From: a virus
DNA length: 33,024 bases
Virus record (IMG/VR): IMGVR_UViG_3300034073_001260
Coordinates: 1 to 33,024 of that record
Reading direction: 5' to 3' (one strand)
The translations under genes were made by a program, and so were the position numbers. Below the pieces are notes generated by a model. That model saw only the letters and a program-made list of their open reading frames with translations. It did no database searches and was not told the DNA's origin. Positions 1 through 33,024 of this stretch are shown piece after piece; the first letter of the stretch is position 1; each line of letters opens with the position of its first letter.

Positions 1-477
1 CGGAAGTATCGTCAGGCGGCGCAACGTAAGGAGCGGAACATTGAGTTGGCGACTGCCGAGCATGACCGTATCCAGACATGGCTTGAATCTGCAAATAAGA
101 AGCACGAGGACGCAATGGCATTCTTTGCTGGACATCTGGAGGCATTCGCTAGGGCTGAACGCTTAGAAGGCCGGAAATCAGTGTCTGTCCCTGACGGGGT
201 AGTCAAGTCACGGGCCAAGGGTGTGTCGTTTGACGTGGACAAAGAAAGTTTCGTCAAGTGGGCACTGGAAGAGAATCCGGAACTGTTGCGAGTCTCGTAT
301 GCACCTGACATGACCATGATGAAGGAGTCCCTAGAAGTCGTCGGGCCGAATGTTGTGGATCCTCGTACGGGTGAGGCCGTTCCTGGTATCAGCGTGATAC
401 CGGAAAGCGTTTCGTTCACGATTGCTCCTGATCTTGACGCTGCGGATCTTGGGGAGGATGACGATGCTGACGAGTGA
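1..477 (+). CDS. Gam-like host nuclease inhibitor, 5' partial
   Basis: This looks like a member of the phage Mu Gam-like family, whose members bind DNA ends and shield them from host exonucleases. The frame is open to the left edge, so the true start lies outside the window; a TTG at 46 is only an internal candidate. The N-terminal part is charged and helical, as expected for the Gam coiled coil. It is followed by a W-x-E-S-A-N-K-K segment, the KSRAKG stretch and the family-like VVDPRTGEAVPG turn near the C-terminus. The tail is very acidic (EDDDADE). It overlaps the start of the Rad52-like gene, which fits a DNA-end protection plus annealing pair. The family call rests on pattern recognition of the whole sequence. 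Confidence 0.75.
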   Translation, partial: RKYRQAAQRKERNIELATAEHDRIQTWLESANKKHEDAMAFFAGHLEAFARAERLEGRKSVSVPDGVVKSRAKGVSFDVDKESFVKWALEENPELLRVSYAPDMTMMKESLEVVGPNVVDPRTGEAVPGISVIPESVSFTIAPDLDAADLGEDDDADE

Positions 478-1108
478 GCAGATCCAAGAGTTGTTGAAGC
501 CGCTTGACCGTTCACGGGTGAAGCAAGACGGCAAGGGTTTCAGTCACGTTGAGGCGTGGGATATCCGTAAGCGCATGAATCAGATCTTTGGTTTCGGTAA
601 CTGGAGTGCTGTGACTGATCAGATGAAACTGATCTACGAGCACGAGCGTGAGGGAGGCAAGCCGCGATACGACATTGCCTATCGCGCACGTTGCACAGTG
701 ACGTTGCATGACACTGGAGTCTCGTATTCTGAGTGGGCTGCGGGTGACGCGAGCAACTACCCGTCACGAGGTGATGCTCATGATCAGGCAATCAAGACTG
801 CTGAGTCACAAGCGTTCAAGCGAGCGTGCGTCAATCTAGGTGACCAGTTCGGACTATCGCTGTACAAGGATGGGAGCCTGGAGGCAACTGTTGGTGAGGT
901 CATCGGGCAGGTTCACGCCGATGCTGGGAACGTACAGGCATGGTCTGACACCCTGGAGGCTGTTGGATCCTGGGAGGCACTGGCAGTGCTCGCGGCGGAG
1001 ATCGCTGGTGCTGACATCTCTCAAGCAGATAAGCAGCACCTACGTGGGATCTACGGTGCGGCTAGGACGCGCCTAGAAGCCCTACACGGCCCGGAAAGTG
1101 TGGGATAG
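464..1108 (+). CDS. Rad52-like single-strand annealing protein
   Basis: The 214-residue product resembles the Rad52/22 family of phage recombinases, which anneal complementary single strands during recombination-dependent replication. Seen are an N-terminal 'SEQIQELLKPLDRSRV' segment, an FGFGNWS motif and the conserved end of the Rad52 fold, KRACVNLGDQFGLSLYKDG. The open frame reaches upstream to 422, but ATG 464 is chosen because GGGGAGG at 451-457 sits at the right distance. The start lies inside the end of the Gam-like gene, so the two are probably translationally coupled. The last 70 residues are variable, as usual for these proteins, and may serve for partner binding. Confidence 0.85.
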   Translation: MLTSEQIQELLKPLDRSRVKQDGKGFSHVEAWDIRKRMNQIFGFGNWSAVTDQMKLIYEHEREGGKPRYDIAYRARCTVTLHDTGVSYSEWAAGDASNYPSRGDAHDQAIKTAESQAFKRACVNLGDQFGLSLYKDGSLEATVGEVIGQVHADAGNVQAWSDTLEAVGSWEALAVLAAEIAGADISQADKQHLRGIYGAARTRLEALHGPESVG

Positions 1109-1164
1109 GGTTACCGGACTCGGTTGGCCCTTTGTGGCCTTAGAAACGCTCTGAGGGGAGCAAG

Positions 1165-1869
1165 GTGAGCATTCATGTGCTGGCCCCGATCCTGAGGGAT
1201 CGTACGTATGACGGCAAGAAGAAACTGATCCTGTTGGCTATCGCCGACATGGTGGACGCTGACGGTGTTGGGTTTGCTTCGTATCGGCAGATCCAACAGG
1301 TCACGGATGTGAGCACGACGTATCTGACTCAGTGCATCCGTGAGTTCGTTGAAGATGGACGGCTAGAGATTCTCCGTAAGGGCACTGGCCCTGGCACTGC
1401 AACGGTGTATCGGGTGTTGTTGTCCTGGAGCACTCAACTATCCAACTCAGTTGCACAGTCAGATGAGGAGCAACTATCCAACTCAGTTGCACCGAACTAT
1501 CCAACTCTGACGCAGAACTATCCAACTCCAGCCTCTAATCCTCCGTCCTATACCTCCTTAGATACATCCTCCGTCCATGTTACGTCGCCTGACGGCTCCG
1601 CCCCGAATGCTGGGCAGGTCATGAAGGCGTATTTGGAGCAGGTGAATGTTCGACCACCTGAACGTGTTGTTGGTCATCTGGCACGAGAGACGCGGCTGTT
1701 GATTGAGCAAGGCTTCAACCCTGACGTGGTGTTGGCGGCTTTGTTGGCGATCAATGAGAAGGGGCTGCATCCTTCAACTTTGGCAAGCGAAGTGAATGCG
1801 TTGTTGAACTCACGCCCGAAGCATGGTGGAGCGGGCCTGTATGTGGATGTTGCGCAGGGTCGGGCATGA
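1165..1869 (+). CDS. Winged-helix replication initiator-like protein
   Basis: The 234-residue protein begins with a winged-helix DNA-binding domain (about residues 1-85) with the pattern seen in phage replication initiators and replisome organisers: a 'SYRQIQQVTDVSTTYLTQCIREFVEDGRLE' helix-turn-helix followed by a wing. A low-complexity Ser/Asn/Pro linker (about residues 88-150) is encoded by an array of direct DNA repeats, described separately. A small helical C-terminal domain follows. Start GTG 1165 has GAGGGGAG just upstream. The next gene overlaps by 4 bases. Domain order plus internal repeats recalls lambda O, where the initiator binds iterons inside its own gene; that functional parallel is inferred. 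Confidence 0.7.
   Translation: MSIHVLAPILRDRTYDGKKKLILLAIADMVDADGVGFASYRQIQQVTDVSTTYLTQCIREFVEDGRLEILRKGTGPGTATVYRVLLSWSTQLSNSVAQSDEEQLSNSVAPNYPTLTQNYPTPASNPPSYTSLDTSSVHVTSPDGSAPNAGQVMKAYLEQVNVRPPERVVGHLARETRLLIEQGFNPDVVLAALLAINEKGLHPSTLASEVNALLNSRPKHGGAGLYVDVAQGRA
1436..1528 (+). repeat. Four 13-bp direct repeats inside the initiator gene (candidate iterons)
   Basis: AACTATCCAACTC occurs exactly four times, at 1436-1448, 1472-1484, 1495-1507 and 1516-1528. The first two copies are embedded in a longer identical stretch that includes the palindrome CAACTCAGTTG. Copies 1 and 2 are read as Q-L-S-N-S, whereas copies 3 and 4 are read in another codon phase as N-Y-P-T. The DNA is therefore conserved although the protein is not, pointing to selection on the DNA as a binding site. 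A pyrimidine-rich stretch on this strand follows. The likely role is the replication origin recognised by the surrounding gene's product. Confidence 0.7.
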
Positions 1870-2198
1870 CCCCTCAGGAGGCAGCGTTGGTGTTGGCAAA
1901 GATCAGCACCTTGGATTCGCGGATCAATGCGGCGAGCCCTGAGACTGCTAGGGCGAGGGCTGAGGCATGGGCTGAGGTGCTTGACCGTAGCATGACAATG
2001 GAGTGGGCTATTGCTCATGTCTTGGATCACTACCGGACGAAACGTGATGTGGTTATGCCAGCGGATCTGAATGTTGCGTGGCGAGGCGAACGGGACAGGC
2101 AGTTGGGCAGCATGACGATGTTGGCGTTGGACTCTGTTCCTGGAGTTCCGATGCCTGAATCTGTGAAGCGGTTGTGGCTTGAGATACTGGACAAGTGA
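1866..2198 (+). CDS. Small helical protein downstream of initiator (helicase-loader position)
   Basis: The 110-residue product is almost entirely helical, starting MTPQEAALVLAKISTLDSR. It carries a W-A-x-x-L pattern and a 'MPADLNVAWRGERD' segment typical of small proteins encoded just after initiators in actinophages. By position it may load or regulate the replicative helicase. No ATPase motif is visible, so this is inferred from context only. It overlaps the preceding gene by 4 bases (ATGA), indicating translational coupling. Confidence 0.65.
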   Translation: MTPQEAALVLAKISTLDSRINAASPETARARAEAWAEVLDRSMTMEWAIAHVLDHYRTKRDVVMPADLNVAWRGERDRQLGSMTMLALDSVPGVPMPESVKRLWLEILDK

Positions 2199-2302
2199 TC
2201 GAATGCGATATGTGCGATGAGCGTTTTGAGCCTGTCCGTTTTCGGTGGAAATGTCCGCATTGTGGTTTCAAGGCTTCGTGTTGTGAGGGTGAACCTCAGT
2301 GA
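2195..2302 (+). CDS. Zinc-ribbon microprotein (35 aa)
   Basis: The GTG start overlaps the preceding stop (GTGA) and the stop overlaps the next start in the same manner. The peptide has two Cys pairs, C-D-M-C and C-P-H-C, spaced as in a zinc ribbon, and then a C-C pair near its end. It is only 35 residues long. The four-Cys pattern and the coupled overlaps on both sides support a real gene. Function unknown; such ribbons bind nucleic acid or proteins. Confidence 0.6.
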   Translation: MIECDMCDERFEPVRFRWKCPHCGFKASCCEGEPQ

Positions 2303-2391
2303 AAGGCGACTGGAAGTGCAACGTGTGTGGTGAGACTGGCAAAGGTGGAGCGGCAGGTTTCTACGCTCATTACGCTAGGCATGATTCGTGA
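2299..2391 (+). CDS. C2H2-like zinc microprotein (30 aa)
   Basis: A 30-residue peptide with C-N-V-C followed after 14 residues by H-Y-A-R-H, a C2H2-type zinc-binding arrangement. It is coupled by GTGA overlaps to the zinc ribbon before it and the HNH gene after it. The compact motif and overlap structure argue for translation. Function is unknown; nucleic acid binding is the default guess. Confidence 0.55.
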   Translation: MKGDWKCNVCGETGKGGAAGFYAHYARHDS

Positions 2392-2726
2392 GGATGCCGC
2401 AGGGCACGGTAGCGGCTGTGCATAACAGGTCAGGGCATCGGTGTGAGCGTTGTGGAGCGAGTGAATCGTTAGCCTGGAGCCTGCATCACCGTAGGCCGCG
2501 TGGCATGGGTGGATCAAAAGATCCGGCAACTAATAGCCCGTCGAATGTGTTGTTGTTGTGTGGCTCTGGGACTACTGGCTGTCATGGTTGGGTGGAGTCT
2601 CATCGGGCTGAGGCGTACGACCTGGGACTGTTAGTGCATAAGTGGCAGAGACCTGATGATGTTCCGGCAAAGTTGTGGCATGGAACGTTCATGTTGGATG
2701 AGGAGGGCGGTATGCAAGCATGTTAG
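2388..2726 (+). CDS. HNH endonuclease
   Basis: The 112-residue protein has a C-E-R-C knuckle near residue 22, the catalytic HH in 'LHHRRPRGMGG', an Asn in SPSNVLLLC and a later C-H-G-W-V-E-S-H segment, giving the full HNH (beta-beta-alpha metal) signature. Free-standing HNH nucleases act in phage DNA processing, packaging or homing. It lies between zinc microproteins and a RusA-like resolvase rather than next to the terminase, so a recombination or DNA processing role is more likely. GTG start, 4-base overlap with the previous gene. Confidence 0.85.
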   Translation: MRMPQGTVAAVHNRSGHRCERCGASESLAWSLHHRRPRGMGGSKDPATNSPSNVLLLCGSGTTGCHGWVESHRAEAYDLGLLVHKWQRPDDVPAKLWHGTFMLDEEGGMQAC

Positions 2727-2735
2727 GGTGTCGGA

Positions 2736-3098
2736 GTGGACTGGATCCTGTCGTTTCCGAAGAAGCCACTGAACACGAATGCAGAGCGCAGAGGGAACAG
2801 ATTCGGTAGGGCAGATCACGTGAAGGAGTGGAGGGGAGCGTTTTATTGGCTCGCTAAGAAAGAAAAAATCCCACGCATGAAGTGGATCAATGTAACGGCG
2901 CAACCGTTTCAAGCACGAGGACGGTTGGCAGACACGGCAGCATGTAACCCGTCTGTGAAGGCCGCGATTGATGGGCTCGTAGATGCAGGGATTGTTCCTG
3001 ACGACACTGGGGAATACGTGCGTAAGATCACGTTTCTACCAGTGCAGAGGGGTGCAGATCAGTTGACACTAATCATTCAAGGAGAACCACATGCCTAG
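2736..3098 (+). CDS. RusA-like Holliday junction resolvase
   Basis: The 120-residue length fits RusA, a dimeric enzyme that cuts four-way DNA junctions. The core reads 'GRLADTAACNPSVKAAIDGL' followed by VDAGIVPDD, placing acidic residues (LAD, IDG, PDD) where RusA has its metal-binding aspartates. In many RusA proteins the first motif is R-x-D-x-D-N; here it is A-D-T-A-A-C-N, so one acidic residue seems replaced. Start GTG 2736 is nine bases after the HNH stop. Together with the Gam-like and Rad52-like genes it completes a recombination set. Confidence 0.75.
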   Translation: MDWILSFPKKPLNTNAERRGNRFGRADHVKEWRGAFYWLAKKEKIPRMKWINVTAQPFQARGRLADTAACNPSVKAAIDGLVDAGIVPDDTGEYVRKITFLPVQRGADQLTLIIQGEPHA

Positions 3099-3393
3099 AC
3101 CACTACGTCAGCCAACAGATGTTGAGAAGGCTGAATTGGACATCATCGCTGACATCAATCAGACGATTGTGAAAAACATTGATCGGAATAAGAAGTTGTC
3201 GCAAGACCGTCGTGAGCGAGTTCAGTCGTTGATTGAGCGTGGCTGGTCAATGTATGGAATTGCTTTGAACACTGGGATCACTCCGAACACTGTGAAGAGG
3301 ATCTTGTCGGAGAAGCCGCAGCCAAAGACTCTCATGCAGGTGTTTGCGGAAGAAGAAGTCATGGTGGACGAAAGCGTTGCCAGTGCAGGTTGA
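3091..3393 (+). CDS. Helix-turn-helix protein
   Basis: The 100-residue protein has a charged helical N-terminal half and a clear helix-turn-helix: RRERVQSLIERGWSMYGIA, then LNTGITPNTVKRILS, resembling resolvase/RNA polymerase sigma-type HTH motifs. It overlaps the RusA-like gene by 8 bases and has GGAG ahead of ATG 3091. It could be a regulator of this operon or a DNA-binding partner of the downstream ParB-like genes; the sequence does not decide. Confidence 0.6.
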   Translation: MPRPLRQPTDVEKAELDIIADINQTIVKNIDRNKKLSQDRRERVQSLIERGWSMYGIALNTGITPNTVKRILSEKPQPKTLMQVFAEEEVMVDESVASAG

Positions 3394-3847
3394 GATGATG
3401 TCGTTGCATTCCCTGGAGTTAGATCCTGAGAATGCGCGGAAGCATTCCCCAAGAAACATTGAAGCAATCAGTGGGAGTCTCGTAACGTTTGGGCAGCGTA
3501 AGCCTATTGTCTTGTGGGGCAATGTTGTGATTGCAGGTAACGGAACTGTGGTGGCGGCGAGAGAACTTGGCTGGAAAGAAATAGCCGCTGTTCGGTGTCC
3601 TCCGTCATGGACGTATGAACAGGCACGAGCATTCTCGCTGGCAGATAACCGGACTGCTGAGTTGGCTGACTGGGATCCTGACCTGTTGGCTGCTCAGTTA
3701 GTTGATCTGGACGCTGTGGGTTTCGAAGTAGGGGACTGGGGTTTCGATCCGCTTGTGCCGCCGTTGGATCCGGAGCCTGAAGAGGACAGACCAGGCAAGC
3801 CTGTGACGTGTCCTGATTGTGGATTAGAGTTCATACCGAATAACTAG
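3344..3847 (+). CDS. ParB/sulfiredoxin-fold nuclease-like protein, first copy
   Basis: Residues about 18-110 show the ParB N-terminal pattern: SLELDPENARKHSPRN, then GQRKPIV, the AGNGTVVAARELGW box and SLADNRTAELADWD. Phage proteins of this type are usually not partition proteins; many occur with DNA modification genes and some are nucleases or kinases of this fold. A C-P-D-C-G knuckle closes the protein. The start is uncertain: TTG 3344 gives the longest product but overlaps the HTH gene by 50 bases, while GTG 3383 or ATG 3395 would give a shorter one that keeps the whole domain. A second paralogue follows at once. Confidence 0.75.
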   Translation: MRKKKSWWTKALPVQVEMMSLHSLELDPENARKHSPRNIEAISGSLVTFGQRKPIVLWGNVVIAGNGTVVAARELGWKEIAAVRCPPSWTYEQARAFSLADNRTAELADWDPDLLAAQLVDLDAVGFEVGDWGFDPLVPPLDPEPEEDRPGKPVTCPDCGLEFIPNN

Positions 3848-3855
3848 GAGGGGCC

Positions 3856-4464
3856 ATGGGAGAGAAATTCAACGCGATGAATGTGGAATCCGTGAAAATG
3901 GATTCGCTAAAAATTGATGATCGCAACGCCCGTAAAGGCAACATCTCCGCAATCGTTGAGAGCCTGGAAGAGTTCGGGCAGCACCGTCCAATCGTGGCGC
4001 AGCGTAAGACGAAAAAGATCATTGCGGGTAATCACATGTTCCGTGCGGCTCAAGCACTGGGCTGGGATACGATCAACGTTTATTGGGTAGATGACGATGA
4101 CACCACAGCGATTCGACGTAGCCTCGCGGATAACGCGACAGGTAATCTCGCTACGTGGGATGAGGATGTACTTGCAGAACTGTTGTCAGAAACTGGATCA
4201 GTTCCGGGTATTGATGAGTCGTTGTTGCAGAAGTTGACAGAAGTCCTAGACAAAGAAGTTCACGAGAAGCCGATCTTTCCGATTGTTGCCCGTGTGAATG
4301 AGAAATACGATTTCGTAATCGTTGTGGCGAAGAGTGAAATTGACACTGTGTGGATGTACGAGAAGTTCGGACTGAGAACAGAACAATCGTACAAAGGGCC
4401 AAAGACTGCACGTAGTCACGTTGTGACTGTTGAGAGATTGCAGGAGTTATGGAAGAACTCGTAA
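3856..4464 (+). CDS. ParB/sulfiredoxin-fold protein, second copy
   Basis: The 202-residue protein repeats the ParB-type domain (DDRNARKGN, GQHRPIV, AGNHMFRAAQALGW, SLADNATGNLATWDED). It then adds a C-terminal domain beginning KPIFPIVARVNEKYDFVIVV and ending in a Y-K-G...V-V-T-V-E-R-L-Q-E-L-W helix. That second domain is typical of phage ParB-like proteins found beside base-modification enzymes. A strong GGAGG lies 5 bases before ATG 3856. It overlaps the glycosyltransferase gene by 16 bases. The tandem arrangement suggests duplication and specialisation. Confidence 0.8.
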   Translation: MGEKFNAMNVESVKMDSLKIDDRNARKGNISAIVESLEEFGQHRPIVAQRKTKKIIAGNHMFRAAQALGWDTINVYWVDDDDTTAIRRSLADNATGNLATWDEDVLAELLSETGSVPGIDESLLQKLTEVLDKEVHEKPIFPIVARVNEKYDFVIVVAKSEIDTVWMYEKFGLRTEQSYKGPKTARSHVVTVERLQELWKNS

Positions 4465-5189
4465 AGGTCATATGTCCGTCGTCTAAGCGTGCGGACAGGG
4501 TGATGACTAAGGATGTTGTTCCGAATATGGCTATTTGTGTGCCTAAGTCCGAAGAGGCGGAATACAGAGAGCATAATCCTGACAACGAAATAATCGTTCA
4601 TCCCGATGAGATCAAGGGCTTGCCTTTGAAGCGTCAATGGATCTATGAGACGTTCGGCGACATTTTCATGCTGGATGATGACATCGCTTACATGAGGGAT
4701 TGGACGTGTCCTCCTGGGAAGAATGAAACGCATCCCCCTGAGGTGGCATACGAGTTGATTCAACGTCTCGCATTCATGGCGAAAGAGATGGGTGCGTACC
4801 TGTTTGGTTTCAATCATCTCGTGCGGCCCATGTTCGTCCATCCCCAACAGCCGTACACGTTGACGGGTTTCATCCCTGGTCATTCGATGGGCCTGTTCAA
4901 AGGCTCGAAACTGTATTGGCATAAACGCGCTACGACTGTGTGCGACTACTGGATTTCATCGTTGAATGCATACCACCACCGTTACGTTTTGAAGGATCTG
5001 CATTACGGTTTCCTCCAGACAAAGACGTTCAAAGGTTCGGGAGGTCAGGCACAGCATCGCAATATGCAAGTTGAGGTGGATGCGACTAATTTTTTGAAGG
5101 AGTATTTCGGTGACGCTATCCGTAATAAGGGAGAAACTGCGGTGAAGAGATCTCACGAAGCAATGCGCTACCTAGCGTTGCCGTACTGA
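4449..5189 (+). CDS. TET-associated-type glycosyltransferase (candidate DNA base glycosyltransferase)
   Basis: The 246-residue protein begins KVICPSSKRADRV, followed by AICVPKSEEAEYRE and a 'LKRQWIYETFGDIFMLDDDI' block. The DDD triplet is the metal/nucleotide-sugar site of a GT-A fold. This combination matches the TAGT family described in bioinformatic work on phage and eukaryotic base hypermodification, whose members are predicted to glucosylate hydroxymethylated pyrimidines. It follows two ParB-like genes, a recurring neighbourhood for such enzymes. No TET/JBP or hydroxymethylase gene is in the window, so the substrate could be generated by a gene outside it. The family call is from motif memory. 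Confidence 0.65.
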   Translation: MEELVKVICPSSKRADRVMTKDVVPNMAICVPKSEEAEYREHNPDNEIIVHPDEIKGLPLKRQWIYETFGDIFMLDDDIAYMRDWTCPPGKNETHPPEVAYELIQRLAFMAKEMGAYLFGFNHLVRPMFVHPQQPYTLTGFIPGHSMGLFKGSKLYWHKRATTVCDYWISSLNAYHHRYVLKDLHYGFLQTKTFKGSGGQAQHRNMQVEVDATNFLKEYFGDAIRNKGETAVKRSHEAMRYLALPY

Positions 5190-5190
5190 C

Positions 5191-5391
5191 ATGAAAGTGG
5201 AAGTCAAAGAAGTCGCGTTTGTTTCCGCTGGAGATGGTGGTACACGCCCGGTGTGGATGTGGGCTATCTCAGTAGATGGTGACTGGTATGAGGCTTATCG
5301 TGATGAAGAAACGGCGCGAGAAAAGGCCCAAAGATACTTGATGCTAGGGGATCTGCTCGCTACAATGAAGGAGACACAAACGACAGATTGA
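5191..5391 (+). CDS. Hypothetical protein (66 aa)
   Basis: A 66-residue beta/alpha protein with a 'WMWAISVDGDWYEAYRDEETAREKAQRYL' core: an aromatic strand pair followed by a charged helix, a layout common in small phage proteins. It starts two bases after the glycosyltransferase stop and ends in the leader of the next gene, so it belongs to the same operon. Not recognised. Confidence 0.6.
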   Translation: MKVEVKEVAFVSAGDGGTRPVWMWAISVDGDWYEAYRDEETAREKAQRYLMLGDLLATMKETQTTD

Positions 5392-5399
5392 GGGGATTC

Positions 5400-6017
5400 A
5401 TGACAACGCAACGCAGCAACCAAATACCACCTACCGTCCACGGATACGAGTGGGCCGAAGTAGTCTCAGCGATGCAGAAGTGCATCCGTAGAGGGCTTGA
5501 AGAAGATGCCCTTTATTGGGCCAGCGAACTAGACAAATCCGGGTACGGGCAACACGTGTGGCGGCGGCTACTCATCATCACAAGTGAAGACGTTGGCCTA
5601 GCAGAACCTCACATCCCAGCACAGATCCGTGCGTTGTATGACAACTGGCTAGACTTCAAGAAAGCCAAAAAATCGGCAGAGAATATGTTCATTGTTCATG
5701 CAGTTATGCTCCTGGCACGAGCGAAGAAATCACGGGCAGTGGACAACGCCCTCGTAATGAATTACCTGGAGCAACCGGAGTGGCGGGAAGTTCCCGACGT
5801 TGCCGTTGACAAACACACACTCCGAGGTAAGCGCATGGGCCGTGGTTTCCAACACTTCATAGACGAGGGATCCAAGGTCACGAATGAGGACACGTCAATA
5901 CACGACCCCTACAAGGAACGTGCGTACGCGATATTCCTCAGGACAGAGAAACGCCTACGGCGAGAGACCGAACCTCAAGCATCTGTCGTGACGGATCAGA
6001 CGGCACTATTCGCCTAG
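5400..6017 (+). CDS. MgsA/RarA C-terminal-domain-like protein
   Basis: The 205-residue product resembles the C-terminal region of the MgsA/RarA family of AAA+ replication-fork proteins without their ATPase part. The clearest segments are ALYWASELDKSG, 'WRRLLIITSEDVGLAEP' and the later D-K-H-T-L-R-G-K-R-M-G-R-G. In the full-length family this part mediates oligomerisation and SSB or fork contacts. ATG 5400 is preferred to TTG 5388 because an AGGGG tract lies just before it. It closes the replication/modification block; the role at phage forks is inferred. Confidence 0.65.
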   Translation: MTTQRSNQIPPTVHGYEWAEVVSAMQKCIRRGLEEDALYWASELDKSGYGQHVWRRLLIITSEDVGLAEPHIPAQIRALYDNWLDFKKAKKSAENMFIVHAVMLLARAKKSRAVDNALVMNYLEQPEWREVPDVAVDKHTLRGKRMGRGFQHFIDEGSKVTNEDTSIHDPYKERAYAIFLRTEKRLRRETEPQASVVTDQTALFA

Positions 6018-6036
6018 CACTTACGCACCCGTCATG

Positions 6037-6049
6037 TAACATCACCCGT
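6037..6049 (+). promoter_or_regulatory. -10 box of a likely leaderless terminase transcript
   Basis: TAACAT at 6037-6042 is followed by seven bases and then the terminase small subunit ATG. No Shine-Dalgarno sequence is present. This is the geometry of leaderless transcription in Actinobacteria, where the start codon is at or near the transcript's first base. No good -35 box is seen. Confidence 0.45.
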
Positions 6050-6511
6050 ATGGCTAAGACCAAACTAACCCCCGACCGTCAAGCCCGAATCACCGAAGCG
6101 TTAGCGCAAGGCAACTACATCGAAACAGCCGCACGCTACTCAGGCGTATCACCACAAGTGTTCTACAAGTGGATGAGCAGAGGAAATGAAGAACGCCAAC
6201 GCATAGGAGACGGCGCAGATCCAACACCGGGGGAGGAGATCTACGTGGAGTTCGTGGAGGCAGTAGAAAAGGCCCGGTCGCAAGCAGAAATGCGGAACGT
6301 CGGCCTGATACAGAAAGCCGCCGTGGACGGCACATGGCAAGCCGCAGCCTGGTATCTGGAGAGGTCGTATCCGAAGCGGTGGGGCCGCAGTGACAGGGTG
6401 GAGCACACGGGTGCTGATGGTGGCCCGGTAGAGGTGTCTGTGAGTATGGATGACCTGGAGGCTAAGGTCAGCGAAGTGCTCCGTCATAGGGGCGTAGATC
6501 AGGAGTCGTAG
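6050..6511 (+). CDS. terS: Terminase small subunit
   Basis: The 153-residue protein starts with a resolvase-like helix-turn-helix (RITEALAQGNYIETAARYSGVSPQVFYKWMSRG) that would bind the packaging site. A helical oligomerisation segment (VEAVEKARSQAEMRNVGLIQKAA) and the hallmark 'WQAAAWYLERSYPKRWGRSD' follow. This order is typical of small terminases that form the DNA-recognition ring. The stop shares one base with the large subunit start. It lacks a ribosome binding site and appears leaderless. Confidence 0.88.
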   Translation: MAKTKLTPDRQARITEALAQGNYIETAARYSGVSPQVFYKWMSRGNEERQRIGDGADPTPGEEIYVEFVEAVEKARSQAEMRNVGLIQKAAVDGTWQAAAWYLERSYPKRWGRSDRVEHTGADGGPVEVSVSMDDLEAKVSEVLRHRGVDQES

Positions 6512-8058
6512 TGTCCCTGGTGGATGAGATTGTTCGGGCTAACCCGGAAGATCGGGCACGCCTGTTCTCGTCCCTTGACCAGCGGGAACGTCAGGCTGTG
6601 TTGCGGGCTCTTGACGATGAGATCTCTAATCCTTGGGCGAAGTACCGTGAGGATCCTGTTGGTTTCGTGACTGGGGCTCTAGGCGAACATGTCTGGTCGA
6701 AGCAGGTAGAGATCCTGGAATCGCTGTTGACGAACCGTAGGACTGCTGTTCCGGCATGTCACGCTCCTGGCAAATCTCATATCGCGGCTCGTGCTATCGC
6801 ATGGTGGGTGGCAGTTCATGATCCCGCTAAGACGAGGGTAGTGACTACGGCGAATACGTACCGTCAGGTGAAGGGCATTCTTTGGCCTCACATCCGTCGC
6901 GTGGTGAATCTTCACGGGCTGCCTGGTGAAGTGTTTACGACTGAGTGGAAGATTGACAACGTGGTTGTGGCGGACGGCTTCTCACCGTCGGATCACAATG
7001 AGACTGCTGTGCAGGGTATCCACGCTGAGAATCTGCTCGTGGTGGTGGATGAGGCTGGGGGTATTTCGAACACGATCGGGCAGGCACTTGAGGCGTTGAT
7101 GACTGGCGGCAACACCCGGTTGTTGCTGCTGGGTAACCCTCCAACGGACAACATGGGCTCGTGGTTCGAACGGGCCTGCAACAGTGACCTGTTCAATGTG
7201 ATCCCGATTTCGGCGTATGACACTCCTAACTTCACTGGCGAACCTGTTGGCCCGTGGGCTCGTAACCTCGTGGATCAGACGTGGGTGGATGACGTGATCC
7301 GCTCGTTCGGTGAGGAGTCGGCTTTCGTTCAGGCTCGTGTGTGGGCGAGATTCCCCAGGACTACGGAGAACGCGGTGATCCCGATTTCGTGGGTGGATCA
7401 GGCTCGTACGTGGCAGGCTCCGGAAGGTGGAATCCGGTTGGGTGTGGACGTTGCTGCTGATGGTGGCGATGAGTTCGTGATCGCTAAGGCTGATGGAATG
7501 CACGTCAAGGTAGTGCATGGATCCCGTGGCAATAAGAATCCGGTGGAAGTGGCAGGCACTGTGCTGCGGCACATCCTGGAGGCAGAGAAGATCCACGAGG
7601 AGCGTCGGATCCCGGATCGTGTGCGGGTGAAGATTGACTCCATCGGTGTCGGCTGGGGTATCTGTGGATTGCTGGAAGAGTGGGGCAAGGAGGGCCGTCA
7701 CCACTCGGACGTGATCGCGGTGAACGTGGCGCAGTCACCTCATGACAAAGAGAAGTTCGCCAATCAGCGGGCTGAAATGTGGTGGGCAATGCGGGAACTG
7801 TTGCAACCGGATGAGCACGGCGAGCAGACCGTATCGCTAGGGATAGACCACAAAGAGGTTGCTCAGTTGACTGCTCCTTCGTACAAGTCCAACTCGTCAG
7901 GCCGCATACAGATCGAATCGAAGGCTGACATGTCTGCGCGAGGTATCGGATCTCCTGACCGGGCTGAGGCTCTGCTGCTGGCTGTGTTTGAACCTCCCCG
8001 GCACGTGATTCCGGATGTGGCTCCGTTGTCGTTACCTGGCACGAATAGTTGGATCTAG
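6511..8058 (+). CDS. terL: Terminase large subunit (ATPase-nuclease)
   Basis: The 515-residue motor protein cuts concatemers and pumps DNA into the prohead. The Walker A box is ACHAPGKS (residues 82-89), a variant with a non-glycine first position. The Walker B box is LLVVVDEAG with D180 and E181. The C-terminal RNase H-like nuclease shows aspartates at D313 (LGVDVAADGG), D376 (VKIDSIG) and D483 (GSPDRAEA). Length and order are complete. GTG 6511 overlaps the small subunit stop, indicating coupling. Confidence 0.95.
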   Translation: MSLVDEIVRANPEDRARLFSSLDQRERQAVLRALDDEISNPWAKYREDPVGFVTGALGEHVWSKQVEILESLLTNRRTAVPACHAPGKSHIAARAIAWWVAVHDPAKTRVVTTANTYRQVKGILWPHIRRVVNLHGLPGEVFTTEWKIDNVVVADGFSPSDHNETAVQGIHAENLLVVVDEAGGISNTIGQALEALMTGGNTRLLLLGNPPTDNMGSWFERACNSDLFNVIPISAYDTPNFTGEPVGPWARNLVDQTWVDDVIRSFGEESAFVQARVWARFPRTTENAVIPISWVDQARTWQAPEGGIRLGVDVAADGGDEFVIAKADGMHVKVVHGSRGNKNPVEVAGTVLRHILEAEKIHEERRIPDRVRVKIDSIGVGWGICGLLEEWGKEGRHHSDVIAVNVAQSPHDKEKFANQRAEMWWAMRELLQPDEHGEQTVSLGIDHKEVAQLTAPSYKSNSSGRIQIESKADMSARGIGSPDRAEALLLAVFEPPRHVIPDVAPLSLPGTNSWI

Positions 8059-8067
8059 GAGGAGTTC

Positions 8068-8184
8068 GTGAAGGAGTTCTACGGAAAATGGAAATGGTCG
8101 AAGAAGCGTCAGGCGTGGATTTGGAAGTGGAAACGTCGTAAGGTCAAGAAACTCAGGGGAGAAAAAGATGAGAGTATGGCATAG
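8068..8184 (+). CDS. Trp/Lys/Arg-rich microprotein (38 aa)
   Basis: A GTG start preceded by AGGAGGAG at 8057-8064 opens a 38-residue peptide with five tryptophans and about fifteen Lys/Arg residues, arranged W-x-W, W-x-W-x-W and K-R-R. It overlaps the next gene by 17 bases and spans that gene's Shine-Dalgarno sequence, so its translation should affect the next start. The excellent ribosome binding site favours a real gene. Function unknown; such a peptide would bind nucleic acid or membranes. Confidence 0.5.
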   Translation: MKEFYGKWKWSKKRQAWIWKWKRRKVKKLRGEKDESMA

Positions 8185-8404
8185 CGTCCAGGGTGACGAT
8201 CCTGTGTTTTATGAAGGCGGCTACGGCGCCGAGGTTGTTGCGGACGGTTGGCTGGATGTGGCTTTGTGTGTTTCAGGTGACCGTGTTCGTTTGATCCTGG
8301 AAGGAGATGGGGGGCAGGCTTGTGTCTGTTTGGATGAGGCTGGGCTCGTTGAGTTGCATAGGCGGATTGCGGTTGCTCGGGATTTGTTGAGGAAAGACTT
8401 GTAA
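8168..8404 (+). CDS. Hypothetical protein (78 aa)
   Basis: A 78-residue beta-rich protein (VQGDDPVFYEGG, LDVALCVSGDRVRLILEG) ending in a helix (DEAGLVELHRRIAVARDLLRK). ATG 8168 has AGGGGAG at a good distance. Small proteins with this strand-strand-helix plan and a 'L-x-x-A-R-D-x-L' tail are common in actinophages, but no function is assignable. Confidence 0.65.
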   Translation: MRVWHSVQGDDPVFYEGGYGAEVVADGWLDVALCVSGDRVRLILEGDGGQACVCLDEAGLVELHRRIAVARDLLRKDL

Positions 8405-8408
8405 AAAT

Positions 8409-8517
8409 CGGACATTTGCGACAAAAAAATTTTTAAAAAAATCTTTGAAATACGCTTGACACGACGGGGGCGTGGCCTTATTGTTTGAGTATAAGCAAAC
8501 GAGAGGGGAACCAAGTG
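8409..8517 (+). promoter_or_regulatory. Accessory-gene promoter module 1 with leader stem-loop
   Basis: CGGACATTT at 8409-8417 is followed by an A/T-rich stretch (8421-8450, UP-element-like). TTGACA (8456-8461), a 17-bp spacer containing GACGGGGGCG, and TATTGT (8479-8484) follow. The start of the transcript can fold GTTTG/CAAAC around an 8-base loop, followed by GAGAGGGG as Shine-Dalgarno for GTG 8515. Bases 8439-8460 recur identically at 8733-8754. This is the best sigma70-like promoter of the region. Confidence 0.75.
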
Positions 8518-8721
8518 AACGCCACCGAAATCAAAATCATCCGCCAGTACGTAGAGAACCTGGCTGAGACCGGAGATGAAATGCGTGCGGCATTCATCAC
8601 CTGCACCTCAATCCGTGACGAGGCAACTGCCAAGTGGGGAGAAGAGACTGGCATCAAAGCGTTCCACGCAACTGCTGATCTGATCGCTCGCGTGATCCGG
8701 GCCGCTGGTGCGGCAGCGTAA
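8515..8721 (+). CDS. Hypothetical protein (68 aa)
   Basis: First gene after promoter module 1. The 68-residue product is entirely helical (NATEIKIIRQYVENLAETGDE, then TGIKAFHATADLIARVIRAAG) with no recognisable domain. GTG 8515 fits the GAGAGGGG ribosome site. It stands as its own unit, because a second promoter follows at 8750. Confidence 0.65.
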   Translation: MNATEIKIIRQYVENLAETGDEMRAAFITCTSIRDEATAKWGEETGIKAFHATADLIARVIRAAGAAA

Positions 8722-8732
8722 TCCTGACAAAT

Positions 8733-8821
8733 AAATCTTTGAAATACGCTTGACGTGACGGGGGCGACCCGTTACCGTAGGTTGAGTGAGGGCGAGGGGC
8801 TCTCACCACTGAGAGAGGGGG
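8733..8821 (+). promoter_or_regulatory. Accessory-gene promoter module 2 with leader stem-loop
   Basis: Bases 8733-8754 duplicate the 22 bases ending in the -35 region of module 1. TTGACG (8750-8755), a 17-bp spacer with GACGGGGGCG (8757-8766) and TACCGT (8773-8778) form the promoter. The leader has GAGGGG, then the stem CTCTCA (8800-8805)/TGAGAG (8810-8815) around a CCAC loop, then AGAGGGGG as ribosome site for ATG 8827. No CGGACATTT is present here. Confidence 0.7.
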
Positions 8822-8826
8822 CAGTC

Positions 8827-9186
8827 ATGGGACTGCAAGTAGGTCTGTACCGGAACGATTACAACTCCTGCAACAACGTGTTCGGAGGCTGGACTACCGT
8901 AACTCTGACCAACGTTGAAGGGCCGTTTGATCCAACACCTAATGCGCCCGCAGCCGTGGTCAAGAAAAATTCACACGGCAATCCCGTCATCTACCCGGAC
9001 ATGGAGTGGATGCACGCTCACGACATGCACGACACGGTGCGTGAGAACGGGCACTTCGCTTTCGGCGGAGCGTACGCAGGCACTACCGATTCACGGTTCG
9101 GTGAAGCACTGCGCGCAATGGGCACTCACGGCTACTTCGCTGTGCCCGTCCATGACTACTCATTCGACCTGGAGGCGCAGTCATGA
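8827..9186 (+). CDS. Hypothetical protein (119 aa)
   Basis: The true start is ATG 8827 after the module 2 leader, not the upstream ATG in the promoter. The 119-residue protein has several Asn/Gly/Tyr-rich segments (YRNDYNSCNNVFGGW), a His-rich stretch (MHAHDMHD) and a 'NGHFAFGGAYAGTTDSRFGEALRAMG' core. It looks globular and soluble. Not recognised. It overlaps the ArdC-like gene by 4 bases, so it may act in early takeover or anti-host defence. Confidence 0.65.
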   Translation: MGLQVGLYRNDYNSCNNVFGGWTTVTLTNVEGPFDPTPNAPAAVVKKNSHGNPVIYPDMEWMHAHDMHDTVRENGHFAFGGAYAGTTDSRFGEALRAMGTHGYFAVPVHDYSFDLEAQS

Positions 9187-9548
9187 GCAAGATGACCAAA
9201 GAAGAGAAGCAAGCCCGCATCGCTCACCTACGCGAGATCGCTAAGGCGTACGAGGAGGGTGTGGATCCGGAGCAGATCGTGAAGGAGTATCCGGCACTCG
9301 TAGCCCGTTATTCGATCCGGAACGTGTTTCTGATCCTGGCGCAGCGTCCAAGCGCGACGGAGTGTGCAGGCTTCCATGACTGGAAGCACGTGAACCGTCA
9401 GGTGTCGAAGGGGGCGAAGGGCATCGCAATCCTTGTGCCGATGAAGGGCAAGGATGAGGACGGCGAAGAGGGTCGTTTGTGGTTCACTTGGAGATACGTG
9501 TTCGACATCGCTGACACGGAGCCCGTTGAGGGAGAGGTTGCAGCATGA
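9183..9548 (+). CDS. ArdC N-terminal-domain-like antirestriction protein
   Basis: The 121-residue protein matches the single-stranded DNA binding N-terminal domain of ArdC/LtrC proteins. It has a helical lead-in, then 'YSIRNVFLILAQRPSATECAGFHDW', followed by VNRQVSKGAKGIAILVPM and a W-F-T-W-R-Y-V-F-D strand. Full-length ArdC has a C-terminal metallopeptidase domain that is absent here, so this is a stand-alone DNA-binding version. ArdC proteins protect incoming plasmid DNA from restriction; antirestriction here is inferred. Confidence 0.7.
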   Translation: MSKMTKEEKQARIAHLREIAKAYEEGVDPEQIVKEYPALVARYSIRNVFLILAQRPSATECAGFHDWKHVNRQVSKGAKGIAILVPMKGKDEDGEEGRLWFTWRYVFDIADTEPVEGEVAA

Positions 9549-9742
9549 GTACCCCGTTGCATGATCACTGGGATGAGGCGTACGAGAAGGGCCGACAGGA
9601 CATGTTGGCTGAGTGTCTGGAGATTGCCCGAAATGTCCCGGCAGAGACCACGGTGAACGGTGATCGTTGGCAGGACATATCCGGAGTCCGTGTGCGGCAT
9701 GTCACGATTGATCGGCTTCAAGCGTTGGGCCGTCAGTCATGA
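9545..9742 (+). CDS. Hypothetical protein (65 aa)
   Basis: A 65-residue protein with an N-terminal amphipathic helix (HWDEAYEKGRQDMLAECLEIARN) and a short basic second part ending in a helix. It overlaps its neighbours by 4 bases on both sides (ATGA), in the ArdC-like operon. Not recognised. Confidence 0.6.
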   Translation: MSTPLHDHWDEAYEKGRQDMLAECLEIARNVPAETTVNGDRWQDISGVRVRHVTIDRLQALGRQS

Positions 9743-9873
9743 GAGGTAAGCGATGGTTGTGGAATAGGAATGATCGTGCCGATTACGGAACGCGAGACGT
9801 TTTTGAGAGTCTCAGGGGCTCAAAGCGGCATCACTGTGCCGATTGTGTTACCGACAGGAGAAGTCGTGACTGA
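9739..9873 (+). CDS. Basic CxxC microprotein (44 aa)
   Basis: ATG 9739 overlaps the preceding stop. The 44-residue peptide is rich in Arg (MRGKRWLWNRNDRADY) and has H-H-C-A-D-C. It competes with a longer frame starting at ATG 9770. The coupled start at 9739 plus a good ribosome site for GTG 9866 favour this peptide followed by the 39-residue gene. Confidence 0.4.
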   Translation: MRGKRWLWNRNDRADYGTRDVFESLRGSKRHHCADCVTDRRSRD

Positions 9874-9985
9874 TGATCAACTGTCGTTTACCGACGAGGA
9901 ACTGTTCATCGCTCAGGAACTCTGGTCGTTAGTGGAGCAGGCGCGGCAGCGCGGTACGTGGATCTTCGACAAGGAGAAGTCATGA
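9866..9985 (+). CDS. Hypothetical protein (39 aa)
   Basis: GTG 9866 has AGGAG at 9856-9860, a better start than ATG 9770, which would give 71 residues but lacks a proper ribosome site. The product (DDQLSFTDEELFIAQELWSLVEQARQRG) is one long acidic-to-basic helix. It overlaps the HTH gene by 4 bases. Not recognised. Confidence 0.5.
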   Translation: MTDDQLSFTDEELFIAQELWSLVEQARQRGTWIFDKEKS

Positions 9986-10611
9986 TAGCGGAGCCGGATC
10001 TGTTCAGCCTTCCGGAACTGCCGTACGCGGGATCTTCCGGCTGGTCGGGATCTTCCACGAGCAAGACCCGTGCCGATGACGCTGACCGTTCCGGAGAGAC
10101 CAGAGACCGTCAGGCATACGTTCTCAGGCTTTTGGCCCGTAAACGCGATTTAGGGGCTACCTGGAAGGATATTGCGGAGGAAACGGGTTGGCATCACGGC
10201 AACGCATCTGGAGCCCTCTCAGTGCTCCACAAGACCGCGAAGATCGCTAGGCTCACGGAGAAGCGGAACCGCTGCAAGGTGTACGTGCTTCCGGAGTATG
10301 TTTACGGGAGGGACACGGAACGTCATGGTGGTAGGCTTAGGGGAACGGCTGGCAACGCACCGGAGGTGGTTCGTATGATGACCGAACGTCAGGCAGATGT
10401 TTTGATCGCCGCACAACCCGCGCTGATCAATCAGGTAGCCCGAACGATTGAGGGAGTAACACAAGATGACGCTCACCGTATGGCAGAGAAAGTCATTGGG
10501 ACTGTCGCAGATTGGCTGTCTAACTTCCGCCCTGCGGAGTTCGGAGATGACTACTGCACTCCGCTGGATCTCACTGCTTTCATCCTTAGGGGAGGGCAAC
10601 TCAGTGAGTGA
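9982..10611 (+). CDS. Winged helix-turn-helix DNA-binding protein
   Basis: The 209-residue protein belongs to a type widespread in actinophages. It has an N-terminal GSSGWSGSSTSKTRAD tract, then a winged helix with TWKDIAEETGWHHGNASGALSVLHKT and AKIARLTEKRNRCKVYVLPEYV. The C-terminal half is helical and variable. The winged helix has the MarR/replication-protein look and should bind DNA as a regulator of the accessory block. AAGGAG precedes ATG 9982. Confidence 0.75.
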   Translation: MIAEPDLFSLPELPYAGSSGWSGSSTSKTRADDADRSGETRDRQAYVLRLLARKRDLGATWKDIAEETGWHHGNASGALSVLHKTAKIARLTEKRNRCKVYVLPEYVYGRDTERHGGRLRGTAGNAPEVVRMMTERQADVLIAAQPALINQVARTIEGVTQDDAHRMAEKVIGTVADWLSNFRPAEFGDDYCTPLDLTAFILRGGQLSE

Positions 10612-10699
10612 ACCTGTGGAGCGATGCTCGTGCGGAGCATGGCGGCACAAATCACGAGACTGCTCAACGTGCAAGATGTTGGGAGATCAACGCAAGTAG
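10604..10699 (+). CDS. Zinc-ribbon microprotein (31 aa)
   Basis: GTG 10604 follows GGGGAGGG at good spacing and overlaps the HTH gene end by 8 bases. The 31-residue peptide has C-S-C, a His and C-S-T-C, enough for one zinc site. Function unknown. It is one of several zinc microproteins in this phage. Confidence 0.5.
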   Translation: MSEPVERCSCGAWRHKSRDCSTCKMLGDQRK

Positions 10700-10719
10700 A
10701 CGCTCTGAGGGGAGCACAA

Positions 10720-10881
10720 ATGAGCACGAGAACGGAACCGACAAAGACATGCCCAGCGTGTAACGGGCGCGGATCTACATGGCGTTATGACCGTCGGGTG
10801 GGGAAAAGTCTTAGTCAAGAGTGCACGTTGTGTGACAGTGAAGGATCTGTTTGGTTCAACGTGTACCTACCGGAAGAGTGA
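10720..10881 (+). CDS. DnaJ-type zinc-knuckle protein (53 aa)
   Basis: The 53-residue product has CPACNGRG and CTLCDSEG, the paired CxxCxGxG-like repeats of the DnaJ zinc domain. A stand-alone version like this could bind unfolded protein or nucleic acid. The ribosome site ACGCTCTGAGGGGAGCA (10700-10716) is identical over 17 bases to the leader of the initiator gene at 1146-1162. Confidence 0.7.
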   Translation: MSTRTEPTKTCPACNGRGSTWRYDRRVGKSLSQECTLCDSEGSVWFNVYLPEE

Positions 10882-10884
10882 CGG

Positions 10885-10896
10885 TACTGTGCAGTC
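10885..10896 (+). promoter_or_regulatory. -10 box of a likely leaderless transcript
   Basis: TACTGT at 10885-10890 is followed by six bases and ATG 10897, with no Shine-Dalgarno sequence. This matches the leaderless geometry seen at 6037, 14007 and 19308. Confidence 0.35.
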
Positions 10897-11049
10897 ATGG
10901 ATGAAGAGCCGCTGATCCGTTGTCAACAATGTGGGGCTCCAGGTGGCAAGGCATATCGTGGATGGTTACTCTGGTGTGAAAGATGCCAGCGAGGGGATTT
11001 GGAGTGGTTCGATGACAGACTGGTCGTTAGCCCTGTGCAGGGAAACTGA
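10897..11049 (+). CDS. Zinc-ribbon protein (50 aa)
   Basis: The 50-residue peptide has two knuckles, CQQCGAPGG and CERCQRG, separated by 15 residues, a classic zinc ribbon, followed by an acidic tail. It appears leaderless. It overlaps the WhiB gene by 38 bases in another frame, an unusually long overlap, so one of the two starts could be misplaced; both products have clear metal motifs. Confidence 0.6.
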   Translation: MDEEPLIRCQQCGAPGGKAYRGWLLWCERCQRGDLEWFDDRLVVSPVQGN

Positions 11050-11233
11050 TCCTGAGTTGTTCTTCCCGCAAACATGGGGTGAGAGCAGAGACGCACGCAA
11101 GACATGTGAACGTTGCGACATTCGTATCGAATGTTTGGAATTCGCGTTGAACGATTCAAGCCTCCTTGGAATTTGGGGAGGAGTAACCGAACGTGAACGG
11201 ACTCGTATGAGGAGTCGTAAGAGAGCAGCGTGA
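11012..11233 (+). CDS. WhiB-family iron-sulfur transcription factor
   Basis: The 73-residue protein has the four [4Fe-4S]-binding cysteines C9, C32, C35 and C41 (CERCDIRIEC spacing), the D-P-E-L-F-F-P segment and the turn GIWGGVTERER. A basic C-terminus (RMRSRKRAA) should bind DNA. WhiB proteins interact with the host housekeeping sigma factor and exist only in Actinobacteria and their phages. Start ATG 11012 gives the standard length. It could redirect host transcription or act as a superinfection factor. Confidence 0.9.
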   Translation: MTDWSLALCRETDPELFFPQTWGESRDARKTCERCDIRIECLEFALNDSSLLGIWGGVTERERTRMRSRKRAA

Positions 11234-11240
11234 CACGGAT

Positions 11241-11270
11241 GTGACATCAATACGACATGTCCGTTACCAT
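11241..11270 (+). promoter_or_regulatory. Candidate promoter upstream of lysozyme-like gene
   Basis: GTGACA (11241-11246), an 18-bp spacer and TACCAT (11265-11270) lie in the only sizeable gap of this block, before the exported lysozyme-like gene. The match is moderate. The remaining leader (11271-11347) shows no clear structure. Confidence 0.35.
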
Positions 11271-11347
11271 TGAAACTTCATGCCCGCCGTCTAGTGGAGG
11301 TTGCCTATCGAAGATGCGAAGCCCTGTCCGCCGAGCATTGGAGAATC

Positions 11348-11848
11348 ATGCGAAGCCTGATAAACGCAATAATCGCAACACTGTTTTTGATCTTGACAAC
11401 TACAACAGCACAAGCGGCAACACCGCCGCCCGTGGATCCACCGGGCAAGGTTGAGGGGAAACAACCGTCCGCATACCGTGGAAAGTTCTACATCTCATCT
11501 CAAGAGCCGTATCGCATGTGTGTGGCACAGCGAGAAGGCCGTCATCAGTATTGGGTGACTGGATCTAACGGCACGTATTTGGGTACGTATCAAATGACAC
11601 ATGCACTCGCTAAGGGCGCAGTGTGGATGATCACTCCTGAACTCAAGCGCATGTTTGAGAAAGAGCAAGGTAAGAAGATCCGTGATGAACTGTTCGCAAC
11701 TAAGCCGACTAAGTGGAATCGGTTCTACTGGGATATGGCGTTCTTCACTGTCTTGAACTGGGAGCATCCTGGATCTGGTGCGAATCATTGGGCAGGCGGC
11801 AGATTCTCGTGCCGCATCGGTATGTCAGATTGGGGTGGCGACAGATGA
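11348..11848 (+). CDS. Exported transglycosylase/lysozyme-like protein
   Basis: The 166-residue protein starts with a Sec signal peptide (MRSLINAIIATLFLILTTTT, cleavage after AQA). The mature part has the lysozyme/Rpf-like pattern: C-V-A-Q-R-E-G with a candidate catalytic Glu, then NGTYLGTYQMTHALAKGAVW, and a second Cys near the end (FSCRI) for a disulfide. It probably cleaves peptidoglycan outside the membrane. The start at ATG 11348 is supported by TTGGAG upstream. It may be a signal-exported endolysin, or a cell-wall factor changing the infected host. No holin is adjacent. Confidence 0.6.
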   Translation: MRSLINAIIATLFLILTTTTAQAATPPPVDPPGKVEGKQPSAYRGKFYISSQEPYRMCVAQREGRHQYWVTGSNGTYLGTYQMTHALAKGAVWMITPELKRMFEKEQGKKIRDELFATKPTKWNRFYWDMAFFTVLNWEHPGSGANHWAGGRFSCRIGMSDWGGDR

Positions 11849-12097
11849 GTGCAGAATGTCCTTGTGCTCGCTGGACTGCCACCACCACTGACCACTTACC
11901 CGTGCCCTGTATGTCGGGTGACCGTACGTAGCGTTTGGACTACGGGGGAGGTGCTTATCACGATCAACTCCGAACCTGATCCACACGGCAACATCATCCC
12001 CTGGCCCGCTAAGGATCCGTGTGGGCTCACTCAGGCACGATTCGTGGACGTAGTGCTACCTGGAGAACAGTCATACAGCCTGCATCGCTGCCGATAA
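11849..12097 (+). CDS. Zinc-binding protein of a common actinophage type (82 aa)
   Basis: The 82-residue product contains YPCPVCRVTV followed by TTGEVLITINSEPDPHGNIIPW, a pattern shared by many small actinobacterial and phage proteins in which a CxxC knuckle precedes a D-P-x-P-x-G-N strand. Later Cys and His residues (DPCG, LHRC) can complete the metal site. The GTG start follows the lysozyme-like gene stop directly; no strong ribosome site is seen. Function unknown. Confidence 0.6.
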   Translation: MQNVLVLAGLPPPLTTYPCPVCRVTVRSVWTTGEVLITINSEPDPHGNIIPWPAKDPCGLTQARFVDVVLPGEQSYSLHRCR

Positions 12098-12117
12098 ACT
12101 TGTACGGGAGGTACGCG

Positions 12118-12384
12118 ATGTCGGAGCCAGAATCTGAACGTGTCACAGGCGCGTTGTATGACGTTGAGACTGGTATCGAAAATGCTATCCGGGCGTATGA
12201 CCGTGAGACGAATGAAGGCAATTCCATTCTCACCGGATGGGTCGTAGTCGCAGAGTGGATTGACGAGAACGGCGACCCGGCATTGTCAGCGTTTGCGATG
12301 GAGCGGATGCCGTACTGGAGAATCAACGCTCTGTTGGAAGCCGCTCCTGATCAGATCGAATACGATGAAGAGGACTGGGATTGA
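12118..12384 (+). CDS. Hypothetical acidic protein (88 aa)
   Basis: ATG 12118 has GGGAGG upstream. The 88-residue protein contains 'ILTGWVVVAEWIDENGDPAL' followed by MERMPYWRINALLEAA, a strand-strand-helix arrangement recurrent in actinobacterial and phage hypotheticals. It is strongly acidic at the end (EYDEEDWD). Function unknown. Confidence 0.7.
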   Translation: MSEPESERVTGALYDVETGIENAIRAYDRETNEGNSILTGWVVVAEWIDENGDPALSAFAMERMPYWRINALLEAAPDQIEYDEEDWD

Positions 12385-12563
12385 AAGCCCTGGACTCTGT
12401 TGTCAGCCAAGTTTCTATCTTGACGGATGAGGAGTTAGCGGAGTACATCTGCGAACTGGAGCGGGCTTACGTTCATCTGCTCATTGAGGCTGCTTTGAGG
12501 GGTACGACGATTGATGCTGCGACACGGCTCGGAGGTATTGTGAAACGGCTCCGTCCCGTCTAG
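12381..12563 (+). CDS. Hypothetical helical protein (60 aa)
   Basis: A TTG start overlapping the previous stop opens a 60-residue helical protein (LTDEELAEYICELERAYVHLLIEAALRG). Coupling to the upstream gene supports it. Not recognised. Confidence 0.5.
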   Translation: MKALDSVVSQVSILTDEELAEYICELERAYVHLLIEAALRGTTIDAATRLGGIVKRLRPV

Positions 12564-12572
12564 TCTCCACTC

Positions 12573-13337
12573 ATGTTGCTGACGCAGAACAGGGAACTCC
12601 GGCAAGACGGCGTGTGGAATTTCACTCTCCCGGCGTGGGTCGTGGAACTGCCGGACGGATCTCACTTCAATGTGTGCCCTCAGGCTGGAGCCTGCGCAAA
12701 GTTCTGCTATGCCCGTAACGGCACGTACCTGTTCCCGAAAGTTCGGGGTAAGCATCTTAGGAATCTTGAGATTGCACGTAGTGAAGATTTCTACGATGCG
12801 ATGGTGGAAGAGTTGAGTCATAAGAGATTCAGGGCTACTGGTGTTGCTCGTGTGATTCCAGGGTTAGATGATGTTTCGCATCTGTCGGCCTGGACTCAGG
12901 AATGGATGGGCAACGGCGGGCAGGCTGTCCGTATTCATGACTCAGGAGACTTCTTTGATGACACGTATCTGTTGCAATGGATAGATATAGCAAATGCTAT
13001 TCCGGATGTCCTGTTCTATGCGTACACGAAAGAGGTAGCCCTCGTTCAAGGAATGCAGGACGGTAGCGTTCCGTGGCCTGACAATTTCCTCGTATGTTTC
13101 TCAATGGGAGGCAGGCAAGATCACTTCATTGACCCGGACGTTGACCGTCATGCTGATGTTTTCCCTGACTTCGACTCCATGACTGCTGCTGGATACATGT
13201 CTCAACACTTGAGTGACCTGTTGTGTGTTCTCCTTCCGACCACGAGAATCGGGATCCCGCAGAACAATATTCCGCACGTGAAGAAGAAACTGGCAGGCAG
13301 GACGTTCGCTGAGGCTCAAGCGGAGCGAAGAAGGTGA
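12573..13337 (+). CDS. Gp88-family protein
   Basis: The 254-residue protein matches the phage Gp88 family named after mycobacteriophage L5 gene 88. It starts LTQNRELRQDGVWNFTLPAW and then has CPQAGACAKFCYARNGTY, a three-Cys cluster that probably binds metal or an iron-sulfur centre. A middle part with VRIHDSGDFF and a YAYTKEV strand follows. The biochemical activity of the family is not known to me. It appears leaderless: TAGTCT at 12561-12566 is six bases before ATG and there is no ribosome site. Confidence 0.85.
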   Translation: MLLTQNRELRQDGVWNFTLPAWVVELPDGSHFNVCPQAGACAKFCYARNGTYLFPKVRGKHLRNLEIARSEDFYDAMVEELSHKRFRATGVARVIPGLDDVSHLSAWTQEWMGNGGQAVRIHDSGDFFDDTYLLQWIDIANAIPDVLFYAYTKEVALVQGMQDGSVPWPDNFLVCFSMGGRQDHFIDPDVDRHADVFPDFDSMTAAGYMSQHLSDLLCVLLPTTRIGIPQNNIPHVKKKLAGRTFAEAQAERRR

Positions 13338-13573
13338 CCTGGCCCGTGGTGCTTATAGAGGCAGCGTGTCGTTCGGCTGACCCAAGCCTGTTTGACGCTA
13401 CTGGTGGAGATAAAGCCCTAGATGCTTTGTCCTATTGTGAGAGGTGTAATGTCAGTGGGCCGTGTGAAGATTGGGTAAGACCACGGAAGTCGCACTTTGA
13501 TGGGGTCGTAGCAGGTAAGGTTTGGCATGAAGGAAAGCCCGTAGAGGTGGGCATGTTTGATGAGGGAGTGTAA
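13334..13573 (+). CDS. Second WhiB-like iron-sulfur protein
   Basis: The 79-residue protein keeps the WhiB cysteine spacing C12, C35, C38, C44 (CERCNVSGPC) and the D-P-S-L-F segment. The canonical G-[VI]-W-G-G turn is altered to FDGVVAGKVWHEGKPV, and the basic C-terminal tail is missing. It is therefore a divergent WhiB, perhaps binding the sigma factor without DNA contact. It overlaps the Gp88 gene by 4 bases and the SSB gene by one. Confidence 0.7.
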   Translation: MTWPVVLIEAACRSADPSLFDATGGDKALDALSYCERCNVSGPCEDWVRPRKSHFDGVVAGKVWHEGKPVEVGMFDEGV

Positions 13574-14001
13574 TGAGTGTTCCAATTAGTTTCACGGGAA
13601 ACGTCACGTCGGATCCAACACTGAGATTCACGAGTAACGGTGTTGCGGCCTGTTCAATGACTGTGGCTGTGAATGATCGGGTCAAAGACGGCAACGAATG
13701 GAAAGACGGCGAGCCAACGTATTACGAGGTCTCATGCTGGAGACAGTACGCCGAGAACGTAGCAGAATCGGTCACTAAGGGCACGAGAGTTGTTGTCATG
13801 GGGAAACTCAAGGCACGCACGTACGAGACACGAGACGGCTCTAAGAGGACTGTTTTCGATGTGCAGGCAGATGAGATCGGTTTATCACTCCGTTACTCGT
13901 CAGCACAAAGCAAGGCGGCACAGCGAACGACACCCCGACAGTCGCAGCCTGCTGATGACCCGTGGGCTACACCTTCTCCGTTAGAGGACATTCCGTTCTA
14001 G
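13573..14001 (+). CDS. ssb: Single-stranded DNA-binding protein
   Basis: The 142-residue protein has a full SSB OB fold: SFTGNVTSDPTLRFTSNGVA, YYEVSCWRQYAENVAESVTKG, RVVVMGKLKARTYETRDG and the FDVQADEIG strand. A flexible Gln/Pro linker and the acidic tip ending DIPF, the docking peptide for partner proteins, follow. It protects single strands at phage replication forks and could recruit the recombinase. Confidence 0.93.
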   Translation: MSVPISFTGNVTSDPTLRFTSNGVAACSMTVAVNDRVKDGNEWKDGEPTYYEVSCWRQYAENVAESVTKGTRVVVMGKLKARTYETRDGSKRTVFDVQADEIGLSLRYSSAQSKAAQRTTPRQSQPADDPWATPSPLEDIPF

Positions 14002-14006
14002 CGCGA

Positions 14007-14018
14007 TACACTTGCGGG
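14007..14018 (+). promoter_or_regulatory. -10 box of a likely leaderless transcript
   Basis: TACACT at 14007-14012 is followed by six bases and ATG 14019 without a Shine-Dalgarno sequence. The same hexamer with the same spacing occurs at 19308-19319. Confidence 0.45.
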
Positions 14019-14156
14019 ATGGACTTGACTCCCCTTGACGCTGCCGCAGTGACGGTTCACGAGTTCTATATGGCGTTGCGTAGGGCAGGTTTCTCTGATG
14101 GGCAGGCTATGTACCTGGTAGGGCAAAGGATGATCGCAGATGCACGATCACAGTGA
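14019..14156 (+). CDS. Small helical protein before portal (45 aa)
   Basis: A 45-residue helical peptide (DAAAVTVHEFYMALRRAGFSDGQAMYLVGQRM). Proteins with an 'AGF-x-x-x-Q-A-x-x-L' helix pair are common small actinophage genes of unknown role. It overlaps the portal gene by 17 bases and appears leaderless. Confidence 0.65.
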   Translation: MDLTPLDAAAVTVHEFYMALRRAGFSDGQAMYLVGQRMIADARSQ

Positions 14157-15396
14157 CCTTCACGAGTTAGGGTCGTCCGGCCTACGCCGTAGCGGGGGAA
14201 CGATCACGGAAGAGTTTCTTCCGAATCTGCAAGGTGTCAAGGGCTTCAAGGTTTACCGTGAGATGTCCGACAACGATCCTGTTGTTGGGGCAATGCTGTT
14301 TGCGTTCGACAAAATCATTACGCGACTGGACTGGCACATCTCAGGGGAAGATGAGCGTTACGTCAAGTTCGTTCAAGAGTGTCTTGATGACATGAGTGAT
14401 TCGTGGGACGCAACACTGTCCAACATTTTGTCCATGCTGGTGTACGGCTGGAGTTTCCACGAGATTGTTTACAAGATCCGTGACGGGCAGAATCCGGAAC
14501 AGAGGTATCACTCCAGGTACTCTGACGGTCGTATCGGTTGGCGTAAGTGGGCTGTGCGGGCGCAGGAGACGTTGCAGGAGTGGATCATTGATCCGCATGG
14601 CGGCATTCAAGGGATGGTGCAGATTGACCCGTCTGGTGGCGGGCTTCATCGGATCCCGATTGACAAAGCACTGTTGTTCCGTACGACCACTAACCGCAAT
14701 AACCCTGAGGGAAGATCTCTCCTCCGTAACGCTTACCGTCCCTGGTATTACAAGCATCGCATCGAAGAGATCGAAGCAATCGGTATTGAGCGGGATCTTG
14801 CTGGACTGCCTATGGCGTATGTCCCACCGGAGTATCTGTCGTCCACGGCAACGTCAGCGCAGAAGGCGGTTCTGAACGCGATCACCACAATCGTGCAGAA
14901 CGTGAAGCGGAATGAGCAAGAAGGCATCGTTTTCCCTGCTGCATACGATGAGAACGGCAACCGCGTATTCGACCTGACCCTTCTGTCTGCGTCGGGCTCT
15001 CGCCAGTTCGATACGGGATCAGTGATTCAACGGTATGACCAGCGAATCGCAATGTCCCTGTTGTCTGACTTCTTGTTGCTTGGATCTGACCGTGTGGGCT
15101 CGTTTGCTCTTGGAGCGAGCAAGATTGATCTGTGGACTATGGCTGTTGACTCCATAGCGAAGAGCATCAGCGAGGTCGTGAATCAGTATGCGATCCCTCG
15201 TTTGTTGAAGTTGAACGGCATGAGGTTGACGAATATGCCGTATCTGACGTACGGGCAGGTCGCAAGCGTGGATATCACTGAGGTGGCTAACTTCGTGGAG
15301 AAGTTGACTGGTGTTGGAGCGATTGTTCCTGACCGTGAACTGGAAACACATCTGCGCACTTTGGCTGATCTCCCCGACGTTCAACCGTTGGAGTAG
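14140..15396 (+). CDS. Portal protein
   Basis: The 418-residue protein has the portal fold signature as seen in DUF935/Mu gp29-like portals: SDNDPVVGAMLFAFDKIITRLDWHI, the 'NPEGRSLLRNAYRPWYYKHR' segment and IERDLAGLPMAYVPPEYL, with a helical C-terminal region. The portal forms the dodecameric ring through which DNA enters and to which the terminase docks. It lies some 6 kb after the terminase, separated by the accessory block, which is unusual. Confidence 0.87.
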   Translation: MHDHSDLHELGSSGLRRSGGTITEEFLPNLQGVKGFKVYREMSDNDPVVGAMLFAFDKIITRLDWHISGEDERYVKFVQECLDDMSDSWDATLSNILSMLVYGWSFHEIVYKIRDGQNPEQRYHSRYSDGRIGWRKWAVRAQETLQEWIIDPHGGIQGMVQIDPSGGGLHRIPIDKALLFRTTTNRNNPEGRSLLRNAYRPWYYKHRIEEIEAIGIERDLAGLPMAYVPPEYLSSTATSAQKAVLNAITTIVQNVKRNEQEGIVFPAAYDENGNRVFDLTLLSASGSRQFDTGSVIQRYDQRIAMSLLSDFLLLGSDRVGSFALGASKIDLWTMAVDSIAKSISEVVNQYAIPRLLKLNGMRLTNMPYLTYGQVASVDITEVANFVEKLTGVGAIVPDRELETHLRTLADLPDVQPLE

Positions 15397-15398
15397 CC

Positions 15399-17141
15399 GT
15401 GTTGATCGTGAAGGCGCGTCGCCGCACGAATCCGGTTCACATCGCTGGCCCAACAGAGTCAGGCAAGCGGATCATGCGTGTCCTCTCGTCGGCTATGAAC
15501 AGCATCAGAGATCAGGTCGCTCGTAATGAGGGCGTGTATCTTGACGCGATACAACACAGGTCATCTCAGGCTGTCGCTGACATGGTTCCCACGCAACCGT
15601 GGTTCGAAGCGCAGGAGAAGATTGAGCAGGAGTTGTACGTTGAGGTGCTGGACGGCGGCTCCAGGGTCAAGTTGCCTGCTATCCGTAAAGAGGTGCTTCT
15701 CTTCTCGTTCGACCGTTCCCGGCCTGAGGCGGCAGATTGGGCGAGGAAAGAAGCGGCTCAACTGGTCACGAATGTTGTTGAGGATCAGAGGACTGTTATC
15801 CGCGGCATGGTCGCTCAGTCCCTGGAAGGTGGCATGGCCCCACGGGACGTTGCACGTGGCCTCAGGAATGTCATAGGGCTCACTCAGGGGCAAGAAGGCT
15901 GGGTGTCTAATCACTACAACCGGGCTGTTGATTCGGGTCTCCAACGCGGTCTATCTGTTGCGAGGGCTACGGAGTTGGCTCAGAGATCCACGGACAGATA
16001 CCACGACCGGGTGTTCCGTTATCGGACGGAGACGATAGCCCGGACGGAGATCATGCGAGCCACTCATGAGGGTCGTCGTGAAGCGTGGGCTCAGGGCATT
16101 GAAGGTGGATGGATAAGTGTCCTAGCGGAGAAGGAGTGGAGTGCTGAGGCTGTTGCCTGTCAGATCTGCTCACCGATGGACGGCATCATCGTGCCGATCA
16201 ATGGCTCGTTCAGCATTGGAGATCCTCCTGCTCACCCGAACTGTCGTTGCGATGTTCTCCTGGTGGATAGGCCAGACAGGGATCTAGCGGCATTGCAGCC
16301 CGCGCAGATTGATGAACTGATTGAAGAGATCGTCGGCACTGGCATTCGTCCTGGCATGGGTGACGGCACTGTCATCCCGGAGGCTGACTTCATTGCGATG
16401 CAGCAGTCGTCGGCTGGCCCGTACATGACTGGTCGGGCTCCCGATGGTGCTCCGTTGTGGGATCCGGTACGAGCACGACTGCATGATGAGATTGTTGACC
16501 GTTTCGTTTCACGAGTTCCTCGTAGCGAGAAGCCGACGTACAACATGATGGGTGGCGGGCCTGCATCGGGGAAGTCAACGATGGAGAAGAAAGTGTTTGG
16601 CGAGGCGCGTGGTCAGGCTGTGAAGATTGATCCTGATGAGATCAAGAAACTGCTACCGGAGTATCGGGACATGGTTGCTGCTGGTGATGACAATGCGGCA
16701 GCGTTTGTGCATGAGGAGTCCTCGTATTTGGGTAAGAGGATTTTGAAGGCAGCGCAGGAACGCCGTCAGGACATTGTTTTCGATGGTGTGGGTGACGGTA
16801 ACCCTGATAGTGTCCTTAGTCGTATTGCTACGGCTCGCGCTAACGGCTACGAGGTCAAGGGCTACTACGTGACGATCCCCACGGATGAGGCAGTTGCACG
16901 TGCTACTGCGCGGGCTGCTAGAACTGGACGTGTAGTACCGGAGTCAACGATCAGGTCTCAGCACGCTGCGGTGTCACGAGTGTTGCCGGAGATTGCTGAG
17001 GAGTTTGATGAGGTGCAGTTATTCGACAACACGACAACGTTGAAGTTGATCGGTGAGGGAAGTAGAGGGAGATTCAAAGTGTTAGACGATGAAGCGTACG
17101 ACAGTTTCCTTGGGAAGGCGGCTGACAATGGCATCCGCTAA
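15399..17141 (+). CDS. MuF-type minor head protein fused to a zeta-toxin-family kinase
   Basis: The 580-residue protein joins two parts. Residues about 1-290 are a MuF-like head morphogenesis protein with a C-Q-I-C pair (254/257) and the diagnostic DPPAHPNCRC box (275-284). Residues about 375-560 are a zeta-toxin/PezT-type P-loop kinase: GGGPASGKST around 385-394, VKIDPDEIKKLLPEY, then DGVGDG and an Arg-rich segment ATARAARTGRVVP. Zeta enzymes phosphorylate UDP-N-acetylglucosamine-type precursors and block wall synthesis. MuF-toxin fusions are known as polymorphic toxins carried by phage heads. No frameshift is seen at the junction. The fused kinase may be injected with the DNA, or act on the host before release. 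Confidence 0.85.
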   Translation: MLIVKARRRTNPVHIAGPTESGKRIMRVLSSAMNSIRDQVARNEGVYLDAIQHRSSQAVADMVPTQPWFEAQEKIEQELYVEVLDGGSRVKLPAIRKEVLLFSFDRSRPEAADWARKEAAQLVTNVVEDQRTVIRGMVAQSLEGGMAPRDVARGLRNVIGLTQGQEGWVSNHYNRAVDSGLQRGLSVARATELAQRSTDRYHDRVFRYRTETIARTEIMRATHEGRREAWAQGIEGGWISVLAEKEWSAEAVACQICSPMDGIIVPINGSFSIGDPPAHPNCRCDVLLVDRPDRDLAALQPAQIDELIEEIVGTGIRPGMGDGTVIPEADFIAMQQSSAGPYMTGRAPDGAPLWDPVRARLHDEIVDRFVSRVPRSEKPTYNMMGGGPASGKSTMEKKVFGEARGQAVKIDPDEIKKLLPEYRDMVAAGDDNAAAFVHEESSYLGKRILKAAQERRQDIVFDGVGDGNPDSVLSRIATARANGYEVKGYYVTIPTDEAVARATARAARTGRVVPESTIRSQHAAVSRVLPEIAEEFDEVQLFDNTTTLKLIGEGSRGRFKVLDDEAYDSFLGKAADNGIR

Positions 17142-17346
17142 TGATGTTTCCCGGATCACGGCTGAGATCGCTAACGGAGTGCTGAAGCAAGACTCCACCG
17201 TCACGTTGACTGATGAACTGTCAGCATTGTGGGATCAGATAGAAATGGAGATCGCGGAGATCAGAGCCCGTGGGCTAATTGTTGAGATCCCTGGCGAGAT
17301 GCCAGACGTTCAACTACTTTCACCCGACTCCATCGTTGAGCCGTAG
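17128..17346 (+). CDS. Hypothetical protein (72 aa), candidate partner of the MuF-zeta protein
   Basis: ATG 17128 has GGGAAGG upstream and lies inside the end of the fusion gene (14-base overlap). The 72-residue product is helical (LTDELSALWDQIEMEIAEIRARGL) with an acidic Pro-rich tail. Its coupling to a toxin-like gene makes it a candidate antitoxin or immunity protein, but it has no obvious resemblance to epsilon/PezA antitoxins and could equally be a head assembly factor. Confidence 0.55.
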   Translation: MASANDVSRITAEIANGVLKQDSTVTLTDELSALWDQIEMEIAEIRARGLIVEIPGEMPDVQLLSPDSIVEP

Positions 17347-17357
17347 AATAGGTCTTT
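17344..17357 (+). promoter_or_regulatory. -10 box before the capsid protease gene
   Basis: TAGAAT at 17344-17349 overlaps the preceding stop codon. Eight bases follow before ATG 17358; the only purine tract is a weak AGG. Leaderless or nearly leaderless initiation is likely. Confidence 0.4.
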
Positions 17358-19301
17358 ATGGATCTGCTTGAACGCATCAATGCCCTCACGGACGATCAAC
17401 TCAGAATGATCGCTGACCGTGATGATGCTTCCGGCGTGCTCGCTTCTTACCGTTTAGCGGAACTCAGAGGGCTACCAGCACCAGAGCGCAGTGTCGTGAT
17501 CATGGGTGACGGGTATGCGATTGTTGCTCAGGACGGCAAGATTTCGAAGATCCCGACAGAGGGTGTAGCGAAGATCATCCGTCAAGAGGGCAGCCAATAC
17601 TGTGTGTATTCGGAGGACGGTTCTCAGTCGTTCGGCTGCTATGACAGCATGGAGCAGGCTCAGGAGCGTTTGCGGCAGATTCACTCGTTCGGCAATGAGG
17701 CAGAGAAGGCTGTCCATGAGGGCTCATTCGTTTCTTGGAATTCCAGTGGCGGTCGTGCGCGGGGCCGTGTTGAGCATGTGATGACTGAGGGAACTCTCGG
17801 AGTCCCTGGCTCGTCGTTCAGCATTGACGCTACTCAAGAAGATCCTGCTGTGTTGATCCGGATTTGGCGTGAGGGCTCAGAGGGCTGGCAGGAGACAGAG
17901 ACTCTCGTTGGTCACCGGATGAGCACGTTGACGCAGATTGAACCGTTGAACCGTAGCGCGGTCGGGAAGGCGACTAAGCGTGAAGATGGTGAGGACTTCC
18001 CAGCGGAAGCGTTCGCATACGTGCCGGATCCAGAGCGAGTCTCTACGTGGAAACTGCGACTGTGGGATTCGTTGTCGGAGAAAGAAACTAAGGCTCAGGT
18101 GGCTCGCGCTGTTCAAGCGTTGAGCCCATCAGGTTTCCGTGGCAACCGTGTTCAGATCCCGGCTGCTGATCTTCCAGGGGTCAAGCGGAAGGTGCTGGCA
18201 GCGTGGCGGAAGGTCAATGAACCTGATGCTGAGATCCCGGCAGTGTTGAAAGCGATGCTGGTGAAGGAGACGTTCAAGCCCCCTCAGGGAGTCCAGGACG
18301 CTGCGGAGCGTGCTCTTGAATGGATCAGGGAAGGCCACGCAGGTTCGGGCTTTACAGACGTTGGTAGGGCTCGTGCAGCGCAACTGGCACGGGGCGACAA
18401 TGTTTCGGAGCAGACGATCCGCCGCATGGCCTCGTACTTTGCGCGTCACGAGGTGGATTCACAGGCTGAGGGCTGGAGTAGCGGCGAGGATGGTTTCCCG
18501 TCACCAGGCCGTGTCGCTTGGGATGCTTGGGGTGGTGATCCTGGCAGGACTTGGGCGAATAGCATCGTTGACCGTCTTGAGAAGGATGGTGTCGCTCTGA
18601 CACCTCGGCAGAACCTGTTGTACGAGTCGTATGAGCAGGTGGCGGAAGTGTTTGGTCTGTTCGGCCCGGATGACGGCCCGGACGGTGCTCACTACATGGA
18701 GGAGAATCCGTTCAACCGGAACGGGATCAACTGTGCTAACTGTGTGTTCTACCAGGGTGGAGGCGGCTGCGAGATCCTCAACATTGAAGTGAACCCTGAC
18801 GCTGTTTGTAAGTTTTGGATCATCCCGAATGACCGTCTCGTCAAGGCAATGGACGTGGATAAGGCAGCGTTCGTGCGGAAGGCAGATGAGTCCAGGTTCA
18901 CGCTTGGCCCGTTGTATGTCCCGGATTTCATGGACGCTCACGGCGAGTGGACATCAGCGGATGAGTTGCAGCCTGCCGTCTGGGAGTGGGTGAAGTCAGG
19001 TGATCGTCGGATCTTCTTGCAGCATGACCGTGAGGTTGAGGCTGGTGAGTGGGTCGAAGTGATGACGATGCCGCAGGAGTGGACTGTCACGATGCGCGAC
19101 GCGGCGGGTAACGCGCTGGGGCAGGTCACCTATCCACGTAACACGGTGTTCCTGGGCGTGCAGTGGAATGAGAAGGCTTGGCAAGACGTAAAGGCAGGCC
19201 GTTTGCGCGGCTACTCCATTGGCGGTTTCAGTGACCGGATCCTCGCTGATCTTCCCGACTCTGCAATGCGGGAAGGGTTAGAGATCCCGACTGGCGATTG
19301 A
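17358..19301 (+). CDS. Multidomain capsid maturation protease (XkdF-like)
   Basis: The 647-residue protein contains several recognisable parts. A YCVYSEDGSQSFGCYDS module lies near residues 80-110. A small barrel (FVSWNSSGGRARGRVEHV, about 121-190) resembles the hypervirulence-associated Tudor-like domain. A 'WKLRLWD...FRGNRVQIPAADLPGVKRKV' module follows. A helical part has the segment FPSPGRVAWDAWGGDPGRTW. A Cys cluster (NCANCVFY...C...C, about 458-487) looks like a metal or iron-sulfur knuckle. The XkdF-like serine protease domain (FTLGPLYVPDFMDAHGEW, IFLQHDREV, WNEKAWQDVKAGRLRGYSIGGF) occupies about 514-630. It should process scaffold or capsid precursors. Much longer than a simple protease. 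Confidence 0.82.
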   Translation: MDLLERINALTDDQLRMIADRDDASGVLASYRLAELRGLPAPERSVVIMGDGYAIVAQDGKISKIPTEGVAKIIRQEGSQYCVYSEDGSQSFGCYDSMEQAQERLRQIHSFGNEAEKAVHEGSFVSWNSSGGRARGRVEHVMTEGTLGVPGSSFSIDATQEDPAVLIRIWREGSEGWQETETLVGHRMSTLTQIEPLNRSAVGKATKREDGEDFPAEAFAYVPDPERVSTWKLRLWDSLSEKETKAQVARAVQALSPSGFRGNRVQIPAADLPGVKRKVLAAWRKVNEPDAEIPAVLKAMLVKETFKPPQGVQDAAERALEWIREGHAGSGFTDVGRARAAQLARGDNVSEQTIRRMASYFARHEVDSQAEGWSSGEDGFPSPGRVAWDAWGGDPGRTWANSIVDRLEKDGVALTPRQNLLYESYEQVAEVFGLFGPDDGPDGAHYMEENPFNRNGINCANCVFYQGGGGCEILNIEVNPDAVCKFWIIPNDRLVKAMDVDKAAFVRKADESRFTLGPLYVPDFMDAHGEWTSADELQPAVWEWVKSGDRRIFLQHDREVEAGEWVEVMTMPQEWTVTMRDAAGNALGQVTYPRNTVFLGVQWNEKAWQDVKAGRLRGYSIGGFSDRILADLPDSAMREGLEIPTGD

Positions 19302-19307
19302 TGCGCG

Positions 19308-19319
19308 TACACTTAGCGT
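19308..19319 (+). promoter_or_regulatory. -10 box of a likely leaderless transcript
   Basis: TACACT at 19308-19313, six bases, then ATG 19320, with no Shine-Dalgarno sequence; identical hexamer and spacing to the site before 14019. Confidence 0.45.
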
Positions 19320-19526
19320 ATGGCGCGTAAGATCCGGGTTGGCACGACTGAGCCTGTGCTTGTTGATGGTCGGATCCGGCATTGTGTTGTTGAGGGTGTG
19401 ACTGATCAGGACACGATCACTGTGCGGCTTGGGTCGAATGACAAGGTGATTGATGGGGAGTCGTCGGAGTTCGGTGCTACTCGTGCGGCTTCGACTACGA
19501 CTAGGGGCTTTCTGTTCCAGGCTTAG
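19320..19526 (+). CDS. Hypothetical beta-rich protein (68 aa)
   Basis: A 68-residue protein of alternating short strands (VGTTEPVLVDGRIRHCVVEGVTDQDTITVRLGS) with a Thr/Ser-rich C-terminus. Its position after the capsid protease suggests a small head-associated protein, but no family is recognised. Confidence 0.6.
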   Translation: MARKIRVGTTEPVLVDGRIRHCVVEGVTDQDTITVRLGSNDKVIDGESSEFGATRAASTTTRGFLFQA

Positions 19527-19550
19527 TCCCCCTATGCGACACGGATAATT

Positions 19551-19650
19551 CGGACATTTAGGTCAATTTCTGTTTTCCACTTGACACTCCTCCCCCGTGG
19601 CACTAACGTAGGGGTCATGAGGGGTCGGGAAGATATCCCGGCAGGAGGGA
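19551..19650 (+). promoter_or_regulatory. Accessory-gene promoter module 3 with leader stem-loop
   Basis: CGGACATTT (19551-19559), TTGACA (19581-19586), a 17-bp spacer and TAACGT (19604-19609) form the promoter. The leader continues with GAGGGG, then the stem CGGGA (19626-19630)/TCCCG (19636-19640) around AGATA, extendable by a G-T and a G-C pair. AGGAGG (19643-19648) is the ribosome site for ATG 19656. Confidence 0.75.
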
Positions 19651-19655
19651 AGAAA

Positions 19656-19793
19656 ATGATCACCACACAGGGCGAGATGATTGACGAAGCCATTGAACTT
19701 GCCAAGGCCGTCAAAGGATTGAACATCAGCGTTGCCGGGGATCGGGACGCGCTTGAAGTTGCTAAGGCTGTTCGCGGCCTGAATATCAAGTAG
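19656..19793 (+). CDS. Microprotein with internal duplication (45 aa)
   Basis: The 45-residue peptide contains two near-identical halves, AIELAKAVKGLNI and ALEVAKAVRGLNI, separated by a short linker. Their codons differ at many third positions, so the repeat is old and kept at protein level. It has a strong ribosome site after module 3. Its stop codon overlaps the first base of the hammerhead ribozyme. Function unknown; a two-fold symmetric binding surface is a reasonable guess. Confidence 0.65.
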   Translation: MITTQGEMIDEAIELAKAVKGLNISVAGDRDALEVAKAVRGLNIK

Positions 19794-19851
19794 TCGAAAC
19801 CCCTTCGGGGGTCGTGCGGGGATCGCCTACCGCACCTGATGAGACAGGCGA
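19793..19851 (+). ncRNA. Type II hammerhead self-cleaving ribozyme with pseudoknot
   Basis: All core bases of a hammerhead are present in type II order. GTC (19793-19795) is half of stem II, then GAA (19796-19798). Stem III is ACCCC (19799-19803) with loop TTCG and GGGGT (19808-19812), giving the GUC cleavage triplet ending at C19813. Stem I is GTGCGG (19814-19819)/CCGCAC (19830-19835). CTGATGA (19836-19842) follows, then GAC (19843-19845), which closes stem II. The stem I loop contains TCGCCT (19823-19828), complementary to AGGCGA (19846-19851): the pseudoknot known from bacterial type II hammerheads. Predicted cleavage is between 19813 and 19814. The ribozyme begins in the upstream stop codon and ends three bases before the next ribosome site. 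Confidence 0.9.
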
Positions 19852-19867
19852 CAGGGGAGGGAACAAA

Positions 19868-20014
19868 ATGATCACCGTAAAGAAGATCAAAAGCGGCAGT
19901 CAGTATCGTGAATTTGACTATGCGGTTTACAACTGCGGCGTAGAAATCTTTCACACAGACAACATGACCGAAGCGCAGTACGTGGCTTCGTGGGCAAAGA
20001 TGCAGGAGGCGTAG
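19868..20014 (+). CDS. Hypothetical protein (48 aa)
   Basis: The 48-residue product (KKIKSGSQYREFDYAVYNCG, then a MTEAQYVASWAKMQ helix) has a beta-hairpin plus helix plan. ATG 19868 follows GGGGAGGG (19854-19861), which starts three bases after the hammerhead pseudoknot, so folding or cleavage of the ribozyme should influence its translation. Not recognised. Confidence 0.65.
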   Translation: MITVKKIKSGSQYREFDYAVYNCGVEIFHTDNMTEAQYVASWAKMQEA

Positions 20015-20016
20015 TC

Positions 20017-20163
20017 ATGATGGTTCAACTGCCTGAGATCGGCCCGATTGTTCGCTGCACGTACGCGGAGCAGCATGGCGAAGATCCCATCGCGCACACG
20101 AATTTGCTGGAAGGGTTAGCGTTCTGTGCTAACTGCGGGGCCACTGATCACAAGGAAATGTGA
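20017..20163 (+). CDS. Zinc-binding microprotein (48 aa)
   Basis: ATG 20017 follows AGGAGG at the end of the previous gene. The 48-residue product has one Cys near residue 14, His residues (EQHGED, IAH) and a C-A-N-C-G knuckle, compatible with one zinc site. Function unknown. Confidence 0.6.
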   Translation: MMVQLPEIGPIVRCTYAEQHGEDPIAHTNLLEGLAFCANCGATDHKEM

Positions 20164-20173
20164 GGGGAACGTG

Positions 20174-20389
20174 ATGAAAGAATCGTGGATCAAAGTAGCC
20201 GCAACCAATCGCGGTTGGGCTATCGGACTCCTGGAGGTCAAGAACCGTTACACGGGAGATCCGATCTATCAGGTCGCTCGCATCAATCCTCAGGACAAAT
20301 ACCTGGTGTTGTTTCAGAGTGAAGATCTGGCAGAGGCACGCGCGGCAGCCAACAGTGAGTGGGATGCGGAGGTGAAGGCAGCGTCATGA
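20174..20389 (+). CDS. Hypothetical protein (71 aa)
   Basis: ATG 20174 (or GTG 20171) follows GAGGGGAA. The 71-residue product has alternating strands (WIKVAATNRGWAIGLLEVKNR, IYQVARINPQDKYLVLF) and a C-terminal helix (SEDLAEARAAANSEWDAEV), the strand-strand-helix plan seen in several small genes of this phage. It overlaps the next gene by 4 bases. Confidence 0.6.
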   Translation: MKESWIKVAATNRGWAIGLLEVKNRYTGDPIYQVARINPQDKYLVLFQSEDLAEARAAANSEWDAEVKAAS

Positions 20390-20730
20390 AGAGTGTAGTT
20401 CTGGAGAAGAGCCGTCACGGTGATCTGCCAGGTGTGGCTGAGAAGGTGCAGGTCAGTGCGACAAAGATCCTGCTTGGCGGTCAGATGTACAGGATCACGT
20501 ACACGCCTGCTGATGGGATCTCCAGGCGAGAGTTCGGCGGGCCGTGCGTTCCCGGCCCGTACGCTGCGCTCTTCCCGCTGGCTACTGTGATTGACGGCGG
20601 CATGATCAGGGACGCTGATCCCGTCGTTCCGGCTGAGTTCGGGGACGTTGTTGAAATGGACGGGCTCAAGTGGAGGGTCGTGGAGGACGCGACACGCGGT
20701 TGGCCGAAATTGCAGGTTATTGAGAATTGA
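20386..20730 (+). CDS. Hypothetical beta-rich protein (114 aa)
   Basis: The 114-residue protein is mostly beta structure: ATKILLGGQMYRITYTPADG, then VPAEFGDVVEMDGLKWRVVED. It resembles small barrel proteins with a D-G-x-x-W-x-V-V-E-D strand. No family is recognised. It is coupled to the previous gene through ATGA. Confidence 0.6.
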   Translation: MKSVVLEKSRHGDLPGVAEKVQVSATKILLGGQMYRITYTPADGISRREFGGPCVPGPYAALFPLATVIDGGMIRDADPVVPAEFGDVVEMDGLKWRVVEDATRGWPKLQVIEN

Positions 20731-20744
20731 CGGGGACTACCCGC

Positions 20745-20775
20745 TACACTGGGAATGTGGTCACGAGGGGTGACC
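20745..20775 (+). promoter_or_regulatory. Candidate -10 box and leader stem-loop
   Basis: TACACT (20745-20750) precedes a leader that folds GGTCAC (20759-20764)/GTGACC (20770-20775) around GAGGG. GAGGGG then serves ATG 20793. Here the Shine-Dalgarno-like GAGGG lies in the loop. No convincing -35 box at 17-18 bp; a TTGACG at 20728 is too close. Confidence 0.45.
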
Positions 20776-20792
20776 GGAAAGCGAGGGGCAAG

Positions 20793-21134
20793 ATGGACGA
20801 GCGTATGGCTGCGATCCTGGAGCAAGAAATGGCTGTTGAGCAGTCGTTCGAAATGTTGGCGGCTTTCGGGCCTGGAGCCACTGTGGTGGACGTGATCACG
20901 GGGAAGCAATACAAGACCCCAGGCCGTTCACCTAAGCCTGTTACGGGCCGCTATGAGGTGCAGCGGAAGATCAGTAACCGCGTTACCGGGTACAAGAATG
21001 GCAAGCCTCAACGTCCGTGGGACTGGCACGTGGTTGACGGTGACGGCAAGATCGTCGTGACTCACGAGATGAAGGTCAAGGCGGAAGCCGATTGCGCGGC
21101 GTTGAACAGCGGGAAGGGGATCTCACCGTGGTGA
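20793..21134 (+). CDS. Hypothetical protein (113 aa)
   Basis: The first third is helical (MDERMAAILEQEMAVEQSFEML). Then come VVDVITGKQYKTPGRSPKPVTGRYEV and a basic strand region ending in WDWHVVDGDGKIV, and a helix. ATG 20793 after GAGGGG is used rather than the upstream in-frame ATG, which lies in the promoter. Not recognised. Confidence 0.6.
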   Translation: MDERMAAILEQEMAVEQSFEMLAAFGPGATVVDVITGKQYKTPGRSPKPVTGRYEVQRKISNRVTGYKNGKPQRPWDWHVVDGDGKIVVTHEMKVKAEADCAALNSGKGISPW

Positions 21135-21352
21135 GCCAGGATCTTTTCCAAGGGACGCTGCATCCGGAGTACGTGAGCCTCCGGAACATGGAGCCCGACG
21201 CTGACACGCTCACGTTCGACTCATTCGATCAGGCCGCTGAGTACATCCGTAAGACCACGGAGGAGTTCAGCGTCACGTTCAAGCCACGCGGGGCTCTCCC
21301 CGGCCTGTGGTTCACTGTTTGGGAAATGCCGTGGAAGGATGCAGGCCAATGA
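21128..21352 (+). CDS. Hypothetical protein (74 aa)
   Basis: GTG 21128 or GTG 21131 starts this gene; AAGGGG at 21114-21119 fits the first better. The product has an acidic middle helix (FDSFDQAAEYIRKTTEEF) between strands and a Trp-rich end (GLWFTVWEMPWKD). Coupled to its neighbours by short overlaps. Not recognised. Confidence 0.55.
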   Translation: MVSQDLFQGTLHPEYVSLRNMEPDADTLTFDSFDQAAEYIRKTTEEFSVTFKPRGALPGLWFTVWEMPWKDAGQ

Positions 21353-21453
21353 GACTCACAAAGCGCGGCGAAACTGTCGTCTGTTACGCGGCACTCTTCG
21401 TTTTCCTAGTCGTTCTGGGATTCGCAGGGTGGCTTGAGAACCTGGGCTACTGA
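21349..21453 (+). CDS. Single-span membrane microprotein (34 aa)
   Basis: The 34-residue peptide has a basic N-terminus (MRLTKRGE) and one hydrophobic segment (VVCYAALFVFLVVLGFAGWL), so it should be a single-span inner membrane protein. It overlaps the preceding stop (ATGA). Too short for a typical holin; possible lysis or superinfection role is a guess from context. Confidence 0.6.
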   Translation: MRLTKRGETVVCYAALFVFLVVLGFAGWLENLGY

Positions 21454-21486
21454 CCGTCAGAGCCCGTACCCTGTAAGGAGGGGGAA

Positions 21487-21801
21487 ATGAAGAAGATCAT
21501 CGCAGCGGCAACTGCCGCCATTGTGGGCACACTGTTGCTCGCTCCTCCAGCATCTGCTGGTGTTCAAGATGACAAGTTGTTTTACAAACTTGTGACCGCT
21601 GAGGCTCCGGCTTTGAAACAGGTCACGAGAAAGCAACTCGTCAAGACCGCTAAGGAAACGTGCAAGTTCTTGCGAGCAGGATTCGGCATCATGGATGCTG
21701 TTGATCTCGCTGAGGATGCTGGGCTGACTCAGAATGAGGCAACGGCAATGGTCGCTGGGGCTGTTGTTTTCTACTGTCCAGAGCAGGAGAACAACTGGTA
21801 A
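21487..21801 (+). CDS. Secreted DUF732-like protein
   Basis: The 104-residue protein has a clear signal peptide (MKKIIAAATAAIVGTLLL, cleavage after ASA). The mature part has two cysteines (KETCKFLRAG and FYCPEQ) placed as in DUF732, a small exported helical family common in mycobacteria and relatives. Strong ribosome site GGAGGGGG. In a phage it may be a host-altering (moron-type) gene; a terminator follows at once, supporting an independent cassette. Confidence 0.7.
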   Translation: MKKIIAAATAAIVGTLLLAPPASAGVQDDKLFYKLVTAEAPALKQVTRKQLVKTAKETCKFLRAGFGIMDAVDLAEDAGLTQNEATAMVAGAVVFYCPEQENNW

Positions 21802-21813
21802 CCGCATAGGTTT

Positions 21814-21844
21814 GCTGACACGATCCCCCCCCCTCTGTGTCAGC
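21814..21844 (+). other. Stem-loop with C-rich loop
   Basis: GCTGACAC (21814-21821) pairs perfectly with GTGTCAGC (21837-21844) around a 15-base loop containing nine consecutive C residues. It sits between the DUF732-like gene and the terminator. A second hairpin with a similar GATCCCCCC...TCT loop lies at 32583. Confidence 0.7.
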
Positions 21845-21850
21845 GCAGAT

Positions 21851-21890
21851 CACCCCGTCACTTGGGAAGCGTGGCGGGGTGTTTCTGTTG
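21851..21890 (+). terminator. Rho-independent terminator
   Basis: CACCCCGTCAC (21851-21861) pairs with GTGGCGGGGTG (21871-21881), 11 pairs with one G-T wobble, around a 9-base loop, followed by TTTCTGTT. It ends the second accessory block before the capsid operon. Confidence 0.8.
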
Positions 21891-21916
21891 TCATGTGGGC
21901 TCCTCTCGTGACGGTG

Positions 21917-21939
21917 TATTATTAGACGGACGTAGGAGG
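21917..21939 (+). promoter_or_regulatory. Candidate promoter -10 box for the capsid operon
   Basis: TATTAT (21917-21922) follows the terminator and precedes AGGAGG (21934-21939) of the scaffold gene. No clear -35 box at the normal distance, so a phage- or activator-dependent promoter is possible. Confidence 0.4.
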
Positions 21940-21945
21940 TGTGAC

Positions 21946-22791
21946 TTGGCACGTAAAGCCCCAAAGATGACGGAACTCGTTATTGAGGAAACGTCTGGCG
22001 TGGATCATCCCGCGCACTTGCACGAAGGGTGGCTGGTGGTCAAGGCCGCAGACACGGCAACCGTGGCAGATGTGGAACGCGCACTGCCGGAACCGTTAGG
22101 AGAAGGTATGTCAGAAGAAGTCACGGAGACCGTGGCGGAGGACGCTGAGGTGCGTCTTGAAGCCGCTGAGGTCGAAGCCCAAGAGGGTGAAGGCGGTGCA
22201 GGCGAAGGCGGCATGGAAGATGAACTTGCTATGGCGCAGGCTCGCATTGCCGAACTGGAAGCCCGTATTGCTGAGATGGAATCCGCCGCTGGTGAGGCAG
22301 ACATGATGGAAGAGGCCGCAGAGCCGTCCGTTGAGGATCTTGCCAAGTCCGCATCGGAGCCCATCCGCAAGATGCTGCTGGATCTCCAGAAGGAGCGGGA
22401 TGAAGCCGCCGCTGAATTGCAGAAGGAGCGGGATGACCGCGCTGACGCTGAGGCTGTTGCTAAGGCTCGTGAGACCTTCAAGCATCTGAATGTGGATGCG
22501 GAGAAGATCGGCCCCGCTCTGCGTCGGCTGGAACTCCAGGACGCTGATCTCGCGAAGTCCGTGGAAGAGGCTCTTGCTGCTGCTGATGCACAGAGCGAAT
22601 CCGCTGGGATCTTCCAGGAGATCGGTAAGGCTGCCCCCGTTGCGACTGGGGATGCCTACGAGAAGATGACTTCCCTCGCGAAGGCGGCAGTAAGCGAGGG
22701 CAAGGCGGCAACGGTTGAGCAAGCAATTGCAGAGATCGCCGTCAGTAATCCTGCCCTCTATGTTGATTACCTGAGCGAGAAGGGAGCCTGA
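21946..22791 (+). CDS. Capsid scaffolding protein
   Basis: The 281-residue protein starts at TTG 21946, six bases after AGGAGG. An N-terminal ETSGVDHPAHLHEGWLVVKA segment, common in phage head maturation proteins, is followed by a long acidic, Glu/Ala-rich coiled coil (MAQARIAELEARIAEME; LDLQKERDEAAAELQKERDD) and a helical C-terminus that should contact the capsid. Composition, coiled coil and position just before decoration and capsid genes support scaffolding. It is probably cut by the XkdF-like protease. Confidence 0.8.
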   Translation: MARKAPKMTELVIEETSGVDHPAHLHEGWLVVKAADTATVADVERALPEPLGEGMSEEVTETVAEDAEVRLEAAEVEAQEGEGGAGEGGMEDELAMAQARIAELEARIAEMESAAGEADMMEEAAEPSVEDLAKSASEPIRKMLLDLQKERDEAAAELQKERDDRADAEAVAKARETFKHLNVDAEKIGPALRRLELQDADLAKSVEEALAAADAQSESAGIFQEIGKAAPVATGDAYEKMTSLAKAAVSEGKAATVEQAIAEIAVSNPALYVDYLSEKGA

Positions 22792-22794
22792 GAC

Positions 22795-23190
22795 ATGGCT
22801 TACGAGTTCTCAAATAGTGCGATCAAGGCGTCGTTCGTCGCTGGTGGCGATCTGTCGTCCGCACAATACAAGTTCGTCAAGTTGGACTCTGACGGCGAAG
22901 TTGTAGTGGCTGCTGCTACTACCGATCGTCCTGTCGGTGTTCTCCAGAACGCCCCCTCCAGTGGTCAGATTGCGGAGGTCACCATCGCTGGTGGCTCCAA
23001 GGTCGTCGCTGGTGGCAACGCAAGCGTCGGAAATCCGGTGTTCACCTCGGCTTCCGCAACTGCGGTGACCGCGACTGTCGGTTCTGCCGCATCTACGTTC
23101 TATGTTCTCGGCACATTCCTTGAGGATGCTGCTGCGGGCCAGATCGTTTCCGCTGTCGTCAACTGCGCCAACAGTGGGCGCGGAGCATAA
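22795..23190 (+). CDS. DUF2190-like capsid decoration protein
   Basis: The 131-residue beta-rich protein shows the DUF2190 pattern: a 'GGDLSSAQYKFVKLDSDGEVV' opening, DRPVGVLQNAPSSGQIAEVTIAGGSKV and a repeated small-residue strand pattern. Proteins of this type form cement spikes on HK97-type capsids. It lies between scaffold and major capsid genes, as usual. Confidence 0.8.
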   Translation: MAYEFSNSAIKASFVAGGDLSSAQYKFVKLDSDGEVVVAAATTDRPVGVLQNAPSSGQIAEVTIAGGSKVVAGGNASVGNPVFTSASATAVTATVGSAASTFYVLGTFLEDAAAGQIVSAVVNCANSGRGA

Positions 23191-23203
23191 GGAGTAAAGA
23201 AAA

Positions 23204-24181
23204 ATGCCACAGCCCACTCAGTCTCAGGTGCATGTTGACGCAATCCTGACCAACATCTCTGTTGCTTACATGCAGCGTGCAGAGAACTTCATTGCCGACA
23301 AGGTGTTCCCGGTTGTGCCCGTGGACAAGCAGTCGGACAAGTATTTCGTGTACACCAAGAATGACTGGTTCCGTGATGAGGCGCAGGTTCGCGCTGACGG
23401 CACTGAGTCTGTTGGTAGCGGATACAACATCACTTCGGACACCTACTACGCTGATGTGTGGGCGATCCACAAGGACGTGGGCGATCAGACCCGCGCCAAT
23501 GCGGATGCTCCGATCAACGTTGACCGTGAGGCAGCGGAGTTCGTTACTCAGCGTCTGTTGCTCCGTCGTGAGATCCAGTTCATGAATGACTTCATGGCTG
23601 ACGGCGTGTGGGGCACTAGCGCGTCTGGTGTTTCCTCCTCACCGTCCACCGATGAGTTCATCCAGTGGAGTGACTACACCAATTCGGATCCGATTGAGGA
23701 CATCGAAGCGGGCAAGCAGGAGATCCTGTCCACCACTGGCATGGAAGCCAACACTCTGGTGCTCGGCTATGAGGTGTTCCGTCAACTCAAGAACCACCCG
23801 GATCTCGTTGACCGCATCAAGTACACCTCCTCACAGACGATCACTGAGGACATGCTGGCCCGCATGTTCGACATTGACCGCGTGCTGGTGTCCAAGAGCG
23901 TCAAGGCCACGAACAAGGAAGGCGCAACCGCTGCCTACTCCTTCACCACTGGCAAGACCGCACTGCTGGCTCACGTTGCCCCGCAGCCTGGTCTGCTCAC
24001 TCCTTCCGCTGGCTACATGTTCCAGTGGACAGGCGTGTCGGGTGGCCTTGGAGCGACCATTGGAACGTCGTCTTTCCGTCTGGAGAGCCTCCGCGCTACC
24101 CGGATTGAGTCGGAAATCGCGTTCGACAATAAGGTCGTTGCGACTGATCTCGGCTACCTATTCAAGGATGCCGTGGCCTAG
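23204..24181 (+). CDS. Major capsid protein
   Basis: The 325-residue protein has the layout of an HK97-fold capsid protein: an N-arm with YMQRAENFIADKVFPVVPVD, an E-loop region (DTYYADVWAIHKDV), a spine helix (EAAEFVTQRLLLRREIQF), and P- and A-domain strands ending 'RLESLRATRIESEIAFDNKV'. The order scaffold, decoration, capsid supports it. No long N-terminal delta domain is seen, consistent with a separate scaffold. Confidence 0.88.
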   Translation: MPQPTQSQVHVDAILTNISVAYMQRAENFIADKVFPVVPVDKQSDKYFVYTKNDWFRDEAQVRADGTESVGSGYNITSDTYYADVWAIHKDVGDQTRANADAPINVDREAAEFVTQRLLLRREIQFMNDFMADGVWGTSASGVSSSPSTDEFIQWSDYTNSDPIEDIEAGKQEILSTTGMEANTLVLGYEVFRQLKNHPDLVDRIKYTSSQTITEDMLARMFDIDRVLVSKSVKATNKEGATAAYSFTTGKTALLAHVAPQPGLLTPSAGYMFQWTGVSGGLGATIGTSSFRLESLRATRIESEIAFDNKVVATDLGYLFKDAVA

Positions 24182-24203
24182 TCCAAAATTCAATAACCGC
24201 GAC

Positions 24204-24236
24204 GCGGGGGCTGCTCACACAATGGGTGGCCCCCGC
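24204..24236 (+). other. Stem-loop after the capsid gene
   Basis: GCGGGGGC (24204-24211) pairs perfectly with GCCCCCGC (24229-24236) around 17 bases. No T-run follows, so it is not a standard terminator; it may stabilise the abundant capsid mRNA end. A TAGAAT at 24266-24271 and GGAGG follow, leading to the adaptor gene. Confidence 0.6.
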
Positions 24237-24288
24237 AAGCGTATGAGGGATGTTGTTCATCGGCGTAGAATAATCCTGGAGGTGCTGC

Positions 24289-24702
24289 ATGACGTGGAGT
24301 TACTCGGGGGATCCTGGTGCTAGCACCCGTGATGAGATCCGTTTCCTGATCCAAGACACTGACACGAATGATCAACTGTTGTCAGATGAAGAGATTGATT
24401 ATCTGATCAGTGTTTGGACTGACCCGTATGCGGCGGCTGTCGCGGCGGTCACTGCTCTGATCGCTCAGGCTTCTCGTTCACTGGAAGAGTCAAAGAAGGT
24501 CGGGGATCTGTCTCTGTCTTTGAAATCTGGTGCTCGTGTTCAACAGTGGATGATGTTGAAGGATCAACTCCAGGCGGAACGTTTCCGCTTTAGTGGTGGG
24601 GCTCCGGTGTATAACGCTAATGCGTTAGTTTCTACTGAGGATCGAAGTGTTGAAGAAGAGACCACAGACTTCTACATGGGCCAGTTCGACAATAAGACGT
24701 GA
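24289..24702 (+). CDS. Head-tail adaptor (gp6-like connector)
   Basis: The 137-residue protein matches the plan of HK97 gp6-like connectors: STRDEIRFLIQDTDTNDQLLSDEEIDYLI, then an alanine-rich helix (AAAVAAVTALIAQASRSLEESKKVG) and a QWMMLKDQLQAE helix. These proteins form a ring below the portal. It starts the head-tail joining genes. Confidence 0.75.
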   Translation: MTWSYSGDPGASTRDEIRFLIQDTDTNDQLLSDEEIDYLISVWTDPYAAAVAAVTALIAQASRSLEESKKVGDLSLSLKSGARVQQWMMLKDQLQAERFRFSGGAPVYNANALVSTEDRSVEEETTDFYMGQFDNKT

Positions 24703-24705
24703 CGT

Positions 24706-25050
24706 ATGGCTATCGAATCACAGTTCCGTGAACTGTTCTCTGAGACTGTAAGCCTGTACCCGCCTTCGGCAACTGATAAGTACGGGAAGCGGACTTACCC
24801 ATCCGGCAGCGTGGTTACTGCTAGTGCTCATCTAATGTCTGAGTTGCGGAATGTTCGGACTCCTGACGGTCGTGACGTGGTGGAGACTGGTCGGGCTTAC
24901 CTGTATGGGGCGTTCACTCAGGTCACTACTGATTGGGCGATTGTTGTTGGTTCGTCTAGCCCGGTGATCTTGTACGTGGATATCCCGTTTGATCAGAATG
25001 GGGCTCATCACACTGTGATCGGCTACGGTGAAGGTAGGCGAGGCACATGA
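24706..25050 (+). CDS. Head-tail stopper/closure protein
   Basis: The 114-residue beta-barrel protein (ETVSLYPPSATDKYGKRTYPSGSVVTASAHL, later WAIVVGSSSPVILYVDIP) resembles head closure proteins by size, strand pattern and position between the adaptor and the gp10-like gene. The family assignment relies mostly on gene order. Confidence 0.65.
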   Translation: MAIESQFRELFSETVSLYPPSATDKYGKRTYPSGSVVTASAHLMSELRNVRTPDGRDVVETGRAYLYGAFTQVTTDWAIVVGSSSPVILYVDIPFDQNGAHHTVIGYGEGRRGT

Positions 25051-25442
25051 GAGTTGGCATGACGTTGCGTGGCTTAGATGAACTGGTGAAGATCACTGAG
25101 CGTGCAGGCCTAAACGTTCGTCCGGCTTTGGAAAAGGCAGTGTTTGCTGAGGCGAATGCTGTATTGAATGAGTCGAAGAAGATCGTGCCTGTTGATACGG
25201 GGGCTTTGAAGTCGTCTGGTCGTGTGGAGCGGCCAGTGGTGAATGCTGCTGGTGTCACGGTTGAGGTTTCGTACGGTGGGGCAGCGGCTCCGTATGCCCT
25301 GTATGTTCACGAGGATCCAACGGCTAGTCACGCTCCTGGGAAGAGTTTCAAGTTTCTTGAGATCCCGGCAATGGCCCGTAGGCCAGTGTTCGTTCAGAAT
25401 GTGAAAGAGCGGTTCATCACGTACGTGAGGAGGGGCGTGTGA
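25047..25442 (+). CDS. HK97 gp10-like neck protein
   Basis: The 131-residue protein fits the gp10 family: GLDELVKITERAG, EANAVLNESKKIVPVDTGALKSSGRV and a beta region AAPYALYVHEDPTASHAPGKSFKFLE. The VPVDTGALKSS stretch is the hallmark. It helps connect head and tail. Overlaps its neighbours by 4 bases. Confidence 0.85.
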   Translation: MRVGMTLRGLDELVKITERAGLNVRPALEKAVFAEANAVLNESKKIVPVDTGALKSSGRVERPVVNAAGVTVEVSYGGAAAPYALYVHEDPTASHAPGKSFKFLEIPAMARRPVFVQNVKERFITYVRRGV

Positions 25443-25834
25443 TTCTCGAAGCGTTGGCTGAGAAACTCCAGGATGACGGTGTTGGCACTGTTGGTACGAA
25501 CATCTTCATTGGGCTGATGCCGTCCACCCCGGATGTGTGCATAGCGTTGTATGAGTATTCGGGTGAACCTCCTCGTGAGACGTTCAATGATGGTGGGGCA
25601 AGTATTGATGTTCCGTCTGTGCAGGTGATGGTTCGGGCTGGGCGTAATGACTATCCGACGGCTAGGGCGAAGATCATCGCTGTGAGGAACAGTTTGTCTA
25701 GTGTGGCTAATGTGACAGTTGAGGGTGTAGTGTTCCTACGGGTACATGAACTGTCGGCTGTGAATGCGTTGGGGGTTGATGAGAATGATCGCCCTAGGTT
25801 CACTCAGTCGTTTCAGGCGTTGGTGGAGCGGTGA
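25439..25834 (+). CDS. Tail terminator-like (minor capsid) protein
   Basis: The 131-residue protein has LGLMPSTPD-like strands (FIGLMPSTPDVCIALYEYSG), PSVQVMVRAGRNDYPTARAKIIAVRNSL and a final RFTQSFQALVER strand. This is the pattern of phage minor capsid/tail terminator proteins that cap the tail tube. Its presence predicts a long-tailed phage, though tube and tape measure genes are not in the window. Confidence 0.75.
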   Translation: MILEALAEKLQDDGVGTVGTNIFIGLMPSTPDVCIALYEYSGEPPRETFNDGGASIDVPSVQVMVRAGRNDYPTARAKIIAVRNSLSSVANVTVEGVVFLRVHELSAVNALGVDENDRPRFTQSFQALVER

Positions 25835-25971
25835 CTGATCCGTATGGTCGCGGAACACTCACGATTGAGCGTCCTCGCTGCTGGAGGTGTAACAAACTTC
25901 TGGCAGAACTTGTGTCGTGTCCTTGGAAGATCACCTGCCCGAGGTGTAAAGCGTCGAATCAGGGAGAGTGA
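25831..25971 (+). CDS. Com-like zinc-ribbon protein (46 aa)
   Basis: The 46-residue protein has RPRCWRCNKLLAELVSC and ITCPRCKASNQGE, the pattern of the Mu Com family (CxxCxKLLA... CPRCxxxN). In Mu, Com binds mRNA and activates translation of the DNA-modifying protein Mom. Here it overlaps the tail terminator gene by 4 bases and the phosphoesterase gene by 1. No Mom-like acyltransferase is adjacent, so the target is unknown. Confidence 0.65.
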   Translation: MTDPYGRGTLTIERPRCWRCNKLLAELVSCPWKITCPRCKASNQGE

Positions 25972-27140
25972 TGTCTCTCCGAGATGAACTGACGAACGCT
26001 GTTAGTGACGGGGGTGAACTCACTACCCGTAAGCGTGAGTGGCGGCCTGGTGTTGAGTGGCTAGGTGATCACGGGACTGTTGTTTCGGATCCTGGCCCTG
26101 CATCGCAGGAGGCTGACTGGGATCAGATCTTGCGTCAGTGGAATCTTGACCCGGCTCATTTCCAGGTTGTTGAGCCTGTCCTGTTCAACACGTGGGGTGG
26201 AGTGGATGGGCAGCAGAACAAACAGTGGAAGGCGAAGGTGGTTCGGCGTACGACGGCGTTGGTTGACCTGGAGCCGTTGATCAAAGAGGCGTTGAAGAAG
26301 AAGCCGTCGAAGCGAGATTTCGGTGGCGAGGGGTCGCTGAATGTGGTGTTGGCTGACTGGCAGATCGGGAAGGCTGACGGGGATGGGCTTGAGGGGACGA
26401 TTCAACGTGTCATAAACGCACGAGAAGCCCTCATAGAGAGGCTAAAAGAGTTGCGGCGGGCTGGCAGACCTATCGGAAAATTGAACGTCCTATGGACGGG
26501 AGATTCGATTGAGGCGTGTGTCGGGCATTACCCATCTCAGACGTTCGCTGTTGAGTTGGATCGGAGAGATCAGGTCAAGGTCACGCGACGTTTGTTGACT
26601 GACTCGCTCATGGCGTGGTCGAAATACTTCGATGACATCCTCGTTGCTGCTGTTGGCGGTAATCATGGAGAGAACAGGCAGAATGGGAAAGCGTTTACAG
26701 GCTCCCATGACAATGATGACCTTGCTGTTGTGGAGCAGGTGGCGGAGATCCTGGCAGCGAATCCTGATGCGTTCGGGCACGTCAAGTTCGCTGTGGCTCG
26801 TGATTCTTTGACGTGTGTGGTTCCGTCAGCCGGATGGATCCTTGGCTTGACTCACGGGCACGTTGCGGGTGGTTCCGGTAATGCTGAAAACAAACTTCGT
26901 AACTGGTGGCAGCGTCAAGCGGGAGGCCGTCAACCGATTGGCGACTCTGATGTTCTCGTCACTGGTCACTATCACCATCTGCGGGTCGCTGACTGGGGTG
27001 GCTGCGTCTGGTTGCAGGCTCCGGCGTTGGATGGTGGTTCGGAGTATTGGCGAGTTGCTATGGGTGAACAGTCTCAGGCGGGTATGCTCACGTTCGGAAT
27101 GTATCCGAATGTGAGGGTGAGTGACATTGCAGTCCTCTGA
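25971..27140 (+). CDS. Calcineurin-like metallophosphoesterase
   Basis: The 389-residue protein carries the full metallophosphoesterase motif set: LADWQIG (D129), TGDSIEA (D178), GGNHGE (N231, H232), LTHGHV (about 294) and VTGHYHH (about 332). The N-terminal 110 residues are a helical/beta extension with a basic patch. Actinophage enzymes of this type are often annotated as Mre11-like exonucleases. ATG 25971 is preferred over GTG 25968 because AGGGAGA lies just upstream. A nuclease or phosphatase in DNA or nucleotide modification is possible. Confidence 0.85.
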   Translation: MSLRDELTNAVSDGGELTTRKREWRPGVEWLGDHGTVVSDPGPASQEADWDQILRQWNLDPAHFQVVEPVLFNTWGGVDGQQNKQWKAKVVRRTTALVDLEPLIKEALKKKPSKRDFGGEGSLNVVLADWQIGKADGDGLEGTIQRVINAREALIERLKELRRAGRPIGKLNVLWTGDSIEACVGHYPSQTFAVELDRRDQVKVTRRLLTDSLMAWSKYFDDILVAAVGGNHGENRQNGKAFTGSHDNDDLAVVEQVAEILAANPDAFGHVKFAVARDSLTCVVPSAGWILGLTHGHVAGGSGNAENKLRNWWQRQAGGRQPIGDSDVLVTGHYHHLRVADWGGCVWLQAPALDGGSEYWRVAMGEQSQAGMLTFGMYPNVRVSDIAVL

Positions 27141-27429
27141 TATGACTCCAGAAGATGTAGCGGCGTATGCGGCAAGCGTGGTCAGTGATGACCGTCAGCA
27201 TGAGTATGGGCATCCGTTAGACAACCTTGACCGGGCAGCACGTATCTGGTCAGTGATCCTTGGTGCTGATGTAACGGCGGAGCAAGTAGCGTTGTGCATG
27301 ATCGGCATGAAGATCGCTCGTCAGGTTCACAAGCCGAAAGCAGATACTGTGGTGGACATCATCGGCTATGCGTTGACGTTGCATATGGTGGAGGTGGAAC
27401 GTGCCCAGCGTGGCCTTCATAAGCGCTGA
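27121..27429 (+). CDS. DUF6378-like protein
   Basis: The product (102 residues from GTG 27121; TTG 27127 or ATG 27142 also possible) shows the segment RQHEYGHPLDNLDRAARIWS, then VTAEQVALCMIGMKIARQ and DTVVDIIGYALTLH. This is the helical DUF6378 pattern seen in phages and resembles all-alpha nucleotide-binding proteins with E/D-rich helices. Function not established. Confidence 0.75.
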   Translation: MTLQSSDMTPEDVAAYAASVVSDDRQHEYGHPLDNLDRAARIWSVILGADVTAEQVALCMIGMKIARQVHKPKADTVVDIIGYALTLHMVEVERAQRGLHKR

Positions 27430-28453
27430 CTGGACGACGCATCTTGATCCTCCAGAGCCCAACGGTTGTACGTGGTATCGGTGCACTCTCCCGTCTCGTG
27501 AATTACAGAAGTATGAGTGGGACACTGCTGTGGGTATGCCGTCTGCGAATGAAGAGATGGGCATGGGTGTCGCGTATGAGGATGGGATGCTCGCGGGCTT
27601 TCAGTTGAGTGTTTTCAAACTGTTGATGCACGAGCAGGTTCGTAAGTACATGAAGATCATGCAGGATCGTGGTCAGACTGTTGCGGTTGATATTGATGAC
27701 TTCCATGCTGGCCTTCACGAGGAGAACATTGCTGCGGGCTTGACTGATCCTCACCGGAATCAGGCAGTGAACCGGGCCTGGTATGAGCAGATCATTCGTG
27801 GTGCGGATTTTGTGACTGTTTCGACTGACTTCTTGGCGAACTATTACGAGGCACGTTGCAGGGATGTTCGTGTGGTTCGTAATGGAATTGACGTGGATCG
27901 GTGGCCTGTCCGTGATGTTTCGGGGGATCCGGTGCTCGGTTGGGTCGGGGCTACGTTGTGGCGGTCAGGTGACCTGGAGATGTTGCGGGATTGGCTGCCT
28001 CAGTTCGTAGATGATCATGATGTTCTGGTGCATCATTCGGGGCACATTCCAGACGATGAGAAGCCGTTTGGTGTTCGGGCTGGCCTCAAGACTGTGCGTA
28101 CGGCGACAATGGCTCTGGTGAAGGATTACCCGCGCCTGTTTGAGTATTTCAATATCGGGCTTGTGCCGTTGGCTGCGAATGACTTCAATGAGGCGAAGTC
28201 GAATATCAAGGGACTGGAGTATGCAGCGTCGGGGATCCCGTTTGTGGCTTACCCGACTGAGGAGTACCGCTTGTTGGCGGAGTCTGGTGTTGGGCGTTTA
28301 GCGGAGACTCCTGATGAGTGGCGGGATCATGTGACTGAGTTGTTGGATCCTGACGTTCGGGTGGCTGAGGGGGCAAGGATCCGGAAGATCGTTGAGGAGC
28401 AGTGGAGCATGGAAGTGAGGGGGAGGGAATGGGATACCGCTCTGCGTGGATGA
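27401..28453 (+). CDS. GT4-type glycosyltransferase
   Basis: The 350-residue protein has a GT-B fold layout. The N-terminal half includes NGCTWYRCTLPSREL and AVDIDDFHAG; a 'VTVSTDFLANYYEARCRDVRVVRNGID' linker follows, then the donor-binding half with LGWVGATLW and the EAKSNIKGLEYAASGIPFVAY motif (about residue 264). GT4 enzymes transfer sugars from nucleotide sugars and retain stereochemistry. It overlaps the previous gene by 29 bases. Acceptors could be virion proteins, modified bases or host wall glycans. Confidence 0.82.
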   Translation: MPSVAFISADWTTHLDPPEPNGCTWYRCTLPSRELQKYEWDTAVGMPSANEEMGMGVAYEDGMLAGFQLSVFKLLMHEQVRKYMKIMQDRGQTVAVDIDDFHAGLHEENIAAGLTDPHRNQAVNRAWYEQIIRGADFVTVSTDFLANYYEARCRDVRVVRNGIDVDRWPVRDVSGDPVLGWVGATLWRSGDLEMLRDWLPQFVDDHDVLVHHSGHIPDDEKPFGVRAGLKTVRTATMALVKDYPRLFEYFNIGLVPLAANDFNEAKSNIKGLEYAASGIPFVAYPTEEYRLLAESGVGRLAETPDEWRDHVTELLDPDVRVAEGARIRKIVEEQWSMEVRGREWDTALRG

Positions 28454-29034
28454 GGCACGCTGGGAATGGCACGAGGCATTCTGAGGCTGTGTTGTATGCG
28501 TTTGAGAAAGAGGTGGTGCCTCTCAACCCGATTCGACTGCTGGAGGTCGGTGTGGAGAACGGTGGCAGCCTGGAGGTGTGGCGGGATGTACTGCCGGAGG
28601 GCTCTGAGGTGGTCGGTATTGACGTGGAGCCGTTGTGTGGGGAATTAGGCTTGAATGTTCTGATCGGGGATGCGACTGACCAGGAGTGGCTCCAGGAGGC
28701 GTTGGGCCGCCAGTTTTTCCATGTGATCGTGAATTCCACTGGGGAGCGTTTGGAGAAGTTGTGGCCTTGGCTCGTTCCTGGAGGTGTCTGGATGTGGGAG
28801 GGCTACGACACTAGGGACGGCATGGCGCTTGTTGAGGCAGTGAATGATGATGTTCCCGCGTGGCTGCCATGTGAGGAGATCATCCGGGTGGCGGCTTGGC
28901 CTGAGGTGCTCGTGGTGGAGAAGAGAACCCCTAAGGTTGTACCGTATCTGGAGGTGCTGGTGGGGAACTTCTTCGACGTTGTTCCCGAGCAGACTTTGAT
29001 GGATTCGGGGATCAAGCGTTTGATCATGGAATAA
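28429..29034 (+). CDS. Class I SAM-dependent methyltransferase-like protein
   Basis: The 201-residue protein has the class I motif I, LLEVGVENGGSLEVW, followed by the acidic motif II EVVGIDVEP and the IGDATD motif. A C-terminal strand (VLVVEKRTPKVV) follows. This resembles O-methyltransferases that act on sugars. ATG 28429 is chosen because GAGGGG at 28417-28422 precedes it; GTG 28402 is the longer alternative. It overlaps the glycosyltransferase by 25 bases, suggesting one pathway. Confidence 0.7.
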   Translation: MGYRSAWMRHAGNGTRHSEAVLYAFEKEVVPLNPIRLLEVGVENGGSLEVWRDVLPEGSEVVGIDVEPLCGELGLNVLIGDATDQEWLQEALGRQFFHVIVNSTGERLEKLWPWLVPGGVWMWEGYDTRDGMALVEAVNDDVPAWLPCEEIIRVAAWPEVLVVEKRTPKVVPYLEVLVGNFFDVVPEQTLMDSGIKRLIME

Positions 29035-29041
29035 TCGTCTG

Positions 29042-29590
29042 GTGGTGAACTATTGGGCGAAGCGTGCGTACGCGGAGTTGAGCACTGAGGCTGGCGATCT
29101 TGCTAAGCGCGGGCTGGTGTATTTGATGCACCGGAAGTTCACTGTTCCAGCGTCATCTTCTGTGTCGTTTGTGTTGGAGACGAATGGCAAAGAGGTGCAG
29201 TTCGAGTTCTACGACATCACGAGTGACACGTCGCGGGTGTATGCGGAGTTGATTGAGGAGCCCACGTACAGTCGTGCGTCTGCTTCGTTTTCTGCCTACA
29301 ACTTGAACCGTAACTTTCCGGATTCTCATAGTGTCGGCTTGTATGCGGCGAGTGCAGTGTCTGGTGGTGTTGCGATTGCGAGTGAATTGATTGGCAACAC
29401 ATCGAAGGCAGGTGGGTCGCTTGCTAATAACAAAGTCCATGTTTTGCAAGATGACTCCTCGTATGTGATGACGTTTTTCAATCTTGATAATCAGGAGACT
29501 GTTTGTCATTTGAATCTTGGCTGGTCTGAGGATGAGCCAGAGCGTTACAACCTTGTGAGGGAAGGGATCAATGATCCTGGTGTGACGTGA
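29042..29590 (+). CDS. Putative beta-sandwich virion protein
   Basis: The 182-residue protein is beta-rich, with SSVSFVLETNGKEVQFEFYDITS, VYAELIEEPTYSRASASFSAYNLNRN, and YVMTFFNLDNQETVCHLNLGW. The 'YNLNRN...GG...Y.l.f.N' plan recurs in phage virion-associated beta proteins I have seen annotated as hypothetical. No strong ribosome site; GTG 29042 or 29045 may start. It follows the glycosyltransferase/methyltransferase pair, so it could be their substrate. Confidence 0.55.
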   Translation: MVNYWAKRAYAELSTEAGDLAKRGLVYLMHRKFTVPASSSVSFVLETNGKEVQFEFYDITSDTSRVYAELIEEPTYSRASASFSAYNLNRNFPDSHSVGLYAASAVSGGVAIASELIGNTSKAGGSLANNKVHVLQDDSSYVMTFFNLDNQETVCHLNLGWSEDEPERYNLVREGINDPGVT

Positions 29591-29606
29591 TTTCCCTCAT
29601 GTGACA

Positions 29607-29701
29607 CGGACATTTCGGGCATTTTCCGAAAACGCTGGACATGAGACGGGGGCGTGTAGTAACGTTTCTCCTGAGGGGCTGAGAGAGACTCAGCGGGAGG
29701 G
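29607..29701 (+). promoter_or_regulatory. Accessory-gene promoter module 4 with operator-like inverted repeat and leader stem-loop
   Basis: CGGACATTT (29607-29615) runs into the inverted repeat TTTCGG (29613-29618)/CCGAAA (29626-29631) with a 7-base centre. TGGACA (29636-29641), 18 bp with GACGGGGGCG, and TAACGT (29660-29665) follow. The leader has GAGGGG, the stem GCTGAG (29678-29683)/CTCAGC (29689-29694) with loop AGAGA, then GGGAGGG for ATG 29708. Confidence 0.75.
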
Positions 29702-29707
29702 AAAAAA

Positions 29708-29887
29708 ATGAAGGCAACTGTGATCAGCACTCGCAAGACCAAGGCATCCGCAATGCGCGAGTGCGCGTGGTACGCGCAAGCAGAGCCCATGAATCAGCGT
29801 GTTGTGAAGCAGGACGGCATCTACTACGTCGTGCGTGACTGGCATCCCTCTGACGAGGGCCGTTCCTTCAAGACTATGGAGGTGTGA
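29708..29887 (+). CDS. Hypothetical protein (59 aa)
   Basis: A 59-residue product (TRKTKASAMRECAWYAQAEP, then NQRVVKQDGIYYVVRDWHPSD) with helix then strand-strand. It is the first gene after module 4 with an ideal ribosome site. Not recognised. Confidence 0.65.
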   Translation: MKATVISTRKTKASAMRECAWYAQAEPMNQRVVKQDGIYYVVRDWHPSDEGRSFKTMEV

Positions 29888-29891
29888 ACAA

Positions 29892-30278
29892 ATGTCAACC
29901 AAATCAAAGAACAATGTTGCAAGTGTCCGTCATCTCGTAACGAAAGATGACCCCATCATCTCGTATTCGATCACTCACGACAGCACTCTCAGCATCGCAA
30001 TCGGTAGCGGTGGCGTAACGTCACGTGTCAATCCCGCAATGTGGCGTGTCACTCGTACGATCATCTGGAACGAAGGCGAGAACGGTTGGCTTCGTAAGAC
30101 GAAGCGCAGCGACAGCAGTGCATTCAAGACTGAGGCGAAGGCGCAGGAATATCTTTCCGGCTTGATCTCACAGTATGGCGATGACGTGCGTTGGAAGGAC
30201 ATTGATCCTGATTACCCCGAACGCCGCTATGGGTATGCGGGCAACTGGACGATTGAGCAAGCGAACGGGGGTGTCTGA
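29892..30278 (+). CDS. Hypothetical protein (128 aa)
   Basis: ATG 29892 follows GGAGG at 29879-29883. The 128-residue protein has strands (DPIISYSITHDSTLSIAIGSGG), W-R-V-T-R-T-I-I-W-N-E-G-E-N-G and a helix (KTEAKAQEYLSGLISQYGD). No family recognised. It is in the module 4 operon. Confidence 0.65.
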   Translation: MSTKSKNNVASVRHLVTKDDPIISYSITHDSTLSIAIGSGGVTSRVNPAMWRVTRTIIWNEGENGWLRKTKRSDSSAFKTEAKAQEYLSGLISQYGDDVRWKDIDPDYPERRYGYAGNWTIEQANGGV

Positions 30279-30529
30279 TGGATTTTGGCAGCGTGAGTGT
30301 GACGTTCACTCCATCAGACTTCCTGTTGCATGAGATCGTTGCGCGGCTGATTGCGGATGGTCGGAAGCCAACGCGGGCTGCTGTACGGGCTGAGGTTCGT
30401 TCAGCGTTTTCTGCTGAGGGCTGGGGGGTCGAAGTTGACCCGTCCACCTACATGGGCACGTTTGAGGCGTACCCGGAGGATGATGACTACTTGAAGGCAA
30501 CGTTGTGGCTGGAGGGCTGGTCACTGTGA
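30278..30529 (+). CDS. Hypothetical protein (83 aa)
   Basis: The 83-residue product starts at ATG 30278, sharing one base with the previous stop. It begins with strands, then a helix (DFLLHEIVARLIADGRK) and PTRAAVRAEVRSAFSAEGWGVE, ending acidic. Function unknown. Confidence 0.6.
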   Translation: MDFGSVSVTFTPSDFLLHEIVARLIADGRKPTRAAVRAEVRSAFSAEGWGVEVDPSTYMGTFEAYPEDDDYLKATLWLEGWSL

Positions 30530-30563
30530 TGACTGTTCGGGATCTGGAGGGGAGGTGTTGAGA

Positions 30564-30737
30564 GTGGAGTGCATTGCTTGTGCGGCGAATGCTGTGGCTG
30601 CGGCTCTGCGGGTGGATTACCTGTCGGAGGAGCACCGGGCGGCTCTGCTTGTGGCTGATCGGTTGAGGGATCGGCATTCGGGCTGTTCGCTGGATCCGAA
30701 AGGGCCGTTGGCGGATCGGATTCTGGTCTCGTTCTGA
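30564..30737 (+). CDS. Hypothetical CxxC protein (57 aa)
   Basis: GTG 30564 is chosen because GGAGGGGAGG at 30546-30555 is well placed; starts at 30555 or 30558 would be inside the ribosome site. The 57-residue product has C-I-A-C near its start, a later Cys after R-H-S-G, and a helical middle (SEEHRAALLVADRLRDRH). A single His/Cys metal site is possible. Confidence 0.55.
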   Translation: MECIACAANAVAAALRVDYLSEEHRAALLVADRLRDRHSGCSLDPKGPLADRILVSF

Positions 30738-30743
30738 GGCTGC

Positions 30744-30777
30744 GCCCTGGCTCCCATGAGGGGGCTGGGGCTTTTCT
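30744..30777 (+). terminator. Rho-independent terminator
   Basis: GCCCTGGCTCCC (30744-30755) pairs with GGGGGCTGGGGC (30760-30771), 12 pairs including three wobbles, loop ATGA, followed by TTTTCT. A weaker hairpin, CTCTCT/GGAGAG (30792-30810) with a following GGGTTTT, may act as a second stop. The rest of the gap to 30880 shows no gene. Confidence 0.75.
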
Positions 30778-30882
30778 CTATTCTGTGGGGGCTCTCTGAC
30801 GCACGGAGAGGGGTTTTCGTAAGTGGCCTGGTATGAGAGGATCCCCTGTTTTCTTGTGGCCTTAGAACGCCTGTAAATTCCT

Positions 30883-30971
30883 GCGACATTTTTACGCGAC
30901 CCCCGTGGACATGAACCGGGGACGTACGCTAACGTTGGACACGAGGGGTCAGGAAAGACCTGACAGGAGGG
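30883..30971 (+). promoter_or_regulatory. Accessory-gene promoter module 5 with leader stem-loop
   Basis: GCGACATTT (30883-30891, one or two changes from CGGACATTT), TGGACA (30906-30911), 18 bp and TAACGT (30930-30935). The leader has GAGGGG, the stem GTCAGG (30948-30953)/CCTGAC (30959-30964) with loop AAAGA, then AGGAGG (30965-30970) for ATG 30978. Confidence 0.72.
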
Positions 30972-30977
30972 AGCGTG

Positions 30978-31208
30978 ATGAGCGCACAGTTCTACACGAG
31001 AGAGTTCGAAATGAGCCACGGACGTTCGCCCAAGGGCCGCGGATCTTGGGGCTTCATCCCGGTGTATATGCATCAGGGTGTTGAGATCTCACCTGAGATC
31101 AAAGAAAACACCGCAGTGTTTGTAATCGGGAGCATGACGCTGACCGAATCGAAGAAGGCAATCAAAGCCATGTATCCGGAAGTTGCAGGCTGGGAGGTCG
31201 CGCCGTGA
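30978..31208 (+). CDS. Hypothetical protein (76 aa)
   Basis: ATG 30978 is preferred over GTG 30975 by spacing from AGGAGG. The 76-residue product has a basic N-terminal part, an aromatic strand (GSWGFIPVYMHQGVEI) and the end MTLTESKKAIKAMYPEVAGWEV, giving a beta then helix layout. Not recognised. First gene after module 5. Confidence 0.62.
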   Translation: MSAQFYTREFEMSHGRSPKGRGSWGFIPVYMHQGVEISPEIKENTAVFVIGSMTLTESKKAIKAMYPEVAGWEVAP

Positions 31209-31459
31209 GCATCCAAGAGGCTGCGTTCATGATGGACGCTGAGTTCCGTTGGTTCCAAGAGTGCGATGCACTGTACTTCGAAGAGCGGCGAGAAGGTGTC
31301 ATCCCAGGAGTAAAGATCGTGGCAGAGCGTAAGGCCGCTGCAAAGGCTCTCCTGGACTGGAAGAAGATCTACGAGCAGCGCACCGGGCTGTCATTCGACT
31401 GGCCCCGTGAGGCAGTTGTTCACGCGAGGGTCAACTACCTGAGCAAGGTGTTGTCATGA
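31205..31459 (+). CDS. Hypothetical helical protein (84 aa)
   Basis: The 84-residue product is mostly helical (EAAFMMDAEFRWFQECDALYF, AERKAAAKALLDWKKIYEQR) and is coupled by 4-base overlaps to both neighbours. Not recognised. Confidence 0.6.
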   Translation: MSIQEAAFMMDAEFRWFQECDALYFEERREGVIPGVKIVAERKAAAKALLDWKKIYEQRTGLSFDWPREAVVHARVNYLSKVLS

Positions 31460-31614
31460 AGCACGCAGTGGTTGTCGGAGGTGCAACAACGTCGTACGAG
31501 CGGATTCACTGGAGTTGCTTGTGTGGGGCAGGCCGTCAGGCAGCGAACATTTTTGATGCTGGTGCGGAGGCGCATCGTCATCTTCGTAACATGGAGGAGG
31601 GGCTGGAGTCATGA
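31456..31614 (+). CDS. Hypothetical Cys/His microprotein (52 aa)
   Basis: The 52-residue product has W-S-C-L-C-G and later H-R-H-L-R-N-M-E, an arrangement like C2H2-type knuckles in which two Cys are followed some 20 residues later by His residues. ATGA overlaps on both sides. Function unknown. Confidence 0.6.
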   Translation: MKHAVVVGGATTSYERIHWSCLCGAGRQAANIFDAGAEAHRHLRNMEEGLES

Positions 31615-31721
31615 TCATGACTGTCGTGAAGTGTGTGGAGTGTGAGCGGATCTTCGATCTCACTGATGAGACCGATTCCGCTGACTGGGCGTACGGGCAT
31701 GACTGCGAGGTGGAGTCATGA
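31611..31721 (+). CDS. Zinc microprotein (36 aa)
   Basis: The 36-residue peptide has K-C-V-E-C-E-R-I-F followed by G-H-D-C, enough ligands for one zinc. ATGA overlaps on both sides and a GGAGG at 31593-31600 support translation. Function unknown. Confidence 0.55.
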   Translation: MIMTVVKCVECERIFDLTDETDSADWAYGHDCEVES

Positions 31722-31870
31722 GTGAGCCGTGCATTGACTGTGGCAGTCCAGCGGAAGAGGGCAGTTCGTGGTGCAGGGAGTGTAACGCTCCGATCTATGG
31801 TAGTCCGCCTCTCGTGAATCGCGTGACATGGGCAACTCGGACATTTCGGGAATCTTCCGAAAACGCTTGA
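31718..31870 (+). CDS. Zinc-ribbon protein (50 aa)
   Basis: The 50-residue protein has C-I-D-C-G-S-P and W-C-R-E-C-N-A-P, a clear two-knuckle ribbon. Its last 12 codons read through the CGGACATTTCGG inverted repeat, and its TGA stop lies within the -35 TTGACA of promoter module 6. Coding and control sequences therefore overlap. Confidence 0.6.
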   Translation: MSEPCIDCGSPAEEGSSWCRECNAPIYGSPPLVNRVTWATRTFRESSENA

Positions 31871-31927
31871 CACATGACGGGGGCGTACCCTAACGTGGGT
31901 TGTATGAGGGGCCGGGAAACTCCCGGC
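31838..31927 (+). promoter_or_regulatory. Accessory-gene promoter module 6 with operator-like inverted repeat and leader stem-loop
   Basis: CGGACATTT (31838-31846) runs into TTTCGG (31844-31849)/CCGAAA (31857-31862), as in module 4. TTGACA (31867-31872), 18 bp with GACGGGGGCG, and TAACGT (31891-31896) follow. The leader has GAGGGG, the stem GCCGGG (31911-31916)/CCCGGC (31922-31927) with loop AAACT, then a purine-rich ribosome site for ATG 31946. Confidence 0.78.
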
Positions 31928-31945
31928 AGGGAAGGGGAAGGTCAA

Positions 31946-32149
31946 ATGACCGCTTTCAAGATCGGAGACACCGTGCAAGCCACGGCATCCGCGCAAGGAA
32001 TGGCCCGCTACCAGCGTTACACCGTGGTAGATGTGGTTGAGCAGTTCACGGCATTCGGCAACTTCGTCACGTACGTTGTTCATGATGACCTGGACGATTC
32101 CAACCTGGCTGTGCGTAACGGTCACATGCTGATGACGAAGGTGGCGTAG
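31946..32149 (+). CDS. Hypothetical small barrel protein (67 aa)
   Basis: The 67-residue product (FKIGDTVQATASAQGMARYQRYTVVDVVEQFTAFG) has the look of a small SH3-like barrel: G-D-x-V turn, Y-T-V-V-D-V strand and a 'VRNGHMLMTKV' end. First gene after module 6. Not assigned to a function. Confidence 0.65.
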   Translation: MTAFKIGDTVQATASAQGMARYQRYTVVDVVEQFTAFGNFVTYVVHDDLDDSNLAVRNGHMLMTKVA

Positions 32150-32151
32150 TC

Positions 32152-32355
32152 ATGGATCTCAATGTTCAAGACACCAAATGGGTGTACGAGACTTCCGTTG
32201 ATGGTGAAGAAATCTGCATCAAGGCAGTCAAGATGAGTCACTGCGAGTTCACTGACCGTTGGTACTTCTCCATGCAGACCAACATCATCGTTCCAGCCAG
32301 CGAGTTGCCTGCCCTGGCATCGCACATCCACAATCTGATCGTTGAGGGGGTGTAG
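32152..32355 (+). CDS. Hypothetical protein (67 aa)
   Basis: The 67-residue protein has paired strands (KWVYETSVDGEEICIKAVKMSHCEFTDRWYFSM) and a C-terminal helix (ASELPALASHIHNLIVEG). The strand-strand-helix plan resembles other small genes here. It starts two bases after the previous stop. Confidence 0.62.
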   Translation: MDLNVQDTKWVYETSVDGEEICIKAVKMSHCEFTDRWYFSMQTNIIVPASELPALASHIHNLIVEGV

Positions 32356-32357
32356 TC

Positions 32358-32579
32358 ATGGCTCTGAAAGTTGAAGATCTCAGCGTCGGTGACGTAGTGA
32401 CTTACTCCGACATGGCTAATCCTGAGCGCACGTTCATGGTCGTGGCAGTTCCGTTGTATGACTTTGGTGCTCAGTTCAAACTCGTGCAAGTGAGCGGCGA
32501 GGACTGGGAGCCCGAAGCGTGGCTGTCTCACAAGTACAGCGATTGCCGTCAAGCCGGGTGGAACCGCGTGGAAATCTAG
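32358..32579 (+). CDS. Hypothetical small barrel protein (73 aa)
   Basis: The 73-residue protein opens with LKVEDLSVGDVVTYSDMANP followed by TFMVVAVP and FKLVQVSGEDWEP, a second SH3-like barrel pattern similar in plan to the product at 31946. These two may be distant paralogues. Function unknown. Confidence 0.62.
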   Translation: MALKVEDLSVGDVVTYSDMANPERTFMVVAVPLYDFGAQFKLVQVSGEDWEPEAWLSHKYSDCRQAGWNRVEI

Positions 32580-32582
32580 TCT

Positions 32583-32625
32583 CCGTGAGGGCGAGTGATC
32601 CCCCCGTCTCTCCTCGCCCTCACGG
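32583..32625 (+). terminator. Long perfect stem-loop ending the operon
   Basis: CCGTGAGGGCGAG (32583-32595) pairs perfectly over 13 bases with its complement at 32613-32625; the 17-base loop contains GATCCCCCC and TCT, much like the hairpin at 21814. No T-run follows (TTCAAAC), so it may work as a Rho-dependent or processing end rather than a classical terminator. Confidence 0.65.
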
Positions 32626-32658
32626 TTCAAACTCAAGGCGGGGGAAGGAGTCGGGGAA

Positions 32659-33003
32659 GTGTTCAAAGCAAAATTCTCAGATGAGCAAGGCAACATGTAC
32701 GGCAAACTCGCCGTGTACTACTACGTCGGGCTGGAAGGTTTGACCAAAGCCGCCGTGATGTGGGTAGGGAACGAGGCGTTACGTACGCATGAGGGCTACG
32801 AGGAGATCGTTCCTCGTATAACCCGCAAGAATGTAGAAGAGTCGCTCCGGTCAAATTTGACTGCGTACGGCAGGATGTTCCTGGAGGTGTCTCCTAAAGA
32901 TTTCAATGTCGGCCTGTATCACCCGGATGACGTAGATGAACTCATTGATGAACTCAGGGCAGTCGTTGAAGAGTTGTTCCCGGACTTCCGGTGGGGACAG
33001 TGA
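32659..33003 (+). CDS. Hypothetical protein (114 aa)
   Basis: GTG 32659 follows GGAAGGAGTCGGGG. The 114-residue product has strands (MYGKLAVYYYVGLEGLTKAAVMWVG) then helices (RKNVEESLRSNLTAYG and DDVDELIDELRAVVEELFPDF). No family recognised. It lies outside the module 6 operon because of the preceding stem-loop. Confidence 0.6.
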   Translation: MFKAKFSDEQGNMYGKLAVYYYVGLEGLTKAAVMWVGNEALRTHEGYEEIVPRITRKNVEESLRSNLTAYGRMFLEVSPKDFNVGLYHPDDVDELIDELRAVVEELFPDFRWGQ

Positions 33004-33024
33004 TGGACGTAGGGGCGAGTGACT
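33003..33024 (+). CDS. Possible start of next gene, 3' partial
   Basis: An ATG overlapping the preceding stop by one base opens a frame to the window edge (M-D-V-G-A-S-D). Only seven codons are visible, so the call rests on the coupled start alone. Confidence 0.25.

Follow-up and report, generated by a model that had tools for sequence, protein, structure and literature searches.

A polycistronic phage mRNA is probably split between two small genes, of 45 and 48 amino acids, and most likely constitutively, by a self-cleaving hammerhead of type II whose loop I takes part in a pseudoknot. The ribozyme lies at positions 19793-19851 of the window, by which we mean the whole stretch of DNA analysed, an IMG/VR virus record of 33,024 bases. 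Its sequence and structure, the covariation of its helices, and the rule of position and strand that it follows in relatives are observed directly.

The ribozyme and its genomic setting

As the sequence and the list of open reading frames (ORFs) show, the hammerhead is flanked by two genes that run in the same direction, and is itself on their coding strand. Its parts and neighbours are the following.

19656-19793, plus strand: upstream gene of 45 amino acids (sequence, ORF list), whose TAG stop codon at 19791-19793 overlaps the first ribozyme base
19793-19851, plus strand: type II hammerhead with pseudoknot (RF02276, 35.0 bits; R2 model, 70.6 bits; 0 in 60 shuffles)
19793-19795, plus strand: 5' strand of stem II, GTC, pairing with 19843-19845 (the Rfam alignment pairs two of the three)
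19796-19798, plus strand: conserved core GAA (sequence, Rfam alignment)
19799-19812, plus strand: stem III, 5 bp, A19799-C19803 with G19808-T19812, cap TTCG at 19804-19807
19811-19813, plus strand: cleavage triplet GTC, predicted cut C19813/G19814 (sequence and established hammerhead chemistry)
19814-19835, plus strand: stem I and its loop, GTGCGG at 19814-19819 with CCGCAC at 19830-19835, 6 bp
19823-19828, plus strand: loop I half of the pseudoknot, TCGCCT, pairing with 19846-19851
19836-19842, plus strand: conserved core CTGATGA (sequence, Rfam alignment)
19843-19845, plus strand: 3' strand of stem II, GAC (sequence)
19846-19851, plus strand: 3' half of the pseudoknot, AGGCGA (covariation in relatives)
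19854-19861, plus strand: purine-rich ribosome site GGGGAGGG, belonging to the 48-aa gene (sequence)
19868-20014, plus strand: downstream gene of 48 amino acids, ATG at 19868 (sequence, ORF list)
20017-20163, plus strand: third small gene, whose relative in L073 (96% amino acid identity) has its own hammerhead directly 5'

The core contains CUGANGA, GAA, the A15.1-U16.1 pair and an NUH triplet; stems I and III are closed and stem II is open, and loop I pairs over 6 bp with the tail after stem II. Stem III reads A19799-CCCC-TTCG-GGGG-T19812. The ribosome site of the downstream gene starts 2 nt 3' of the pseudoknot, and its GGAGG core 4 nt 3' of it. An earlier sequence-only reading had proposed a type II hammerhead with this pseudoknot between two phage genes, with 6, 3 and 5 pairs in stems I, II and III, a TTCG cap and the coordinates listed here, all of which are borne out by the sequence, by the R2 score and by the covariation described below.

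When the whole window was searched against 4227 Rfam families, RF02276 was the sole match at E ≤ 1, with 35.0 bits and an E-value of 0.0012. The family's gathering score, 37 bits, is not reached, so that a gathering scan of the window is empty. The sequence-only reading had named a covariance score below threshold as grounds for refutation, and taken literally the score does fall below it; we do not read this as a refutation, because a covariance model (R2) built from 34 relatives, with the window and its nearest relatives excluded, gives the ribozyme 70.6 bits (E 3.7e-16). A second model, R1, includes the window. The gathering cut-off reflects a curator's choice rather than the structure of the RNA. 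Searched on both strands with a generic type II descriptor, the window gave one match and 60 dinucleotide shuffles gave none. The folding energy of the ribozyme gave no signal against background (z 0.00) in a calculation without pseudoknots. A candidate second copy in the window, an R2 match at 11533-11595 on the minus strand (13.9 bits, E 0.33), was judged to be due to chance.

By its head genes the window is closest to Arthrobacter phages (58.6% amino acid identity for the major head protein, 52-53% for the terminase), and on these comparisons it would be an Arthrobacter-like phage. The hammerhead sits inside a block of small genes, with no function assigned, that is bounded by the head protease gene (17358-19301) on one side and by head genes, from 22795 onward, on the other. 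Searches of PHROG and Pfam returned no match for either the 45-aa or the 48-aa gene. The latter has one relative, identical to it, in L129, part of an IMG/VR contig of 45,306 bases; L129 is identical to window positions 16868-23011 over 6144 bases, and this contig and the window are probably the same virus. Each of the two holds one hammerhead copy, and four Arthrobacter/Microbacterium relatives of the window have no type II hammerhead, so this type of phage does not need the ribozyme. The L073 relative of the third small gene, 90% identical, adjoins a hammerhead, and the window hammerhead stands one gene earlier. A promoter scan detected nothing promoter-like on the plus strand close to the ribozyme.

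Some observations concern the neighbouring genes themselves. The 45-aa protein (19656-19793) has an internal repeat, AIELAKAVKGLNI / ALEVAKAVRGLNI, spotted by eye. At 15399-17138 a minor head protein, with Phage_Mu_F at residues 176-286, is joined to a Zeta_toxin kinase-like domain (residues 373-550, E 1e-33). The head protease combines Peptidase_S78_2 (residues 505-628) with a TUDOR-like Hva1 domain (122-168); instead of the latter, a 2H phosphoesterase domain precedes the protease in its Arthrobacter relatives. A link to RNA repair was considered, since the PHROG labels 'RNA ligase' (17358-19301) and 'polynucleotide kinase' (15399-17141) suggested enzymes for 5'-OH and cyclic-phosphate ends. 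Both labels were rejected on the Pfam results: the match behind the first label falls within Peptidase_S78_2, and what the other gene carries is the Zeta_toxin domain. Head-gene synteny with another stretch, L004, was likewise rejected, as the matches are domain-level only. Outside the hammerhead block, 130 bases at 9856-9985 are 89% identical to L073 11374-11503.

Covariation and position among relatives

Viral contigs were scanned with a pattern that fixed the core and stem II, so that only stem I, the length of stem III and the pseudoknot count as evidence in this set, a sample of at least 119 stretches. Collapsing identical ribozymes reduced it from 161 to 150, and nine identical ribozymes were common to more than one record. 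Among the matches listed, 156 of 161 relatives have at least 5 pairs in stem III and 153 of 161 have at least 4 in stem I, while at least 5 pseudoknot pairs form in 126 of 161, compared with 29% when tails are permuted between matches. In an ungapped alignment of stem I and the pseudoknot (67 stretches among the matches listed, 65 of them distinct), 89.9% of cells are paired. The covariation score of the 65 distinct relatives is 0.762, against 0.199 when shuffled and 0.07-0.11 when slid. In these 65, stem I is paired in 98.2% of cells and the pseudoknot in 81.5%, with both-side changes in 6/6 pairs of each; the outermost pseudoknot pair, 19828-19846, is unpaired in 33/65. The stem III cap is UUCG in 41 and GNRA in 21 of the 150 unique relatives among the matches listed, which fits the idea of a hairpin kept for stability without proving it. 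At E ≤ 0.01, one search with R1 gave 153 matches in 65 sources, and another gave 108 in 59. The downstream genes have no common family among 113 proteins, the commonest PHROGs matching 6 of the 113.

A looser descriptor, without the GTC/GAC constraint, produced 218 matches in 117 records, which collapsed to 200 unique ribozymes. The end of an upstream stop codon falls at -3 to +5 nt from the ribozyme in 132 of the 200, compared with 24 of 907 shifted positions, and a start codon with a ribosome site follows the pseudoknot by 4-30 nt in 151 of the 200, compared with 99 of 907; these distances derive from simple ORF rules and not gene calls, the lack of a passing ORF counts as a miss, and the control uses shifted positions instead of ribozyme-free gaps, a control by which compaction and selection are not separable. 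In none of the 47 multi-copy records are the copies found split between the two strands. The relatives thus suggest a packing rule, in which the ribozyme is placed between a stop codon and a ribosome site.

When the ribozyme and the sequence at its borders served as query for a distant search, 35 of the 43 records matched were Streptomyces phages. R4, Paedore, Salutena and Diane, from three genera of Arquatrovirinae, carry 9, 12, 12 and 9 Rfam copies, respectively, at E ≤ 0.001 across their whole genomes. All 42 copies are on the minus strand, at about 37.9-51.0 kb, and 40 of them reach the gathering score. In a joined list of 43 copies, 40 are followed by an ORF of 35 amino acids or more, which starts 10-21 nt 3' of the ribozyme in 34 cases. 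Six copies of this list stand 5' of the same gene family in all four phages, and one R4 copy is located 5' of an OCR-like antirestriction gene.

Two observations bear on the annotation of these phages. Six annotated R4 genes, gp81, gp76, gp75.1, gp72, gp67.1 and gp60.1, overlap hammerheads (1611-1673, 3015-3091, 3912-3976, 5260-5325, 6864-6928 and 9232-9296 of the R4 stretch, L121), which makes their starts or their existence doubtful, and these annotations need to be checked on both points; the Paedore counterparts of gp81, gp76 and gp72 start 3' of the ribozyme. Furthermore, an ORF of 31-34 amino acids (LLD.R...FFRR) lies between two hammerheads and is conserved in 4/4 R4-like phages (L121 2893-2988, L122 3118-3213, L123 6284-6388, L124 2543-2647). 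A small RNA excised by such a pair of hammerheads, 150-210 nt apart, was considered and rejected, because this ORF fills the stretch in all four.

The stop codon adjacency is the basis of the strongest alternative, a translation-coupled switch, in which a ribosome terminating at the TAG at 19791-19793 would cover the 5' strand and delay folding, so that cleavage would report upstream translation. The sequence-only reading had proposed logic of this kind. Since stop and ribozyme adjoin in most relatives, a ribosome terminating there would overlap the 5' strand, and the one-base TAG overlap of the window recurs in 54 of 156 matches with a stop found, among the matches listed. However, compaction explains the adjacency too. 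An upstream stop was found for 195 of the 200 unique relatives and is inside the ribozyme in only 6 of the 195, as overlap-free compaction would likewise predict. In the R4-like phages, where stops were sought over the 60 nt 5' of the ribozyme and its first 6 nt, the stop is 0-5 nt upstream in only 14 of 42 copies and 0-20 nt upstream in 29 of 42, with the farthest at 56 nt. Moreover, the predicted accessibility of the ribosome site is unaltered by cleavage. We regard translation-coupled regulation as possible but unproven, and as the explanation of this ribozyme it seems improbable.

Near-identical ribozymes also occur between unrelated genes. Between the window and another stretch, L112, the ribozymes share 98.3% identity, while the 250-base flanks score like unrelated DNA; the common stretch spans 19792-19874, from the stop codon through the start codon. 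Of the 64 pairs between records that reach 85% identity, 46 show no flank homology on either side; these pairs were picked for high identity, so that strong constraint could mimic transfer. Across 88 high-identity pairs, identity is at background from -3 upstream and mostly past +6 downstream. Copies in one record are more alike, with 18% of within-record pairs at least 80% identical, against 1.7% otherwise. On these alignments, the pattern looks like an exchange of gene-border cassettes.

The drop of identity just outside the ribozyme would also be expected of a recombination linker, a short recurring gene-border sequence serving homologous gene swaps, with RNA activity as a by-product. Against this account stand the compensatory changes in stem I and the pseudoknot, which imply selection on RNA structure that is not required of a DNA linker, and the restriction of copies to one strand. 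We consider it decidedly unlikely. A broader reading, in which type II hammerheads are a general phage gene-border cassette (stop codon, ribozyme, ribosome site) that is passed between unrelated genes and splits long transcripts into single-gene mRNAs with a hairpin at each new end, is tentative, and we would lean against it for now. If true, the cassette would be an RNA-only phage counterpart of RNase processing sites.

Splitting of the transcript

Hammerhead cleavage yields an upstream piece with a 2',3'-cyclic phosphate and a downstream piece with a 5'-OH. According to the splitting reading, which we prefer, the phage transcript would be cut after C19813, the predicted site. The upstream mRNA would then carry the stem III hairpin at its end, together with a 2',3'-cyclic phosphate, and the downstream mRNA would open with a 5'-OH on stem I, with the pseudoknot intact and the ribosome site directly after it. 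With the type II order of stems both hairpins would survive the cut; the pseudoknot is located wholly inside the 3' product of the predicted cut, and it has been found to form in the long strand alone (Perreault et al., PMC3088659). After the cut the two messages would have separate fates, and their decay may be slowed by the hairpin that each has at its new end. Cleavage, its timing, the protection of the ends and a benefit to the phage are what we infer.

Splitting is supported by the complete core and stems, the covariation, the position between stop codon and ribosome site, the one-strand copies, the conservation in R4-like phages and the published precedents. The suggestion of the sequence-only reading that the mRNA is divided here is in line with the position, the strand and the relatives, with cleavage as a prediction. 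Counting against it are the Rfam score below the cut-off, the presence of a single copy each in the window and in the 45,306-base contig, the absence from four Arthrobacter relatives, and the finding that 4 of 18 consensus-conforming hammerheads assayed by Perreault et al. were inactive (PMC3088659).

The inactivity of some published consensus hammerheads, together with the close ribosome-site spacing in many relatives, could also favour a non-cleaving structured 5' leader, acting in ribosome loading or mRNA stability, or a decayed ribozyme. This is slightly less probable still than the linker: no core base is altered in the window, and in the joined list of 43 R4-like copies, found without a fixed core pattern, CTGANGA is intact in 42/43 and CGAAA in 43/43.

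The least credible alternative, that the ribosome site of the downstream gene is paired with CCCC of stem III until cleavage releases it, agrees with the energy-minimum fold of 19760-19900, in which these two pair, but can practically be dismissed, as cleavage changes the unpaired probability by a median of +0.008 (n=153 relatives, Wilcoxon p 0.011, in a model without pseudoknots), the mean moves from 0.556 to 0.588 in these 153, and the value for the window falls from 0.63 to 0.54. The same median, along with a pseudoknot that stays wholly in the 3' product, speaks against the earlier suggestion that the folded ribozyme crowds the ribosome site as a cleavage switch. Splitting of the mRNA, most likely constitutive, is the reading that we retain.

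Comparison with known systems

Type II hammerheads with a loop I pseudoknot were described by Perreault et al. in 2011 (PMC3088659), in agreement with the statement of the sequence-only reading that they are known from bacteria and phages. That paper reports hammerhead clusters that flank prophage genes, puts forward the cutting of long phage transcripts as an idea, and shows that three prophage arrays cleave in vitro and that one does so in E. coli. The type II kind, the pseudoknot, the prophage arrays and the mRNA-splitting idea were accordingly known from the available text of that paper. What our analysis adds is the packing rule, the R4-like arrays, the near-identical ribozymes between unrelated genes and the absence from four Arthrobacter relatives. 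We found no account of the stop-to-ribosome-site packing or of the R4-like arrays in a full-text search mostly of journals free of subscription, and they may be in print elsewhere.

The role of hammerheads in phages has been a question since 2011, and the positional rule in relatives makes a sharp test possible. R4 is a cultured phage of Streptomyces coelicolor, with nine copies on one strand, several of them 5' of the same genes in related phages; the packing rule and the R4 system together make this old question easy to test.

With the Rfam family RF02276 (Hammerhead_II), the window ribozyme has in common the stem order, the core, the pseudoknot between loop I and the tail, and the phage intergenic setting. 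It differs from the family in stem III, which is shorter and capped by UUCG, and in its 3-bp stem II, GTC/GAC, where the consensus has 2 bp. The prophage arrays of Azorhizobium, Agrobacterium and Clostridium scindens are likewise located at gene borders on the transcript strand, with single-gene mRNA cutting as their proposed role, whereas the window holds one copy; stop-to-ribosome-site packing is not stated for these arrays in the available text of the source (PMC3088659). The R4-like arrays resemble the window in being type II, intergenic and 5' of ribosome sites, but they comprise 9-12 Rfam copies with mostly other stem II pairs, GTG starts and looser stop spacing. Finally, the hammerhead of the haloarchaeal viruses HF1/HF2 has a variant core and belongs to an archaeal virus; like that of the window it is near a start codon, 13 nt upstream of it, and there an mRNA 5' end has been mapped at most 3 nt from the hammerhead cleavage site (PMC3088659).
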